64,000 nt of DNA, from contig CAIYWC010000021.1 in assembly GCA_903929795.1 (NCBI GenBank), forward strand, positions 1-64,000, read 5' to 3'. The stretch comes from an uncultured Myxococcales bacterium. GTDB lineage: Bacteria > Myxococcota_A > UBA9042. Position numbers and translations under genes: made by a program. Position 1 is the stretch's first letter. Each line of letters starts with the position of its first letter. Shown here in pieces: positions 1-64,000 of the stretch. A model generated the notes under the pieces. It saw only the letters and a program-made list of their open reading frames with translations. It searched no databases and was not told the DNA's origin.

Positions 1-10
1 AGGAATCCCA

Positions 11-150
11 ACGGGCAGCCGAAGGTGGGGCGGGCGCAGCCAAAGCTGCGGGACCGCATGTGGACGTGCGTCCGGGTGACTCCGGCGCTTCGGCGGGGTG
101 GGCCATTTTCTCGGGGCGGAGGGCCCCGGCGAAGCCGGAACTTCGACCTT
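11..150 (+). repeat. Dispersed intergenic repeat, family 2, copy 1
   Basis: Shares GGGACCGCAT..GTGGACGTGCGTCCGGG....GCGCTTCGGCGGGGTGG....CCCCGGCG with 54871-55015; boundaries approximate. Confidence 0.6.
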
Positions 151-361
151 TCTGCCCTGGGGGCGGTTCGGCCAGTGGCCGGGACCAGAATGACCCGCGA
201 ACCGTGGCAGCGCCCACCGCCCTGTACAAGCTGGCCCGATTCGATTCCCGTCAATTGATCGGTTGGACAGATGCGCTTGTATGGGGCGCCGCCGGGAGGT
301 ACGCCGCGGTTCCGCCGGGTTTGCTCTCGAACTTCGCTCAGCGCCCATCGCTTCCCGGCAC

Positions 362-384
362 GCGCGATCAGTTTTTGATCGCGC
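362..384. other. Perfect 9-bp inverted repeat (GCGCGATCA-gtttt-TGATCGCGC)
   Basis: Direct reading; no T-tract follows, so not a classical terminator. Confidence 0.7.
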
Positions 385-631
385 CGTCCTGAATTCTTGG
401 ACACCGTGTCGGCAACGTTGACCCGCAGTCCTGGCTGGCAGGTCGACCACGCGACAACGGGCGGCCGCGTTCGGTGACTTTGGCGAAGCCGGTGCGCGTT
501 TCACAGCAAACTTGACATTCATCTACTCCACGGATGACGCGTCAAACCCGGCCGCTCCAGCCGCCAATTGACACGACCGCCGACAATCGCCACATTGCCG
601 GTGCATCCCGAGCGTCGCGGAGCCATCGGCC

Positions 632-3600
632 ATGTTCGTTTCGTCTCGCAGCCTTTGCCGCGCCGCAGGCCTCGCCTTGGTCCTCGCCGCGTGCGGTTCG
701 CCGGCCGCAATCGACGGCGGCGCGCCGGTGGCCGACGCGGCTGACGCCCAGGATGCCGCGCTTGCCGACGACGCGGGCAGCACCGACGCCACGATCACCG
801 ACGTGGCCAAGCCAGCCGACGCGGACGCGCTTGCCGCCGACGCGGAATTGGCGCCAGATGCCGATGCTGCAGCCGACAGCGCCGATGCCGCGGATGTGCC
901 GGTTCCCGCCGATGCGCCGGATGCCGGAGCCGACGTCCCGGTTACCGATGCCGATGCCGATGCACCGAGCGATGCGACAGCCACAAGTGACGCCGACGCC
1001 GCGTCTGCCGTCGAGGATGCGGCAGCCGATGTGGGCGAGGAGGTCGCCGATGCCGGTCCGGATGCCGGCGATGCGGGGTCGGATCTGGCCGCGGACGCGG
1101 ATGCCGGTGCGACGGACGCGACCACTGACGCCGATGCAGACAGCGACAGCGCAGCGCAAGACGCGGAAGTCGCCGACGCTGAATCTGACGCCGATGCCGC
1201 CGCGGCTTGTACCTGGTTTGCGCCCTGTGTACCGACCAACCCCTGCCACGCCGGCCACTGGATCTGCCCGGCGAGCGGCGCCAGCTGCGTCGATCTGAAC
1301 ACGAACTTGGCCGACGGCGCCCCCTGCGCAGGCACCGGCGCGTGCGTCGCGGGCGCGTGCCAGGTCTGCGGCGGCGCGTGCACGCCGAGCTTTTCGCCAT
1401 GCCATGTCGGCATCATCACCTGCAGCGGCGCCAGCGCGACGTGCACCGACACCGGCGCCAATGTCGCGGATTTGACGCCCTGCGAGGGCGCTTTTCTCTG
1501 CACCGCCGGCGCGTGCGCGCCCTGCACCGACTTTGCGCCCTGCATGCCCGCCGACCCCTGCCACACGGGCTACCTCACCTGCGGCGGCGGCCTCGCGGCG
1601 TCGTGCGTGGACACCGCCCAGCCCGGCGCGGATGGCATCGCGTGCGGCAGCGGCCAGACCTGCAGCAGTGGCACCTGCGCGGCGGGACCCTACACTCTCG
1701 CCATCTTCAGCGGCGGCGGGCAAAGCGCGTGGGTCGACGACGACCTGGCCAGCCCGGTCGTGCTTGTGCTGAACGACGCCGGCGGCAAGCCGCTGGCCAA
1801 CGCGCCGCTGAGCGTCCAGGCACCGGAGGGCGCGATCGCCACGCCGGCGTCCACCCTGACGGACGCTAACGGTCAAGCGTCCTTTGCGCTGCGTCTAAAC
1901 CTGAAAGTGAACCCGACGGTCCAGTTCACCGCCAACGGCCCGGGCGGCGCGCAGTTGCCGCTGGTGTTCGCGGCGACCGGCCCGGTCGAAGGCACGATCT
2001 TCGCCGCCGTGAACCGCGACGGCCCGAGCGTGGAGGCGATGAGCGGCGTCGGTACGCAGGCGACACTCGACCAGACGCGCGGCCTGGCCGTCAGCAGCGG
2101 CGGCACCGTCTATTTCGGCGAGGCCGGCAACGGCGGCTTTGGCAACTGCTACCTCAAGAGCCTGTCGCCGCTGGGCGAAATGGCGACGCTCGCCGGCACG
2201 GGCAAATGCGGCTTCGGCGGCGACGGCGGTCCAGCCAGCGCGGCGCAGCTCACGACCGCGAGTGACATCGCCCTGGACGAAGCGGCCGGCGCGCTCTACT
2301 TTGCCGACACGGGCAACAACCGCGTGCGGCGGATCGACCTCGCCAGTGGCGTCATCACCACGCTCGCCGGCGGCGGCACGCCCACCACCGGGCTTTGGGG
2401 CGACGAAGGCCCCGCCAGCGCCGCAATCCTCAAAGCGCCCACGCGCCTGAGCTTTGGCCCCGCGCCTCTGCCCGCCACCGGTAACGCGCTCTACGTCAGC
2501 GACGACGGCCACGGCACCCTGCGCTGGATCGACAGCGGCGGCACCATCCACTTGGTGCTCGCCCCGCAAACCGGCGACTGCGCAAAGGACGACCTGCTCT
2601 TCACCGGTTGCTCCGCCGGTTGCGACGTGGCGTTCGGCAAATCCGGCGAACTGTTCTTCACCGGCGGCGGATGCGGCGCCAGCACCGGCACGCCCGAGAA
2701 CGGCCTCTGGACCGACGTCATCTTCCGGCGCGGCGCGGACGGCAGCTTGAGCCGCGCGGCCGGCGTCTACGCGTACGACACCGGCGACGGCACGCCGGCC
2801 AACACCAGCTTTGTCCAAGCGGACTTGCTGGCCATGGACCCGGGCGGCAACCTGTTCTTTGCCGGCTATCAGGCGCAACAAGTGCGGCGCATCGACGGCC
2901 GCAGCGGCCTGGTCACCACGCTCGCCGGCGGCATCGGCCAGTACGGCACATCGGGCAGCTACGTGCCGGGCCCGCAAGCCAAGCTCATCTTGCCGGTCGG
3001 CCTCGCGCTCAGCCCAGACTTGAACCTCTATTTCAGCGACGGCAACCAGGTGCGCGTGCTCTGGGCGGTCGGCCATCCGCTGCCGAGCGACGTGACGCTG
3101 GTCGACGCCTCCGACCCGCTGACGGCCTTCGCCCTCGATGCGCCCTTCGCAGGCACGCGCGCGCGCGTGCAGCAGGCGCCCAATGCCGAGCCGGTGCCGG
3201 GCGTGGCCGTGCACTGGACCGCGATCGACGCGGGCGCAGGCGTGCGTAAGCCCATCTATCTGACTGATACGCAAGGCAATTCCACGCCAGAAGGCCGCGT
3301 CGGCTTGAGCGCCAAGATGTACACGCTGCGCGCCGAGGCGTTTGATATCCACCAGCAGCCGCTGCCCGGTAGCCCCGTGGACTTGACGATCGCCGCCACC
3401 GGCGTCGCAAACGACTCCATCTTCGGCGCTTTCGCGGTCGACCCCGTCGGAATGCTGAACGGCGCGGCGACGCTCGCCAACACCGTCGCCGTTGACGTCG
3501 CCGCAAGCGCTGACGGCAGCCTGTACATCGCCGGCAGTTGCGCCGTGTTCGCGGTCAGGCTGCCGGGCGCCGCCGAGTTGATCGCCGGCGACGGCGTGGA

Positions 3601-4465
3601 CTGCACATTCGACGACGGCAAAGGCATCGCCGCCAACGCGCGCCTCAGCCCGGACACGCTCGCGCTCGACGACGCCAAGCACCTGCTCTACGTCGGCGAG
3701 TTCAGCACCGGCCGCATCGCGGTCGTCAACCTGCAGACCGGCAGCCTGGCCACGTTCGCCGGCGGCGGGACGGCCACCGCCAAGCCCTGGGGCGACGGCG
3801 GCCTCGCGACCGACGCCACGCTCCAGACGCCCAACTCCCTCGCGCTCGGCAACGGCGGCCTCTACATCGCCGATGCCGGCCGCAACCAGATCCGCTTCGT
3901 CGACGGCAGCGGCATCATCTCCACCCTGCCCGTCGCGCAAGCCGACTGCAGCTGGGGCACGGGCTGCACCGCGGCCATCCCCGGCATGTGCTGGCCGCGC
4001 GATCTGGCGTGGGACAGCGCCGACGGCCAGCTCCTCATCAGCGCCGCCGCCTGCGGTCCGGTCGCCGGCGACGCGTCCGCCATCCTGTCCTTCCAGCCCG
4101 GCGACACGCAAGCGCACTGGTACGCGGGCGCCACGCTTGGCACCGGCAACAGCGCCGACGGCACGCCGATCCTCGGCGCCGAATTCGGCATCTACGCCGA
4201 CACCGTGTCCATCGGCTACGACCCCGGCGGCGTTCTGCACGTCTTCGTCGCATATTCCTATGACGTCCGGTTGCGCAAAATCGTCGACGGCAAAGTCTAC
4301 ACGGTCGCCGGCGTCCAGAATCCGCAGCCCGGCGCGTCGCCAGGCAACTACGGCCCGCTCAGCGCCGCGCAATTCAGCTATCCCATTGAATTCACGTTTA
4401 TTCCGCCCGGCGGCTTGGGCAAGCTGGCAATCATCGACGACGGCATGTTGCGGCTTGTCTGGTAG
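632..4465 (+). CDS. Large lipoprotein: lipobox, Asp/Ala-rich linker, Cys-rich repeats, NHL-type beta-propeller repeats
   Basis: N-terminus MFVSSRSLCRAAGLALVLAAC; about 150 aa of D/A low complexity; repeated NNRVRRIDLASGVITTLAGGG motifs. Confidence 0.85.
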   Translation: MFVSSRSLCRAAGLALVLAACGSPAAIDGGAPVADAADAQDAALADDAGSTDATITDVAKPADADALAADAELAPDADAAADSADAADVPVPADAPDAGADVPVTDADADAPSDATATSDADAASAVEDAAADVGEEVADAGPDAGDAGSDLAADADAGATDATTDADADSDSAAQDAEVADAESDADAAAACTWFAPCVPTNPCHAGHWICPASGASCVDLNTNLADGAPCAGTGACVAGACQVCGGACTPSFSPCHVGIITCSGASATCTDTGANVADLTPCEGAFLCTAGACAPCTDFAPCMPADPCHTGYLTCGGGLAASCVDTAQPGADGIACGSGQTCSSGTCAAGPYTLAIFSGGGQSAWVDDDLASPVVLVLNDAGGKPLANAPLSVQAPEGAIATPASTLTDANGQASFALRLNLKVNPTVQFTANGPGGAQLPLVFAATGPVEGTIFAAVNRDGPSVEAMSGVGTQATLDQTRGLAVSSGGTVYFGEAGNGGFGNCYLKSLSPLGEMATLAGTGKCGFGGDGGPASAAQLTTASDIALDEAAGALYFADTGNNRVRRIDLASGVITTLAGGGTPTTGLWGDEGPASAAILKAPTRLSFGPAPLPATGNALYVSDDGHGTLRWIDSGGTIHLVLAPQTGDCAKDDLLFTGCSAGCDVAFGKSGELFFTGGGCGASTGTPENGLWTDVIFRRGADGSLSRAAGVYAYDTGDGTPANTSFVQADLLAMDPGGNLFFAGYQAQQVRRIDGRSGLVTTLAGGIGQYGTSGSYVPGPQAKLILPVGLALSPDLNLYFSDGNQVRVLWAVGHPLPSDVTLVDASDPLTAFALDAPFAGTRARVQQAPNAEPVPGVAVHWTAIDAGAGVRKPIYLTDTQGNSTPEGRVGLSAKMYTLRAEAFDIHQQPLPGSPVDLTIAATGVANDSIFGAFAVDPVGMLNGAATLANTVAVDVAASADGSLYIAGSCAVFAVRLPGAAELIAGDGVDCTFDDGKGIAANARLSPDTLALDDAKHLLYVGEFSTGRIAVVNLQTGSLATFAGGGTATAKPWGDGGLATDATLQTPNSLALGNGGLYIADAGRNQIRFVDGSGIISTLPVAQADCSWGTGCTAAIPGMCWPRDLAWDSADGQLLISAAACGPVAGDASAILSFQPGDTQAHWYAGATLGTGNSADGTPILGAEFGIYADTVSIGYDPGGVLHVFVAYSYDVRLRKIVDGKVYTVAGVQNPQPGASPGNYGPLSAAQFSYPIEFTFIPPGGLGKLAIIDDGMLRLVW

Positions 4466-4467
4466 CG

Positions 4468-5994
4468 CTAACCGCCCGGCTTGAGCCCGAGGTCCAGCAA
4501 GACCTGCGGAATCGTGTGCAGTTCCCGGCCCTTGGTCACAAACCGCTCATCGCCCTGCATCGCGACCTGGCTGCGCACGGCGTCCGACTGCACCGACGTG
4601 CAAAACACCACCGGCCCCGCGTACCCCTGCGCGCGCATGGCCTTGAGCGTGTGCATCCCGTCCATCCCCGGCATCAGCATGTCCAGCACCACCGCCGCCG
4701 GCGCCGGCTGTTCGCGCAGCCAGTTCAGCGCCGCCTGGCCCGACGACACCGTCGTGCAGTGCCACCCGGCGTTTTGCAAAATCAACCGCAGCAGGTTGCG
4801 AATCGACTCGTCGTCGTCGATTACCAGCACGCGCCCCAGCACCGGCATCAGCGGCCGCGGCGTCGCGGTCGTCGGCGGTTCCTGCATCGGGTCGCCCGGC
4901 TCCAGCTTGGACGGGTGGCCCTTGCGCGGCCGCAGTTCCGGCGACTCGTCCGCCCAGGCCATCGGCTCCTGCGGCGTCAGCCGCAGCGTCAGCTCCACCG
5001 CGCGCATCGTCCTGCTCACCGCGCGCGAGGCATCCGTCAGGTGCAGCGCCGCCCAGGCATCGTGGACCTCGGCGCGGATCGCTTCCCACAGCTCCACGAC
5101 TTCCGCCATCGACTGCGGCCGATCCTCCCGCGATTTCGCCAGCATCGAGAGCACCAGCTGGTCCAGCACCGGCGGGATCCAGCGCCCCTTGCGGTGCGAG
5201 CTGGGCCGCGGCACAGCGTCCTGCACGTGCATCCGCATCAATTCCACGGACTTGTCGGAGACAAAGGGCAGCGTGCCGGTCAGCATCTCGTAGAGCACGA
5301 TGCCGAGCCCGTAGACGTCCGCGCGCAGGTCGATCTCCTTGCGCAGCACCTGCTCCGGGCTCATCGACAGCGCGGTCCCGACGACGCGGCTGGCATCATG
5401 GGTCGCCGCCTCGCCCGGCAGCGGCCGCGCGCGGGCGACGCCAAAATCGAGAATACACGCGTGAAAACCACCGGCTGCGCCCGCATCGCGTACCAGGTGC
5501 ACGTTCTCCGACTTGATGTCGCAGTGCACGATCCCCAGCGCGTGCGCCGCCGCCAGCGCCGCCGCCGACTGGGTCAGCACCGTGTCGATGTCGACGATCG
5601 GCAGCACGGTCTCGCGCCCCAGCCGCTCCAGCAGGCTCTCGCCTTCCAGCAGCGGCATGACGATGAAGTGGCCGACCCGAGGATCGTGACCAAAATCAAT
5701 CACTTCCACGACATTCGGATGACGCACAACGGCCGCCGCGCGCACTTCCTGGCGAAACCGCTCGACTTGCCGCGCATCGACCGCGCGCGCCGCGTGCAGG
5801 ATCTTGACGGCGAAATCGCGCGGCAGGCGCTGGTGCTCGGCGCGATAAACCGTGCCAAAACCGCCGCGCCCGATGACCGACGCGAGCTTGTAACGGTCCT
5901 CGATCACATGGCCAATCGCCTGATCTACGTCCAAAGCGGACGCAGGCGCAGATGCAAGCGCAGACCGTGGCGGATCTTGCGGCGGAATCGTCAT
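4468..5994 (-). CDS. Serine/threonine protein kinase with C-terminal response-regulator receiver domain
   Basis: IGRGGFGTVYRAEH, FAVKILH, HCDIKSENV, DFGVARA; C-terminal VLVIDDDES...VVLDMLMPGMDG...FVTKGRE. ATG at 5994 preferred over the upstream ORF extension. Confidence 0.88.
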   Translation of the reverse strand: MTIPPQDPPRSALASAPASALDVDQAIGHVIEDRYKLASVIGRGGFGTVYRAEHQRLPRDFAVKILHAARAVDARQVERFRQEVRAAAVVRHPNVVEVIDFGHDPRVGHFIVMPLLEGESLLERLGRETVLPIVDIDTVLTQSAAALAAAHALGIVHCDIKSENVHLVRDAGAAGGFHACILDFGVARARPLPGEAATHDASRVVGTALSMSPEQVLRKEIDLRADVYGLGIVLYEMLTGTLPFVSDKSVELMRMHVQDAVPRPSSHRKGRWIPPVLDQLVLSMLAKSREDRPQSMAEVVELWEAIRAEVHDAWAALHLTDASRAVSRTMRAVELTLRLTPQEPMAWADESPELRPRKGHPSKLEPGDPMQEPPTTATPRPLMPVLGRVLVIDDDESIRNLLRLILQNAGWHCTTVSSGQAALNWLREQPAPAAVVLDMLMPGMDGMHTLKAMRAQGYAGPVVFCTSVQSDAVRSQVAMQGDERFVTKGRELHTIPQVLLDLGLKPGG

Positions 5995-6096
5995 GCGACA
6001 AAAGATAACCCCATCGCAGGGTTTTGCAACACATGCGCGGCCGGACTTGTGAAAGGCCAATCGGCCCGCTAGATTGGCCGGCCCCGGGAGGTGACG

Positions 6097-6987
6097 ATGC
6101 ATCCAGAGACAACGGACCAGGCGCAGGGCGAAATCCGCCGCGTGGTCGTGATCGGCGCGGGCACCATGGGCCACGGCATCGCGCACGTGTGCGCGGCGGC
6201 GGGCTATGAGGTGTGGCTGAACGATGTCGCGGCGGCGGCGATCGACGACGGGCTGACCAAAATCCAGCAGAACCTGGCGATCGGCGTGCAAAAGGCCAAG
6301 CTGACCCAGGCGGCGGCCGATGCCACGCGCGCGCGCCTGCACGCGGAGCCGGATCTGCGGGTGGCGGCGTCGCTGGCGGATCTGGTGATCGAGGCGGCAC
6401 CGGAAAACGCCGCGCTGAAGCGGCGGATTTTCCAGACCGTGACAGAGACGCTGCCGGCGGGCGCGCTGCTGGCGAGCAACACGAGCTCGATTCCGCTGCG
6501 CCAGCTGGCGGTGGACCTGCCGCGGCCGGATCGGTTCCTGGGGCTGCATTTTTTCAATCCGGTGCACCTGCAGCCGCTGCTGGAAGTGGTGCGGGCGGAG
6601 GCGACGTCTGATGCGGCGCTGGCGAGCGCGCTGGCGTTTGCGCGGCAGCTGGGCAAGGAGCCGATCGTGGTGCGGGACGTGGCGGGCTTCGCGTCGTCGC
6701 GGCTGGGGCTGGCGCTCGGGCTGGAGGCGATCCGGATGCTGCAAGAAGGCGTGGCCAGTGCGGCGGACATCGACAAGGCGATGGAGCTGGGCTACCGGCA
6801 CCCCATGGGCCCGCTGAAGCTGACGGATCTCGTGGGGTTGGACGTTCGACTGGCGATCGCGGAGACGCTGGCGCGCGAGATCGACCCGGTGCGGTTCGCG
6901 CCGCCGCAGCTGCTGCGCGATCTGGTCGCCGCTGGCAAGCTGGGCAAGAAAACCGGCGAGGGATTCTACAAGTATGGCGAGCGGTAG
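6097..6987 (+). CDS. hbd: 3-hydroxyacyl-CoA (3-hydroxybutyryl-CoA) dehydrogenase
   Basis: VVVIGAGTMGHGIAHVCAAAGYEV Rossmann motif, SNTSSIPL, GLHFFNPV; GGGAGGT RBS before ATG. Confidence 0.9.
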   Translation: MHPETTDQAQGEIRRVVVIGAGTMGHGIAHVCAAAGYEVWLNDVAAAAIDDGLTKIQQNLAIGVQKAKLTQAAADATRARLHAEPDLRVAASLADLVIEAAPENAALKRRIFQTVTETLPAGALLASNTSSIPLRQLAVDLPRPDRFLGLHFFNPVHLQPLLEVVRAEATSDAALASALAFARQLGKEPIVVRDVAGFASSRLGLALGLEAIRMLQEGVASAADIDKAMELGYRHPMGPLKLTDLVGLDVRLAIAETLAREIDPVRFAPPQLLRDLVAAGKLGKKTGEGFYKYGER

Positions 6988-7111
6988 CCGCTTGGTCCCG
7001 GCGTGAACGGACTCGCCATGTGACAATTTTCGCCGGGCCGCGGCAAAAGTCGGGGGTCCGCGAATACAGGGTGCCCACCCGGTGCGCGGGAGGGCTCCAC
7101 GCGCGGCGCCA

Positions 7112-7252
7112 CGCAAACATGCCGACCGAAGTTCGCGATCAACCGTTCTCGATCCGAGGCGTGCCACCGGAAGTGCACGCTCTCGGTCCCAGTCCGAAAT
7201 GCGCCAGGTCTGAACGACGAATTTCGGTGTCCGACAGCGGTCGGCGTGCATG
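7112..7252 (+). repeat. Dispersed intergenic repeat, family 1, copy A
   Basis: GCAAACATGCCGACCGAAGTTCGCGATC...GCGTGCCACCGGAAGTGCACGCT...CAGTCCGAAATGC; aligns with 23366-23508 (minus) and 53168-53320. Confidence 0.75.
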
Positions 7253-7258
7253 GAGCCG

Positions 7259-8575
7259 CTACTTCGGCTCGGGCTCCTGCAGCTGCGGCAGCCGGAGTGC
7301 GAACGGGAGGATCAGCATCGACGGAATCGCCACGCTGAACGACAACAAAAAAAGCCGCGTGTAGCCGATATGCTCGACAATTTCGCCGGCCCTGGCGCCC
7401 AGCGTCGCGCCGCCGAGGCTGGTCAGCGCCGTCGCGATGGCATAGTGCGCGGCCTTGAAGCCCGGATTGCAGGTCCGCAGGGCGAACACGATGAGCGCGG
7501 AAGCGCCGAGACCGCCGGCGAACTGCTCGAAAGAATAGATGAAAGCCACGACAGGCAGGCCAGGCGCCGCGTGGGCCGGGTCTACCTTGGCGCGGGCGAC
7601 GGACCAGGCGAGCCACACATACAGCCAGATGTTCAGGTTCATGCCCAGCGTCAGCGGCCAAACGGTGCGCCGCCAGCCGTATTTCTGAATCGCCCACGCG
7701 GAGGCCAGCGAGCCAGAAGTGAGCGCCGCGCTGCCGAGAATGCCGCCAATCCACGCCAAATCCGGTTTAGATACGCCAACTTCCCGCATCAGGAACGTCG
7801 TGTTCAACGCGAACATCAGCTGGTCGCCGAGCTTGTAGGTCACCAGCAGCGCCAGCACGAGCGCAATCCCCGGTTGGCGCCGATAGCTCAGAAACGCGCG
7901 GCCGAAACCGCGCAGCGCGTCCGGCATCGACGTGCGCTGCGCGCGGGCGATCTCGACGCGCGGCAGGACCATTGTGTGAAAAATCCATAGGATCGCCAGC
8001 GCGATCGCGCCGACGCCAAAGCCCCAGTGCCAGCCGATCCAGCCCGTGAGCGCCAGGAGCGCGCTGCGCACGAACAGCTTGGCGATCTGGAACGCGAGGC
8101 TGCGCAGGCCGGTGTAGGCCGCCTGATCGGCGGGATCGGTAATGGCCTCCATGTAGTAGCCGTCGATCGCGATGTCGTGCGTGGCGGCGAAAAGGGCAAG
8201 GACCGCGAGCGTGGCGATCGCCGCCTGCAGGAGCCCGCTGCCGCTTGCCGCCGCCGCCGTCCGCGGTCCACCTGCCAAAAGCAGCGCCAGCAGGCCAAAT
8301 CCGACGACGAGCCCGCCCTCGACGACCAGCAGCCAGCGCCGCTTGGTGCCCCAGCAATCGACCGCGGGCGCCCAGAGGAATTTCAGGCTCCAGGCGAGGC
8401 CAAAATAGTTGAGGTAGCCGATCCACGCCTCTTTGACGCCAATGTCCGTCAGGTAAGCCGCGAACAGGAAGTTGATGAGCATGAACGGCAGGCCCTGCGC
8501 GAAATAGGTCGTCGAGACCCAAGTCCGCGTCAGTGCGGCGGAACGTGCGGGCGGAGCGCTGGCGGCGGTGGTCAT
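7259..8575 (-). CDS. MFS transporter, AmpG/PAT-like
   Basis: TYFAQGLPFMLINFLFAAYLTDIGVKEAWIGYLNYFGLAWSLKFLWAPAVD; about 12 hydrophobic segments. Confidence 0.8.
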   Translation of the reverse strand: MTTAASAPPARSAALTRTWVSTTYFAQGLPFMLINFLFAAYLTDIGVKEAWIGYLNYFGLAWSLKFLWAPAVDCWGTKRRWLLVVEGGLVVGFGLLALLLAGGPRTAAAASGSGLLQAAIATLAVLALFAATHDIAIDGYYMEAITDPADQAAYTGLRSLAFQIAKLFVRSALLALTGWIGWHWGFGVGAIALAILWIFHTMVLPRVEIARAQRTSMPDALRGFGRAFLSYRRQPGIALVLALLVTYKLGDQLMFALNTTFLMREVGVSKPDLAWIGGILGSAALTSGSLASAWAIQKYGWRRTVWPLTLGMNLNIWLYVWLAWSVARAKVDPAHAAPGLPVVAFIYSFEQFAGGLGASALIVFALRTCNPGFKAAHYAIATALTSLGGATLGARAGEIVEHIGYTRLFLLSFSVAIPSMLILPFALRLPQLQEPEPK

Positions 8576-8618
8576 GAACGGCTCGGGTGGCAGGGACCAC
8601 GCCGCCCGAGATTATCCG

Positions 8619-8801
8619 TCAACCGGGCCGAGGCAAGTTTTCGTCGGACTTCTGGTCGACGCGCTCGTCGTCGTGCAGCGCGCGCATGCCCGGCGTACGC
8701 ACGTCGTCAAACTGGCCGCCGCGCACCGCCCACAGAAAGGCCGCAACTGCCGAACCGGACAGCAGAATCGCCAGTGGGACCACGATGTACAGGACGCTCA
8801 T
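8619..8801 (-). CDS. ccoS: cbb3 oxidase assembly protein CcoS
   Basis: MSVLYIVVPLAILLSGSAVAAFLWAVRGGQFDDVRTPGMRAL; downstream of ccoI. Confidence 0.9.
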   Translation of the reverse strand: MSVLYIVVPLAILLSGSAVAAFLWAVRGGQFDDVRTPGMRALHDDERVDQKSDENLPRPG

Positions 8802-8923
8802 CGGCTGCCTCCGGTCGGCGGGCGGCTCGCCAAGGGGTGGCTGGGGGTGCTAGTCCCCCCCACCGCGAGCGGAGCGGGCCAAAAGCCAATCGCCAGCGGA
8901 ACCACGATGTACAGCACGCTCAT
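8798..8923 (-). CDS. 41-aa ORF whose N-terminus duplicates that of CcoS
   Basis: MSVLYIVVPLAIGFWPAPLAVGGTSTPSHPLASRPPTGGSR*; ATGA overlaps with ccoI stop and ccoS start; 33/36 nt identical to the ccoS 5' end. Confidence 0.5.
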   Translation of the reverse strand: MSVLYIVVPLAIGFWPAPLAVGGTSTPSHPLASRPPTGGSR

Positions 8924-11397
8924 GCGACCTTGCCCTTGCGCGGAGCGTCGAACGTCCGCGACTTGAACGAACTGCTGACGACGGTCAGCGAGCTGAACGG
9001 CATGAGAATGGCAGCCACGAGCGGGCTGAGCAAGCCCGCCATGGCCAGACCCGCGCCAATGAGGTTATAGATCAGTGAAAACACGATGTTGCGGCGGATC
9101 GTCCGGACGGTTCGGCGCGCACCGGTGATGAGGGCGACAATCGGGTCGAGGCCGGATTCCGTGAGAAACACGTCTGCGGCGGCGAGGCTGGCTTCCGCGC
9201 CGCCGTGGACGCTGATGCCGACGGTGGCCGCCGCGAGCGCCGCTGCGTCGTTGACGCCATCGCCGACCATCAGCACCGGGCCATGGCGCAATTCCTCCTG
9301 AACTTTCAGGAGCTTTTGCTCCGGCGTCGCACCGCCCTGCGCGCGCTCAGGCGCCACGCCCAGCTGCCGCGCGACCGCTGCCACGACGTCCGGATGATCG
9401 CCCGACAGGATGCCGACCTCCATGCCTTCCGCCTCCAGCGCGCGCAGGCACGCCGCCGCTTCCGGGCGCACCGTGTCGCCAAAACCCATCGCGGCGACGA
9501 CCACACCGTCTTGCGCCACCAGCACCGGCGTCCAGGCCCGCGCCGTCAGCTGCTCAATCCAATCCTGCACTTGCAGACCATGAGCGCCCACCGACTGCGC
9601 GACAAACGCCGGCGACCCGACCACCAGCGCGTGCCCTGCCACCTGCGCGTGCAGCCCGCCGCCGACCGTCTGCTGGACCTCGGACACCGCCACCATCGGC
9701 TGCTCGCCAAAATGCGCCACGACCGCGCGCGCCAGCGGATGCGCTGACTGCTGCTCCAGCACCGCGACAAGCGGCTGCACCGACGGGTCGCCCAGCCACT
9801 GCATCAGCGCGATTTTGCCGGTCGTCAGCGTCCCGGTCTTGTCAAAAAGCACAAGCCCCGGCTTGGCCAGCCGCTCCATCGCGTCGCCGCCCTTGACCAG
9901 GATGCCGCGCTGCGCCGCCTTGCCCACCGCCGCCGTCACCGCCAGCGGCGTCGCGAGCCCCAGCGCGCACGGACAGGTCACAATCAGCAGTGCAACCGCA
10001 TGATCCAGCGCCAGTTTCGGGTCCAGCCACAGCCACAGGCCAGCGGTCATCGCCGCCAGCAGCAGCACGACCGCGACGAAATAGCCGATCACGTGGTCCG
10101 TCAGCGCGACGATCGGCGCCCGGCGCCGCGCCGCCTCCGCCACCGCCAGCATCAGCCGACCCACGCGCGTGTCCTCGCCGGTCGCCTCGGTGCGAATCTG
10201 CAGCAAAGCCGCGATGTTCAGCGTGCCGGCGTTCACGGCGTCGCCCTCCGCCACGTCGACCGGCCGGGACTCGCCCGTCAGCACCGACGCGTCCAGCGAA
10301 GACCGGCCCAGGACGATGACGCCATCGGTCGGAATCGTATCCCCGGCGCGGACTTCCACGACGTCGCCCGCCGCCAGCCGCTCCACCGGCACTTCGGTCA
10401 CCTGGCCATTCTCGACAAGCCGCGCAGAGCCAGGCGCCAGTGAATACAGCAGCTCCGCCGCATCGCCCGCCAGCCGCCGCTGCCGCAGCTGCAGCCACCG
10501 GCCGACCAGCAGCAAAAAGATGAGCGTGGCCACGGAATCGAAGTAAATTTCACCCGTTCCGCGAATCACGTTGACCGTGCCGCCGATGAAGCCCGCGGAC
10601 AGCCCGACGGCGATCGGCAAGTCCATGTGCAGCATCCGCGCCTTGGCGGCTCTCCACGCGCCGACGAAAAAGACCCGCGCGCTCCAGAAAAATGCCGGAA
10701 TCGTGAGCGCGAAGCTGACCCAGCGAAAGAGCTGCTCGGTTTCGGCGTCCATGTCGGTGAAATAGCCGCTGTAAAGCGTGATCGCCATGACCATGACGTT
10801 GCCGGCGACGGCCCACGCGACGCCGATGCGTCCCATGAGCGCGCGCTCTTCCTTGACGCGGAGGTCGCGGGCGTCGGCGCCGCGGTACGGGTGGCTGGCG
10901 TAGCCGAGCGCGTCGAGCCTGCGCGCAACTTGCGACAATGTCGTGGTTTTTGGGTCGAACGTGATCTCGGCGGCGCTCCGGCCGATGTCGAGTCGCGCGC
11001 GCGTGCCGCTGCCAAAGGAGCCGGTCGCGCGCTCGACCAGCCAGACGCACGCGGCGCAGTGCACGCCTTCCAGGTAGAGCTCCGTGCGCACAGTGCCGTC
11101 GGCGAGCGCGCGGCAGTAGCGCGACTGGAAGGCGCTGTCGTCGAATTCCACGTAAGTTCGGTCGGTTGTATGCGGGCGTTGGCCGCTGCTGGCGTCGTCG
11201 CGGCGCATGCCGTAGTAGCCGTCGAGGCCCTGCTCGCGAATCGCGAAAAAGACCGTTTGGCAGCCATGACAGCAGAATTGCTCGACTTTTTCGGGCATGA
11301 CCAAGCCCGCGGGGACCGGATTGCCGCAGTGGGTGCACGCGACTTCCCGACGGGCGGCGGTGGCGACGCTGGGCACCGCGCCGTTATTCGTCGTCAC
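8920..11397 (-). CDS. ccoI: Cu(+)-translocating P-type ATPase of cbb3 assembly (CcoI/FixI)
   Basis: CTHCGNPVP...FCCHGCQTV N-terminus, HCAACVWLVE metal-binding domain, TCPCALGLATPLA, DKTGTLTTG, VGDGVNDAAAL. Confidence 0.95.
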   Translation of the reverse strand: MTTNNGAVPSVATAARREVACTHCGNPVPAGLVMPEKVEQFCCHGCQTVFFAIREQGLDGYYGMRRDDASSGQRPHTTDRTYVEFDDSAFQSRYCRALADGTVRTELYLEGVHCAACVWLVERATGSFGSGTRARLDIGRSAAEITFDPKTTTLSQVARRLDALGYASHPYRGADARDLRVKEERALMGRIGVAWAVAGNVMVMAITLYSGYFTDMDAETEQLFRWVSFALTIPAFFWSARVFFVGAWRAAKARMLHMDLPIAVGLSAGFIGGTVNVIRGTGEIYFDSVATLIFLLLVGRWLQLRQRRLAGDAAELLYSLAPGSARLVENGQVTEVPVERLAAGDVVEVRAGDTIPTDGVIVLGRSSLDASVLTGESRPVDVAEGDAVNAGTLNIAALLQIRTEATGEDTRVGRLMLAVAEAARRRAPIVALTDHVIGYFVAVVLLLAAMTAGLWLWLDPKLALDHAVALLIVTCPCALGLATPLAVTAAVGKAAQRGILVKGGDAMERLAKPGLVLFDKTGTLTTGKIALMQWLGDPSVQPLVAVLEQQSAHPLARAVVAHFGEQPMVAVSEVQQTVGGGLHAQVAGHALVVGSPAFVAQSVGAHGLQVQDWIEQLTARAWTPVLVAQDGVVVAAMGFGDTVRPEAAACLRALEAEGMEVGILSGDHPDVVAAVARQLGVAPERAQGGATPEQKLLKVQEELRHGPVLMVGDGVNDAAALAAATVGISVHGGAEASLAAADVFLTESGLDPIVALITGARRTVRTIRRNIVFSLIYNLIGAGLAMAGLLSPLVAAILMPFSSLTVVSSSFKSRTFDAPRKGKVA

Positions 11398-12157
11398 GGC
11401 AGCACGGCGGTTTTTCTTTGCCGTTCCCGAGGTTCTGCGCGTGCTTCGCCGCGTCCTGCAGGCTCACCGGCGCGGCCATCCGGAAGTGCGGCACGTTGAG
11501 CCGGTGCGTCAGCGCGAACAGCCCCACGCCCATCACGCACAGCGCCGTCACCGCCGGCAGATGCCGCCGCAGCGGTCCCGCGAGCTGCTGCACAAGCGCC
11601 CCCACGCCGACCAGCACCGGCAGCGTGCCGAGCCAGAACGCCGCCATCGTCAGCGCGCCCCAGGCCCAGGAACCCGTCCCCGCCGCCGTCACGGCAAACG
11701 CGTACAGCCAGCCGCAAGGCAGTAGGGTCGACGCCAGCCCGATGATCGCCGCGCGCACGATCGGCGGCTTGCCATGCAATTGCTTGAGAACATTGGCATA
11801 TGTGCGCTGCAACACCGCCGGGAGCGGCAGCTGCGGCACCCGGACCTCCAGCGCGCGCAGGAGCGCCAGCGCGCCCCACGCGACCATCACGCCACCGGCC
11901 AGCGCCGCCGCCAGCTGCTCCAGACCCGCCGCGCGCCCCGCGAGATCCAGCGCTTGCCCGAGCGCGCCCGCCAGCGCGCCCACGAGCGTGTACGTGACGA
12001 GCCGCCCGCCGTTGTAGGCCATGTGCGCGTAAATCTTGTGCTTTCCTTGAGACGCGTCCCCGCCGGCCCAAAAGACGATGAAGCCGCCGCACATGCCGGC
12101 GCAGTGCAAGCTGCCCACCAGGCTGGCCAACAAGACCGTGGAAAAAAGCGCGAGCAT
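11384..12157 (-). CDS. TauE/SafE-like membrane protein of the cco locus
   Basis: LASLVGSLHCAGMCGGFIVFWA; LPCGWLYAF; position in cco cluster. Confidence 0.85.
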   Translation of the reverse strand: MLALFSTVLLASLVGSLHCAGMCGGFIVFWAGGDASQGKHKIYAHMAYNGGRLVTYTLVGALAGALGQALDLAGRAAGLEQLAAALAGGVMVAWGALALLRALEVRVPQLPLPAVLQRTYANVLKQLHGKPPIVRAAIIGLASTLLPCGWLYAFAVTAAGTGSWAWGALTMAAFWLGTLPVLVGVGALVQQLAGPLRRHLPAVTALCVMGVGLFALTHRLNVPHFRMAAPVSLQDAAKHAQNLGNGKEKPPCCRDDE

Positions 12158-12166
12158 CAGCGGGCC

Positions 12167-12697
12167 TCAGCGGGCGATGTCAATGCGGAAAGTGCTTGTA
12201 AAGACGTCTGAACCGCGCGTGGCCCTCAGGCGAATCTCGTGCAGCCCCGCGTGCGCAAGCGCCAGCGTCGCGTGGTAGCGGCCATCCGCAGCAAGCACCG
12301 CGTCCGCACCCTGGACATCGAGCGATCGCGCCAGGAAAAAGCCCTCCACATGGAGCTGCACGCCGGTCAGGCCCGCACCCGCGCGGTCGTGCAGCGCGAC
12401 GGCGACGTCCAGCGCCTGACCAGCGGGCACGGCAGTCGCGACGGCCTGCCAGCCCAGTTTGGCGTTCGCCTGATCCTGCGCCATGGTCGCATCCCACGCC
12501 ACGGCCTTGCGGTAGTAGTCGGATTCAATGGCAAAAGTCGGATCGTGGGTCGCCATGTACGCCAGATAGCCGCCCGCCACGACCGGCACGGCCAGCAGGC
12601 ACACAACCAGCAACGGCCAATGCAGACCGCGCGCAACGAACTGGGCCAGCGCGCTTGTCGGTGGAATGGTCTCGATGGGCACAGTTGTCACCGTCAT
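12167..12697 (-). CDS. ccoH: FixH/CcoH family protein
   Basis: Single N-terminal TM, ESDYYRKAVAWDATMAQDQANAKLGW; between ccoG and ccoI. Confidence 0.85.
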   Translation of the reverse strand: MTVTTVPIETIPPTSALAQFVARGLHWPLLVVCLLAVPVVAGGYLAYMATHDPTFAIESDYYRKAVAWDATMAQDQANAKLGWQAVATAVPAGQALDVAVALHDRAGAGLTGVQLHVEGFFLARSLDVQGADAVLAADGRYHATLALAHAGLHEIRLRATRGSDVFTSTFRIDIAR

Positions 12698-14127
12698 TTC
12701 TTCGCTCCTGGCCCTAAGAGTCGGAACGGTACGTCCGCAGTAAACCCGTTGCCATCGTCAACGTGAATCTCAATCGGCCATTCGCTTTGGATGACGCCCG
12801 GTTGTGACTCCACGAACATCGTGGTCGTCACCGCGTGATCCGCCGGAACCTGCAGCGGGTTCTCCGGCGCGATCCACTTCATCCCCGCCGCCTGCCGCAG
12901 GGCCAGCGCATAGCTGCGCGTTGCGTCCGTCCGGTTCTGGATCTTCAGGCGAACCTGGTTGGTCACCGTCCCATCCGCGGCTTCCGTGAACGGCGCGCCG
13001 ATGCCGCGCAGCACGGTCACCTCCGCCGCCACCCGATGCGTCGCCAGCCACCCCAGCGCACCACCGATCAGCACAATCGCAATCGGGTACAGCACCACGC
13101 GGACGCGCAGCACTTTGCCCTTGCCGGTCAGCAGCTTCTCCTGCGACGTGTAGCGGATCAGCCCGTGCGGCTTGTGGATCTTGTCCATGACCGCGTCGCA
13201 CGCATCGATGCACTGGGTGCAGCTGATGCACTCCATTTGCAAGCCTTCGCGGATGTCGATGTTGGTCGGACAGGTGTAGACGCAAGCCTTGCAGTCGATG
13301 CAGTCGCCGATCGCCAGGTCTTCGGTCTTGACGCGCTGGAGCTTGCCGCGCGGCTCGCCGCGGGTGCTGTCGTACGCCACGATGAGCGAATTCTTGTCGA
13401 GCAACGCCGCCTGAATCCGCGCATAAGGGCATGCGACCACGCACATCTGCTCGCGGAACCACACGAAATCAATGAACATCAAGGCCGTTGTCCCGGCGAC
13501 GATCGCAAACCCGGCGGGGTGCTCCACCGGCGACAGCGCCATCCACCGCCACAGCTCTTCGACGCCGATGAACCACGCGAGAAAGACGTTCGCGACAAGG
13601 AACGACAACACCGCGAACACCGCGAATTTCAGGATGCGCTTGGGCTGCCAGCCGCCCTTGCGGTCCAGCGCCAGCTGCTTTTGGCGATTGCCGTCGAACA
13701 GGCGCTCGATGGGCCGAAAAACGAATTCCATGTAGACCGTCTGCGGACAGCCCCAGCCGCACCACACGCGGCCGAAAAGCGCGGTCAGCAGAAAAATCGT
13801 CAAGAAGATCGTGAGCATCAGCAGCATCAGCAGCACGGTGTCGGTCGGCAGGAACGTCGCACCGAAAAACGTGAAGCGGCGGTGGAGCACGTCAAACAGG
13901 AACGCGGGCTTGCCGCCGACGCGCAGAAACGGCAGGCCGACAAACGAGGCGATCAGCAGCCATGCAACGACGAGACGGCGGTAGTAGAACGGACCGGCCG
14001 CGAGTTCCGGGCGCACCCAGCGGCGCGTGCCGTCTTCATTGAGCGTGGACAGGACGCGGCCGGGCGCGGTGCCAGGGCCGTTGTCGTGAAGCGGTGGGGG
14101 AGGCGATTCAGGGACAACGGCGGACAT
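12694..14127 (-). CDS. ccoG: CcoG/FixG/RdxA 4Fe-4S ferredoxin-type membrane protein
   Basis: GRVWCGWGCPQTVYMEFVFRPIERL; CIDCKACVYTCPTNIDIREGLQMECISCTQCIDACD. Confidence 0.95.
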   Translation of the reverse strand: MSAVVPESPPPPLHDNGPGTAPGRVLSTLNEDGTRRWVRPELAAGPFYYRRLVVAWLLIASFVGLPFLRVGGKPAFLFDVLHRRFTFFGATFLPTDTVLLMLLMLTIFLTIFLLTALFGRVWCGWGCPQTVYMEFVFRPIERLFDGNRQKQLALDRKGGWQPKRILKFAVFAVLSFLVANVFLAWFIGVEELWRWMALSPVEHPAGFAIVAGTTALMFIDFVWFREQMCVVACPYARIQAALLDKNSLIVAYDSTRGEPRGKLQRVKTEDLAIGDCIDCKACVYTCPTNIDIREGLQMECISCTQCIDACDAVMDKIHKPHGLIRYTSQEKLLTGKGKVLRVRVVLYPIAIVLIGGALGWLATHRVAAEVTVLRGIGAPFTEAADGTVTNQVRLKIQNRTDATRSYALALRQAAGMKWIAPENPLQVPADHAVTTTMFVESQPGVIQSEWPIEIHVDDGNGFTADVPFRLLGPGAKK

Positions 14128-14136
14128 GATGGGTAC

Positions 14137-14817
14137 CTACTGGACGGCAGCCGGTGCGGCCGGGGTGGCCGCCGCGGGAACTGCCACGGGTGCGGGCGGC
14201 GGATTGGCTGCCGGGGCCGGCGTCGGTGCCGGTGCCGCAGCGATCTCCACCGCGTTGCCTTGTGGCGCCTTGCCCGCGACATTGGTGTTGCGCAGCGAGC
14301 CGACAAACGCCGCCAGATTCTTCAACTCAGCAGGCTTCAAGTTGCGCGACCAGACGGGCATTCCTTTCTCCGGCACACCTTTGGAAATCGTCTGGTAGAT
14401 GTCCGCCAGCGTACCTTTGCCATGGAGCCAGTATTTGTCCGTCAGGTTCGGGCCAATCTTGCCCTCCGCTTTTTCGCCGTGGCACGCGATGCAAACTTCC
14501 TTGAATTTCGCGGCGCCCGCCTGCACGGTCTGCGGATCGGCGACGGCCGCCATCAGCTCCGCTTCCGTCAGCACTGGCGGCGCATTCTTCAGCTCCAGCT
14601 CCAGCGCCGCCGCCATTTCTTCCTCATATTCCTGATGAACAGTCTTGCCGCCGCCACCGCCGTGCAGCCAAAAGCCATAGCCGATGGCGAAAATGATGCA
14701 CAGGATGAACAGCGCTTGCCACCAACCCGGCATCGGGTTGTCGTACTCCCGAATGCCGTCGTAGTCGTGATCGAGCAACGGATCTTCGTGCCTGATTTCA
14801 GTCTGCAGGTCGCTCAT
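14137..14817 (-). CDS. ccoP: cbb3 oxidase subunit CcoP, single CXXCH
   Basis: YDGIREYDNPMPGWWQALFILCI; one haem motif CIACH; Ala/Pro-rich tail. Confidence 0.88.
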   Translation of the reverse strand: MSDLQTEIRHEDPLLDHDYDGIREYDNPMPGWWQALFILCIIFAIGYGFWLHGGGGGKTVHQEYEEEMAAALELELKNAPPVLTEAELMAAVADPQTVQAGAAKFKEVCIACHGEKAEGKIGPNLTDKYWLHGKGTLADIYQTISKGVPEKGMPVWSRNLKPAELKNLAAFVGSLRNTNVAGKAPQGNAVEIAAAPAPTPAPAANPPPAPVAVPAAATPAAPAAVQ

Positions 14818-15038
14818 TGCATAGCCTCGTCGTTTTTGGTGCTCGCGATCGCGAGGGTGTCGGCGTCAAGTGTGTGGCGCGTGGAGACCGCGATGCCGTC
14901 GTCCAACGGCAGCGTCATCGCCACGGAAAAGCGGTTGCGGTTGCTGGGCAAGTAGGCCCAAATCGACGCGGCGATGAAGACCACAAGGAAGATCGCGAGC
15001 GCGACTTCCGCGTAGCTGGCCAGGTTCATATGGGACAT
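14814..15038 (-). CDS. ccoQ: Small membrane protein, CcoQ-like
   Basis: MSHMNLASYAEVALAIFLVVFIAASIWAYLPSNRNRFSVAMTLPLDD; between ccoNO and ccoP; GTG at 15056 is an alternative start. Confidence 0.7.
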   Translation of the reverse strand: MSHMNLASYAEVALAIFLVVFIAASIWAYLPSNRNRFSVAMTLPLDDGIAVSTRHTLDADTLAIASTKNDEAMQ

Positions 15039-15066
15039 GATGTCGCTGAGTCTCACGATGTCCCCC

Positions 15067-17250
15067 CTACTTCGCCAGACCGACGGTCTTGGGCGCGTCA
15101 GCCGGCTTGGCCTTGATGTCTGTGCCGAGGCGCTGGAGGTAAGCCACCAGCGCGATGATCTTCTTGTCTTCCAGGCCGTCAGGACCGCCTTGCGCCTTGA
15201 TGTCGGCGGCCAGCGCCTTCGCCTGCGCGTGCGCAAGCTCCTGGGCGTGGTTGATCGCGTCGCCGTACGGCACGCCCAGCATCGCCATCGCGTCCACGTT
15301 CGCCTGCACGTGACCGTAATCCAGCGCATCGGTCAGCAGCCATGGGAACGGCGGCATGATCGAGCGGGACGTCGTCGACGTCGGGTCCTGCATGTGGCGC
15401 ACGTGCCACAGGCTCGGGTACTTGCCGCCCACGCGGTGCAGATCCGGACCGATGCGGCGGGAGCCCCACTGGAACGGGTGGTCGTACACGAACTCGCCGG
15501 GCTTGGAGTACTCGCCGTAGCGCTCTGTCTCCGCGCGGATCGGCCGAATCATCTGGCTGTGGCAATTGTAGCAGCCTTCCGCGATGTAGATTTCGCGACC
15601 GGCGAGTTCAAGCGGCGTGTACGGCTTGACGCTGGCGATGGTCGGAATGTTGGACTTGATGAGGAAAGTCGGCAAAATCTCGAACAGCGACGCGGTGATC
15701 ACGGCCAGCGCGGCGAGAATCGAGAACAGCAGCGGCTTGCGCTCCCAGACGCGGTGGAACGCGGTCCAGTTGCCAACTTTGTGGCTGTCCAGGCTCGGAT
15801 CCGCGACCAGCGCCGGCGCTTCGTACACCGGATCGTCATAAGTCGCCGGCCGCGCGGCCCAGGTCTTGTAGAAGTTCACGCACGCCAGCAACGCGCCGCT
15901 GAAGTACATCAGTCCGCCCACGACGCGCACCCAGTACATCGGCGCCAGCTTGACGACCGTCTCGACGAAGTCCGGATACGCCAAGCGGCCCGTGTCGTCG
16001 AATGCGCGCCACATCAGGCCTTGCGTCACGCCGGCGGTGTACATCGAGACGATGTAGAGCAACATGCCGACGGTGCCGAGCCAGAAGTGCAACTCCGCCA
16101 GTTTCTTGGAGAAAAGCGGCGTCTGAAACAGCCGAGGCAGCAACCAGTACATCATGCCAAAGGACATGAAGCCGTTCCAGCCCAGCGCGCCCGAGTGCAC
16201 GTGCGCGATCGTCCAATCGGTGTAGTGCGACAGCGCGTTGACCGACTTGATGGAGAGCATCGGGCCTTCAAACGTCGACATGCCGTAAAACGTGACGGCG
16301 ACGACGAAGAATTTCAGCACAACGTCGTCGGCGACCTTGTTCCAGGCGCCGCGCAAGGTCAGCAGACCGTTGATCATGCCGCCCCAGGACGGCATCCACA
16401 GCATCACGGAAAAGACCATGCCGAGCGTCGACGCCCATTCCGGCAGGGCGGTGTAATGCAGATGGTGCGGGCCGGCCCACATGTAAATGAACACAAGCGA
16501 CCAGAAATGCAGGATCGACAGCCGGTAGGAAAACACCGGGCGATTCGCGGCCTTGGGCATGAAATAGTACATCATGCCGAGGAACGGGGTCGTCAGGAAA
16601 AACGCCACAGCGTTGTGGCCGTACCACCACTGCATGAATGCGTCCTGCACGCCGGCGTACAGGCTGTAGCTCTTCAGCGGCCCCGCGGGCACCTCCAAGC
16701 TATTGAAAATATGCAGGAGTGCGACCGTGATGATCGACGCGATGTAAAACCACAGCGCCACGTACAGGTGCCGTTCGCGGCGCTTGGCGATCGTGCCGAA
16801 GAAATTGACGGCGAAAGCCACCCAGACCACGGCGATGGCGATGTCGATCGGCCATTCCAACTCGGCGTATTCCTTGCCGGTTGTGATGCCAAAAGGCAGC
16901 GTCAGCGCGGCGGAGACGATAATCGCCTGCCAGCCCCAGAAATGGAAATTGCTGATGCCATCCGAGAACATGCGCGCCTTGAGCAGGCGCTGGCTCGAAT
17001 AGTAAATGCCGGCGAAAATGGCGTTGCCGGCGAACGCGAAAATCACCGCGTTTGTGTGCAACGGCCGCAGCCGGCCAAAATGCAAAAAGCCCATGTTCGC
17101 GCCCGGCCAGGCGAGCTGAAGCGCCAGCAGCAGGCCGACAAGCATGCCGACGACGCTCCAAACGAGCATGGCCAAGGTGAACTTGCGAACGATCGCGTCG
17201 TCGTAGCGGAAACGCTCAAGCACGCCGTTCGTTGCGGCTGGTTCTGACAT
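15067..17250 (-). CDS. ccoNO: Fused cbb3 oxidase subunits I and II (CcoN-CcoO)
   Basis: FGRLRPLHTNAVIFAFAGNAIFAGIYY, VHSGALGWNGFMSFGMMYW; C-terminal CYNCHSQMIRPIRAETERYGEYSKPGEFVYDHPFQWGSRRIGPDL in one frame. Confidence 0.95.
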   Translation of the reverse strand: MSEPAATNGVLERFRYDDAIVRKFTLAMLVWSVVGMLVGLLLALQLAWPGANMGFLHFGRLRPLHTNAVIFAFAGNAIFAGIYYSSQRLLKARMFSDGISNFHFWGWQAIIVSAALTLPFGITTGKEYAELEWPIDIAIAVVWVAFAVNFFGTIAKRRERHLYVALWFYIASIITVALLHIFNSLEVPAGPLKSYSLYAGVQDAFMQWWYGHNAVAFFLTTPFLGMMYYFMPKAANRPVFSYRLSILHFWSLVFIYMWAGPHHLHYTALPEWASTLGMVFSVMLWMPSWGGMINGLLTLRGAWNKVADDVVLKFFVVAVTFYGMSTFEGPMLSIKSVNALSHYTDWTIAHVHSGALGWNGFMSFGMMYWLLPRLFQTPLFSKKLAELHFWLGTVGMLLYIVSMYTAGVTQGLMWRAFDDTGRLAYPDFVETVVKLAPMYWVRVVGGLMYFSGALLACVNFYKTWAARPATYDDPVYEAPALVADPSLDSHKVGNWTAFHRVWERKPLLFSILAALAVITASLFEILPTFLIKSNIPTIASVKPYTPLELAGREIYIAEGCYNCHSQMIRPIRAETERYGEYSKPGEFVYDHPFQWGSRRIGPDLHRVGGKYPSLWHVRHMQDPTSTTSRSIMPPFPWLLTDALDYGHVQANVDAMAMLGVPYGDAINHAQELAHAQAKALAADIKAQGGPDGLEDKKIIALVAYLQRLGTDIKAKPADAPKTVGLAK

Positions 17251-17258
17251 AATAATCC

Positions 17259-17822
17259 TCACTTGGACGAAATTCTGGTCGTGTCCGGTGGCGTGAGACG
17301 CGTTGGGGCGGGCGTCTCGTTGGCTAAATCGGGGATCCGGGAGGAAGCCGCTTTGCGCTCCGTGCGCGCGGCAGCTGGTGCTGGTTGCCCGGCGGCCGAC
17401 TTTTCAGCCGATGCGCGCGTCGCAGCGACGTGGGACGCGAGCGAAACCGCCGGGATCGGGGCGTGTTGTAGCAAATAACCGATCTCCGGCGCCAGCCACA
17501 TCAGGCTGCGCGGCACGTGGATGAGATCGACAGTCGTTCGGACGCGGGCAGCACAGCCGGCTGGCAAATCCAGTTCGGCCGGATGGGGAAGGAGGTACGG
17601 CCGATCGGCTGTAACTGCCCATGCGTCGGCGGCATCCGATGTCGTGTTGAGAGCGAGTTCGCCTGACAACACGACATAGACGCCACTAGGAACGTGGTCG
17701 CGATGGATCAGCACCTGTCCGGCCGCAGCCTGCATACGCGTCACGCTCTCATGAGCGGTCAGCGCGGCAAGCCACGTTGCAACCTTTTGATCGGTCGGCC
17801 GAATGTCAGTTACATCACCCAC
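17259..17822 (-). CDS. Cyclic-nucleotide-binding-like protein without visible HTH
   Basis: GQVLIHRDHVPSGVYVVLSGELAL resembles a cNMP fold; remainder Ala/Pro rich; 8 bp upstream of ccoNO. Confidence 0.55.
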   Translation of the reverse strand: MGDVTDIRPTDQKVATWLAALTAHESVTRMQAAAGQVLIHRDHVPSGVYVVLSGELALNTTSDAADAWAVTADRPYLLPHPAELDLPAGCAARVRTTVDLIHVPRSLMWLAPEIGYLLQHAPIPAVSLASHVAATRASAEKSAAGQPAPAAARTERKAASSRIPDLANETPAPTRLTPPDTTRISSK

Positions 17823-17958
17823 GTTACGCTCCTGCGCCAGCGCCCTTCTTGCGGGAGAAGGCGGCGGCTAAAAGACCAGGGTTGCGGGCCCCAAGTCCTC
17901 TGCAGGCGAATGTAGACGGTCTGTGGCGTTCGCGCCTTGCCGATTGTCAGGACCGGAA

Positions 17959-17972
17959 TTGACTTAGATCAA
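17959..17972. promoter_or_regulatory. FNR/ANR-like box TTGACTTAGATCAA
   Basis: One mismatch to TTGAT-N4-ATCAA; in the divergent intergenic region between the cco locus and the DUF971 gene. Confidence 0.7.
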
Positions 17973-18071
17973 GAAATCGCCGGTTTGACCCCGCCTTTTG
18001 CGAGAATTTGTGCAGCACGCCCGGCAGGCGTACAGTCCGCGCAGGCCGCAGACGGCCGGACCAGACGACCG

Positions 18072-18455
18072 ATGCAGACGCCCGAGCAACAAAAGACCGA
18101 CCCCGTCAACCTCGCGTGGAATGCCGACGGCAGCGTGAAGATCGTCTGGGGCGACGCGCACGAGTCGGTCTTCCAGCTGGCCTTTCTGCGCGAAAAATGC
18201 CCTTGCGCCACCTGCAAAGGCACCCACGGCGCGCCGACGACGCTCATCGTACGCCAGAGCCGCGGCGGCTTGCCCATCGTGGCCAACAAAAGCGCCGCGA
18301 TGCAGGCCGCCACGACCGTCAAGCGCACCGACCCGGTCGGCGGCTACGCGATTCGCTTCACCTGGGGCGACGGCCATGACGCCGGCCTCTTCTCGTTTCG
18401 CTACCTCCGCGCGCTGTGCCCCTGCCCCGCGTGCACGGCCGCCAGCGCCGCCTGA
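18072..18455 (+). CDS. DUF971 (gamma-BBH N-terminal-like) protein
   Basis: VKIVWGDAHESVFQLAFLREKCPCATC...GYAIRFTWGDGHDAGLFSFRYLRALCPC. Confidence 0.8.
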   Translation: MQTPEQQKTDPVNLAWNADGSVKIVWGDAHESVFQLAFLREKCPCATCKGTHGAPTTLIVRQSRGGLPIVANKSAAMQAATTVKRTDPVGGYAIRFTWGDGHDAGLFSFRYLRALCPCPACTAASAA

Positions 18456-18757
18456 TGCGCCAGCGCCTCTGCCACCTGGCCGAGCTGACCGGCGATCGGC
18501 TGCTGACCGAGCATCCGACCACCGGCGATCCGGTCCTCGTGCTCCGCGACAGCGCCGGGATCCACGTCCTCGACGGGCTGTGTCCGCACCAATATGCGCC
18601 GCTGGTCGGCGGCGATTTGTCAGACTGCATCCTGACTTGCCCGATGCACGAGTGGCGTTTTGACGTCCGCACCGGCGAAGGCGTGGACATGCCGGTCCGC
18701 CTCGAGCGCTGGCCCGCGGTCGTCGAAGACGGCTGGATCTGGCTGACCGAAGCGTAG
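18455..18757 (+). CDS. Rieske [2Fe-2S] ferredoxin
   Basis: LCPHQYAPLVGGDLSDCILTCPMHEWRFDVRTGEG; start overlaps the preceding stop (TGATG). Confidence 0.88.
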   Translation: MRQRLCHLAELTGDRLLTEHPTTGDPVLVLRDSAGIHVLDGLCPHQYAPLVGGDLSDCILTCPMHEWRFDVRTGEGVDMPVRLERWPAVVEDGWIWLTEA

Positions 18758-18808
18758 GCCAAAGCCCTTCGGTCGGCGCGGCTGACGAGTCCGACGTCGC
18801 GGCCCCCG

Positions 18809-20461
18809 CTACGCCGCCGTCACCATCGAGCCAATCCCCCGGTCCGTGAACAGCTCCTCGATCAGCGCCGCGTGAACCTGACCGTTCAGCACATGCAACG
18901 TCCCGCCAGGATTGAGGAATTCGGCAATTCCCGGCACGATCCAGGCCTCCGGCAGCGTTGCCAGCGTCAGCTCCCGCACGACCTTGCCGTCGGCGTCGCG
19001 GATGCCGTCATCAGACGAAAGTACAACAATTTTCATGGCTTCATTGTCACGCGCCACCGCGACCGCCGTGTCGATCCCGACGTTGCGGAGCACAATCGGC
19101 CGGATGCCGGTCAGCCGCAGCAGCGCGAGGTCGTCGTCGGTCGTCGGCGCGTCCGCCTGCACGAGAATCACCATGGTCTTGCGGTCGAAATCGTGCAGGT
19201 AGCGCAGCGCCTCGCGCAGCACGCCTTTTTTCAGCACCGGCGTCAGCGTCTGCATCTCCAGCGACGACCGAACTGGCGCGTTTTGGCCATACGCAATCGG
19301 GGCTTCCGCGTTGATACGCACGTAGTCGTACGTCAAGTCGCAGCCCCACGCCGTCGCCGTCCCCGGACCATCGCCGATGCGCACGTCGACCGTCAGGGTG
19401 TCCGACGACCGCATCGTCGCCGACAGCGCCTGTTTGTCCAGCGGCCCCGCGACCGGAAAAACTGGATGATCCATCATGCGAATTTGCACGTCGGCGCGCT
19501 GGATCGCCACGCCTTGCCGGGCCAGCGACGCGCCCAGCGCCGCGGCGATGCGGCCCCAGTTGGGATCACAGGCAAACAGCGCGGATTTCACCAAATCGCT
19601 GCCGGCCACGTCGCGCGCGCTCGTTCGCGCACACGCCTCGTCAGGCGCGCCGCGCACGTGCACCGCGCACAGGCGCGTCGCCCCCTCGCCGTCGCGCGCG
19701 ATCGCCACGGCCAGCTGCTGAAACACCGCGGTCAGCGCCGGCAGCGGATCGGCGACGTGCGGCCCTTTCGCCGTGCTGAGAAAGAACGCGCTGTCATTGG
19801 TGCTCGTGTCGCGGTCGACGGTAATCGCGTTGAAAGTCCGGGCGGTTGCGAGCTTGATCGCGCGCTGCATCGCGTCGAGCGGCACGTCCGCGTCGGTCAC
19901 ACACAGCGCAATCATCGTCGCCATGTCCGGGTGGATCATCCCGGAACCTTTGGCAATTCCCAGCCAGGTCGCGCCCTGCCAGCGCACACACGCGACCTTG
20001 CGCACGGTGTCCGTCGTCAGCATGGCGTCGGCAAAGTCATTGACAGATGCGAGGTTGCGAAACACCCGCGGCAGCGCCGCCGCCACCTTGCGCGCGTCCA
20101 GCGGCACGCCGATCGGCCCGGTCGTCGCCGTCAGTGCCGTCTCGGGCCCCGCCACCGCGAGCGCCGCCGAAGCCTTGCGCAGCAGCGCGTCAGCCTCCAG
20201 ATCGCCCTGCGCGTAACAGTTCGCGTTGCCGGAAACCACGGTCAGCGTGCGGATTTTGTCCGATGGCAGCAGCGGCCGGTTGCCCAGCACGCACGCGGCC
20301 GCGCACTGATTCTGCGTGAATGTGCCGACCGCGCGCATCGGCGCGTCCGCAATCAGCAGCGCGGTGTCCAGGCGGTTGGCCTTGACGCCGCTGTGGCCGC
20401 CCATCATGCGCACGCCATTCGGCAAAATAGGTTCAATATCCATTGGTTGCTGATCGCTCAT
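18809..20461 (-). CDS. argJ: ArgJ (glutamate N-acetyltransferase) with C-terminal shortened NAGK-like extension
   Basis: KGSGMIHPDMATMIALCVTDADV, DRDTSTNDS, DPNWGRI; C-terminal GKVVRELTL...LHVLNGQVHAALIEELFTDRGIGSMV. Confidence 0.88.
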   Translation of the reverse strand: MSDQQPMDIEPILPNGVRMMGGHSGVKANRLDTALLIADAPMRAVGTFTQNQCAAACVLGNRPLLPSDKIRTLTVVSGNANCYAQGDLEADALLRKASAALAVAGPETALTATTGPIGVPLDARKVAAALPRVFRNLASVNDFADAMLTTDTVRKVACVRWQGATWLGIAKGSGMIHPDMATMIALCVTDADVPLDAMQRAIKLATARTFNAITVDRDTSTNDSAFFLSTAKGPHVADPLPALTAVFQQLAVAIARDGEGATRLCAVHVRGAPDEACARTSARDVAGSDLVKSALFACDPNWGRIAAALGASLARQGVAIQRADVQIRMMDHPVFPVAGPLDKQALSATMRSSDTLTVDVRIGDGPGTATAWGCDLTYDYVRINAEAPIAYGQNAPVRSSLEMQTLTPVLKKGVLREALRYLHDFDRKTMVILVQADAPTTDDDLALLRLTGIRPIVLRNVGIDTAVAVARDNEAMKIVVLSSDDGIRDADGKVVRELTLATLPEAWIVPGIAEFLNPGGTLHVLNGQVHAALIEELFTDRGIGSMVTAA

Positions 20462-20470
20462 CGGTGTCTC

Positions 20471-21397
20471 TCAGTTCAGGCCAGTCGTCTCGGGGAGCTG
20501 CCACATCGCGTTCAGGTTGGCGATCGCCTGGGTCGCCGCGCCACGCGACAGGTTGTCCAGCGCGGTGACGAACACAAGCCGCTGGGTGACGGCATCCAGC
20601 GCATAATACACTGCAATCCATGGCGAATTCGCCACCTCGTGCACATCCGGCGCGGTCGGGCTGCGGCGCCAAAAGGCGTCGAGCGGCGGCAGCGCGTCCA
20701 GGTCAGCCTGCGTCACGCCGGGCCGCAGCGGCACGGAGCCGGAAATCAGCATCCCGCGGCGCAGCGGCGCGACGATCGGCACAAATAGCAGCCGCACAGG
20801 CGCCGCGCGCTCCACTTCCACGACATGTTGATGCGCGCGCAACGTCTTGTACGGCATGAGGTTTTCCGCCACGGCCATGAAGTGCGTGCGCTCCGTGGGC
20901 TTTTTCCCGGCGCCGGAGACGCCGCTGATGCCCGTCACGTCCGCCACCGCGTCGGGCGCCAGCAGCTGCGCACGCGCCAACGGCAGCAGCGCCGACAGCA
21001 TTCCGTTGGCGTAACAGCCTGGATTGGCGACGATTTGCGCGTCGGCCAGCGCTTGCGGCGCCGCGCCCAGACCGTACACCGCTTGCGCGAGCAACTGGGG
21101 GTGCGGGTGGTCAAAACCGTAGGCAGCGAGATGGGCTTGCGGCGTTCCGGCGCGATGCGCTCCGGAGATGTCCACGATGCGCAGCCCGCGCGCCACCAGC
21201 GGCGCGGCCATCTCGGCCGCCACTTCCGCCGGGGTTGCCAGCAAGACGGCATCGATGTCCGCGGCGACGCCCGCGAGGCCGAGCGCCGATTCCGGCGTGT
21301 CGACGCGGACAACATGCGGGTGCCGACGCAAAAGCTGCGCTGCTTCCGCGCCGGAATACCCTGACGCACCGACGACGCACACGCGAAAACTTGCCAT
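20471..21397 (-). CDS. argC: N-acetyl-gamma-glutamyl-phosphate reductase
   Basis: VCVVGASGYSGAEAAQLLRRHP, VANPGCYANG, SGVSGAGKKPT; next to argJ. Confidence 0.92.
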   Translation of the reverse strand: MASFRVCVVGASGYSGAEAAQLLRRHPHVVRVDTPESALGLAGVAADIDAVLLATPAEVAAEMAAPLVARGLRIVDISGAHRAGTPQAHLAAYGFDHPHPQLLAQAVYGLGAAPQALADAQIVANPGCYANGMLSALLPLARAQLLAPDAVADVTGISGVSGAGKKPTERTHFMAVAENLMPYKTLRAHQHVVEVERAAPVRLLFVPIVAPLRRGMLISGSVPLRPGVTQADLDALPPLDAFWRRSPTAPDVHEVANSPWIAVYYALDAVTQRLVFVTALDNLSRGAATQAIANLNAMWQLPETTGLN

Positions 21398-21629
21398 GGA
21401 TTGCGCTCTTGGGCCGCACGCCGAAAGCGGCCGGGCGCGGAAGTCTATGGGGCCGCGCGGTGACGCGCAACGCACGTGGCGAAATGGTCACAAAGCGATT
21501 GGGGACAGCCGCACTCGCCGGTTTTGCTTTCTGGCTGGGTCGCCAAGGGCGCCCGCCTCTGGCGCTACGCACGGCGACACGAGATTTGCGTCGATCGCGT
21601 CACGGAGTCACGACTCCAAACCTGCGCGC

Positions 21630-23333
21630 TTACCGGACCGGACCGCCGTCCACGCCAAAGATGCAGCCCGCCGGCGCGGGCGACGTGACCGCCAGCTCGA
21701 GCTTGCCGCGCGTGCCCGCCAGCGCCGCCGTGTCCAGGCGCACGACGTTCAAGCCATGCGCCTTCACGTCGCGCTCCAGCGCCACCGTGTCGTTCACCCG
21801 CACGCTCAGGTGCACCACCGCGTCCGGCCGCGCCGTGTCCGCCAGGCCAAAACGCAGCTGAAATTGCCCCGTCAGCGGCACGTCGCGGTAGGTCAACCGC
21901 CTGGCTTTGCTGGTGTAATGCGGCGTCAGCAGGACCATCTGCACGGGCTTGTCGCCATAGCGGAGCGGCGCATCGAGCACGCGGCCCGTCAGTTGGTTGT
22001 CATCGTTGTCAAAGTGGCTGCACTCGAAGCGCTCGACCATGTTGTTGAAATAGTCGCAGGGAATATCGCCCAGCAGCACCGTCGCCTGCGGAAGCTTCTG
22101 CCACAAATACGATGACTTATGCTCCAGAAGCCGCCGCCCCACGCCGGTCGCGATCAGCGCGATGGCCAGCAGCAACACGCCGCGCATCAGCCACGGCCGG
22201 GGCGACGGCGTCGCGTCCGGCTCCGGCGGCGCCGCGGGAGACAGCAGCAGCGCCAGCGGCGTCACGGCCAGCGCGAGCTGCGGCAGGTTGAACTCCAGCC
22301 GGTACCACGTGTAGGTCGCATGAAACGCGATCGGCACCGCGAGGCACCACAGGAACAGGACCGCCTCGCGCCAGCGCCGCAGCAGCAGCAGCGGCAGGCC
22401 CAGCAGCGCGGGAAAGAACAGCGGCATGTGCGGCCAGATGCCGTCGCCGCCCAGCAGCACGTTCTTCAAGCCCTGGCGCATGTTGGCGAAATGAAAGTCC
22501 GTGCTGTGCGAATGCAGCGCGTCCTTGCCGTTCACGCGAACCAGGATGCGGTCATAGCCGGTCTTGAACGGCGACGTGTACATGTAGGCGTTCAGCGCCA
22601 GGTACAGCAGCACCGGCCCGGCGCCCCAGAGCACGAACCGCGCCGCGCCGCGCCAGTCCTTGCGCAGCAAAAAGATGCCGAGAAGTGCCGGTCCGTACAG
22701 GACATTGGTCGCCTTGGCGAACACGCCGATGCCAAATAGCAGGCCGGAAATGTGCGGGCGATCGGCGAGCGCCGCTTCGATCGCGGCGAGCAGGATGACG
22801 GTGTAGAAAACGTCGTTGTTGAAGCCCCAGGCGCAGTGCGCGAACCATGGCGTGGCGACCAGCGCGCACGCGGCGGCGAGCGCTGCACCGGGTGAGGCGA
22901 TCCGCGCGGCGATGCGGTAGGCCAACAGCGCGATCAAGGCGTAGCAGAGAAAATGGCAGACCAGCGAGCCGATGGGCCCATACGCCCAGATGAACGGCGT
23001 CGCGACGAGCGGCATCAGGAACGGGTGCTTGGGCCACCATTCGCCGTGGCGGCCCAGCGCAATGTTGCTGAACGCCGCGTCAATATTGGCATTCCAGCCC
23101 ATGTCCAACTCGTACCAGGAATGCGGGTGGATCAGCTCCTGGCGCAGCGAGCCGCGCTGGAGGATGCCGTTGGCCTCGTTGAGGTAGAATGCGCCGTCGC
23201 CGATGAGCCACTTGTTGGGCTGCCAGGTGTCGTCCACGGCCATCCAGCCAAGCGCGGCGGCGAACAGGAACACGGCGAGCCCGTACCAGCGGCTGGGACC
23301 GCGCGATTGGGCTGGCGTGTCTGGGCTGGGCAT
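21630..23333 (-). CDS. Polytopic membrane protein, glycosyltransferase-39/ArnT-like
   Basis: Many TM segments; N-terminal loop GDGAFYLNEANGILQRG; about 120-aa C-terminal soluble domain. Confidence 0.55.
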   Translation of the reverse strand: MPSPDTPAQSRGPSRWYGLAVFLFAAALGWMAVDDTWQPNKWLIGDGAFYLNEANGILQRGSLRQELIHPHSWYELDMGWNANIDAAFSNIALGRHGEWWPKHPFLMPLVATPFIWAYGPIGSLVCHFLCYALIALLAYRIAARIASPGAALAAACALVATPWFAHCAWGFNNDVFYTVILLAAIEAALADRPHISGLLFGIGVFAKATNVLYGPALLGIFLLRKDWRGAARFVLWGAGPVLLYLALNAYMYTSPFKTGYDRILVRVNGKDALHSHSTDFHFANMRQGLKNVLLGGDGIWPHMPLFFPALLGLPLLLLRRWREAVLFLWCLAVPIAFHATYTWYRLEFNLPQLALAVTPLALLLSPAAPPEPDATPSPRPWLMRGVLLLAIALIATGVGRRLLEHKSSYLWQKLPQATVLLGDIPCDYFNNMVERFECSHFDNDDNQLTGRVLDAPLRYGDKPVQMVLLTPHYTSKARRLTYRDVPLTGQFQLRFGLADTARPDAVVHLSVRVNDTVALERDVKAHGLNVVRLDTAALAGTRGKLELAVTSPAPAGCIFGVDGGPVR

Positions 23334-23365
23334 GGTCACCGTGGGCTCCGCAACGGCCGGCAGTC

Positions 23366-23508
23366 TACACATGCTGACCCACTGGCGACATCAAATTCTT
23401 GGCGGCAGACCTGTTGCATTTCGGACTGGATCCACGAGCGTGCACCTCCGGTGGCACGCCGCGGATGACGGAGGCCGAGACGTTGGAATTCGGTCAGCGT
23501 GTCTTGCA
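23366..23508 (-). repeat. Dispersed intergenic repeat, family 1, copy B
   Basis: Reverse complement GCAAGACACGCTGACCGAATTCC...GCGTGCCACCGGAGGTGCACGCTCGTGGATCCAGTCCGAAATGCAACAGGTCTG...GTCAGCATGTGTAGA; abuts the ridA-like stop codon. Confidence 0.75.
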
Positions 23509-23934
23509 TCACGCCGGCTGCGCCACCGCCGCGACGCATTTGAGCTCGATGGCGATCGGCGTCGGGAGGCTGCTGATCTCCACCGTCGTGCGACATGGCG
23601 GATTCTCGGCGAAATATGTCGCCCAGAGCCGGTTGTAGGTCGCGAAATCGCGCTTCATGTCGGTCAGGTAGACCGTGACGTCGACAAGGTCCTGCCAATC
23701 GGCGCCGCACGCTTGCAACACCGCGCGGACATTGGCAAAAACGCTGTGACACTGCGCCTCGATGTCGTGGTCGATGACCTCGCCGGCGGCGTTCAGCGTC
23801 ACGCCGGGGATGGCCTTTTGGCCCTTGACCCGCGGGCCAATGCCGCTCAGGAACAGCAGGTTGCCGGCGCGGCGCGCATGGGGATACGCGCCGACAGGCT
23901 CGGCCGCGCGGTCGCTGTGGATGGCTTCGCTCAT
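23509..23934 (-). CDS. RidA/YjgF family protein, possible 2-aminomuconate deaminase
   Basis: VGAYPHARRAGNLLFLSGIGPR...DLVDVTVYLTDMKRDFATYNRLWATYF...IELKCVA; adjacent to ALDH and cyclase. Confidence 0.8.
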   Translation of the reverse strand: MSEAIHSDRAAEPVGAYPHARRAGNLLFLSGIGPRVKGQKAIPGVTLNAAGEVIDHDIEAQCHSVFANVRAVLQACGADWQDLVDVTVYLTDMKRDFATYNRLWATYFAENPPCRTTVEISSLPTPIAIELKCVAAVAQPA

Positions 23935-23949
23935 GGTTCTCCCGACCGT

Positions 23950-25389
23950 TCAGTAAACGAGCGTGACGCTCTTCGCTTCGGTGAAAAAGCGCATCGCTTC
24001 CCAGCCGCCCTCGCGCCCGACGCCGCTGGCCTTGACGCCGCCGAACGGCGTGCGCAAGTCGCGGACCATCCAGCAGTTCAGCCAGACGATGCCGGCCTGG
24101 AGGCGTTCCGCGACGCGGTGCGCCCGGCTGACGTCGCGGGTCCACACGTTGGCGGCGAGGCCGTACGGCGTGCCGTTGGCGAGCGCGATGGCGTCTGCTT
24201 CGTCCGTGAATGGCAAGAGCGTGGCGACCGGGCCGAAGATTTCCTCCTGGTTGGCCGCGCAGTTCGCCGCCAGGCCGTCGATGAGGGTGGGCGCGATGAA
24301 CCAGCCTTGGGCGCAGCGGCCGGAGATGCGCACAGGGCCGCCGCCGCAGAGGATGGCGCCGCCGTCAGCCCGCGCGCGGTCGATGCACGCGGAAACCTTG
24401 GCGAAATGCGCGGCGCTGACCAGCGCGCCGAGGTCGCTGGTGGCGTCCAGCGGATCGCCAACCCGGAGTTCGCGCGTGCGGCCGATGAGCCGTGCCTTGA
24501 ACGCCTCGTAGATGTTTGCCTGGATGAGAATGCGCGACCCGCACAGGCAGATTTGGCCCTGGTTGGAGAACGCGGCGCGGACGACCTCGTTGACGGCCAC
24601 GTCCAAGTCCTCGTCATCAAAGATGATTGTCGCGTTCTTGCCGCCCAGCTCCAGGCTGAGCTTTTTCCACGTCCCGGCGGTTGCCGCCGCGATGCCGGCG
24701 CCCACGCGCGTGCTACCGGTGAAGCTGACGGCCTTGATGTCGGGATGGCTGACCAGCGCCGCACCGGCGGTCTGGCCCGCGCCGTGGACGATGTTGAGCA
24801 CGCCCGGCGGCAATCCCGCCTCGATCGCCAGTTTGCCCAGTAAAAACGCGGTATAAGGGGTCACTTCCGAAGGCTTTGCCACCACCGTGCACCCAGCCGC
24901 CAGCGCCGGCGCGATCTTCCAGGTCAGCAAGTAAAGCGGCAGATTCCATGGCGAAATGCAAGCCACCGGGCCCAGGGGCTGGCGCAGCGTGTAGTTCAGC
25001 TGGCCCGGGACGCTGTGCGACTCGCTGGCGAATTGCGTCGCGGCATCGGCGAAAAAGCTGAAATTGTGCCGCGCCCGCGCGATGTCGACGGTCCGCGCGA
25101 CGTGCAGCGGCTTGCCCGAATCGCGGCTCTCAGCGTGCGCCAGCAGCTCCCAATCGCGGTGGATGAGGTCGGCGAGGCGCCGCAGGCAGCGCGAACGGGC
25201 ATCGGCGCTCGCCGCCGACCACGCCGGAAATGCCCGCTTCGCCGCGGCCACAGCGGCATCGACATCCGCCGCGTCGGAGTCGGGCAGCTGGGCAAAGTCC
25301 AAGCCGGTCGCGGGCTCCGGCGTCGAGAGCTTCCGGCCATTTTGCGCGTCGCAGAGCTGACCATCGATGAGATTTTGCAAACATTCCAT
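23950..25389 (-). CDS. Aldehyde dehydrogenase, 2-aminomuconic/2-hydroxymuconic semialdehyde dehydrogenase (ALDH8A1)-like
   Basis: CISPWNLPLYLLTWKIAPALAAG, FTGSTRVG, LELGGKN, NQGQICLCGSR, LNCWMVRDLRTPFGGVKASGVGREGGWEAMRFFTE. Confidence 0.87.
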   Translation of the reverse strand: MECLQNLIDGQLCDAQNGRKLSTPEPATGLDFAQLPDSDAADVDAAVAAAKRAFPAWSAASADARSRCLRRLADLIHRDWELLAHAESRDSGKPLHVARTVDIARARHNFSFFADAATQFASESHSVPGQLNYTLRQPLGPVACISPWNLPLYLLTWKIAPALAAGCTVVAKPSEVTPYTAFLLGKLAIEAGLPPGVLNIVHGAGQTAGAALVSHPDIKAVSFTGSTRVGAGIAAATAGTWKKLSLELGGKNATIIFDDEDLDVAVNEVVRAAFSNQGQICLCGSRILIQANIYEAFKARLIGRTRELRVGDPLDATSDLGALVSAAHFAKVSACIDRARADGGAILCGGGPVRISGRCAQGWFIAPTLIDGLAANCAANQEEIFGPVATLLPFTDEADAIALANGTPYGLAANVWTRDVSRAHRVAERLQAGIVWLNCWMVRDLRTPFGGVKASGVGREGGWEAMRFFTEAKSVTLVY

Positions 25390-25397
25390 GGTCTTTC

Positions 25398-26039
25398 TCA
25401 CAGTTCCACGAGGATCGCCCGCACTGGGCTCGCATCCGCGCCGACCAGCGGCAGCGGCAGCGCGATGAGCAGGTAGAGGCCGTCGGGCACTTCGGCCAGC
25501 ACCAAGCCTTCCAGCACCGCCAAATCATGCCGGAAAAGCGCGGCATGGCTCAGCAGCAAAGCGTCGTCGGCCAGGTCCACGCTGGGCGTATCGATGCCGA
25601 CCAGCACGGCGCCCTCCCCGGCCAGCCAATCCACGAGCTCGGGAGAAAGCGCAGCAAACTCAGGGGTCCACGCGTTCGGCTGGGGAAAAGTCCCCGTGCG
25701 CAGGAGCAGGCGCGGCGCGCGCAGGGGCGCGTGGCCCAGGTGCGCGGGCGTCAGGCGCGTGCGCGGCGGCACAAGCGCCGTCCGCACTTCGCACAGGCCC
25801 AGATAGCGGCTCAGTTCACGCCGCGCAATGTCGATTCCGTCCGGGTGGTAGTGGGACGGCGCGTCCGCGTGCGCACCGAGGTGCACCGTCGTCCGGATGC
25901 TGGACAGGGCCAGATGATCGCCGCGACCAAACGCGAGCAGCACGTCGCGTGAAAACGGCGTATCTCCCGGAAACACGGCGATATCCGGCGTGATTGGCGG
26001 CGTAATGTCGTGCCAGCGCTGGCGGGTCAGGTCAAGCAT
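25398..26039 (-). CDS. Cyclase family / kynurenine formamidase-like
   Basis: DITPPITPDIAVFPGDTPF...TTVHLGAHADAPSHY...VGIDTPSVD. Confidence 0.8.
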   Translation of the reverse strand: MLDLTRQRWHDITPPITPDIAVFPGDTPFSRDVLLAFGRGDHLALSSIRTTVHLGAHADAPSHYHPDGIDIARRELSRYLGLCEVRTALVPPRTRLTPAHLGHAPLRAPRLLLRTGTFPQPNAWTPEFAALSPELVDWLAGEGAVLVGIDTPSVDLADDALLLSHAALFRHDLAVLEGLVLAEVPDGLYLLIALPLPLVGADASPVRAILVEL

Positions 26040-26356
26040 CGCGCCAAGCATGGCGTGGCTGGCGGCGGCGCGCAACTGCCGGCGAACCGACTGCGCCGAC
26101 CGCCCGCGATGGCAATCCCGTGACGCACTTGGCCGACAAACCGCCGCGGTTTGCTTGATCCCACCTCGCGGCGGCGCTATACCCTTGCGCGCGGTCTTTT
26201 GCGGGACCGGGAGTTGACAGGCCGCCTGTGGCTCCGAAGCAACAGAAGCTGTGCGATTTCTCACGGACTGCGCTGGCGACTGTCAGTGCTGTACGGCCGC
26301 GCTGGTCTGTGGTGAGGACGGCGCGGGATGACAGCGAAATCGGCGAGAGGCAGAGT

Positions 26357-27013
26357 ATGAAGACCCCCCAAGTGACGCAGCGCCTCATGGTGACCAGCTT
26401 GGCAGCGCTGCTGCTGCTGGCGGCGTGCAGGCGCGAAGAAGTGACGCACGCGCGCGTGGCCAAAGGCGCGGACGCGCCGTCGGAGATGATGCCGCCGGCG
26501 ATGGGCGGCGCGATGCCGGGCAGCGGTGGTGCGCCGGGCATGGGCAATGGCGAAGTCGCGCCGCCGCCGCCGCCGGACCCGGCCAATACGCTGAAATGGA
26601 CGCTGCCGCCGGGCTGGACGGAGAAGCTGGAAGGCGGGATGCGGTACGCGACGCTGAAACCGGGGACGCCAGGCAAGGTCGAGGTCTCGGTGGTCATGTT
26701 GCCGGGTCCGGCGGGCGGCGAGCTGGCGAACGTGAACCGGTGGCGCGGTCAGCTTGGGCTGGCGACGGTGGATGAGGCGGGGCTGGCGGCGATTCGCAAG
26801 GCGATTCCGACGTCTGCGGGCGCGCTGGGGCTGTACGACCTCATCAGCGACGGCACGGTCAAGACGCGCATGACCGCGGCGCTGCTGGCGGCGACCAACG
26901 GCAACACGTGGTTTCTGAAGATGACAGGTGACGCCGAGCCGGTCGCCGCGAACCAGGCCGATTTCACGCGCTTGCTGGAATCGCTCCACTTTGACGCAAG
27001 CGGGGCACCGTGA
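26357..27013 (+). CDS. Lipoprotein preceding resB
   Basis: MKTPQVTQRLMVTSLAALLLLAACRREE lipobox; stop overlaps resB start. Confidence 0.75.
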   Translation: MKTPQVTQRLMVTSLAALLLLAACRREEVTHARVAKGADAPSEMMPPAMGGAMPGSGGAPGMGNGEVAPPPPPDPANTLKWTLPPGWTEKLEGGMRYATLKPGTPGKVEVSVVMLPGPAGGELANVNRWRGQLGLATVDEAGLAAIRKAIPTSAGALGLYDLISDGTVKTRMTAALLAATNGNTWFLKMTGDAEPVAANQADFTRLLESLHFDASGAP

Positions 27014-28200
27014 TGCAGAAGTCTGAAAATAAAAGCAAATTGACGAAGTTCCTGGACGCCGCGCTGTCGCTCAAGGTGACGATCGTCGCGCTGGCGATGT
27101 TGATGGTGCTCGTGGTCGCCTGCACGCTCGCGCAGGTTGACATGGGCACCAACGGCGCGGTCAACGCGTACATGCGCAGCTTTGTCGTGTGGTGGAAGCC
27201 AACCGGGCAGAATTTTTCGATTCCGATCTTTCCGGGCGGCACGACCGTCGGCTTCGTCCTCGGCGTGAACCTGATCGCGTCGCAGCTGCGCGGGCTGGCG
27301 CGGACGTGGGCCAAGCTGGGGCTGTGGCTTGTGCACATCGGCCTGGTGCTGCTGGTGACGGCGGAATTTGTCTCCGCGGCGCTGCAAGTCGATGCGCGTT
27401 TGGCGATTGAAGAGGGCCAGACCGTCAGCTTTGTCGAGCGGCCGCAGGAGTTTGAGTTGGCGATCCTGGACACGTCCGACCCGAAACTGGACGACGTGTA
27501 CGGCGTGCCGGAGAGTTTGCTCAAAGGCGGCGGAACGATTGCGATTCCCGGGACACCGCTTTCGCTGCGGGTGCACGCCTATTTCAAGAACACAGAGCTG
27601 GGGCGCAAAGCCGAGGGCGACCCGCCGACGATGGCGACGATGGGCGTGGGTACGGGCGTGACGGTCAAGGAGGCGCCGCCCGTGACTTCCGATGACGAGC
27701 ACAACCGGCCGGCGACGTTTGTCGAGCCGCTCGCGGCGGGCAAGAGCTACGGCACGTGGCTGGTGTCGGCGGCGATGGGCGCTCCGCAGGCGTTCGTGCA
27801 CGAGGGCCACACGTACCAGCTGTCGATGCGGCCGCGCCGCGAGTACCTGCCGTACGCGCTGACGCTGAAGAAATTCAGCCATGACGTGTACCCGGGCACG
27901 GATATTCCCAAGAATTTCTCCAGCCTTGTGCACCTGGTCGACAAGCCTGCCGGCGAGGAGCGCGACGTGCTGATCTTCATGAACCAGCCGCTGCGCTATG
28001 CCGGGCGGACGTTTTACCAGGCGAGCTTTGGCAAAGGGGACACGCTGTCGGTGCTGCAGGTGGTGGAAAACCCAGGCTGGCTGCTGCCTTACATCTCATG
28101 CGCCTTGGTGACGCTCGGCCTGCTGATACACTTTGCGATGGGCCTGCGGCGCGCCCAGCGCAAGCGGCAGCGCCAGGCCGCGGCGGCGCAAAACGCATAG
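27013..28200 (+). CDS. resB: Cytochrome c biogenesis protein ResB-like
   Basis: SLKVTIVALAMLMVLVVACTLAQ, LGLWLVHIGLVLLVTAEFV; followed by ccsA. Confidence 0.82.
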   Translation: MQKSENKSKLTKFLDAALSLKVTIVALAMLMVLVVACTLAQVDMGTNGAVNAYMRSFVVWWKPTGQNFSIPIFPGGTTVGFVLGVNLIASQLRGLARTWAKLGLWLVHIGLVLLVTAEFVSAALQVDARLAIEEGQTVSFVERPQEFELAILDTSDPKLDDVYGVPESLLKGGGTIAIPGTPLSLRVHAYFKNTELGRKAEGDPPTMATMGVGTGVTVKEAPPVTSDDEHNRPATFVEPLAAGKSYGTWLVSAAMGAPQAFVHEGHTYQLSMRPRREYLPYALTLKKFSHDVYPGTDIPKNFSSLVHLVDKPAGEERDVLIFMNQPLRYAGRTFYQASFGKGDTLSVLQVVENPGWLLPYISCALVTLGLLIHFAMGLRRAQRKRQRQAAAAQNA

Positions 28201-28241
28201 CCAGACGGTCCGCTTGGCGGATCACAACCGAAGGTGATGGC

Positions 28242-30041
28242 ATGAAACGCATTGACGACACATCGAAAAACACCAAGCTCGCCCGCTACCTGCCGTGGCT
28301 GGCCGCGGGCGTGGCGCTGATCGGCGCGGTGAGCGGACTTTTTGGCTCCGGCCAGGTGCGCAACATGGACGTGCAGCGGTTTGCCCAGCTGCCGGTGCTG
28401 GAAGGCGGGCGGGTCAAGCCGCTGGACTCGATTGCCCGCAACTCGCTGCTTGTCATCCGCAGCCAGCAGAGCTTTCGCTACAACGACCGGACGGTGAACG
28501 CGGACGAATGGCTTCTGGACGTGCTGTTTCGCCCAGAAGTAGCGGATGATCAACCGCTTTTCGTCATCAACGATCCGGACGTGCTCGGCTTGATCGGGAT
28601 CAAGCAGTCGGCAGAGCGCTACTTTTCGTTCAAGACGCTCGTGCCGCACGTCGACGAAATCCAGAAGCAATCGGAAGCCGCGCATCCCATCGACGCCAAG
28701 CAGCGGACGCGCTATCAATCGGCAATCGTCAATCTTTTTGAGCGCTTGTATCTGTACCACCGCTTGAAGCACACGATGCAGATCGCGGGCTCGGAAGGCG
28801 GGCTGGCGCAGGAGATCAAGGATGTCGCAGCGCCGGGCGCGGATGAGCGACAGAACGCGCTGCGCGAGCTCGGGCTGTTCCGCGCGCTTCCGGGCGTAAA
28901 AGTATCCGATTGGCGCAGCGTCGGCGAGGCGCTGCGCGATGCACGCGCCGGTCAGCCGCTGGACAAGGGCCTGGCGCCGATGGCGCGCGTGGGCGATGCG
29001 TGGGCCAAGCAGGATGCGCCGGCGTTCAATGCGGCCGTCGCGGAAGTCCTCGCGATGGCGCGGCCCGAGGAGCTACGCGCCGCCAAGAGCGAGTTGTCGT
29101 TCAACCTCGCGCAACCCTTCTATTCCGGCATGGTCGTGTACGTGCTGGCGCTGCTGATCCTGTTTGTCTCGTGGGCGTACAAGCCGGCGCTGCTGCAGCC
29201 GGTCGCGTTTGCCGTGCTGCTCGTCGGCGTGTTCATTCACACGGCCGGGCTGACTTCCCGTGTGATTCTGCAGGGTCGCCCACCGGTTACCAACCTCTAT
29301 TCGTCGGCGGTCTTTGTCGGCTGGGGCGCGGTCGTGCTCGGCGCGATCCTGGAATGGATGTACCGCAAGGGCTTTGGCACCGCCGTCGCAGCCGCATCGG
29401 GCTTCGCGTCGCTGATTATCGCCCACCACCTCGCGGCGGACGGCGACACGATGGAGATGATGCGCGCCGTGCTCGACTCGAACTTCTGGCTTGCCACGCA
29501 CGTCGTCACCATCACGATCGGCTACAGCGGCACGTTCTTGGCCGGCGCCATCGCGATTGGCTGGACCATTCGCAAGCACGTCGTCAAGGACCCCGACCCG
29601 GCCGCCGGCAAGGCGCTCGTGTCCATGGCCTACGGCATCATCTGCTTCGCCGTGCTCTTCAGCTTTGTCGGCACGGTGCTGGGCGGCATCTGGGCCGACC
29701 AGTCCTGGGGCCGCTTCTGGGGCTGGGATCCCAAGGAAAACGGGGCGTTGCTGATCGTGTTGTGGAACGCCATCATCCTCCACGCGCGCTGGGGCGGCTA
29801 CGCGCGCGACCGCGGCATCATGGCCATGGCGATCTTCGGCAACATCATCACGTCCCTGTCCTGGTTCGGCGTCAACATGCTCGGCGTCGGCTTGCACTCC
29901 TACGGTTTCATGGACAAGGCGTTCTGGGCGCTCGTGGCTTTTGGCTCGACGCAGCTGCTGCTCATCGCGTTCGCGCTCCTGCCGCGGCGGTTTTGGCACC
30001 GCGGCCCTGGGCCCATCGCCCCGCATGCGCCAGCCGCCTAG
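28242..30041 (+). CDS. ccsA: Cytochrome c biogenesis protein CcsA/ResC-like with long N-terminal domain
   Basis: GRPPVTNLYSSAVFVGW, LDSNFWLATHVVTITIGYSGTFLAG, GTVLGGIWADQSWGRFWGWDPKENGALLIVLWNAIILHARWGG. Confidence 0.93.
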   Translation: MKRIDDTSKNTKLARYLPWLAAGVALIGAVSGLFGSGQVRNMDVQRFAQLPVLEGGRVKPLDSIARNSLLVIRSQQSFRYNDRTVNADEWLLDVLFRPEVADDQPLFVINDPDVLGLIGIKQSAERYFSFKTLVPHVDEIQKQSEAAHPIDAKQRTRYQSAIVNLFERLYLYHRLKHTMQIAGSEGGLAQEIKDVAAPGADERQNALRELGLFRALPGVKVSDWRSVGEALRDARAGQPLDKGLAPMARVGDAWAKQDAPAFNAAVAEVLAMARPEELRAAKSELSFNLAQPFYSGMVVYVLALLILFVSWAYKPALLQPVAFAVLLVGVFIHTAGLTSRVILQGRPPVTNLYSSAVFVGWGAVVLGAILEWMYRKGFGTAVAAASGFASLIIAHHLAADGDTMEMMRAVLDSNFWLATHVVTITIGYSGTFLAGAIAIGWTIRKHVVKDPDPAAGKALVSMAYGIICFAVLFSFVGTVLGGIWADQSWGRFWGWDPKENGALLIVLWNAIILHARWGGYARDRGIMAMAIFGNIITSLSWFGVNMLGVGLHSYGFMDKAFWALVAFGSTQLLLIAFALLPRRFWHRGPGPIAPHAPAA

Positions 30042-30153
30042 TGACTGCCCAGCCCCGCCCATCTGATCAAATCCACGCCGAAATGCCGCAAGCTTGCGAG
30101 ACGCCGCGGACCGTTCTCGCAGAGATGCAACTTGATCTGGTCATGGCCCCGAC

Positions 30154-30167
30154 TTGATCCAGATCAA
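30154..30167. promoter_or_regulatory. FNR/CRP-family palindrome TTGATCCAGATCAA
   Basis: Exact TTGAT-N4-ATCAA; about 300 bp upstream of the decahaem cytochrome gene. Confidence 0.75.
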
Positions 30168-30463
30168 GCCCGCTCTTGAGATGGGTCGCAGACACCTGGT
30201 CTCAACAAGGCATTTCCTAAATGAATTCAAGATGTTTATCGGACTTTTGCAGTCCCCGACTAATCCTACCTAACAGTGCTGTTTGCGAGACCCTTTCGTT
30301 TGCGATGCCTTGCAAGCGCGCGGTATCCTTCGCGCGTCGGACCCGAGAGGTTCGAACCCGTCAGGCGAGGCCGCTTGGCGTGGGAGAGCACAGCAGAATG
30401 GCATGTGGATGGTGTTCTGGCTGACTCTCGGTACGGTGTTCCGACAAAAAGAAGGTGGATCCA

Positions 30464-33400
30464 ATGAGAAAATCATCTTTCCCCGCCTGGACTGGAGCCC
30501 TGCTTTTCGCAGTGGCACTCGTCTCGGCAACTGGCTGCGGAAGCAGTGGCACTGCAGGCGCCAACGGCACTTCCTGCTCTGCCACGAAAACTGGCACAAC
30601 CACAACCATTACCTGCACCGACGGCACCACGGCGACCATTTCCGATGGCGCCAAGGGTGACACCGGCGCCAAGGGCGACGTCGGCGTGACCGGCGCGACC
30701 GGCGCAACCGGTGCGAAGGGTGATACGGGCGCCACAGGCGCAACGGGGCCGTCCGGCGCGAATTCGACGCCGTGCTCGGTTGTCGACAACGGCGATGGCA
30801 CCAAGAAAGTCACATGCGGCACCACCTCGGTCACGCTGTCTGATGGCGCGACCGGCACGGCCGGCGCTCCCGGCGCGGACGGCCAGCCTTGCCAGGTTGC
30901 CGACAACGGCAATGGCACCAAGACCATCACCTGCGCAGGCGTGACGGTTGACCTTCCGAACGGCGCGACTGGCGCGACTGGCGACACGGGCCCGCAAGGC
31001 GAACCCGGCGTTCAGGGCCCCACGGGCGCGACTGGCACGACCGGCGCGACCGGTGATCCCGGCACCCCCGGCGCGACCGGCCCCGCTGGCAAGAACGCCG
31101 TGCCGTGCAGCATCAGCACCAACGGCGGCGGCGCCACGGTCATCACCTGCGGCGACGGCTCCACCGTGACGCTCGGCTCGACGACTGGCGTCGTGCAGCC
31201 CAGCTTCATGGTCACCAACTTCCACGGCCTCAACGACCTCATGTCCACCGGTGAGTACGCTGCGGGCGCCAAGTGGCAGGTCACGGCGAAAATCACCAGC
31301 GCGAGCATTGACGCCACGTCCGGCAAAGTGACCGTCACGTACACCGTCGTTGACGCGAGCAACAAGCCGGTCTCGGGCTTGAAGGCTGTCGGCCTCGCGG
31401 TCGCCAAGCTCGTCCCGCCCGCCAACGGCGAAGTCTCCACCCACTGGGTGCCGTACATCTACTCGGCCGCCACGGCCGGCACGGGCGCCTGGAACAACCC
31501 GCCGTACAACACCCCGGCGGCGACCATCGTCTACCAGGCCACGCGCGAGTCCGCCTCCACCGACCCGACCAAGGGCGGCACGCTGACGGAAAGCGCCACG
31601 ACGCCGGGCACGTACACGTACGTCTCGCTTGTCAACGTCAACACCGCGACGCAGGGCACAACGCCGATCACGTATGACCCGACCCTCACCCACCGCGTCG
31701 CGATCATGGGCGGCGGCCACAGCGGCGCGACGTTTGACACCGAGTTCGACTTCGTGCCGAACGGCTCGCCCGTCACCCTGACGCGCAACATCGTCCAGTC
31801 CGAGAGCTGCCGCGAATGCCACGGCCCGCTGTTCAAGGCCCACGGCGGCGATCGCCTCAACGTCGAGACCTGCGTCATGTGCCACAACCCGAGCACCGTG
31901 GACCCGCAGTCGGGCAACACGATCGACTTCAAGGTCATGCTGCACAAAGTCCACGCTGGCGTGGATCGCGCGACGGCGGCTGGCCCGGACGGCATCTTCT
32001 TTGATGACCCGAAGACGGTCGCCAACGAAGCCGCGGACAACAATCCGTACGTCATTTGGGGTTACGGCAACGCGAAGACGGACTTCAGCGACATCGAATA
32101 CCCGGCCGTGCTGTCGAACTGCACCAAGTGCCACCAGCAGTCCAACCCGGCCAAGCCGCTGCAGGACGTCGACAACTGGAAGCTCAAGCCGTCCACCGCG
32201 ACTTGCACCTCGTGCCACGACAACCTCGACCTGTCGGCGCCGCTCGCGACCAGTCAGCACGGCGTCCCGGGCAACATCAAGGGCCCGAAGCCGGACACCA
32301 CGTGCACGGTGTGCCACGACACGGCCGGTTCGGACGTGAACAACCCGGGCATCCCGTGGGATCACGACTGGCTGATCAAGGATCCGCGCAACATCTCGGA
32401 ATTCAACGTCACCATGTCGGTCACGCTGCCGTCCACGACGCCGGGCACGATCGGCGCTGCGCCGGCCAACGGCTACTTCGTCGCGGGCCAGACGCCCGTG
32501 GTGAACATCTCGATGAAGGACATGCTGACCGGCACGCCGATCAACATGGTTACGCTGCCGCAGGACGACACGGTGGCGGGTGAAGGTTGCCTGCCGACGG
32601 GTTGCCCGACGCGCGATGGCAAGTACTCGGGTGCAAGCCTGTTCGTGCACGGTCCGCGTGCGCAGAACAAGCCGGTCCTCACCTACGTCGCTCGCGCCTG
32701 CGAAGTCGCGACGACGGCTGGCCCGTGGAACCTGACCAGCGCGAAGACCTTGACCGTCGCCTTTGACGGCGGCCGGGATCTGATCACCAAGGACATCACC
32801 GGTGGCGACACCATCACGAAGTCGGCGCTGGTCATCGTGACCCTGCCGACGTCCGGCACCCTGAAGCCGGCGAACATCGCCGCGGTCACGCAGACCGAGC
32901 TCATCAACATCCTCAACGCTGACGCGAAGTTCATGCTCCGCGGCATCGCGTATGTGGACGAGCTGAGCAACAAGCTGGCCATCCGCAGCCGGGCGCTCGG
33001 CGCGACGTTCTCGGTGCAGCTGCCGAACGCGACGACCACGACGGACTTGACCAAGGTCGAGAACGTTGTGTTCGGCGCTGACGCAAACGTGCACTCGATC
33101 GGCGTGTACCTCATCAACACGCCGGCGTACCTCGCGGCGGGTGGCGCCCCAGGCTACAGCACGGTGGCTGCCAACCTGTACTCGTCGGTCATCGCGGCGA
33201 CCGCCAAGGCGCCGACGTACATCGACCCGAAGGTGACCTGGTACACGGACCACGTCGAGTACAAGCTGGATCCGGTGGACGATCTCGTGCCAGGCACGTA
33301 CATCGCCAACGTCCAGATCAGCGACCTCGGCTCGGTTGTGACTGACGTGAACTACAAGACGCCGTCCATCGGTCGGGTGACGTTCCAGGTCGGAACGGCC

Positions 33401-33988
33401 ACGCCGGAGCTGCCGATTGCCGGCAACTGCAACACGTGCCACCAGGGCCCGGATGACACGCTTCTGCCCAACGGCCAAAAGAGCCCGGACGGCAAGAAGG
33501 GCTTCATCTTCGACTACAACCGTCACCACAAGCTGTTTGACTTCAACGCCACGGACCTGTGCACGGCGTGCCACGACTGGGAGCCGCAGCTCGGCACCAC
33601 CGTGGCCAGCAATGCCACCAGCGCCAACACGGACATGTACCTGTGGACCGGCGCCAAGCCGATCGCGCGCCGCGTTCACGCGGTTCACAACGGCGCGGCC
33701 CTGCACTATCCGATCACGACGGTGGGCGCGAGCGATACGCCGAACGGCCGGAACTGGGACATCCAGTACCCGGATGACGTGCGCGACTGCCAGATGTGCC
33801 ACCCGGATGGCACGACGAGCGGCACGTGGCAGACCAAGCCCTCGCGGATTCCGTGCATGGGCTGCCATGATGCGGATGCGGCGACTGCGCACATCAAGTC
33901 GCAGGTCTACGACCCGACGCCGGCCAACCCGTGGTCTGGCGACGAAGTCGAGGCGTGCCAGACCTGCCACGCGCCGGCGGCCCCGTAA
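30464..33988 (+). CDS. OmcA/MtrC-like decahaem c-type cytochrome lipoprotein with collagen-like N-terminal segments
   Basis: Lipobox ATGC; ten CXXCH motifs (CRECH, CVMCH, CTKCH, CTSCH, CTVCH, CNTCH, CTACH, CQMCH, CMGCH, CQTCH); GATGATGAKGDTG-type tripeptides. Confidence 0.9.
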   Translation: MRKSSFPAWTGALLFAVALVSATGCGSSGTAGANGTSCSATKTGTTTTITCTDGTTATISDGAKGDTGAKGDVGVTGATGATGAKGDTGATGATGPSGANSTPCSVVDNGDGTKKVTCGTTSVTLSDGATGTAGAPGADGQPCQVADNGNGTKTITCAGVTVDLPNGATGATGDTGPQGEPGVQGPTGATGTTGATGDPGTPGATGPAGKNAVPCSISTNGGGATVITCGDGSTVTLGSTTGVVQPSFMVTNFHGLNDLMSTGEYAAGAKWQVTAKITSASIDATSGKVTVTYTVVDASNKPVSGLKAVGLAVAKLVPPANGEVSTHWVPYIYSAATAGTGAWNNPPYNTPAATIVYQATRESASTDPTKGGTLTESATTPGTYTYVSLVNVNTATQGTTPITYDPTLTHRVAIMGGGHSGATFDTEFDFVPNGSPVTLTRNIVQSESCRECHGPLFKAHGGDRLNVETCVMCHNPSTVDPQSGNTIDFKVMLHKVHAGVDRATAAGPDGIFFDDPKTVANEAADNNPYVIWGYGNAKTDFSDIEYPAVLSNCTKCHQQSNPAKPLQDVDNWKLKPSTATCTSCHDNLDLSAPLATSQHGVPGNIKGPKPDTTCTVCHDTAGSDVNNPGIPWDHDWLIKDPRNISEFNVTMSVTLPSTTPGTIGAAPANGYFVAGQTPVVNISMKDMLTGTPINMVTLPQDDTVAGEGCLPTGCPTRDGKYSGASLFVHGPRAQNKPVLTYVARACEVATTAGPWNLTSAKTLTVAFDGGRDLITKDITGGDTITKSALVIVTLPTSGTLKPANIAAVTQTELINILNADAKFMLRGIAYVDELSNKLAIRSRALGATFSVQLPNATTTTDLTKVENVVFGADANVHSIGVYLINTPAYLAAGGAPGYSTVAANLYSSVIAATAKAPTYIDPKVTWYTDHVEYKLDPVDDLVPGTYIANVQISDLGSVVTDVNYKTPSIGRVTFQVGTATPELPIAGNCNTCHQGPDDTLLPNGQKSPDGKKGFIFDYNRHHKLFDFNATDLCTACHDWEPQLGTTVASNATSANTDMYLWTGAKPIARRVHAVHNGAALHYPITTVGASDTPNGRNWDIQYPDDVRDCQMCHPDGTTSGTWQTKPSRIPCMGCHDADAATAHIKSQVYDPTPANPWSGDEVEACQTCHAPAAP

Positions 33989-33998
33989 CGGGCTCGAC

Positions 33999-34020
33999 CG
34001 CTCCCGTAGCATCGGGAGCG
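33999..34020 (+). other. Hairpin CGCTCCCG-TAGCAT-CGGGAGCG after the decahaem gene
   Basis: 8-bp perfect stem, direct reading. Confidence 0.7.
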
Positions 34021-34039
34021 TGACAGTGGTATAGAAACA

Positions 34040-34078
34040 CCCACGGGAAGGACTCCGGTCCTTCCCGTGGGCCGTTTT
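34040..34078 (+). terminator. Rho-independent terminator
   Basis: 14-bp perfect stem CCCACGGGAAGGAC-TCCG-GTCCTTCCCGTGGG followed by CCGTTTT. Confidence 0.85.
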
Positions 34079-34103
34079 GGCCGGCTTTCTGTGGAGACTT
34101 CCG

Positions 34104-35033
34104 ATGCGTCACTTCCTCCCGCTCCTTGTCCTGTCGCTGGCCGCCGTGGCTTGTGGCCAGCGCGCGCCCGCCCCTGCGCCCGTCGCGCCGTCGGCGCCGC
34201 AGCCCCCTGCCCTGTCCATGACCGTCACGCCCACGACGATCGACGATTCCGTGCTCGCGACCGTCAATGGCCAGCCGGTGACCATCTCCGACGTGCGCAT
34301 GGCCTTGCGCTTGACCCGCGCAGATCAGGATCCGGAGGAAGCGCAGCTAGGCCCCGCGCTGGAAGGGTTGATTCGCCAAGAGATTATCGTCCAAGCAGCG
34401 GTGGGAATTGGCCTGGACAAGGACCCGAAATATCAGGCCGACTATGCCAAGGCTGCGGCGCCGCTGAACGCGTTTCGTCGGCGCGCGCTCGGCGACGCGT
34501 ATTACCACGCCAAGGTGGCTGCCCTGCCGCCGCCGACGGACGCTGAGGCACAGCAGTTCTTCGACGCCAACCGGGAAATTCTCGCGAGCGAAGTGCACGT
34601 CCAGCAGATTCTGACGCGCGATCTGGCGCGGGCCAACGCGGCGCTGCAGGAAGTGCAAGCAGGCAATCCGTTCGACGACGTGGCGCGCGGCCTGCTGCCG
34701 CCGACCGCGGACAACCAGAAGCCGTGGGATGGCGGCTGGCAGCCCTGGCAGCTGGTGCCCGAACCGTGGCGCGGCGCGCTGGCCAAGCTCAAGCCGGGTG
34801 AAGTGAGCGGCGTCATCGTCGGGCCGGCGAAGCGTTTTTGGGTGCTCAAGCTGCTGGAGCGGCGGCCGTCCAAGACGGCGGATTTCGCCCAGGCCAAGGC
34901 GGAGATTCTCAAGCACTTGACCGACCAGCGCGCCGAGGCAGCGCGGGCGCACGTCGGCGACGAGCTGATGGGCGCGGCGAAGATCGTCCGCCATCAAGCG
35001 CCGCCGCACAAGCCGGCGCCGGTGGAAGAGTAG
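34104..35033 (+). CDS. Peptidyl-prolyl isomerase (parvulin/SurA-like) lipoprotein
   Basis: LVLSLAAVACG lipobox; EVHVQQILTRDLARANAALQEVQAGNPFDDVARG...PWDGGWQPWQLVPEPWRGALAKLKPGEVSGVI. Confidence 0.85.
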   Translation: MRHFLPLLVLSLAAVACGQRAPAPAPVAPSAPQPPALSMTVTPTTIDDSVLATVNGQPVTISDVRMALRLTRADQDPEEAQLGPALEGLIRQEIIVQAAVGIGLDKDPKYQADYAKAAAPLNAFRRRALGDAYYHAKVAALPPPTDAEAQQFFDANREILASEVHVQQILTRDLARANAALQEVQAGNPFDDVARGLLPPTADNQKPWDGGWQPWQLVPEPWRGALAKLKPGEVSGVIVGPAKRFWVLKLLERRPSKTADFAQAKAEILKHLTDQRAEAARAHVGDELMGAAKIVRHQAPPHKPAPVEE

Positions 35034-35096
35034 CCGCCGTGAACGTCGATTGACCACCGCGACGGGCGCGCAGAACGGTCGGCGCCGCACGGTCGA

Positions 35097-35537
35097 TCAG
35101 TAGCGAATCTTCAGCACCAGCTCCAGCGGCGATTCGGCGAACGCGAACTTGGCGTCGTCGAATTTCGGCGGTCCCATGCGGCCTTTGGCGTGATTGGACG
35201 CGACCATTCCCTCGTTCGGGATGCCCAGCCAGTTCGTGTCCAGCTTGCGGTTGCCGTTCTCGTCGTGAAAACACGCCAGCGCGTAGGTTCCCGGCGCCAG
35301 GCCGTCAAACCGCAGCGTCGCGCTGCCCGCGGCAATCGCGCCCCAGTGCAGCGCGCGCGCCAGCGCCGGGTCAGTCGGATAGCCCTTGGGCTGGTCCCAC
35401 AGCCAGCAACCAACCTGACCGCTGGCCGAATGCAGCCCTTCCACGCGCACTTTCAGCGCGCCCGCCGCCGGTTCAGCCGCCGTCGCCGCCAGGGCCAGCG
35501 CCGCGCTGAGCACGCCCATCCCGCGCGCCAAGCTCAT
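35097..35537 (-). CDS. DUF2141-like secreted protein
   Basis: Signal peptide; LAPGTYALACFHDENGNRKLDTNWLGIPNEGMVASNHAKGRMGPPKFDDAKF. Confidence 0.8.
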   Translation of the reverse strand: MSLARGMGVLSAALALAATAAEPAAGALKVRVEGLHSASGQVGCWLWDQPKGYPTDPALARALHWGAIAAGSATLRFDGLAPGTYALACFHDENGNRKLDTNWLGIPNEGMVASNHAKGRMGPPKFDDAKFAFAESPLELVLKIRY

Positions 35538-38500
35538 GGGCAGTTCGGGATCGCGGTGTGGATGCAGTTGCCGTTCGTGGCGTTGCAGCTGTCCGCGGTG
35601 CACGCGTTGTTGTCGTTGCAGTTCTTGGCGGTGCCGGCGCAGGTGCCCGCGGTGCAGGTGTCAGCGTTGGTGCATGGATCGGCGTCGTTGCATGGCGCGC
35701 CGGTCTGCGCGGTGCCGGTGCACTTGCCGGCGGCGCAGTGGTCCTGCGTCGTGCACGCGTTGTTGTCATTGCAATTGTTCACGTTATTCGCCGTGCCTGC
35801 GCAGACGCCCGCGGTGCACGTGTCCTGGCTAGTGCAGACGTTGTTGTCGTTGCAGTTGCCGCCGGTCGCGGCCGTGTGCGTGCACGCGCCGGAGGTGGCG
35901 TCGCAGCTGTCCGTCGTGCAGGGGTTGTTGTCGTTGCACTGCGGCGCGGTACCGGCGCAGACACCGGCGGTGCACACGTCGTTGGTGGTGCACGCGTTGC
36001 CGTCATTGCACGGGACATTGCCGCCGCCACCGCCGCCGCCGCCGCCGCCGACGTTGGTGTGTTGGCAGTTGCCCGTCCCCGGCTGGCAGAAGTCGTTGGT
36101 GCAGCTGTTGCCGTCGTCGCAGCTCTTGGCGACGCCGCCGGTGCAGGTCCCGATCTGACACGCTTCGCCGGTCGTGCAGGCGTTGTTGTCATTGCAGGTC
36201 GTGCCGTTGGCGGCGTCCTTGACCGCGCAAGTGCTCGTCGTCAGGTCGCAATACGGCACAATGCACGCGTTGGCGTTGCCGGTGCACTGCGCGTCCGTCG
36301 TGCACGCGCCGCCGCAGTTCTGGATGACCGTGTGCTGGCAGCCGCCGCCAAAGCCGCCGCCACCGCCGCCGCCGCCGTTGGGGTTGCACGAATCCGCGGT
36401 GCACGGGTTGCCGTCGTCGCAGTTCAGTACCGTGCCGGCGCAGACGCCCGCGGTGCAGACGTCCTGGTTGGTGCAGGCGTTGCCGTCGTTGCAGGCGCTG
36501 CCGGTCGACGCGGTGTGGGTGCAGCTGCCGGTCGTGGCGTCGCAGGCGTCGGCCGTGCACGCGTTGTTGTCGTTGCAGTTGGGCGCGGTGCCGGTGCACG
36601 TGCCGTTCTGGCAGTGATCCGCGGTCGTGCAGAGGTTATTGTCGTTGCAAGTCGTGGTGTTCTGCAGGTTGACGACAGCGCAGGTCAGCAGCTGCAGGTT
36701 GCAGGTCTGCGTCGTGCACGCGTTGCCGGTGCTGGGGCAGTCGGCGTTGGTCGCGCAGTTGCCGCCGCAGCCGGCGATCGGCGTGTTCAGGCACGCGCCG
36801 GTGATCACGTCGCAGCTGTCCGCCGTGCAGTTGTTCTGGTCGTTGCAGTTCTTGGCGTTGCCGGGCGTGCAGGTGCCGTTTGTGCAGCGGTCGTTGGTCG
36901 TGCAGGCGTTGCCGTCCGAGCACGCGTTGCCACCGCCAAAGCCACCGCCGCCGATGGGCGTGAACACGCAGTTCCCGGTGTTGGCGTTGCAGGTGTCGTT
37001 CGTGCACTGGTTGCCGTCGTTGCAGACCTTGGCGCCGCTGCCGATGCAGGTGCCGCCGGTGCACGCGCTGGCCGATGTGCACGCGTTCTTGTCGTCGCAC
37101 ACCGTGCCGTCGGTCTTGACCACGGAGCTGCAGGTCGACGTCGTCAGGTTGCAGAACGCCTGGACGCACGTGTTGGCGGGCGCGGGGCAATCGGCGTCAG
37201 TGGCGCAGAAGTTGCCGCAGCCGGCAATGGGCGTGAACACGCAGTTACCATTGTTTTGATTGCAAGAATCCGCGGTGCAGCTGTTCGAGTCGTTGCACAC
37301 CTTGACCGGTCCGCCGACGCACGCGCCGTTCGCGCACTGGTCGCCGGTTGTGCACGCGTTGCCGTCCGTGCAGTTCAGCGTGTTGTTCGTGTGCGTGCAG
37401 GTGCCCGTCGTCGGGTCGCAGCCATCATTGGTGCAGACCAGGTTGTCGTTGCAGTTCACGGGCGCGGTGCCTTCGCACACGCCGTTGAAGCAGACGTCGG
37501 TCTTGGTGCACGCGTTGTTGTCGTTGCACGCGGTCGCGTTGGCGACCGGCTTGGCGGAACAAGTGGCGCCCGCGGTGCAGTAATTCACCAGGCAGACGTC
37601 CGTGGACGTGCCGCAATCGGCGTCCACTTTGCAGGCGTTGCTGCAGCCGGCGATGGCCGTGTGCGTGCAGGCGCCGCTCGTGGCGTCGCAAGCGTCAGTC
37701 GTGCAGCTGTTGAAGTCGTTGCAGTCCTTCGCGACGCCGCCCGTGCACGCGCCCGCGACGCACGCGTCCGCGCTGGTGCACGGGTTATTGTCGTTGCACA
37801 CCACGTTGTTCAGCGCGTTGTTTGTGCAGGCGCCGGTGGTGGCGTTGCACTGGTCGGTCGTGCACGGGTTGTTGTCGTTGCACGTGTTGGTCGTGCCGCC
37901 GGTGCAGTTGCCGCCCGCGTTGCAGGTCTCGCCGGTGCGACAGGCGTTGCCGCTGCTGCACGTCGTGCCCTGGGCCAACGGCGCGCTGCCGCACTGGTTG
38001 GTCGCCAGGTTGCAGGTCGCCGCGCGGCAGGTGTTCGACGGCGTCGGGCAGTCGCTGTTTTTCAAGCAGAATCCGCCGCAGCCGCTCAGCGCGGTGTTCA
38101 CGCAGGCGCCGGTCGTGGCGTCGCAGCTATCCGCGGTGCAGGCGTTGTTGTCGTTGCAGTTCTTGGCGGTGCCGGTGCACTTGCCAGCGACGCACGCGTC
38201 CGCGGTTGTGCACAGGCTGCCGTCGTTGCAGGTCGCGGTGTTGTTGGTGTGCGTGCAGCCGTTGATCGGGTCGCAGGCATCGTCGGTGCAGACGTTGCCA
38301 TCGTCGCAGTTCTTGGCGATGCCGGGCGTGCAGACGGTCGCGGCGCAGACGTCGCCCTCGGTGCAAACGTTGCCGTCGTCGCAGGCCAGCGAATTCGCCG
38401 TGTGCAGGCAGCCGCCGGTCAGATCGCACGCGTCATTGGTGCAGACATTGCCGTCATCGCACGACGGCGTGGTGCCCACGCAGACGCCGCCCTGGCACGC

Positions 38501-40852
38501 GTCGTTGGTTGTGCACGCGTTGTGGTCGTTACACGCCGCGGTGTTGGGCGTGTAGACGCAGCCGCCGGTGGCGTCGCAACTGTCCGTGGTGCACGGGTTG
38601 TTGTCGTCGCAGACCACGTTGGGCGTGCCGGCGCAGGTGCCAGCGGTGCACAGGTCGTTGGTCGTGCAGGCGCTCTTGTCGTTGCACGGCGTGGCGTCGG
38701 CGGCGGCGACGTCGCTGCACTTGCCGGTGGCCGGCGCGCAGGTGTTGACCTGACACTCGACGCCGCTGGAGGCGCAGGCGACGACAGTCGCGGCATCGAC
38801 AACGCACTTGCTGGCGGCGCAAATCAGCGTGCCGTTGCAGAGGTTGCCGTCTTCGAACTTTGCGCAATCGCTGGTGATCGTGCAGGCGCAGCTGCCGGTG
38901 CCCGGCTTGCATGCGCCGTTGGCGCAGACGTCCCCGGTGGTGCACGCGTTGCCATCGCTACACGGCAACGTATTCGCCGCGAACACGCAACCGCTGGCTT
39001 TGCTGCAGGAATCCGTCGTGCACGGGTTGCCGTCGTCGCAGACGATGCTGCCGGCACCGACGCAGGTGCCCGCGGTGCAGACGTCGCCGGTTGTGCACGG
39101 GTTGCCGTCGTCGCAACCGATGTCCGTCGCGGCGGCTGGCAAGTGCACGCAACCAGTGGCCACGTCGCAGGAATCCGCCGTGCAGGGGTTCGAGTCGTCG
39201 CACGTGTTCGGCGCGCCGGTGCAGGTGCCGTCGTAACACGCGTCGTTCACGGTGCAGACCGAGCCGTCGTCGCAGCTGCCAGCCTGCGGCGTGTTCACGC
39301 ACATGCCGGTCACTGTGTCGCAGCCATCGAGGGTGCACGGGTTCTTGTCGTCGCAGTTCTTCAACGCGCCGCTCGCGCATGCGCCCGCCGCGCACGCGTC
39401 GGGACCGGTGCACAGGTTACCGTCTTCGCACGCGCTCGTGTTGTTCACGTGGACGCAGCCGGTGGCGGGCGCGCACGAGTCGTCGGTGCAGATGTTGTTG
39501 TCGTCGCACACGACCGTCTGGCCGGTGCAGAGCCCGACCACGCAGCTGTCGCCGTCCGTGCAGGCGTTGGCGTCGGTGCAGCTGGCGCCATCGGCGAGGG
39601 CAAACGCCACGCAGTTGCCGCTGGCCGGGTCGCACGATGCGGTCTGGCAGGCGCTGGGCGCGGCGCAGGTCACAACCGTGCCGCCGACGCAGGTTCCGGC
39701 GTTGCACATGTCGCTGACGGTGCACAGGTTGCCGTCGTCGCAGGCGGAGCCGTTCGGGTTGGGGGTCGAGCTGCAGCCCGCGGTCGGATCGCAGCTGTCG
39801 GTCGTGCAGGGGTTGCCGTCGTTGCAGACCACCGCCGTGCCCTTGCACGCGCCGTTGACGCAGGCGTCATTGTCCGTGCAGGCGCTGCCGTCCGTGCACG
39901 CGCCGGTGCTGATCGGCGCGTGGCTGCAAGCGCCCAGCGTGGTGTCGCAGGCGTCGGTCGTGCAGGGGTTGTTGTCATCGCAGGACGCCGCGCCAACCTG
40001 CTGGCACTTGCCCGCGGTGCACGTGCCGGTGGCGCAGAACACGCCGGCGACATCGCACGAGCCGCCGGTCGCCGCCGTGTGCGCGCACGCGCCGTTGGTG
40101 CAGGCGTCGGTCGTGCAGGCCTCGCCATCGTCGCAGCTGACGTTTTCGTCGGTCTGGCCGTTGCAGTTGTCGTCCTTGCCGTTGCACGTTTCGGTCGCCG
40201 GAGCGGGTGCGTTGCAGGCAGTCAGGCCAGAGGTGACGCAAACGCGCTTGCCGCTGCAGGTGCCAAACGCGTTGGTGGCGGAGCACGGCGTCGACAAGCC
40301 TGCGGCGATCGCGCTGGCGGAGCAATTCGTGCATTCGCCGGAGCCGATTTTGCCCTGGTCCATCGGACGGCACACCTGCGCGCTGACGCCAGACGTCACG
40401 TCCGTGGCAAGCTCCAACACGAAGCCCTCGGGGCAATCGGGGCCGACCGAGGCGCAGAAGCTGCCGCCCGACGCCTGCGCCACGCAGAGCCCGCCGTCGC
40501 AGGTGCTCGCGTCGGTGCAGGGATCGCACAAATGCTGATCTTTCGCGGTGTTGGTCGCCGCATCCGCCGTGTCGACCGCATCGCCCGTCGTGTCGGCCCC
40601 GTCCGCGATCGCGGCGTCCGTGCCGGCTGCGTCCGTGCCGGCTGCGTCCGTGCCCGCGGCATCCTTGGTCGCGATGTCGCCGAGCGCGTCGGCGTCCGTC
40701 ACCGTGGTGCTGATGTCGGCGTCGTCGCCGCTCACCGCGTCGGCCAAGCTGGCGCCCGCGACAGCGGAGTCGTCACCGCAACCGACGGCGAGAACCGTCA
40801 GCACCGCGAAAAGGCCGAAAACCGAAGCAAGACGACAACTAGGCAGAGACAT
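35534..40852 (-). CDS. Giant (1,772 aa) lipoprotein of Cys-rich tandem repeats resembling the Dictyostelium CTDC repeat
   Basis: LTVLAVGCGDD lipobox, D/A-rich linker, then more than 40 CNDGNPCTTDSC-like units; start overlaps neither neighbour; stop overlaps DUF2141 start. Confidence 0.9.
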   Translation of the reverse strand: MSLPSCRLASVFGLFAVLTVLAVGCGDDSAVAGASLADAVSGDDADISTTVTDADALGDIATKDAAGTDAAGTDAAGTDAAIADGADTTGDAVDTADAATNTAKDQHLCDPCTDASTCDGGLCVAQASGGSFCASVGPDCPEGFVLELATDVTSGVSAQVCRPMDQGKIGSGECTNCSASAIAAGLSTPCSATNAFGTCSGKRVCVTSGLTACNAPAPATETCNGKDDNCNGQTDENVSCDDGEACTTDACTNGACAHTAATGGSCDVAGVFCATGTCTAGKCQQVGAASCDDNNPCTTDACDTTLGACSHAPISTGACTDGSACTDNDACVNGACKGTAVVCNDGNPCTTDSCDPTAGCSSTPNPNGSACDDGNLCTVSDMCNAGTCVGGTVVTCAAPSACQTASCDPASGNCVAFALADGASCTDANACTDGDSCVVGLCTGQTVVCDDNNICTDDSCAPATGCVHVNNTSACEDGNLCTGPDACAAGACASGALKNCDDKNPCTLDGCDTVTGMCVNTPQAGSCDDGSVCTVNDACYDGTCTGAPNTCDDSNPCTADSCDVATGCVHLPAAATDIGCDDGNPCTTGDVCTAGTCVGAGSIVCDDGNPCTTDSCSKASGCVFAANTLPCSDGNACTTGDVCANGACKPGTGSCACTITSDCAKFEDGNLCNGTLICAASKCVVDAATVVACASSGVECQVNTCAPATGKCSDVAAADATPCNDKSACTTNDLCTAGTCAGTPNVVCDDNNPCTTDSCDATGGCVYTPNTAACNDHNACTTNDACQGGVCVGTTPSCDDGNVCTNDACDLTGGCLHTANSLACDDGNVCTEGDVCAATVCTPGIAKNCDDGNVCTDDACDPINGCTHTNNTATCNDGSLCTTADACVAGKCTGTAKNCNDNNACTADSCDATTGACVNTALSGCGGFCLKNSDCPTPSNTCRAATCNLATNQCGSAPLAQGTTCSSGNACRTGETCNAGGNCTGGTTNTCNDNNPCTTDQCNATTGACTNNALNNVVCNDNNPCTSADACVAGACTGGVAKDCNDFNSCTTDACDATSGACTHTAIAGCSNACKVDADCGTSTDVCLVNYCTAGATCSAKPVANATACNDNNACTKTDVCFNGVCEGTAPVNCNDNLVCTNDGCDPTTGTCTHTNNTLNCTDGNACTTGDQCANGACVGGPVKVCNDSNSCTADSCNQNNGNCVFTPIAGCGNFCATDADCPAPANTCVQAFCNLTTSTCSSVVKTDGTVCDDKNACTSASACTGGTCIGSGAKVCNDGNQCTNDTCNANTGNCVFTPIGGGGFGGGNACSDGNACTTNDRCTNGTCTPGNAKNCNDQNNCTADSCDVITGACLNTPIAGCGGNCATNADCPSTGNACTTQTCNLQLLTCAVVNLQNTTTCNDNNLCTTADHCQNGTCTGTAPNCNDNNACTADACDATTGSCTHTASTGSACNDGNACTNQDVCTAGVCAGTVLNCDDGNPCTADSCNPNGGGGGGGGFGGGCQHTVIQNCGGACTTDAQCTGNANACIVPYCDLTTSTCAVKDAANGTTCNDNNACTTGEACQIGTCTGGVAKSCDDGNSCTNDFCQPGTGNCQHTNVGGGGGGGGGGNVPCNDGNACTTNDVCTAGVCAGTAPQCNDNNPCTTDSCDATSGACTHTAATGGNCNDNNVCTSQDTCTAGVCAGTANNVNNCNDNNACTTQDHCAAGKCTGTAQTGAPCNDADPCTNADTCTAGTCAGTAKNCNDNNACTADSCNATNGNCIHTAIPNCP

Positions 40853-40994
40853 GGCGGCTCCTGAAACAGCGAATGGGACAAGCGGCCGCAACGTAGCAAA
40901 TCCGCTTGGACATTCGCCACAGGATCGCCGCGCGATGCGAGCGCGCCAAGCACTTTTTACAATTGGACACAGAGTCGCGCCGTTGCCCCGGCGG

Positions 40995-42155
40995 CTACCG
41001 GATCGCCACGAGCCAGTGCATCTGGTGCTTTTCCACGTCGTCCCAGCGCCAGACGTTGTCCTCGCCCTTGCTGTCCGCCACACCTTTCTTGTTGCGATTC
41101 GCGGCGTCATAGCTCCAGTGGTGACTCGGGTCCGTGCCGGGCTTGAGCGTGATGACGCCGTACGGATCATCCACCGTCAGCCCGCTGTCCGAGACGCCCT
41201 GGGTGCGCACGATGTGGCCGCCGATGCTCATCAGGAACGCGTAGCCCGTGCGCAAGTACGCGTCGCGCCACTTGAACCAGTCGGCCCGCGTCGTCATCTT
41301 GTCGGAAAAAACGTACTTGTAGTTCTGCGCGCCTGCGGCCTTGGCGAGGCTCTCCAGCGCGGCGCCGGTCGTGCGGTCGCCATATTTGTTCTTGATGCGC
41401 AGCGCCTCCAGATAGTCCGCAAACTGCGCGTAGGACTTGCCGTCCAGCGCCCCCGGATTCTTGATGCCGATATTTTCCAGGCACATCGCCAGCGACGTCA
41501 GGTTGCACATGTTGTCCTGATTGGCGCCCTCGGTCGTGCTCTGGTTGTCGCGCTGGCTGTGGTATTCGCCCTTGGTTTGCAGCGCCTCGAACAAATCACC
41601 TTGCCGTTCATGCGGTTCCTTGGCGACCAGCGCGCGGGCGCTCTTTACTTCGTCCGGCGTCAGGCGCGGCTTGGCCAGCAGCGTCGCCAGTGCCGGCTGC
41701 GACGCCGCCGGGTCCGCGAGCGCCGGGTGCGGCGGCGCGTCCAGCTTCGGTTGCTGCACCGCGACAGCCGCGGCGCCCGCCTCCGCAGCAAAACGCACGT
41801 ACGGCTTGGCGACAAAGCCGACGCCGTCGATGAACCGCACGCCCAGCCAGCCCGGCAGATCGGCCGTCACCGCCAGCACATCGCCCTGATGCGCAACGCC
41901 GAGCTTGGCGCCCGCCACCGCGGCCTGCGCGCGCACGTTCAGCGCGGACGCCGTCACCGTCGCCTTGCCCAGAACGGCCGGCGCGGCCGCCGCACGCTGG
42001 CCGGCGTAGCCGTTGCCCGGAGGCTGAGTCGCCTGTTTCTGCGCGGCATAGCCCGCGACTCCGGACGGCTCCGGCGCAGGCGCGGGCTCAGCTGCGGGCG
42101 CCGGCGCGGGCGGAGCTTGCAGAACCGTATTGCGCAGTTGCGGATCCCGGTACAT
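40995..42155 (-). CDS. SH3-like domain plus C39-like cysteine peptidase
   Basis: VTASALNVRAQAAVAGAKLGVAHQGDVLAVTADLPGWLGVRF; DNMCNLTSLAMCLENIG...GGHIVRTQGVSDSGLTVDDPYG. Confidence 0.7.
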   Translation of the reverse strand: MYRDPQLRNTVLQAPPAPAPAAEPAPAPEPSGVAGYAAQKQATQPPGNGYAGQRAAAAPAVLGKATVTASALNVRAQAAVAGAKLGVAHQGDVLAVTADLPGWLGVRFIDGVGFVAKPYVRFAAEAGAAAVAVQQPKLDAPPHPALADPAASQPALATLLAKPRLTPDEVKSARALVAKEPHERQGDLFEALQTKGEYHSQRDNQSTTEGANQDNMCNLTSLAMCLENIGIKNPGALDGKSYAQFADYLEALRIKNKYGDRTTGAALESLAKAAGAQNYKYVFSDKMTTRADWFKWRDAYLRTGYAFLMSIGGHIVRTQGVSDSGLTVDDPYGVITLKPGTDPSHHWSYDAANRNKKGVADSKGEDNVWRWDDVEKHQMHWLVAIR

Positions 42156-42266
42156 CGCGCTGTCCCTGGCGCGCAGATGACGCGACGCCCCATGTGCATT
42201 CAAGCGCACCGGCCGCGCGCTGTCGAGCCGCCAGCGCCGCGGTGGGGTGTGCAGACTCCAGCCGAT

Positions 42267-43226
42267 TCAAGGTGTCGGAACACGCATCGCCAGCTTGCGG
42301 ACCAGCGTGTCCGCGACACCGGGACGGTTCCACGGGCATACGGCGAGGCAGATCGCGCAGCCCTGGTGTTCGTTGAAAAACGGTAAGCAGCGGTCGAAAT
42401 CGACATACCAACGCAGCTCGCCGCGGACCAGCTGCTTGTCCGCCCGGATCGCCAGCGGCGGGCAGGCGTTGGTGCAGGCTTGACAGCGGTGGCAATAGTC
42501 GTCGGCGCCAAAAACATCCGGCGTGTCCGGGACAAGCGGCACGTCCGTCAGCACGCACGCCAGGCGAAAGTTGGAGCCCAGCGTCCGGTTGATGAGCGAT
42601 CCGTGCTTGCCCAGCTCGCCCAGCCCCGCGGCGATCGCGGCGGGCACCAACAGCAGCGGGTGCGCCATCGGACCGCCGTGCGGCACGGCGTCGTGGCCCT
42701 GCTCGCGCAGCAAGCCGGCCAGACCCTTGGCGGCGCGAATACCGCGCGCGTATTGGCGGATCACCTCGGCCGCCGCGGTTTCCTGCGGCGCGGTGCGCAA
42801 CGCCTCCCAGTCGTGGGCCACGCCAAGCACGATCACCCAGCGCTGCAGGACCTTATGACCTTCAAAAACCCACTGCGGCTGCACCTGCGCGATGCCCACG
42901 ACGTCCGCGCCGGCCGCCAGCGCCGCCGCCTTCACCGCCTGCGACCACTCCGCCGGGCTGCACTGCACCGGCTGGGCGGCCACCGGCGGCAGCGCCAGCT
43001 CCAAAGCCGCCTGACGCTCCTGACGCGCCGCCATCACCAGCGGCGTCGTCCGCTTGATGAACCACAGCTGCAGGGGACCGTGCGGCGTCACGTCCGGCGC
43101 GTGCCAATAGATCGGCGACGGCCGTCGCGCCCGCGCCTCTCCCAAGCCATTGATCGTATTACCCGATTGCGGCGGCCACAGGGCGACCTGCTCAGCGCTT
43201 GGGGTCCACGGCGGATGGCGTTTCAT
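42267..43226 (-). CDS. 4Fe-4S double-cluster protein, QueG/reductive-dehalogenase-like C-terminus
   Basis: CHRCQACTNACPPLAIR...WYVDFDRCLPFFNEHQGCAICLAVCPWNRPG. Confidence 0.75.
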   Translation of the reverse strand: MKRHPPWTPSAEQVALWPPQSGNTINGLGEARARRPSPIYWHAPDVTPHGPLQLWFIKRTTPLVMAARQERQAALELALPPVAAQPVQCSPAEWSQAVKAAALAAGADVVGIAQVQPQWVFEGHKVLQRWVIVLGVAHDWEALRTAPQETAAAEVIRQYARGIRAAKGLAGLLREQGHDAVPHGGPMAHPLLLVPAAIAAGLGELGKHGSLINRTLGSNFRLACVLTDVPLVPDTPDVFGADDYCHRCQACTNACPPLAIRADKQLVRGELRWYVDFDRCLPFFNEHQGCAICLAVCPWNRPGVADTLVRKLAMRVPTP

Positions 43227-43336
43227 CGGCTTCCTTCGGGCGCGTGCAGGTCACGGCAGATCAGACGGCTGGGGTCCCGTCAGTGTCGAGCCCGCGCCTG
43301 CACCTGGTCAAGCGGCAATTTCTTCGCCACGCGCCT

Positions 43337-43892
43337 TCAGTGGATCGACGGTCGTTCATGTCGCGCCCGGGCCGCCTCATACGCCGCGAGCCGCTGCGCG
43401 CGGTCCAGCGCCAGCGAGCGGTGGATGCGGTTGAGGTACAAAATGTACGCGACCGGCGCCAGCAGGCAGGCGATAAACGACAAGGTCGGAAAGGGCGAAC
43501 AGCACCGTGCCGTAGCACTGCTGCGCGAGCTCCAGGCTGGGATAGTGGATCAGCAAGCTCGCGCAGAACGGCAACAGGCCGACAAACATCAGGAAAATGA
43601 CGTTCAGCCAGACCAGACCATGGTCGACGCGCTCGACGAAGCTGAACAGTCGGCGGTGGCCGGTCCAGAAAAAGCCGGTGAAGAGAAAGCTGACCATGTA
43701 GAGCAGCAGCGTCTGCTCGCCGTGCTCGACAAACCACAGCTCCAGGTTGTGCGCGCTCATCGCCGCCGGCACGTGGATTTCCAGCACGAGGATCGTCATC
43801 ACGATGGCAAAGACGCCATCGGTCAACGTCAGCACGCGCATCGGCTCTTCATGCGGCGCGACGCGGGACGGATGTTCGCCAGTCTCCTGCAC
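43337..43892 (-). pseudogene. TMEM175-like (DUF1211) potassium channel family gene with apparent frameshift
   Basis: Frame 1: MRVLTLTDGVFAIVMTILVLEIHVP...LAQQCYGTVLFALSD; continues sensibly only in another frame as SPFPTLSFIACLLAPVAYILYLNRIHRSLALDRAQRL; GTG start with GGAGG RBS at 43892. Confidence 0.6.
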
Positions 43893-44279
43893 GGGTTGCC
43901 TCCCTGACGGGCGCCGCCACTTCCGCTGGCCCGTGATCGCACGCCATCTGGCCGCCGACGCCCGGGGAACAGCGCTCTGCTCGCAATCACCGTGGGGTTC
44001 ATGCAGCAGCCATGCCAAGATCGGCAGCTGCCGCGGACACCGCTCACCGCTTGCTTTTCGCGCGGCCGCTGCCGCTGGTGGCCCCTTGTCCGCAGTGGAA
44101 ATTCGCCGGGTCTGGCTGAAAAACTTCACGGAGCGACGGGCCGCGGTTGTTTCCGACAGCCAACAGTGCGGCAAGGTCAAGCCCGTCGTGCTACTTGGCT
44201 GCCCGCGCACTGGCGCCGCGTGGGGCCGCCGGCCATCCGCTTGCAGGGCCCCCGCCCGCGGGCTACGCTGATCGCCGCG

Positions 44280-45506
44280 ATGCCACAAGCCCTCCCGACG
44301 CCGTGCACCCTGATCCCCGCCAGCCGTTACACGTCCGCCGCGTGGATGGCGCTCGAAACGACGCGCCTGTGGCCGCGCGCCTGGCTCTTTGTTTGTTTCT
44401 CATCGGACATCGCGCAGGCGGGCGAGCGCCAAGTCCTGGACATCGGCAGCGAAAGCGCCGTCGCGATTCGCGGCGAGGACGGCGCGGTCCGCGCGTTCCA
44501 CAACGTCTGCCCGCACCGCGGCATGCGCCTGTGCGACAACGGCGCCGCGGCATCGCGCAACGTGCGCTGCGCGTATCACCACTGGACGTGGCGGCCCGAC
44601 GGCAAGCTGCTCTCCTGGCCCGATGGCACGCATTTTGACGCGCCGCCCGGCGACATTGCGCTGCGGCCGCTGGCCTGTGAAGAGCGGTTCGGTTTGGTGT
44701 GGCTGTGTCTGGGCATGCCCGCGATGCCGCTGGACGAATTCCTCGCGCCGGTCGCCGACACGCTGCGCCGCCACCGCCTGGATCGCTGGGTGCGCTGCGA
44801 CGACATCACGCTGACGGTGCCGGCGAACTGGAAGACATCGGCCGATGTCTCCAATGAAATCTATCATATCCGCACGATCCACCCGGAAGTGCTGCCGATC
44901 ATGAACGACGCGACGGGCACCGTTGAATCGTTGGGGCCGCACTCGCGCACGACGGTGCATTTTGGCGAACCAAGCCCGCACATGACGGCCAGCGCGCCGT
45001 TTGACGAGACGATGCGCGCCTGGCAGGAGTCGATCGGCATCCAGCCGGCGCTGGACCCGCGGGCCCCACACCTGCGCGCGCGCCTGCAGGCGGCCCAGCG
45101 CGCGCGCGGCGCAGCGCAAAAGCTGCCGTGGAATCTGCTGAACGATTCGGAATTGCTGGATAATGTGCAGCTGAATCTTTTTCCCAACACCCAGATCAAC
45201 CTCTACGCCCACCGTGTCCAGATCTACCGGCATCGGCCCACCGGCGACACGCCGCACGAGATGGCGTTTGACCAGCTTGCCTACCGGCCGCTGCGCGAAG
45301 ACGAGGCGCGTCCGGCTCTGCCGCCGCACAAGCAAGCCGATGGCCGCACGGCGCAGCAGGGCGCGATGATGGCGATCGACATCGCGATGGTCATCGGGCT
45401 GCAGCGCGGCATGCGGTCGTCGGCGTGCGAAGGCCTGCGGCTGACGGCCGAAGAAGCGGCGATCCTGCACCTGCACCGGGCGCTGGACGCCTGGGTGTTT
45501 GCCTAG
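44280..45506 (+). CDS. Rieske non-haem iron ring-hydroxylating oxygenase alpha-type subunit
   Basis: CPHRGMRLCDNGAAASRNVRCAYHHWTW; NWKTSADVSNEIYHIRTIHPE. Confidence 0.87.
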   Translation: MPQALPTPCTLIPASRYTSAAWMALETTRLWPRAWLFVCFSSDIAQAGERQVLDIGSESAVAIRGEDGAVRAFHNVCPHRGMRLCDNGAAASRNVRCAYHHWTWRPDGKLLSWPDGTHFDAPPGDIALRPLACEERFGLVWLCLGMPAMPLDEFLAPVADTLRRHRLDRWVRCDDITLTVPANWKTSADVSNEIYHIRTIHPEVLPIMNDATGTVESLGPHSRTTVHFGEPSPHMTASAPFDETMRAWQESIGIQPALDPRAPHLRARLQAAQRARGAAQKLPWNLLNDSELLDNVQLNLFPNTQINLYAHRVQIYRHRPTGDTPHEMAFDQLAYRPLREDEARPALPPHKQADGRTAQQGAMMAIDIAMVIGLQRGMRSSACEGLRLTAEEAAILHLHRALDAWVFA

Positions 45507-45575
45507 GCGCGTCGCGGAAGACCTCCGGCGCGTTTTGCCCATCCCTCTTGCCAGCCCGCCCACCGGATCCACGCC

Positions 45576-47381
45576 ATGCCGATTCTGACCGCGCAAAATC
45601 TCCATAAATCCCATGGCGCTTCCGTCCTGCTGGACGGCGCGGAGCTGCATCTCGCGCGCGGCGAGAAGGTCGGGCTGGTGGGCCGCAATGGCACGGGCAA
45701 GACGACGCTGCTGCGGATCCTGACGGGGCTGGAGTCGCCGGATTCCGGTCAGGTCGTGCGGCGGCGCGATGCGCACATCGCGTATTTACAGCAGGATCCG
45801 CCGGTGGGCACGACCGAAACGCTGCTGGACATTGCGCTGGCGGGCGTCAAGCTGTGCCGCGAACACCTGGACCCGCACGAGGCCGAGCTGCGCGCCGAGC
45901 AGGCGCTCAAGGGCCTGGGAATTCCCGATGTCCACCAGCGCGTGGCGGAGGCATCGGGCGGGACGCGGCGGCGGGCGGCGCTGGCGGCGGCGCTGCTGCA
46001 ACAGCCGGACCTGCTGCTGCTGGACGAGCCGACAAACCATCTGGATCCAGGGACTTCCGACTGGCTGCAGGCCGAGCTGCGGGCGATGCCGGGGGCGCTG
46101 GTGCTGGTGACGCACGATCGCTATTTTCTGAACCAAGTGGTCGATCGCATTGTGGAATTGCGACACCGCAAGCTGAAGTCGTACGACGGCACCTTCCAGG
46201 ATTACCTGCAGGCGCGGCTGGACGAGGACAGCCAGGCGGAGCGCGTCGAGGGCAACCGGCGGCAACGGCTGCGCGCTGAGCTGGCGTGGCTGGGCACGAG
46301 CCCGGCGGCGCGGTCGTGCAAGCCCAAGGCGCGGCTGGAGCGGGCGCGCGCGGCGGTCGCGGAGGTGGTGGACGTCGACAAGCCGCTGGTCCTGCCGATG
46401 TTCCAGCTGGAGCGCATGGGCAAAGTCCTTCTGGACGCTCAGGATTTGCGCGTCGGGTGGCCGGACAAGACCGTCATCCACCACCTGACGCTGCTGGTGA
46501 CACGCGGCGAGCGGATCGGCATCGTGGGCCCGAACGGCGCGGGCAAGACCACGCTGCTGCGGACACTTTTGGGCGAAATTGCGCCGCTTGCCGGCAAAGT
46601 GACGCGCGGCGCGACGACGCAGGTGATGCAGATCGACCAGCAGCGCTCCGGACTGGAGCCGCAGTGGACCGTGCGCGAGGCGGGCTCGCCGACCGGCACG
46701 GAGTGGGTGACGACGCCGACGGGCAAGCTGCACATCGCCGGCTATCTGGAGCAATTTCTGTTCAAATTCGATGACCTGCGGCAGCCGGTCTCGACCCTCT
46801 CGGGCGGCCAGAAATTCCGCCTGCTGCTGGCGCGCAAGCTCCAGGAGCCGATGAACCTGCTGGTGCTGGACGAGCCGACCAACGACCTGGATTTTGAGAC
46901 GCTGGAACTGCTCGAAGAGACGCTGCTGACGTGGCCGGGTACGTCGCTTATCGTCAGCCACGACCGCGCGTTTTTGGATCGCGTGTGCACGGCGATTATC
47001 GATGTGCCCGGCGATGGCACCGCGACGCGGCACGCCGGCGGTTGGAGCGATTTGCAGACGCGCAAGAGCCAAAAAGTCGGGTCTGCACAGGCAGTTGCGC
47101 CCGCGCGAGCCGTGGTCAAGGCCGACGCACCGCCCAAGCTGACGTTCGCCGAGGAAAAGCGGCTGGCCGGCATGGAGGCGGAGATCGACGCCGTGGAAGC
47201 CCGCTTGGCCGTGGCAGAAGCCGGGCTGGGCGACCCGGCCGTCGCCGCGGATTTCTCCCAGTTGCAGGCGGCGATCGCCCGGCAAACGGCGGCGGCGCAG
47301 GCGCGTGACGATCTGTGGGCGGAATGGCAGCGGTTGGAAGAAAAACAGCGGGCGTGGCTGGCCTGGAAAGCGGAGCGGTAA
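45576..47381 (+). CDS. ABC-F family ATPase (Uup-like)
   Basis: Two Walker A (GRNGTGKTT, GPNGAGKTT), LSGGQKFRL, LDEPTNHLD and LDEPTNDLD; C-terminal coiled coil; no TM. Confidence 0.92.
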   Translation: MPILTAQNLHKSHGASVLLDGAELHLARGEKVGLVGRNGTGKTTLLRILTGLESPDSGQVVRRRDAHIAYLQQDPPVGTTETLLDIALAGVKLCREHLDPHEAELRAEQALKGLGIPDVHQRVAEASGGTRRRAALAAALLQQPDLLLLDEPTNHLDPGTSDWLQAELRAMPGALVLVTHDRYFLNQVVDRIVELRHRKLKSYDGTFQDYLQARLDEDSQAERVEGNRRQRLRAELAWLGTSPAARSCKPKARLERARAAVAEVVDVDKPLVLPMFQLERMGKVLLDAQDLRVGWPDKTVIHHLTLLVTRGERIGIVGPNGAGKTTLLRTLLGEIAPLAGKVTRGATTQVMQIDQQRSGLEPQWTVREAGSPTGTEWVTTPTGKLHIAGYLEQFLFKFDDLRQPVSTLSGGQKFRLLLARKLQEPMNLLVLDEPTNDLDFETLELLEETLLTWPGTSLIVSHDRAFLDRVCTAIIDVPGDGTATRHAGGWSDLQTRKSQKVGSAQAVAPARAVVKADAPPKLTFAEEKRLAGMEAEIDAVEARLAVAEAGLGDPAVAADFSQLQAAIARQTAAAQARDDLWAEWQRLEEKQRAWLAWKAER

Positions 47382-47465
47382 GCGGGATCACGGGCGATTT
47401 TCGTGTTGACTCTCGTTCAACAGTCAGCACAATGGCTTGCAGGACGGCTGGCTTGGAGGCGCTCG

Positions 47466-48608
47466 ATGCTCGGCACATTCTCGCCAATTCCCGCTGGCGC
47501 GGCGGTCTGGCGCGATCGCAAGCGCGCGTGGTGGTCGCTCGGTGTGCTGGCGATGCTGCTGCCGGTGATCGGCATCGCGCTGGCTGAGGCCACCGGCTGG
47601 AGGCTGTTCTACTGGTTCGCCGTGTTCATCATCTTCGGCGCGATTCCCCTGTTTGATCAGCTGCTTGGCGACGATAGTAGCAATCCGCCGGAGAGCGCGG
47701 TGCCTGGATTGGAGCGCGACCCGTTCTACCGCTGGCTGGTGCGACTCGCCGTCACTGCGGAGTTCATCTCGCTCATCGTTTCCGCCCAGACCCTCGCGTC
47801 GCACCGTTTGGGCTGGCTGGACTACCTGGGCGTGTCATTGTCGCTGGCGCTGGTGACCGGCGTGTCGATCAACACGGCGCACGAGCTGGGGCATAAGTCC
47901 AATCGTTTCGAGCGCTTGCTGGCACAGCTGGCGCTCGCTCCCACCGGCTACGGCCACTTTTGCATCGAGCACAACTACGGCCACCACAAGCGCGTCGCCA
48001 CGCCCGAGGACCCGGCGTCGTCGCGCTATGGCGAGGGTTTTTGGCAGTTCTACCCACGGACGACCTGGGGCGGAATCGCCTCCGGCTGGCGCATTGAGCG
48101 CGAGCGGCTGTCGCGTCACGGTTTGCCGGCGTGGCATTGGCGCAACGAGATCCTGCAGTCCTATGCGATGACGGTGCTGATTTGGGCGGGGCTGCTGGCC
48201 TGGCTGGGCGCAGTGATTCTGCCGATGCTCTTGATTCAGGCTATCTACGGCTCGTCGTTATTGGAAGTTGTTAATTACATTGAACATTACGGCCTGCTGC
48301 GCCAGAAGCGCCCGGACGGCGGCTATGAGCGCTGCCAGCCGGAGCACTCCTGGAACAGCAACCGGCGCGTCACCAACCTGTTCCTGTACCAGCTGCAGCG
48401 CCACGCGGATCACCACGCCAACCCGTCGCGCTCGTACCAGTCGCTGCGGCACTTTGACACCGCGCCCGAGCTGCCGGCGGGCTACGCGACGATGATCCTC
48501 GCCGCCTACGTGCCGCCGCTGTGGTTTTGCATCATGAATCACCGCGTAAAAGCGCATTATCACGGCGATTTACGCCTCGCCAACCTGCAAAAGCCGCTGG
48601 CGGATTGA
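47466..48608 (+). CDS. alkB: Alkane 1-monooxygenase
   Basis: NTAHELGHK, EHNYGHHKRVATPEDPASSRYGE, NYIEHYGL, LQRHADHHANPSRSYQSL. Confidence 0.93.
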   Translation: MLGTFSPIPAGAAVWRDRKRAWWSLGVLAMLLPVIGIALAEATGWRLFYWFAVFIIFGAIPLFDQLLGDDSSNPPESAVPGLERDPFYRWLVRLAVTAEFISLIVSAQTLASHRLGWLDYLGVSLSLALVTGVSINTAHELGHKSNRFERLLAQLALAPTGYGHFCIEHNYGHHKRVATPEDPASSRYGEGFWQFYPRTTWGGIASGWRIERERLSRHGLPAWHWRNEILQSYAMTVLIWAGLLAWLGAVILPMLLIQAIYGSSLLEVVNYIEHYGLLRQKRPDGGYERCQPEHSWNSNRRVTNLFLYQLQRHADHHANPSRSYQSLRHFDTAPELPAGYATMILAAYVPPLWFCIMNHRVKAHYHGDLRLANLQKPLAD

Positions 48609-48665
48609 CGGCCCCGGCGCGGCGCGCCAGACTCGGCGGCGAACCTTGCCCAACGGAGGCTGCCG

Positions 48666-49190
48666 ATGAAAGTGCTTGGATACGCAATGGTGTTGGTGCT
48701 GGTGGCGGCGGAAGCGTGGGCGGGCGAGCCGGCCAAACCGGTGGAGTGCGCGCCTTCGCCGGCGTTTGACAAGCTGAAGTCGCTGGCGGGTGAATGGACG
48801 CTGGCGGGCGGCGATGGCAGCGTCGCGGCGGCGTGGAAAGTGACCGCGAATGGCAGCGCGGTCGTGGAAACGCTGTTTCCCGGCTCACCGCACGAGATGC
48901 TGACGGTCTACACGCTGCGCGGCGCGGACCTGCGCTTGACGCACTATTGCGCCGCGGGCAACCAGCCGGAATTGCAGGCGGAAAAGAACGCGGATGCCCA
49001 CAGGATCGCGTTCCATTTTACGGGCGGCGCCGGCATCCAGCCCAGCAAAGACATGCACATGCACAGCGCGTCGTTCGCGTTTGCGGAAGATGGCAGCTTG
49101 CACGAAGAATGGGGCACGTTTGCGGGCGGCAAGCCTGGCGACACCAAGGTCTTCGAGCTCAAGCGTGTCGCGCCACCTACCGCGAAGTAG
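48666..49190 (+). CDS. Secreted DUF1579-like protein
   Basis: Signal peptide; LAGEWTLAG...MLTVYTLRGADLRLTHYCAAGNQPEL. Confidence 0.6.
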   Translation: MKVLGYAMVLVLVAAEAWAGEPAKPVECAPSPAFDKLKSLAGEWTLAGGDGSVAAAWKVTANGSAVVETLFPGSPHEMLTVYTLRGADLRLTHYCAAGNQPELQAEKNADAHRIAFHFTGGAGIQPSKDMHMHSASFAFAEDGSLHEEWGTFAGGKPGDTKVFELKRVAPPTAK

Positions 49191-49226
49191 CTGAAACTAC
49201 AGGCGCATCTGAGACCGCAACCCAAG

Positions 49227-50078
49227 CTACCGCTCCGGGCAACAGTCCGCGTGGCCAGCCTGGCACGCCGTGGCCGCGAGCGCGTGGGCCTCGGCTGTCT
49301 TGCCGTCCTTGTTCAGCAGTTCCGCCTTCAAGCACTGCAGCTCCGGCACGAGCGGATGGCCGGTCGGCAGCTTGGCCAGCAGGTCATCGATCGCCGCCCG
49401 GTACGGCGGTTCGTGCCCCGCCGCGCGCTGCGCCCGCGCGAGAAACAGCTTGTGCGCCGGCTCATCGGGATTCATGCGCACCGCCGCCTCGTAGTACGGC
49501 ACAGCCTCCAGCGGACGCCCGGACTGCTCCAGCATCGTGCCCTTCCACAGCGTCAGCAGCTCATTGGGCGGCGCCAGCGCGACCGCCTCGTCGATCCGCT
49601 GCAGCGCGAGCTGAATGTCCGCCGCCTCAAAAGCCGCAACGGACGCCAGGTACCGCTGAAGCGCCGGCTGCGCAATGACGCGCAAGCCATCGGGCGGACA
49701 CGGATTTCCGCACCGGCGCGGCGTCGCATACCACGTCCGCGGCGTTGGATCGCCCGGGCAGCGCACCTCCCACGCTTCGGTACCTTCCGCGCTCAGCTCG
49801 GGCCGCGTCTCGGCCCGTTCGGTCATCGCCAGGCCGCCATTCGGGCAGACAAGTCGGCCAAAATACAGGGCACCTGCGCGCGTCGCGCCCCACTCCAGCG
49901 GCTTGGACGGCAGCGAGCCATAGCCGACCGGCAGCTGCGCGGTGCAGCTCTGCAGCGTCAGCGCCTGGGTCGCGGGGCAATCGACGGCGTGCTCGGTCAG
50001 CGCTTCGTCGCCGCCGCTGCGCGTGCCGCTGCACGCCGCAAGCAGCGCGACTATCCCGACAATCACCTTTAGTTCCAA
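49227..50078 (-). CDS. TPR-like lipoprotein
   Basis: VIVGIVALLAACSG lipobox; LEAVPYYEAAVRMNPDEPAHKLFLARAQRA; start (TTG 50078 or GTG 50066) uncertain. Confidence 0.65.
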   Translation of the reverse strand: MELKVIVGIVALLAACSGTRSGGDEALTEHAVDCPATQALTLQSCTAQLPVGYGSLPSKPLEWGATRAGALYFGRLVCPNGGLAMTERAETRPELSAEGTEAWEVRCPGDPTPRTWYATPRRCGNPCPPDGLRVIAQPALQRYLASVAAFEAADIQLALQRIDEAVALAPPNELLTLWKGTMLEQSGRPLEAVPYYEAAVRMNPDEPAHKLFLARAQRAAGHEPPYRAAIDDLLAKLPTGHPLVPELQCLKAELLNKDGKTAEAHALAATACQAGHADCCPER

Positions 50079-50178
50079 GGACTTGCGTATTCGCCGCGCG
50101 GCAGTTTTCACCTCAACCTCGTCCGTCGCGGCACGCGGCTGGATTCGGACTTGCCGACTGCGCTGCGACACGCCCATC

Positions 50179-50598
50179 ATGCAGACCGCGGCGAAACCTT
50201 TCAAGCCGCTCGGGGCGGTTGTGCGCAAAGTTGCCTGGATCCTCGCGGCGATCATCGTCTCGGCGCTGACGCTGGTGCTCGCGCGCCAGTTCCTCCTGGC
50301 GCTGCCGGCCGATCACTTTTGCCGCGGCGAGTCGCGCAAGCCGTCGGGCCCGCGGCAGCTGGTGCAGCGCATGGGCGGCGCGCTGCTGGTGTTGGTGGGC
50401 GCAGTGCTGGCAATTCCCGGTGTGCCAGGTCAGGGCCTGCTGATGATCCTGATCGGCCTGATGCTGCTGGACCTGCCGTTTCTGCGGCGGCTGGAGCTGC
50501 GGCTGCTGCGCGTCCCGCTGGTGGCCCAGGCCGTGAACGCGCTGCGCAGCCAAGGCGGCAAGCCGCCGCTGGAGCTGCCCAAGCCGCCGGACGCCTGA
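50179..50598 (+). CDS. Small membrane protein (PGPGW-like)
   Basis: GGALLVLVGAVLAIPGVPGQGLLMILIGLMLLDLPFLRRLE. Confidence 0.6.
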   Translation: MQTAAKPFKPLGAVVRKVAWILAAIIVSALTLVLARQFLLALPADHFCRGESRKPSGPRQLVQRMGGALLVLVGAVLAIPGVPGQGLLMILIGLMLLDLPFLRRLELRLLRVPLVAQAVNALRSQGGKPPLELPKPPDA

Positions 50599-50656
50599 TC
50601 GGCTTGCAACGCGCACCCGCTTCCCGCACGATGGCAGTTGACGCGGAGGCCTCTGG

Positions 50657-52915
50657 ATGCGGTTCGACAGGCTGGGCTGGTGGGCAGTGTGGATGGCAAT
50701 GGCCAGCGGCTGCTCAGGAAAACCAAATACTTCTGCAGCATTGCAAGGCTGCCTGAACGGCGGCACCCAGACGGATTGCCGCGCACAGGCGGACGTGCGT
50801 TTGGTCACGCCCGCGCGCTCAATCACCGACCAGAGCGCGGTCGATGTCCAGGTCGGCGGCATGCCGATCGGCGACGCCGTGGACCTCGAATTCCAGATCA
50901 ACAACACGATTTCCGTGACCACAGCCGCAGTTCTGCGCGTGTCGGACATCACGCTCACACCGACGGACGCCAGCACTGCGTGGTCGTGCGCGGCGGACGA
51001 CGGCACGCCCTGCACACTGATGACCGGCAAGTGGCAAGACATCGTCCCCGCGGGCGGCAACTGGCCCAACACGGTGACATCGCAGAGCTTTCGGATTCAT
51101 TACAAGAAGCTGGATGCCAGCCTGCACGAGGCCAAGGTGTGCGTCCAGGCGTCGGGCGATCCGAGCCTGCCGGCCGTCGGGCTGTGCTTTTCGCTGGACA
51201 CCAAGCTGGGCAAGCCGAGCTTGACGCTGACGCCCAAGAGCATTGATTTCGGCCACATCCTGATTGGCAAGACCTCGACTATCCAGACGATTTCCGTGCT
51301 GAACACCGGCGATGCGCCGCTGGTCGTCAGCCATGTCGACTTGACCACCGACAGCGGTTTTTCGCTGGACATGGGCGACGGCGTCACGCGCACCAGCCCG
51401 TCCGGCTTTGACATCGCACCGGCGTTGTCGCTCGATCCGGGCAAGACGGCGACGTGGAAGGCTTGGTTTACCGCGCCGGACACCCATGCCAAGAGCGCGT
51501 CCGTGGTGCTGACGACCAACGACGCGACGGCGGTGAAGCCGACCGTGGTGCTGACGGCGAACGGCAACGTGCCGTGCCTGAAGATCGTGCAGGCGCCACA
51601 GCTCGACTTTGGCGCGGTCGTGCTCGGCCAGATCGCGGCGCAGGCAATCAACCTGCAAAATTGCGGGCAGACGGCGCTGTCGGTCACGTCGATTCACCTG
51701 CAGGACGGCGCGAACCCCTCGTTTGTGCTGGATTTTGGCACCGACCCGACGCCGAGCTCGGACGCGCCGCTGACGATCGCGCTCAACACGCCATACACGC
51801 TGCACGCAACCTACACGCCGGCGGCGCTGAGCCAGGAAGTGAGCGGGACTTTGACCAGCGATATCGCGGTGATGGAGGTCGATTCCAACGCGGAGCCGCA
51901 GCAGGTCAAGCTGACCGGCGTGGGCGTGACCTCGCTGTGCCCCAAGGCCGAGATCACGGTGAAAGAGGGCGAGGAGGTCATTCCGCAGTCGGTGCTGCAC
52001 CTGTCGGCGCAAAACTCCAGTTCGGCAGGCGGCAGCGCGATTGCCAAGTGGCAGTGGACCGTGAAGAAGCAGCCGGTCGGTTCGAACCAGAAATTCGTGC
52101 CGAATTCCAGCTCCTTGGACACCACTTTTGTGACGAACGCGGCCGGCGAGTACGACTTTTGCCTCAGCGTGATCGACGACAAAGGCGTGAAATCCTGCGC
52201 GGATGCGTGCACGACGGTCATCGTCGTGCCCAAGGACGCGCTGCACGTGGAGCTGCTGTGGCACACGCCGGCGGATCCGGACGAGACGGACACCGTGGGC
52301 GCGGACGAGGACTTGCACCTGGCGCACCAGCTGGCGAACCAGCCGGATATCGACTGCGACGGCGACCCAGATCCCTGGTTTGACACGACTTTTGACTGCT
52401 ACTGGTGGGTGCCGACGCCGCATTGGGGCGTGGCCTCGACCACCTCGTCATCGGCGACACTGGATCTGGACGATACGGACGGCGCCGGCCCGGAGAACAT
52501 CAGCTTGCCGCAGCCGGAGGGCACGGCCAGCGATCCGCACACGTACGCCATCGGCGTACATTACTGGAATGACCACGGATTTGGCCATTCCTGGGCCACC
52601 GTGCGCGTCTACGTGCTGGGCAACCTCGCCGCCGAATACAACCAACCGGAGCCGAACCAGCCGGCGGGCGGCGGCATCGAGATGAAGGCCCTGGACCTGT
52701 GGTATGTCGGCAAGATCAACTGGCCCAACCAGGCCGTCGGCGGCACCGGTCCGGTCATGGACACGTGTTACCAGTCCGGCGACGCGTGCATCGGCAAGAA
52801 GTCACCGAGCGACCCCGCGGGCGGCAAGATGTGGCAGGTCAGCGGCAGCTGGTGCATCACGCCGTGCTACATCAGCGGCAACGCGCCGACCGGCTCAGCG
52901 TTTTGCGGCAAATAG
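50657..52915 (+). CDS. Lipoprotein with ASH/choice-of-anchor-D-type repeats
   Basis: MAMASGCSG lipobox; SIDFGHILIGKTSTIQTISVLNTGDAPLVVSHV and LDFGAVVLGQIAAQAINLQNCGQTALSVTSI. Confidence 0.8.
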   Translation: MRFDRLGWWAVWMAMASGCSGKPNTSAALQGCLNGGTQTDCRAQADVRLVTPARSITDQSAVDVQVGGMPIGDAVDLEFQINNTISVTTAAVLRVSDITLTPTDASTAWSCAADDGTPCTLMTGKWQDIVPAGGNWPNTVTSQSFRIHYKKLDASLHEAKVCVQASGDPSLPAVGLCFSLDTKLGKPSLTLTPKSIDFGHILIGKTSTIQTISVLNTGDAPLVVSHVDLTTDSGFSLDMGDGVTRTSPSGFDIAPALSLDPGKTATWKAWFTAPDTHAKSASVVLTTNDATAVKPTVVLTANGNVPCLKIVQAPQLDFGAVVLGQIAAQAINLQNCGQTALSVTSIHLQDGANPSFVLDFGTDPTPSSDAPLTIALNTPYTLHATYTPAALSQEVSGTLTSDIAVMEVDSNAEPQQVKLTGVGVTSLCPKAEITVKEGEEVIPQSVLHLSAQNSSSAGGSAIAKWQWTVKKQPVGSNQKFVPNSSSLDTTFVTNAAGEYDFCLSVIDDKGVKSCADACTTVIVVPKDALHVELLWHTPADPDETDTVGADEDLHLAHQLANQPDIDCDGDPDPWFDTTFDCYWWVPTPHWGVASTTSSSATLDLDDTDGAGPENISLPQPEGTASDPHTYAIGVHYWNDHGFGHSWATVRVYVLGNLAAEYNQPEPNQPAGGGIEMKALDLWYVGKINWPNQAVGGTGPVMDTCYQSGDACIGKKSPSDPAGGKMWQVSGSWCITPCYISGNAPTGSAFCGK

Positions 52916-53167
52916 CCGGCCAAACGCACAGAAACATTGCGCCTCTTGACCGTCCCGACCAGCAGGTGTTTGCCGAGTTGGGACGACGGCGCTGTGCCAG
53001 TCGCGTTGGGTTGAAGCTGGAGGCCGCGATGAACTGGCGCAAGACAGATTCAAAGTCACCTGCCGTACAGTCGGCTGCGGCCGGCGCCCCGGGCATTCGC
53101 GGCGCGCCAGGCCGCGGCGCCGCAGAAGTGGCGGATGCACGCGGCGGCGCGCACAATGGCGGCGGCG

Positions 53168-53320
53168 GCATGAGCAAACACTCAGACCGAAGTTTGAGTT
53201 CAGCCGTTCCCGATTCGCGGGGTCGCACCGGAGGTGCACGCTCGCGATCCCAGTCTGAAATGCAACAGCCCTAAGCGACGAAGTTTGGTGTTGGACATCG
53301 GTCAGGATGTGTAGAGGTTG
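53168..53320 (+). repeat. Dispersed intergenic repeat, family 1, copy C
   Basis: GCATGAGCAAACACTCAGACCGAAGTTTG...TCGCACCGGAGGTGCACGCTCGCGATCCCAGTCTGAAATGCAACAG...GGTCAGGATGTGTAGA. Confidence 0.75.
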
Positions 53321-53321
53321 G

Positions 53322-54626
53322 ATGGCACAGGATCGGCGCAGGACTTCAGACCCGGACGCCCATCCCGACTACCGCGCCCCGGCTGATCGCGCTCCAGGTA
53401 TTCGCGCGGCCGGGGCTTGCTGGACCCGCACCATCCTGCACGCGGACATGGACGCGTTTTACGCCTCGGTCGAGCAGCTGGACAACCCGCAGCTGCGCGG
53501 CCAGCCGCTGCTGATCGGCGTGGACCACCCGCGCTCCGTTGTTTCGACCGCCAGTTACGAGGCGCGGCCGTTTGGTGTCGGCAGCGCGATGCCGATGGTC
53601 GAGGCCAAGCGGCGGTGCCCGCAGGCGATCATCGTGCCGCCGCGAATGCAGCGCTACGCCGAAGTGTCCGAGCAAATCATGACCGTTTTCGCAGACTTTT
53701 CGCCGCGCGTGGAGCCGTTGTCGCTGGACGAGGCGTTCGTCGACCTGACCGGCTCCGAGCGGCTGCTGGGCCCGCCGGATGTCGTGGCGCGCAACGTGAA
53801 AGCGGCGGTCAAGGCGGCGACGGGCGGGCTGAACGTTTCGGTCGGCGTGTCGGGCTGCAAATTCGTCGCGAAGGTCGCGAGCGATTTCCGCAAGCCGGAC
53901 GGCCTACTTGTCGTGCCGCCAGACGCAATGCTCGCATTCCTGGCGCCGTTGCCAATTTCCCGACTCTGGGGCGTCGGCAAACACGGCGAAGAGCTGTTGC
54001 GCAATATGGACTTGCGAACGATTGGCGACGTGGCGAGCGCCGATCCGCTCTGGCTCAAGCAGCGGCTGGGCTCCCTGGGTCCACACGTGTACGCGCTGGC
54101 GCACGCGGACGATCAGCGGCCGGTGGTGGCGGACCGCGAGGCGCAAAGCATCAGCTCCGAGGAGACGCTGGACGTGGACGTGAGCGGCCGCGCGGCCATT
54201 GAGCCCTACCTGCTGCGCGCTGCGGATCGGGTTGCGCGGCGGCTGCGGCGTGCAGGCCTGCGGGCGGGCGGCGTGCGATTGAAGCTGAAGACCCACAAAT
54301 TCCAGAATCTGGGCCGACAGGTTGCGTTGCTTCCGCCCACGACGAGCAGTTCCGCGCTGTATGACGAGGCGTGCAAGCTGCTGGCGCACGTGGACCTGAC
54401 GCAGCGATATCGGCTGATCGGCCTGGGCGCCTATGACCTGCAGCGGGAGGGCGCGCCGATCCAAGGGCTGCTCTTTGGCGAACCGGAGCGCAAGAAAAAC
54501 GACAAGTTGGACCGGGCGCTGGACAGCCTGCGGGAGCGATTCGGCAAGGGCGCGGTGCAGCGCGGCTCGGACATGGGTGCACGGGAGCGTTTTGGCCTGC
54601 CGACCGGCAAGCTGCCAGACGACTGA
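53322..54626 (+). CDS. dinB: DNA polymerase IV (Y-family)
   Basis: ILHADMDAFYASVEQLDNPQLRGQPLLIG, SYEARPFGVGSAMPMVEAKRRCP, EPLSLDEAFVDLTGS; exact start uncertain. Confidence 0.92.
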   Translation: MAQDRRRTSDPDAHPDYRAPADRAPGIRAAGACWTRTILHADMDAFYASVEQLDNPQLRGQPLLIGVDHPRSVVSTASYEARPFGVGSAMPMVEAKRRCPQAIIVPPRMQRYAEVSEQIMTVFADFSPRVEPLSLDEAFVDLTGSERLLGPPDVVARNVKAAVKAATGGLNVSVGVSGCKFVAKVASDFRKPDGLLVVPPDAMLAFLAPLPISRLWGVGKHGEELLRNMDLRTIGDVASADPLWLKQRLGSLGPHVYALAHADDQRPVVADREAQSISSEETLDVDVSGRAAIEPYLLRAADRVARRLRRAGLRAGGVRLKLKTHKFQNLGRQVALLPPTTSSSALYDEACKLLAHVDLTQRYRLIGLGAYDLQREGAPIQGLLFGEPERKKNDKLDRALDSLRERFGKGAVQRGSDMGARERFGLPTGKLPDD

Positions 54627-54870
54627 CACGCGGCGGCTGCGTCCAATGGATGGGCAAGCGGCTGATTTTCAATGGCTCAGCTACTTTTTCTCCGCCGCTT
54701 GGACTTTTCTTGCGCGGCAAAAGTCGCCAGGGTCCGAACACCCTATCAGCGCGCCGACCGAGGCGTGCCGGCGGATGGCCAAGGCGATCGTACGGTCGGA
54801 CGAGGCCACCGTCTTCATCAACCAGGCCGGCGTGGCCGCCGCGGACTCTGACTGGAAGTCAGGTCAAGGC

Positions 54871-55015
54871 GAGCCGCCGAAGGATGGAGCGGCACGTCGC
54901 CCAAAAGCGCCGTGGGACCGCATTGGTGGACGTGCGTCCGGGCCTCGGTCAGGACGCGCTTCGGCGGGGTGGACGCAAAGTCGGGTGGACCCCGGCGCAA
55001 AAGCCGCCCGTGCGC
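54871..55015 (+). repeat. Dispersed intergenic repeat, family 2, copy 2
   Basis: GTGGGACCGCATTGGTGGACGTGCGTCCGGG...GCGCTTCGGCGGGGTGG...ACCCCGGCG, matching 11-150. Confidence 0.6.
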
Positions 55016-55088
55016 CTGGGGCTCAGGCGGACCGGCGCGCGACTGGAGGACTCGCCCGCGTAACGTCAGGCGAGCGCTTGAACCTCCG

Positions 55089-56963
55089 TTAGTTTCTTCC
55101 GACCGAATGTCCGCCAAACGGCTTGCCGAGCCGGACGGCTTCGCTGTAGGCGGGAAGCTGCACAAGTTGGCGACCGCGAAACCATTCAAGAATCTCAAGT
55201 AAACTCAAATACTTGTCGCACGGTCGCGGGTGTTGCTCCAGCCAGTCCGCGCGCAGGTCCACGACGCGACAGCGCTTGTCCATCGGCGACCAGGACAGCT
55301 TCACCCCATCGTCGCGCTGGGCCGTCAGCATCCCTTCATTCGCCCAGAAAAACTGGACCTTGCGGCGCCAGGCGTCGTCAAAGAGCGACTCGCCCTGCAG
55401 CATCGCCTCGTCGTACGGAACACGCATCGCGTCCAACAGCGTTGGCAGCAGGTCGATGTGCTGGGTCTCGTGTTCGATGCGGCGCGGCGCAAACAGCTTG
55501 GGCTGCCAAAACACGGCGGGTGTCTCGAAATTCTCCCGGTAGCTTCCACGCGCGTGCGCCCAGTTGCGCGCGTGCTGGCCAAACGCCTCGCCATGGTCGC
55601 CGGTCAGCACCAGGATCGTCCGATCCAGCGCGCCCTGTTTGCGCAACTGTTCGATCACACGAGCAATCTGCGTATCCAGCAGCCACAAGCTGTTGTGGTA
55701 TTGGTCGATTCGCTCCTGACCGGTGTAGTGGCGCGTCGCCGGGCCGTAATCCGTGTAGGGCCAGTGCGGTACATAGCTGTAATACATCGCCAAAAACGGC
55801 TCGTGCGCCCGCGCCAGACGGTCGAGAAACGTACTCATGACCGCGATTTCGTCCTTGCATAGTCCTTCGCCCGGGGGCACAGCCGTCACGGTCGATTCGG
55901 CAAAACCGACCAGCTCGGTCAAGCCAGAGTGCTGCAAAAAGGGCTTGGGAAAAAAGTACGAAAGCTTGCCCGGAGTGTACAAGAACTTCTCGTAATTACT
56001 TGGCAAAAATCGCGGCAGTGCCGGCACGTAGTTGTCCGGCTGGATGCTGAACATCTGCATCTGCGGCGCCGGGCTCAGCCCGCTCAGCATCGCGAAAATG
56101 CTGGTCGCGCTGGAATTCGACGGCGACTGGTGGTGCGCCAGGTACCAGCCTTCGTCGGCCAGCTTGCGCAACGTCGGCATCGGCGGCCGGCCGGGAAACG
56201 TCTCGCCCTCAAAATACCGCGTTCCGGTGGATTCCATGATGATCCACACCACGTTCCATGGCTTTTCCGCCGGTTCTGGCAGAGTTTTCGCCGTCGGCCC
56301 CGGCGCCATGAGCCGCGGATCGGTCGGCCGCAGCGGTTGGGTCGAAGACACGTCGGCCGGGAGTGGATCGGCGATCGGAAAGCCCGCCAGATCCAGCTCA
56401 GCGTCGTGTAGCATCAGGTAACCAAGGGGATTTTGCACGGCATCAGCCGACCATTGCGCCGGGCGCGCGGGCGCCAGCAGCGGCAGCAGCGCGAACAGCG
56501 CGGCCAGCGCGAGCACAATCACCGGGCGCACGCGCGCACGCCCCGCCGGCAGCCAGCGCAGCGTCAGAAGCAGCAGCGGCGCGCCCGCGATCAAGGCCAC
56601 GTCGCTCGGCTGCGTGTTCGCGTCCACCGCGAGCAGCTCGCCGGACAGGTACGCGTCGCGCACCCAGGTCCGGTCGACGCCCTGGTGCAGCGCCGCCAGC
56701 AGGATCGCGTAAGCCCGCGCATCGACAACGCAAAATGTCAGAATCGGCAAGGTCATGAGCACGCCGGTCCAGCGCCAGCGCCAGCCCAGCAGCAGCGCCA
56801 CCAGCGTCGCCAGCCCGGTCCACGCGAGGTCCTGCCACGCGCCCGCCCAGACCATCGCTGAATGCAGCGACACGTGCAGCCCGGCGCGATAGAGGAACCA
56901 CACGATGAGCCACGCGAGCGCGATGTCAACGGCGAGCTCAGCGCGATGTTGGGAAGGCGTCAT
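55089..56963 (-). CDS. Membrane sulfatase / alkaline-phosphatase superfamily (LTA synthase-like)
   Basis: N-terminal TM segments; WNVVWIIMESTGTRYFEGETFPGRPPMPTLRKL; TGDHGEAFGQHARNWAHARGSYRENFETPAVFW. Confidence 0.87.
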   Translation of the reverse strand: MTPSQHRAELAVDIALAWLIVWFLYRAGLHVSLHSAMVWAGAWQDLAWTGLATLVALLLGWRWRWTGVLMTLPILTFCVVDARAYAILLAALHQGVDRTWVRDAYLSGELLAVDANTQPSDVALIAGAPLLLLTLRWLPAGRARVRPVIVLALAALFALLPLLAPARPAQWSADAVQNPLGYLMLHDAELDLAGFPIADPLPADVSSTQPLRPTDPRLMAPGPTAKTLPEPAEKPWNVVWIIMESTGTRYFEGETFPGRPPMPTLRKLADEGWYLAHHQSPSNSSATSIFAMLSGLSPAPQMQMFSIQPDNYVPALPRFLPSNYEKFLYTPGKLSYFFPKPFLQHSGLTELVGFAESTVTAVPPGEGLCKDEIAVMSTFLDRLARAHEPFLAMYYSYVPHWPYTDYGPATRHYTGQERIDQYHNSLWLLDTQIARVIEQLRKQGALDRTILVLTGDHGEAFGQHARNWAHARGSYRENFETPAVFWQPKLFAPRRIEHETQHIDLLPTLLDAMRVPYDEAMLQGESLFDDAWRRKVQFFWANEGMLTAQRDDGVKLSWSPMDKRCRVVDLRADWLEQHPRPCDKYLSLLEILEWFRGRQLVQLPAYSEAVRLGKPFGGHSVGRN

Positions 56964-57017
56964 CGCTTGTTACCGAACCACAAAAGTGTCCGCACCGCAA
57001 GCGAACTGGCACCCGGT

Positions 57018-57785
57018 TCAATGCGCCGCGGCGAAATCGGCCAGCGGCTTGATGCCGTCCAAGCGACCGGTATGCGCAAAAATCAGCGTCTTGACTTCGA
57101 GGTGCTCGGCCGCGAGCCGCGCGGTCAGCGCCTTGAGCGACGCGCGGTTCTCGAGCGGATCGTCTGAGAAGACTCTGGGCGCCGGCTTGAGCGTGCCGTC
57201 CTTGGACGCGCCGGCGCTGTCGCCGAGAAACAGCGCACCGTCCACCCAAAACGCTGCGCTGCCCATCGTGTGACCGGGAACCGCCAACACATGGATCGCA
57301 CGGTTGCCGATCTGCACGACTTCGCCGTCCGCCAGCGCGCGGGCCACGTGGACGCCTGTGGACTTGACCGGCATGAACTGGGTGATCAGGCCGTGACCGC
57401 CGGCACGGCCTTCCGCCAGCGCGACGTCGCCCGCCAGGACGAACACTTTCGCGTCTGGAAACAGCGGCGCCGCCGCAACGTGGTCGCCGTGGCCGTGGGT
57501 CAGGAAGATCGCGGAGACCGCGTGCACGTCCAGCTTCATCGCCGCCAGTTCCGCGAGGATCGCCTTGCCGGCCGGGTCCGCGCCCGCGTCGATGAGCGCC
57601 ACCTTGCCGTCGCCCGTGTCCAGAATGTTCGCGGTGACATAGCCATCGTTGACGACATGGATGAAGCCGTCGACCAGCCCCGGCTGGCTCGGCGCGTTGC
57701 CGACGAAGGCGGACGCGAACACACCGGCCAACAGAGCGACGGCCAGGACGATGACGGCGAGCGCGACAAGCAAAAAGCGTTTCAT
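57018..57785 (-). CDS. MBL-fold metallohydrolase with N-terminal signal/TM
   Basis: FLTHGHGDHVAAAPLFP; VPGHTMGSAAFWVDGALFLGDSAG. Confidence 0.88.
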   Translation of the reverse strand: MKRFLLVALAVIVLAVALLAGVFASAFVGNAPSQPGLVDGFIHVVNDGYVTANILDTGDGKVALIDAGADPAGKAILAELAAMKLDVHAVSAIFLTHGHGDHVAAAPLFPDAKVFVLAGDVALAEGRAGGHGLITQFMPVKSTGVHVARALADGEVVQIGNRAIHVLAVPGHTMGSAAFWVDGALFLGDSAGASKDGTLKPAPRVFSDDPLENRASLKALTARLAAEHLEVKTLIFAHTGRLDGIKPLADFAAAH

Positions 57786-57953
57786 GGCATTTCTCCAGGC
57801 CGAGAGCGCCGAGCTGGGGCGCAAGCCAAGGTGAGCTTACCCGAACCTGCGCCGAACGTCAGCGCTGCAGTGACCGCCAGATGCGCCTTGACGGCCGCGC
57901 CAATCCACCGCACGGTAGCGGCGCGGGGCATTGACCCACGAACGGACGGGACG

Positions 57954-58934
57954 ATGCGGACATGGCTTGGTTTTCTGGCACTTGCAGCGCTCGGCGCGTG
58001 CGGTGGTACCACGACGGCGCCGACGGATGTCCAGGCGGTGGACGACGCGGCGGCGGATGCTGACGTCGGTGCCGAGACTGCAGCGGATGCGGCGGACGCG
58101 GAGGCCGGAACCGATGCGGTCTCCCTGCCGGCGCCGCACACCGACACGCTCGGCGGCGCACGCCCGGTCACGACGGTGGTGCCGGACGGTTGGACGCCCA
58201 CGCAGAAATGGCCGCTGATCCTCGTGCTGCACGGCTATGGCGCCAGCGGCGAAGCCCAAACGGCGCTGCTTGGCATCGAGACGCGGGCTACGCAATACGG
58301 CTTTGTCACCCTCGCACCCGATGGCACGCGCGACCCGTCCGGCAGCCTGTTTTGGAATGCCACGCCCGCGTGCTGCGATTTTGGCAACGTCGTCGTCGAT
58401 GACGTCGCCTACCTGACCGGGCTCATCGACGACGCGATCGCCCAGCTCGCCGTCGATCCCGCGCGCGTCTACGTCGTCGGCCACAGCAACGGCGGCTTCA
58501 TGGCCTACCGCTTGGCATGCGAGAAATCTGCCAAAATCAACGCTGTCGCCGTCATCGCGGGCGCCGTCAATCCAGACGCGTCAGTCTGCGGCACGCCCAA
58601 GCCCGTGAATGTCTTGCACATCCACGGAACGGCCGACGCGACGATCGCCTACAATGGCGGCACGATCGAAGGTGCGGCGTTTCCGGGCGCGCTGGAGAGC
58701 ATTGGCCAATGGCTGACGCGCGACGGCTGCGACGTGACACCGACGACGGCTGGCGTGAACGATTTTGACTCCATCGTCGCCGGCCAGGAGACGACCCGCC
58801 TGCAGTATCCGAACTGCCCGAACGGCATCCAGGTCGAGCACTGGAAGATGGTCGGCAGCGGCCATATCCCGGCATTTACGGACGAATTTCGCGACGCGCT
58901 GGCGACGTGGCTGGTCGGCCAGAAGCGGCCGTAG
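57954..58934 (+). CDS. PHB depolymerase/LpqC-type esterase lipoprotein
   Basis: LALAALGACGG lipobox, D/A linker, PLILVLHGYGASG, VYVVGHSNGGFMAYRLAC, HIHGTADATIAY. Confidence 0.85.
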   Translation: MRTWLGFLALAALGACGGTTTAPTDVQAVDDAAADADVGAETAADAADAEAGTDAVSLPAPHTDTLGGARPVTTVVPDGWTPTQKWPLILVLHGYGASGEAQTALLGIETRATQYGFVTLAPDGTRDPSGSLFWNATPACCDFGNVVVDDVAYLTGLIDDAIAQLAVDPARVYVVGHSNGGFMAYRLACEKSAKINAVAVIAGAVNPDASVCGTPKPVNVLHIHGTADATIAYNGGTIEGAAFPGALESIGQWLTRDGCDVTPTTAGVNDFDSIVAGQETTRLQYPNCPNGIQVEHWKMVGSGHIPAFTDEFRDALATWLVGQKRP

Positions 58935-59116
58935 CGGCGCCGGGTGAAATTCCGGTGGCGCCCGCGCGCAAAACATGCCACGCTGAACGTGCTCTGGCGG
59001 TCGCGGGAAATGCCCCGGGACCGTATGATTACAACAGGGAGCCGGGCTCGTCCGGGAACGTCCACACCCACCGTCTGCCGCGGCAAACGCCAGTGGGATC
59101 GACTGAACCGGGCACT

Positions 59117-59174
59117 GGCGCCCACCTGGACTGAAGGGTCCAGGGTGCTTCCGCGCCTGCCAGGGCGCCTTTTT
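59117..59174. terminator. Terminator region between convergent genes
   Basis: CCTGGAC-TGAAGG-GTCCAGG hairpin, then GCGCC-TGCCAG-GGCGC-C-TTTTT. Confidence 0.7.
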
Positions 59175-59188
59175 CCACTCCGGCTGGG

Positions 59189-60097
59189 CTAGCGCATCAG
59201 CGACGCGAACACCTGCCACAGCGGCTGGCTTTTGGGCACCAGATCCTGCGTGCCGTACCAGTAGAGCCCGGCGAAGATGTAGCGCGGGCTCGCGTTCTGG
59301 TAGCTCATATAATACTGTAAAATCGCGGCGTTACCCTGCTTGCCATATTCGCCGATGCCGACCAACGCGTGGGGAAACAGCGCCGTCATGCTGGCGATGA
59401 TCGCGTCGAGTTCGGCATAGCTCGGCTCCGGGCCGTCGCAGTCGGAGCCGTAGATGGACGGCATCACATAGTCGCTGCCGGTCCTGACCTTGGCGCTGAC
59501 GTGCGCGGTCAGCCAGGCGAGGTACGGGCCGTTCTTGTCTGCGCAGGTTGGCGTATTCCAATACGGCGTAAAAAGCGCTTTCTTGCCAGCAGCTTTGACG
59601 ACATCGGTGGCCGCGTCGGCCTGCGCGCTCGCGTTGGGTCCGAGCCAGTCGCCATTGCACTCGTTGCAGGTCTCCCAGATCGCGATCTGCGGCAAGGTCG
59701 CGACGTAAGACGCGAATCGGGCACGGTATTGGTCCACCGTCATGAGCGCGCAATACGTCGAATCCGCCGGCTGCCCGACGACCTCCGCAAAAGGCGCGAT
59801 CGCTGCGACGGCGGAGACGTAATCGCTGGCCGGGCGCGGATAGTCAAAAACGATGCGCACCCACGGCCTTTTTGGCAGGCTCTGCAGCGCGTCGACAATC
59901 GGCGGCAGGTTGTCCACCGCGTCCAGCGTCAGGCCGTAGACGCGCGCCGGCGCGGCAGTCGTCGGCGTCGCGTCGCCCGCCATCGCAACCTCCGGGCCGA
60001 CATCGGCGGCCGCCATGGGCGTCGATCTCGGCACCGAACAGCCGCCACCGGTCAGCATCGCAAAGCCAAAAAGGGCAGCTGCCCGGCACAGGTCCAT
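59189..60097 (-). CDS. Lipoprotein, glycoside-hydrolase-like TIM barrel (tentative)
   Basis: LTGGGCSVP lipobox; IAIWETCNECNGDWLG; LVGIGEYGKQGNAAILQYY. Confidence 0.5.
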   Translation of the reverse strand: MDLCRAAALFGFAMLTGGGCSVPRSTPMAAADVGPEVAMAGDATPTTAAPARVYGLTLDAVDNLPPIVDALQSLPKRPWVRIVFDYPRPASDYVSAVAAIAPFAEVVGQPADSTYCALMTVDQYRARFASYVATLPQIAIWETCNECNGDWLGPNASAQADAATDVVKAAGKKALFTPYWNTPTCADKNGPYLAWLTAHVSAKVRTGSDYVMPSIYGSDCDGPEPSYAELDAIIASMTALFPHALVGIGEYGKQGNAAILQYYMSYQNASPRYIFAGLYWYGTQDLVPKSQPLWQVFASLMR

Positions 60098-60253
60098 CCG
60101 ACAATCCCCGGGCGCGCGAGCCCGTGATTCACAGCCTGCGGGCCGGCGCGCGTGCGGTCAAGGCCGCCTTGGCGCCCCTAGCCCCCGTCACCGCTTTGTG
60201 CCACCCTCGCGCGGCCGCGCCGGCTTGACGCGCGTCCAAGAAGGCAGATCGCC

Positions 60254-61282
60254 ATGTTGCACGAATTTCTCAGCCAGTACGGGCTTTTTTTGGCCAAGTC
60301 TGTGACGGTGTTGGCGGTGCTGCTGGTCCTCATCGCGCGGCTCGTGAGCGCGGGGATGCGCGCGGGCCCGGGCACGCATGAACACCTGAGAGTGCGCAAG
60401 CTCAACCGGCGCCTGCGCGGGCTGCAGCGGTCGTTGGAGGCGGCGACCCTTTCTGACAAGGAATTCAAGGCATTGCGCAAGGCGGACAAGGCCGAGGCCA
60501 AGCAGCGGGAAAAGAAGGGCTCAGAGAGGCGCCGCGTATACGTACTTGATTTTCAAGGCGATCTGCGCGCATCGGCGGTGACGACGTTGCGCGAGGAGGT
60601 CACGGCGGTGCTGGCGGTCGCCCGGTCGACCGACGAAGTGCTGCTGCGGCTGGAGAGCCCGGGCGGCGTGGTGCACGGCTATGGCCTGGCAGCGTCCCAG
60701 TTGGCGCGGCTGCGCGAGGGTGGCGTGAAGCTGACCGTGGCCGTGGACAAGATTGCGGCGAGCGGCGGCTACATGATGGCGTGTACGGCCGACCGCATCG
60801 TCGCGGCGCCGTTCGCGATCCTCGGTTCCATTGGCGTCGTGGCACAAATTCCAAATATTCACAGGCTGTTGGAAAAACACGACGTCGATATCGAGCTGCA
60901 CACCGCGGGCGAGTACAAGCGCACGCTGACCATGCTGGGCGAAAATACGGAGAAAGGCCGCGAGAAATTCCGCCAGGAGCTGGAGGAAACGCACGGGCTG
61001 TTCAAGGAATTCGTGCACGCGCAGCGGCCGGGGCTGGATATCGCGACGGTCGCGACGGGCGAGCACTGGTACGGCCAGCAGGCGCTCGGGCTGGGGCTGT
61101 GCGATGCCCTGCAGACCTCCGATGCTTGGCTGGTGACGACCGCCAAGGACGCGGATCTGTTCGAGATTAAGTTCGAGCCGATGCGCAAGGTGAGCCAGCG
61201 GCTGAGCGCAATGATGGGGGCGCTGAGCGCGCGCGTGCTGGACACGGTGGCCGACCGGTTACAAAGCCAGCGATTTCCGTAA
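60254..61282 (+). CDS. sohB: SohB-type S49 peptidase
   Basis: LRLESPGGVVHGYGLAASQLARLR, KIAASGGYMMACTADRIVAAPFAILGSIGVVAQIPNIHRLLEKHDVD. Confidence 0.93.
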   Translation: MLHEFLSQYGLFLAKSVTVLAVLLVLIARLVSAGMRAGPGTHEHLRVRKLNRRLRGLQRSLEAATLSDKEFKALRKADKAEAKQREKKGSERRRVYVLDFQGDLRASAVTTLREEVTAVLAVARSTDEVLLRLESPGGVVHGYGLAASQLARLREGGVKLTVAVDKIAASGGYMMACTADRIVAAPFAILGSIGVVAQIPNIHRLLEKHDVDIELHTAGEYKRTLTMLGENTEKGREKFRQELEETHGLFKEFVHAQRPGLDIATVATGEHWYGQQALGLGLCDALQTSDAWLVTTAKDADLFEIKFEPMRKVSQRLSAMMGALSARVLDTVADRLQSQRFP

Positions 61283-61388
61283 GTTCGTCCGGGTGACGAA
61301 ATCGTGACCCCGCAGTTTGCGCAATCGCAGCGGCAATCGCTACGATGCAGCACGTAGCCCCGGCACCATGCCGCAGATGAGGTCCCCC

Positions 61389-62912
61389 ATGACCCAGTCG
61401 CCGCGCGCCGCGATCGTCGCTGGTTCGCCTTTGCTTTTGATTTTCGCGCTGTTGGCTGCGCTGCCCGGCTGCATCGACGGCAATCCGGCCTTTTCCAACA
61501 GCATCCGCTTGAGCCAGCCGGTTGAAGTCGGTGATTCCCTTGCGTTTCTGGATACCGGACGCCAGCGGCTGACCCGGCTGCGGCCTGCGGGCGGCGCGAT
61601 TGGTCAGGACGCGATCCCGCTGAACGTGAACCCGCTGACGCAGGCGCGGACGCCCGATGGCAGCCAGCTGCTGCTGCTCGACACGGCGTTCGATAAGGGT
61701 CATCAGCTTCTGGCGATTCTCGGCGCGACCGGAGATGCGCAAACACTGCAATTTGACACCGCTTTTTCGGGAATCTCGCTTGCAGATGACTCGGAAGCCG
61801 CGCTGGCGTTTCACGCGCCGGGCGCCACGCAGAGTGGCCTTGTGATTGCCGCGGAGCTGGCGCTCATCGACTTGAGCGCAAGCCCGCGCACGGTACGGAC
61901 GGCGACGATCGTCGGCGTGTCGACCCAGCCGCAGGCGGCCCACGTGTCGCCGCCGGTCACCGTCGCTGATGGCGTGCACCGGCTGGCCTGGCTGGAGACG
62001 ACTTCCGCGCTCGGGCTGGCGGATTTTGGCCCGACCGGCACGCGAACGCTGGTGGTGCCACTGGCGACGGCGGGCGCGGCGGCGGGCATCGTGCCTACGC
62101 GGACGCTGGCGCGCGTGAAAGGCGCGACGGTGGACCTGTACCTCATCGCGGCGGGCTCCAACGACGCCGTTCACATCGCCGTGGACCTCTCGCAGGCCAC
62201 GCTTGGCATCGCGCTGGACCAGATTGCCTCGGGGCCGCAGCCATCGGACATCGCGTTGGTGGACACGTCGGCGGGGCTGCGCATCCTGACTGTGCACAGC
62301 GGCGCGTCACTGGTGGCGCTGCTCAACCCGACGACGGGGACGGGCACGACGGTGACGCTGACGTCGCGCTCGCAGCACATCCTGCCGTACACCGGTTCCG
62401 ACGGCCTGGCGCACGCGCTGCTGTGGGGCGACAACAGCCCAGTGCTGCAGCGCGTGGACATCGAGGACATCGACAAGAAAAAAGGCAAGGCGATTCATGA
62501 TGTTCAGGCCAGTCTCGGCGTGATCGGCGTGACCGCGCTGGCGGACCAATTCCTGCTGCAGCACAACGGCGCGCTCTCGGCGTATGACGCGGTGAACGAC
62601 CGGATGACGGCGCTCTCGGGCATGGGCACGGTGCGCGCAGTGCGGGTGCTCGGCGGGGCGATGTGGGTGCTCGGCGCGGTGTCAACCGGGATGCGGCTGG
62701 CGCGAATCGACCTCGCCAACCTGACGGCGCAGAGCATGGAGCTCGACCTGCCGGCGACCGGGATCGCGCCCTGGGGCCCCACCGGCGTGGCGCTGTGGTC
62801 TCTGGGCGATGGCACCGGTGCGCTGCTCGCGCTGCCGAACGGTGCGCTGGATCTCGACACGGCCAAGCTTGTGCAAGGCTTCGCGCTGACCGGCGCGACG
62901 GAGGCCCCATGA
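61389..62912 (+). CDS. Lipoprotein, beta-propeller-like
   Basis: LLLIFALLAALPGCIDG lipobox; start overlaps of next ORF. Confidence 0.65.
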   Translation: MTQSPRAAIVAGSPLLLIFALLAALPGCIDGNPAFSNSIRLSQPVEVGDSLAFLDTGRQRLTRLRPAGGAIGQDAIPLNVNPLTQARTPDGSQLLLLDTAFDKGHQLLAILGATGDAQTLQFDTAFSGISLADDSEAALAFHAPGATQSGLVIAAELALIDLSASPRTVRTATIVGVSTQPQAAHVSPPVTVADGVHRLAWLETTSALGLADFGPTGTRTLVVPLATAGAAAGIVPTRTLARVKGATVDLYLIAAGSNDAVHIAVDLSQATLGIALDQIASGPQPSDIALVDTSAGLRILTVHSGASLVALLNPTTGTGTTVTLTSRSQHILPYTGSDGLAHALLWGDNSPVLQRVDIEDIDKKKGKAIHDVQASLGVIGVTALADQFLLQHNGALSAYDAVNDRMTALSGMGTVRAVRVLGGAMWVLGAVSTGMRLARIDLANLTAQSMELDLPATGIAPWGPTGVALWSLGDGTGALLALPNGALDLDTAKLVQGFALTGATEAP

Positions 62913-63550
62913 AACGCCTGAGCCTGCTGTTGGCCGTCGGTGCCCTGCTCTTGTCCGCGACGTCGGTACAGGCGCTCGAATTCGGCTTTGATCTCGCGAG
63001 CCAAGGCCTGCACAGCTACACGACCTCCGCCAACCCATGGTCCAACGACCGCACTTTTGGCGGCGTCAACCTGCGCGGCGAAGTCGGGCTCGATCCAAAC
63101 TGGCGCATCGGCTTCAGCTGGCACTACGCGGGCGCCGACGGCAACCTGCACGGCTATGCGACGACCATTGGCCGCTACGACCTGACGCTGGACGCGCGGT
63201 ACCGCTATCTGCTGCTGGACTGGCTCGTGCCCTATGCGCGCGTAGGCGTGGGCGCGGCGCGGACCCACCTGACGCTGCCGACCGCCGAGGCAACGAACTG
63301 GACCCCGCAGGTGCAAACCGGTCTGGGCGTGGAGCTGCTGCTGCCGGCGTCGGTCTGGTCCAAGCGCGCGAGCCCGCTGCCGGCGTTTGGCGTGTTTTTC
63401 GAAGCCGGTTGGCAGTTGGTCTTTGACCAGGATGCGACGATGGTGTCGAGCTCGCCGCAGCAGTCCGGCGTGCAGCCGGACGACCTGAAACTGGGGACGC
63501 TGAGCTTGAACGGTCTGGTGCTGCGCTTTGGCGCGGCGGTGCGATTCTGA
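62909..63550 (+). CDS. Outer-membrane beta-barrel protein
   Basis: MKRLSLLLAVGALLLSATSVQA signal; alternating strands; terminal LRFGAAVRF. Confidence 0.75.
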   Translation: MKRLSLLLAVGALLLSATSVQALEFGFDLASQGLHSYTTSANPWSNDRTFGGVNLRGEVGLDPNWRIGFSWHYAGADGNLHGYATTIGRYDLTLDARYRYLLLDWLVPYARVGVGAARTHLTLPTAEATNWTPQVQTGLGVELLLPASVWSKRASPLPAFGVFFEAGWQLVFDQDATMVSSSPQQSGVQPDDLKLGTLSLNGLVLRFGAAVRF

Positions 63551-63561
63551 TGGAGGCCAAG

Positions 63562-64000
63562 ATGCGCAAGTACTTCATTGGATTGGCGATTCTCGGCACG
63601 ACCTCGGTGAGCTGCGGCAGTTCATCCAACGGCGGCGCCGCGACGACGTCCTCGGGCTCCTTCAACGGCAGCGGTGCCAGCTGGAGCGGCAGCGCCGACG
63701 ACGCATTCGCCAGCGTTCCGGCCGGCGACGCCTACGGCGGCGACTTGCCGCCTGAACAGGAGAAAACCTACGATTTTGGCGCACCTGAAGGCAGCCCAAG
63801 CTTTGTTTACATCCCGGCGGCGGGCACGGACAACCTGGTCAAGATCTCCGGCGCGACGCTGCAAGTGACGCTGGTGGAAGTCGGCGACCGGCCGATTCTC
63901 GCCAAGACGGTGCCGGGCCACGACGCGGTGCTGGTCATCAACGCCGGCAGTGATGATGTCTCCTACGTCCAGTCGACCGCGACGGGTGACTCTGTGATTT
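63562..64000 (+). CDS. Lipoprotein, partial at window end
   Basis: MRKYFIGLAILGTTSVSCGSSSNGG; open frame to the last base; not in the supplied ORF track because no stop is reached. Confidence 0.75.
   Translation, partial: MRKYFIGLAILGTTSVSCGSSSNGGAATTSSGSFNGSGASWSGSADDAFASVPAGDAYGGDLPPEQEKTYDFGAPEGSPSFVYIPAAGTDNLVKISGATLQVTLVEVGDRPILAKTVPGHDAVLVINAGSDDVSYVQSTATGDSVI

Follow-up and report, generated by a model that had tools for sequence, protein, structure and literature searches.

Three copies of a 141-bp repeat

The window (the whole 64,000-nucleotide stretch of an uncultured Myxococcales genome analyzed here) contains three copies of a dispersed repeat (Table 1). Copy A lies between convergent genes, a 3-hydroxyacyl-CoA dehydrogenase gene on the forward strand that ends at 6987 and an MFS transporter gene on the reverse strand that ends at 7259. 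Copy B lies directly past an L-PSP-family gene (stop at 23509) and ahead of the next gene, with both genes on the reverse strand, while copy C lies upstream of an impB/mucB/samB-family DNA polymerase gene (gene model start 53448). The initial annotation had described three blocks of about 140 bp that align over their length, and all three are present and real; it did not state the strand of copy B, which is reverse, with A and C being forward. The core motif was matched five times in the window at up to three mismatches, compared with a mean of 0.67 in shuffled sequence, and a chance origin of the repeat is excluded.

Table 1 Positions of the repeat copies in the window and of the parts of copy A; the coordinates of copies A, B and C take in the terminal CTA/TAG positions
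Feature	Coordinates	Strand	Basis
MITE copy A	7113..7253	+	nhmmer/cmsearch 7115-7251 = model positions 3-139
MITE copy B	23365..23506	-	cmsearch 23366-23504
MITE copy C	53174..53314	+	cmsearch 53176-53313
Left terminal inverted repeat of copy A	7113..7143	+	family consensus CTATACACTCCGACCGAAGTTCGAGATCAA
Right terminal inverted repeat of copy A	7223..7253	+	family consensus TTTGGTGTTGGACATCGGTCAGCATGTTTAG
Internal hairpin of copy A	7153..7188	+	GATCCGAGGCGTGCCACCGGAAGTGCACGCTCTCGGTC region; also predicted when A is folded as a single strand

Copies of the family are full-length and uniform, with a unit of about 141 bp, a GC content of 53–66% and the consensus CTATACACTCCGACCGAAGTTCGAGATC ... 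CCGCGGCGTGCCACCGGAGGTGCACGCTCGCGG ... CAGTCCGAAATGCAACAGGTCTGACCG ... TTTGGTGTTGGACATCGGTCAGCATGTTTAG. Imperfect terminal inverted repeats of about 30 bp end in CTA...TAG, conservation ends abruptly at CTA and TAG, and the left and right ends pair in 81% of terminal-stem cells across 102 distinct copies. The unit is short, non-coding and without a transposase gene, as MITEs are. The consensus can be read without interruption in one frame up to a final TAG; a protein-coding repeat was ruled out by codon-position entropies of 0.60, 0.63 and 0.69 with no periodicity (p = 0.58), and also by frame-breaking indels in copies.

Distribution and target sites

A DNA search of the window’s own genome with copy C returned at least 40 scored matches (138 first-look candidates; E from 4e-75 to 5e-19), and a 25-base left-end pattern with up to three mismatches had 67 matches there (36 forward, 31 reverse), compared with 0 for its reversed control. 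The initial annotation had proposed a genome-wide search and had allowed for an outcome without further copies, and many more copies were found. Copy density was 27.5/Mb in the window’s genome (400 kb of stretches), 19.4/Mb in congener G001 (1.6 Mb) and 15/Mb in congener G003 (400 kb), which extrapolates to ~90–175 MITE copies per genome. We also searched a sequence-only model in five genomes of the genus and 48 other relatives. The five genus genomes had at least 61, at least 61, at least 61, 49 and 26 copies, whereas the repeat was found in none of the 48 relatives (17 other members of the family and 31 more distant). Among 84,980 species genomes, a 30-base pattern matched two assemblies only, both of them uncultured Myxococcales MAGs of the genus.

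Three contigs of the window’s own genome end in an identical copy (L012–L014), which points to recent duplication or activity. Nested copies, joined end to end at a shared CTA, occur at L090, L073 and L103, and many copies are old and degenerate, such that some termini are no longer TA.

To assess insertion sites, the sequences on either side of each copy were fused at a single TA, and the fused sequence was sought in the available stretches of other genomes. Six clean empty sites between species were recovered, each with insertion at TA and duplication of the TA, and the targets were CTAG in four cases and GTAG in two. For window copy B, the occupied site reads CCGGCAGTC-TA[element]TT-GCATCACG, compared with GCGGGCAGTG-TA-GCATCACG with a single TA in G004 (L206); the right-hand TA has become TT in the window through one change, and the site is empty in G003 and G002 as well. 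The copy at L029 corresponds to GTC-TA-GCG at the empty site in L179, and that at L052 to CAG-TA-GATGTGC in L142, where the element entered the stop codon TAG of a gene that now ends in TAA. The copy at L026, and that at L024 with the same flanks, sits within another dispersed repeat that is empty in L174 (GAGC-TA-GCC). Conversely, a copy at L179 in G001 is empty in L029 of the window’s genome (G000), and one at L224 in G003 is empty in L188 of G001. These gains in both directions between species indicate that the element moved in several lineages.

Copy A is missing in all four congeners, in which its two flanking genes nearly abut, and it lies within an insertion of ~270 bp between the convergent genes. 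In the three congeners for which the DNA upstream of the orthologous polymerase gene was available, that DNA holds no equivalent of copy C. One insertion was kept in the same stop codon and the same orientation in two species (L006/L063). We rejected L008/L117 as a shared orthologous copy because the two are in opposite orientation, and they are probably two independent insertions. Across the family, the outer C was present in 65/95 copies and the outer G in 70/95. Elements of the IS630 family use TA as their insertion site and leave it duplicated, and IS630 itself favors the TA of 5'-CTAG-3' (PMC2170065; for the latter also the title of Tenzen and Ohtsubo 1991, cited therein).

Further repeats were seen in the same stretches. 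Positions 21523–21597 of the window hold a second dispersed repeat of ~75 bp, GGCTGGGTCGCCAAGGGCGCCCGCC...GCACGGCGACACGAGATT. Stretches of G001 and G000 contain eight or more partial matches to it at 77–88%, and a MITE copy at L047 is inserted inside a repeat of this type. The dispersed repeat that holds the insertion at L024/L026 is ~130 bp long (CCGATTCTGGATGCAGTTCAAGGAGCTAG...) and also occurs at L174:11031-11167, L209, L139, L171 and L175, with several MITE-free copies in G001. Window positions 12–101 and 54870–54972 are ~75% alike and are possibly a further repeat family, and a long gene of ~1756 aa at 35534–40804 on the reverse strand has many diverged internal repeats.

Stop codons and the internal hairpin

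Gene calls from a purpose-written codon-usage gene caller were used to place 97 non-redundant copies relative to gene ends. A terminus formed a gene’s predicted stop codon in 49 of the 97, at one exact offset, with 42 stop codons at the right end (26 TAA, 8 TAG, 8 TGA) and 8 at the left, one copy being counted for both ends. The share expected if any TA outside genes or in stop codons were equally likely was 21–22% (p < 1e-9), and it rose to 36–49% by genome if CTAG was required (p 0.003 to 0.76). CTAG targeting thus explains most of the effect. CTAG is rare in this GC-rich genome, and harmless CTAG targets would often be a TAG stop preceded by C, such that insertions would collect in stop codons. 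With the right end facing the gene, TA followed by A(ACATG) would yield a TAA stop and be tolerated, while with the left end facing the gene, TA followed by T or C would usually give the Tyr codons TAT or TAC, and such insertions would mostly be lost. The right-end bias would then follow from the terminal sequence, which fits the 42 right-end and 8 left-end stop codons.

The central hairpin with a covarying stem described in the initial annotation is conserved, but its covariation is modest, and the outer-stem differences among copies A, B and C that had been read as covariation are in part subfamily differences. Across the 102 distinct copies, 89.8% of hairpin cells were paired. Two-sided changes affected 7/15 hairpin pairs, compared with 3.4 ± 1.2 in shuffles and 3–9 in slid controls, and numbered 22 in total compared with 10.1 ± 2.3 in shuffles, though one slid control reached 20. 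The outermost hairpin pair (columns 42/78) was unpaired in 58/102 copies, and several terminal-stem positions varied between G-U, G-C and A-U on one strand. Unbiased covariation, measured as corrected mutual information, was dominated by subfamily linkage rather than helices, z-scores of single-strand RNA folds ranged from −1.2 to −2.9, and no known RNA family in Rfam matched in the window. The fold is real and is given largely by the terminal inverted repeats together with one internal hairpin. The selected structured RNA that had been suggested for the locus is thus not needed to account for this fold, with covariation modest and z-scores mild, although the hairpin may possibly have a selected RNA function.

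We weighed more fully whether the repeat is such an RNA (a 3'-UTR hairpin, attenuator, processing site or small RNA), spread by transposition and kept for its function at gene ends. The pairing of the hairpin, its excess of two-sided changes over shuffles, the one-strand pattern of the terminal stem and the exact offset at which about half of the copies form a stop codon are all consistent with this reading. Against it, the empty orthologous sites mean that many copies are lineage-specific and dispensable, the covariation is modest relative to slid controls and inflated by subfamily structure, folding z-scores are mild with no match in Rfam, and CTAG targeting largely predicts where the stop codons fall; we regard it as unlikely. 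A further reading is similarly improbable, namely that a CTAG-targeting MITE has captured stop codons and gene 3' ends by the dozen in each genome of the genus, and that selection retains its hairpin as an RNA element of general use at 3' ends, with roles in transcript end, stability or the separation of convergent genes; the insertion kept at L006/L063 would fit it.

A candidate IS630 partner

A search for the DDE_3 domain across the five genus genomes identified a 1.23-kb IS630 element, present in a single copy, in congener G004 (L191:1379-2608). Its inverted repeats, CTAAACACTCCGACCGAAGTC and GACTTCGGTCGGAATGTTTAG, are 95% complementary, and its ends differ from the left consensus of the MITE at 1/21 and 3/21 positions; the ends of this element are more alike than are the left and right ends of the MITE. 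On one strand, the element encodes an HTH protein (199 aa, 77 bits) and a DDE_3 protein (196 aa, 91.3 bits) in two overlapping ORFs, whose overlap sits at a run of eight identical bases, which suggests that the transposase may be made by programmed frameshifting at this run. Another genus of the family carries a 71% identical transposase (L196), bounded by related ends (TATACACCCTGACCGAACGACAAGATCA). No matching IS630 transposase was detected at E ≤ 1e-6 in the window’s own genome, whose assembly (G000) is 94% complete, comprises 236 contigs and breaks at repeats, and the single DDE_3 match there is broken.

Taken with the target sites, these ends make it very likely that the repeat is a non-coding MITE of the IS630/Tc1-mariner type that carries IS630 ends. 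Points against this reading are that no matching transposase was detected in the window’s own genome, that the element in G004 is a single copy, that the MITE ends are the less alike, and that many copies are degenerate. The transposase of an IS like that in G004 would bind the terminal repeats of the MITE in trans, cut the MITE out and paste it into TA, and the MITE is presumably mobilized in this way. The initial annotation had listed a non-autonomous mobile element among its options, and this is the one that stood, with a class that can now be named; degraded ends of a known IS, which it had offered as the outcome against its proposal, were not seen, as the copies are full-length and uniform, though their termini match an IS630 element.

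Some IS5-family elements also have CTAG-type targets, and the repeat might instead derive from a different IS family that targets TA or CTAG, such as the IS427 group of IS5; we consider this very unlikely, given that the search for DDE_3 elements yielded one of the IS630 family that matches at both ends. A repeat of the REP/BIME or REPIN type, mobilized by a REP-associated tyrosine transposase, would share the high copy number, intergenic location and hairpin formation. This reading, whose REP/BIME-like form was also named in the initial annotation, is scarcely credible for a 141-bp unit with terminal inverted repeats of ~30 bp (REP units are 20–40 bp palindromes) that duplicates TA and whose ends match those of a DDE (IS630) element.

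An IS630-type MITE has parallels in other bacteria. In anatomy and mode of insertion it resembles RUP (repeat unit of pneumococcus) with IS630-Spn1, an intergenic MITE of ~107 bp and ~100 copies with IS630-like ends and TA insertion (PMC2229807, PMC3049150); the Myxococcales MITE is distinguished by a GC content of 53–66%, an internal hairpin and frequent placement within the stop codon. Neisseria has small MITEs of its own, the Correia/NEMIS elements, likewise with terminal inverted repeats and more than 100 copies (PMC10969869), but these mostly precede genes and bring promoters and RNase III sites with them. IS630/ISY100 elements of the Tc1/mariner superfamily share the TA target duplication and, for IS630, the CTAG preference (PMC2170065), and the candidate partner has their anatomy, but they are autonomous with a transposase gene, which the MITE does not have. 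In pneumococcus, the neighboring gene takes its stop codon from a BOX copy in 36 cases (PMC3049150), yet BOX is modular and tied to ISSpn2, while the Myxococcales MITE forms the stop from its terminal bases at one fixed offset.

Our best reading is a new MITE family of a well-known kind, in one uncultured Myxococcales genus. We found no published description of such a family in Myxococcota within the open-licence literature, which is weak evidence of novelty. For uncultured Myxococcales, this adds a MITE family of high copy number, apparently not described before, for which there are empty sites, a clear target and a candidate parent IS. In this family, a simple CTAG preference in a GC-rich genome would steer insertions into stop codons, with the terminal A of the element supplying a new TAA, which offers a testable account of why such repeats may give the impression of having been made for gene 3' ends.

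Further IS630 elements in the genus, at L190:231-1764 in G002 and at the contig starts of L197 and L199 in G001, were rejected as partners, as their terminal repeats differ. These elements likewise end in CTAG-like or TA flanks, and the last 200 bases of L190, on the same contig as its IS630 element, hold two copy-B-like MITE ends (CAGACACGCTGACCGAATTCC) ~140 bases apart.
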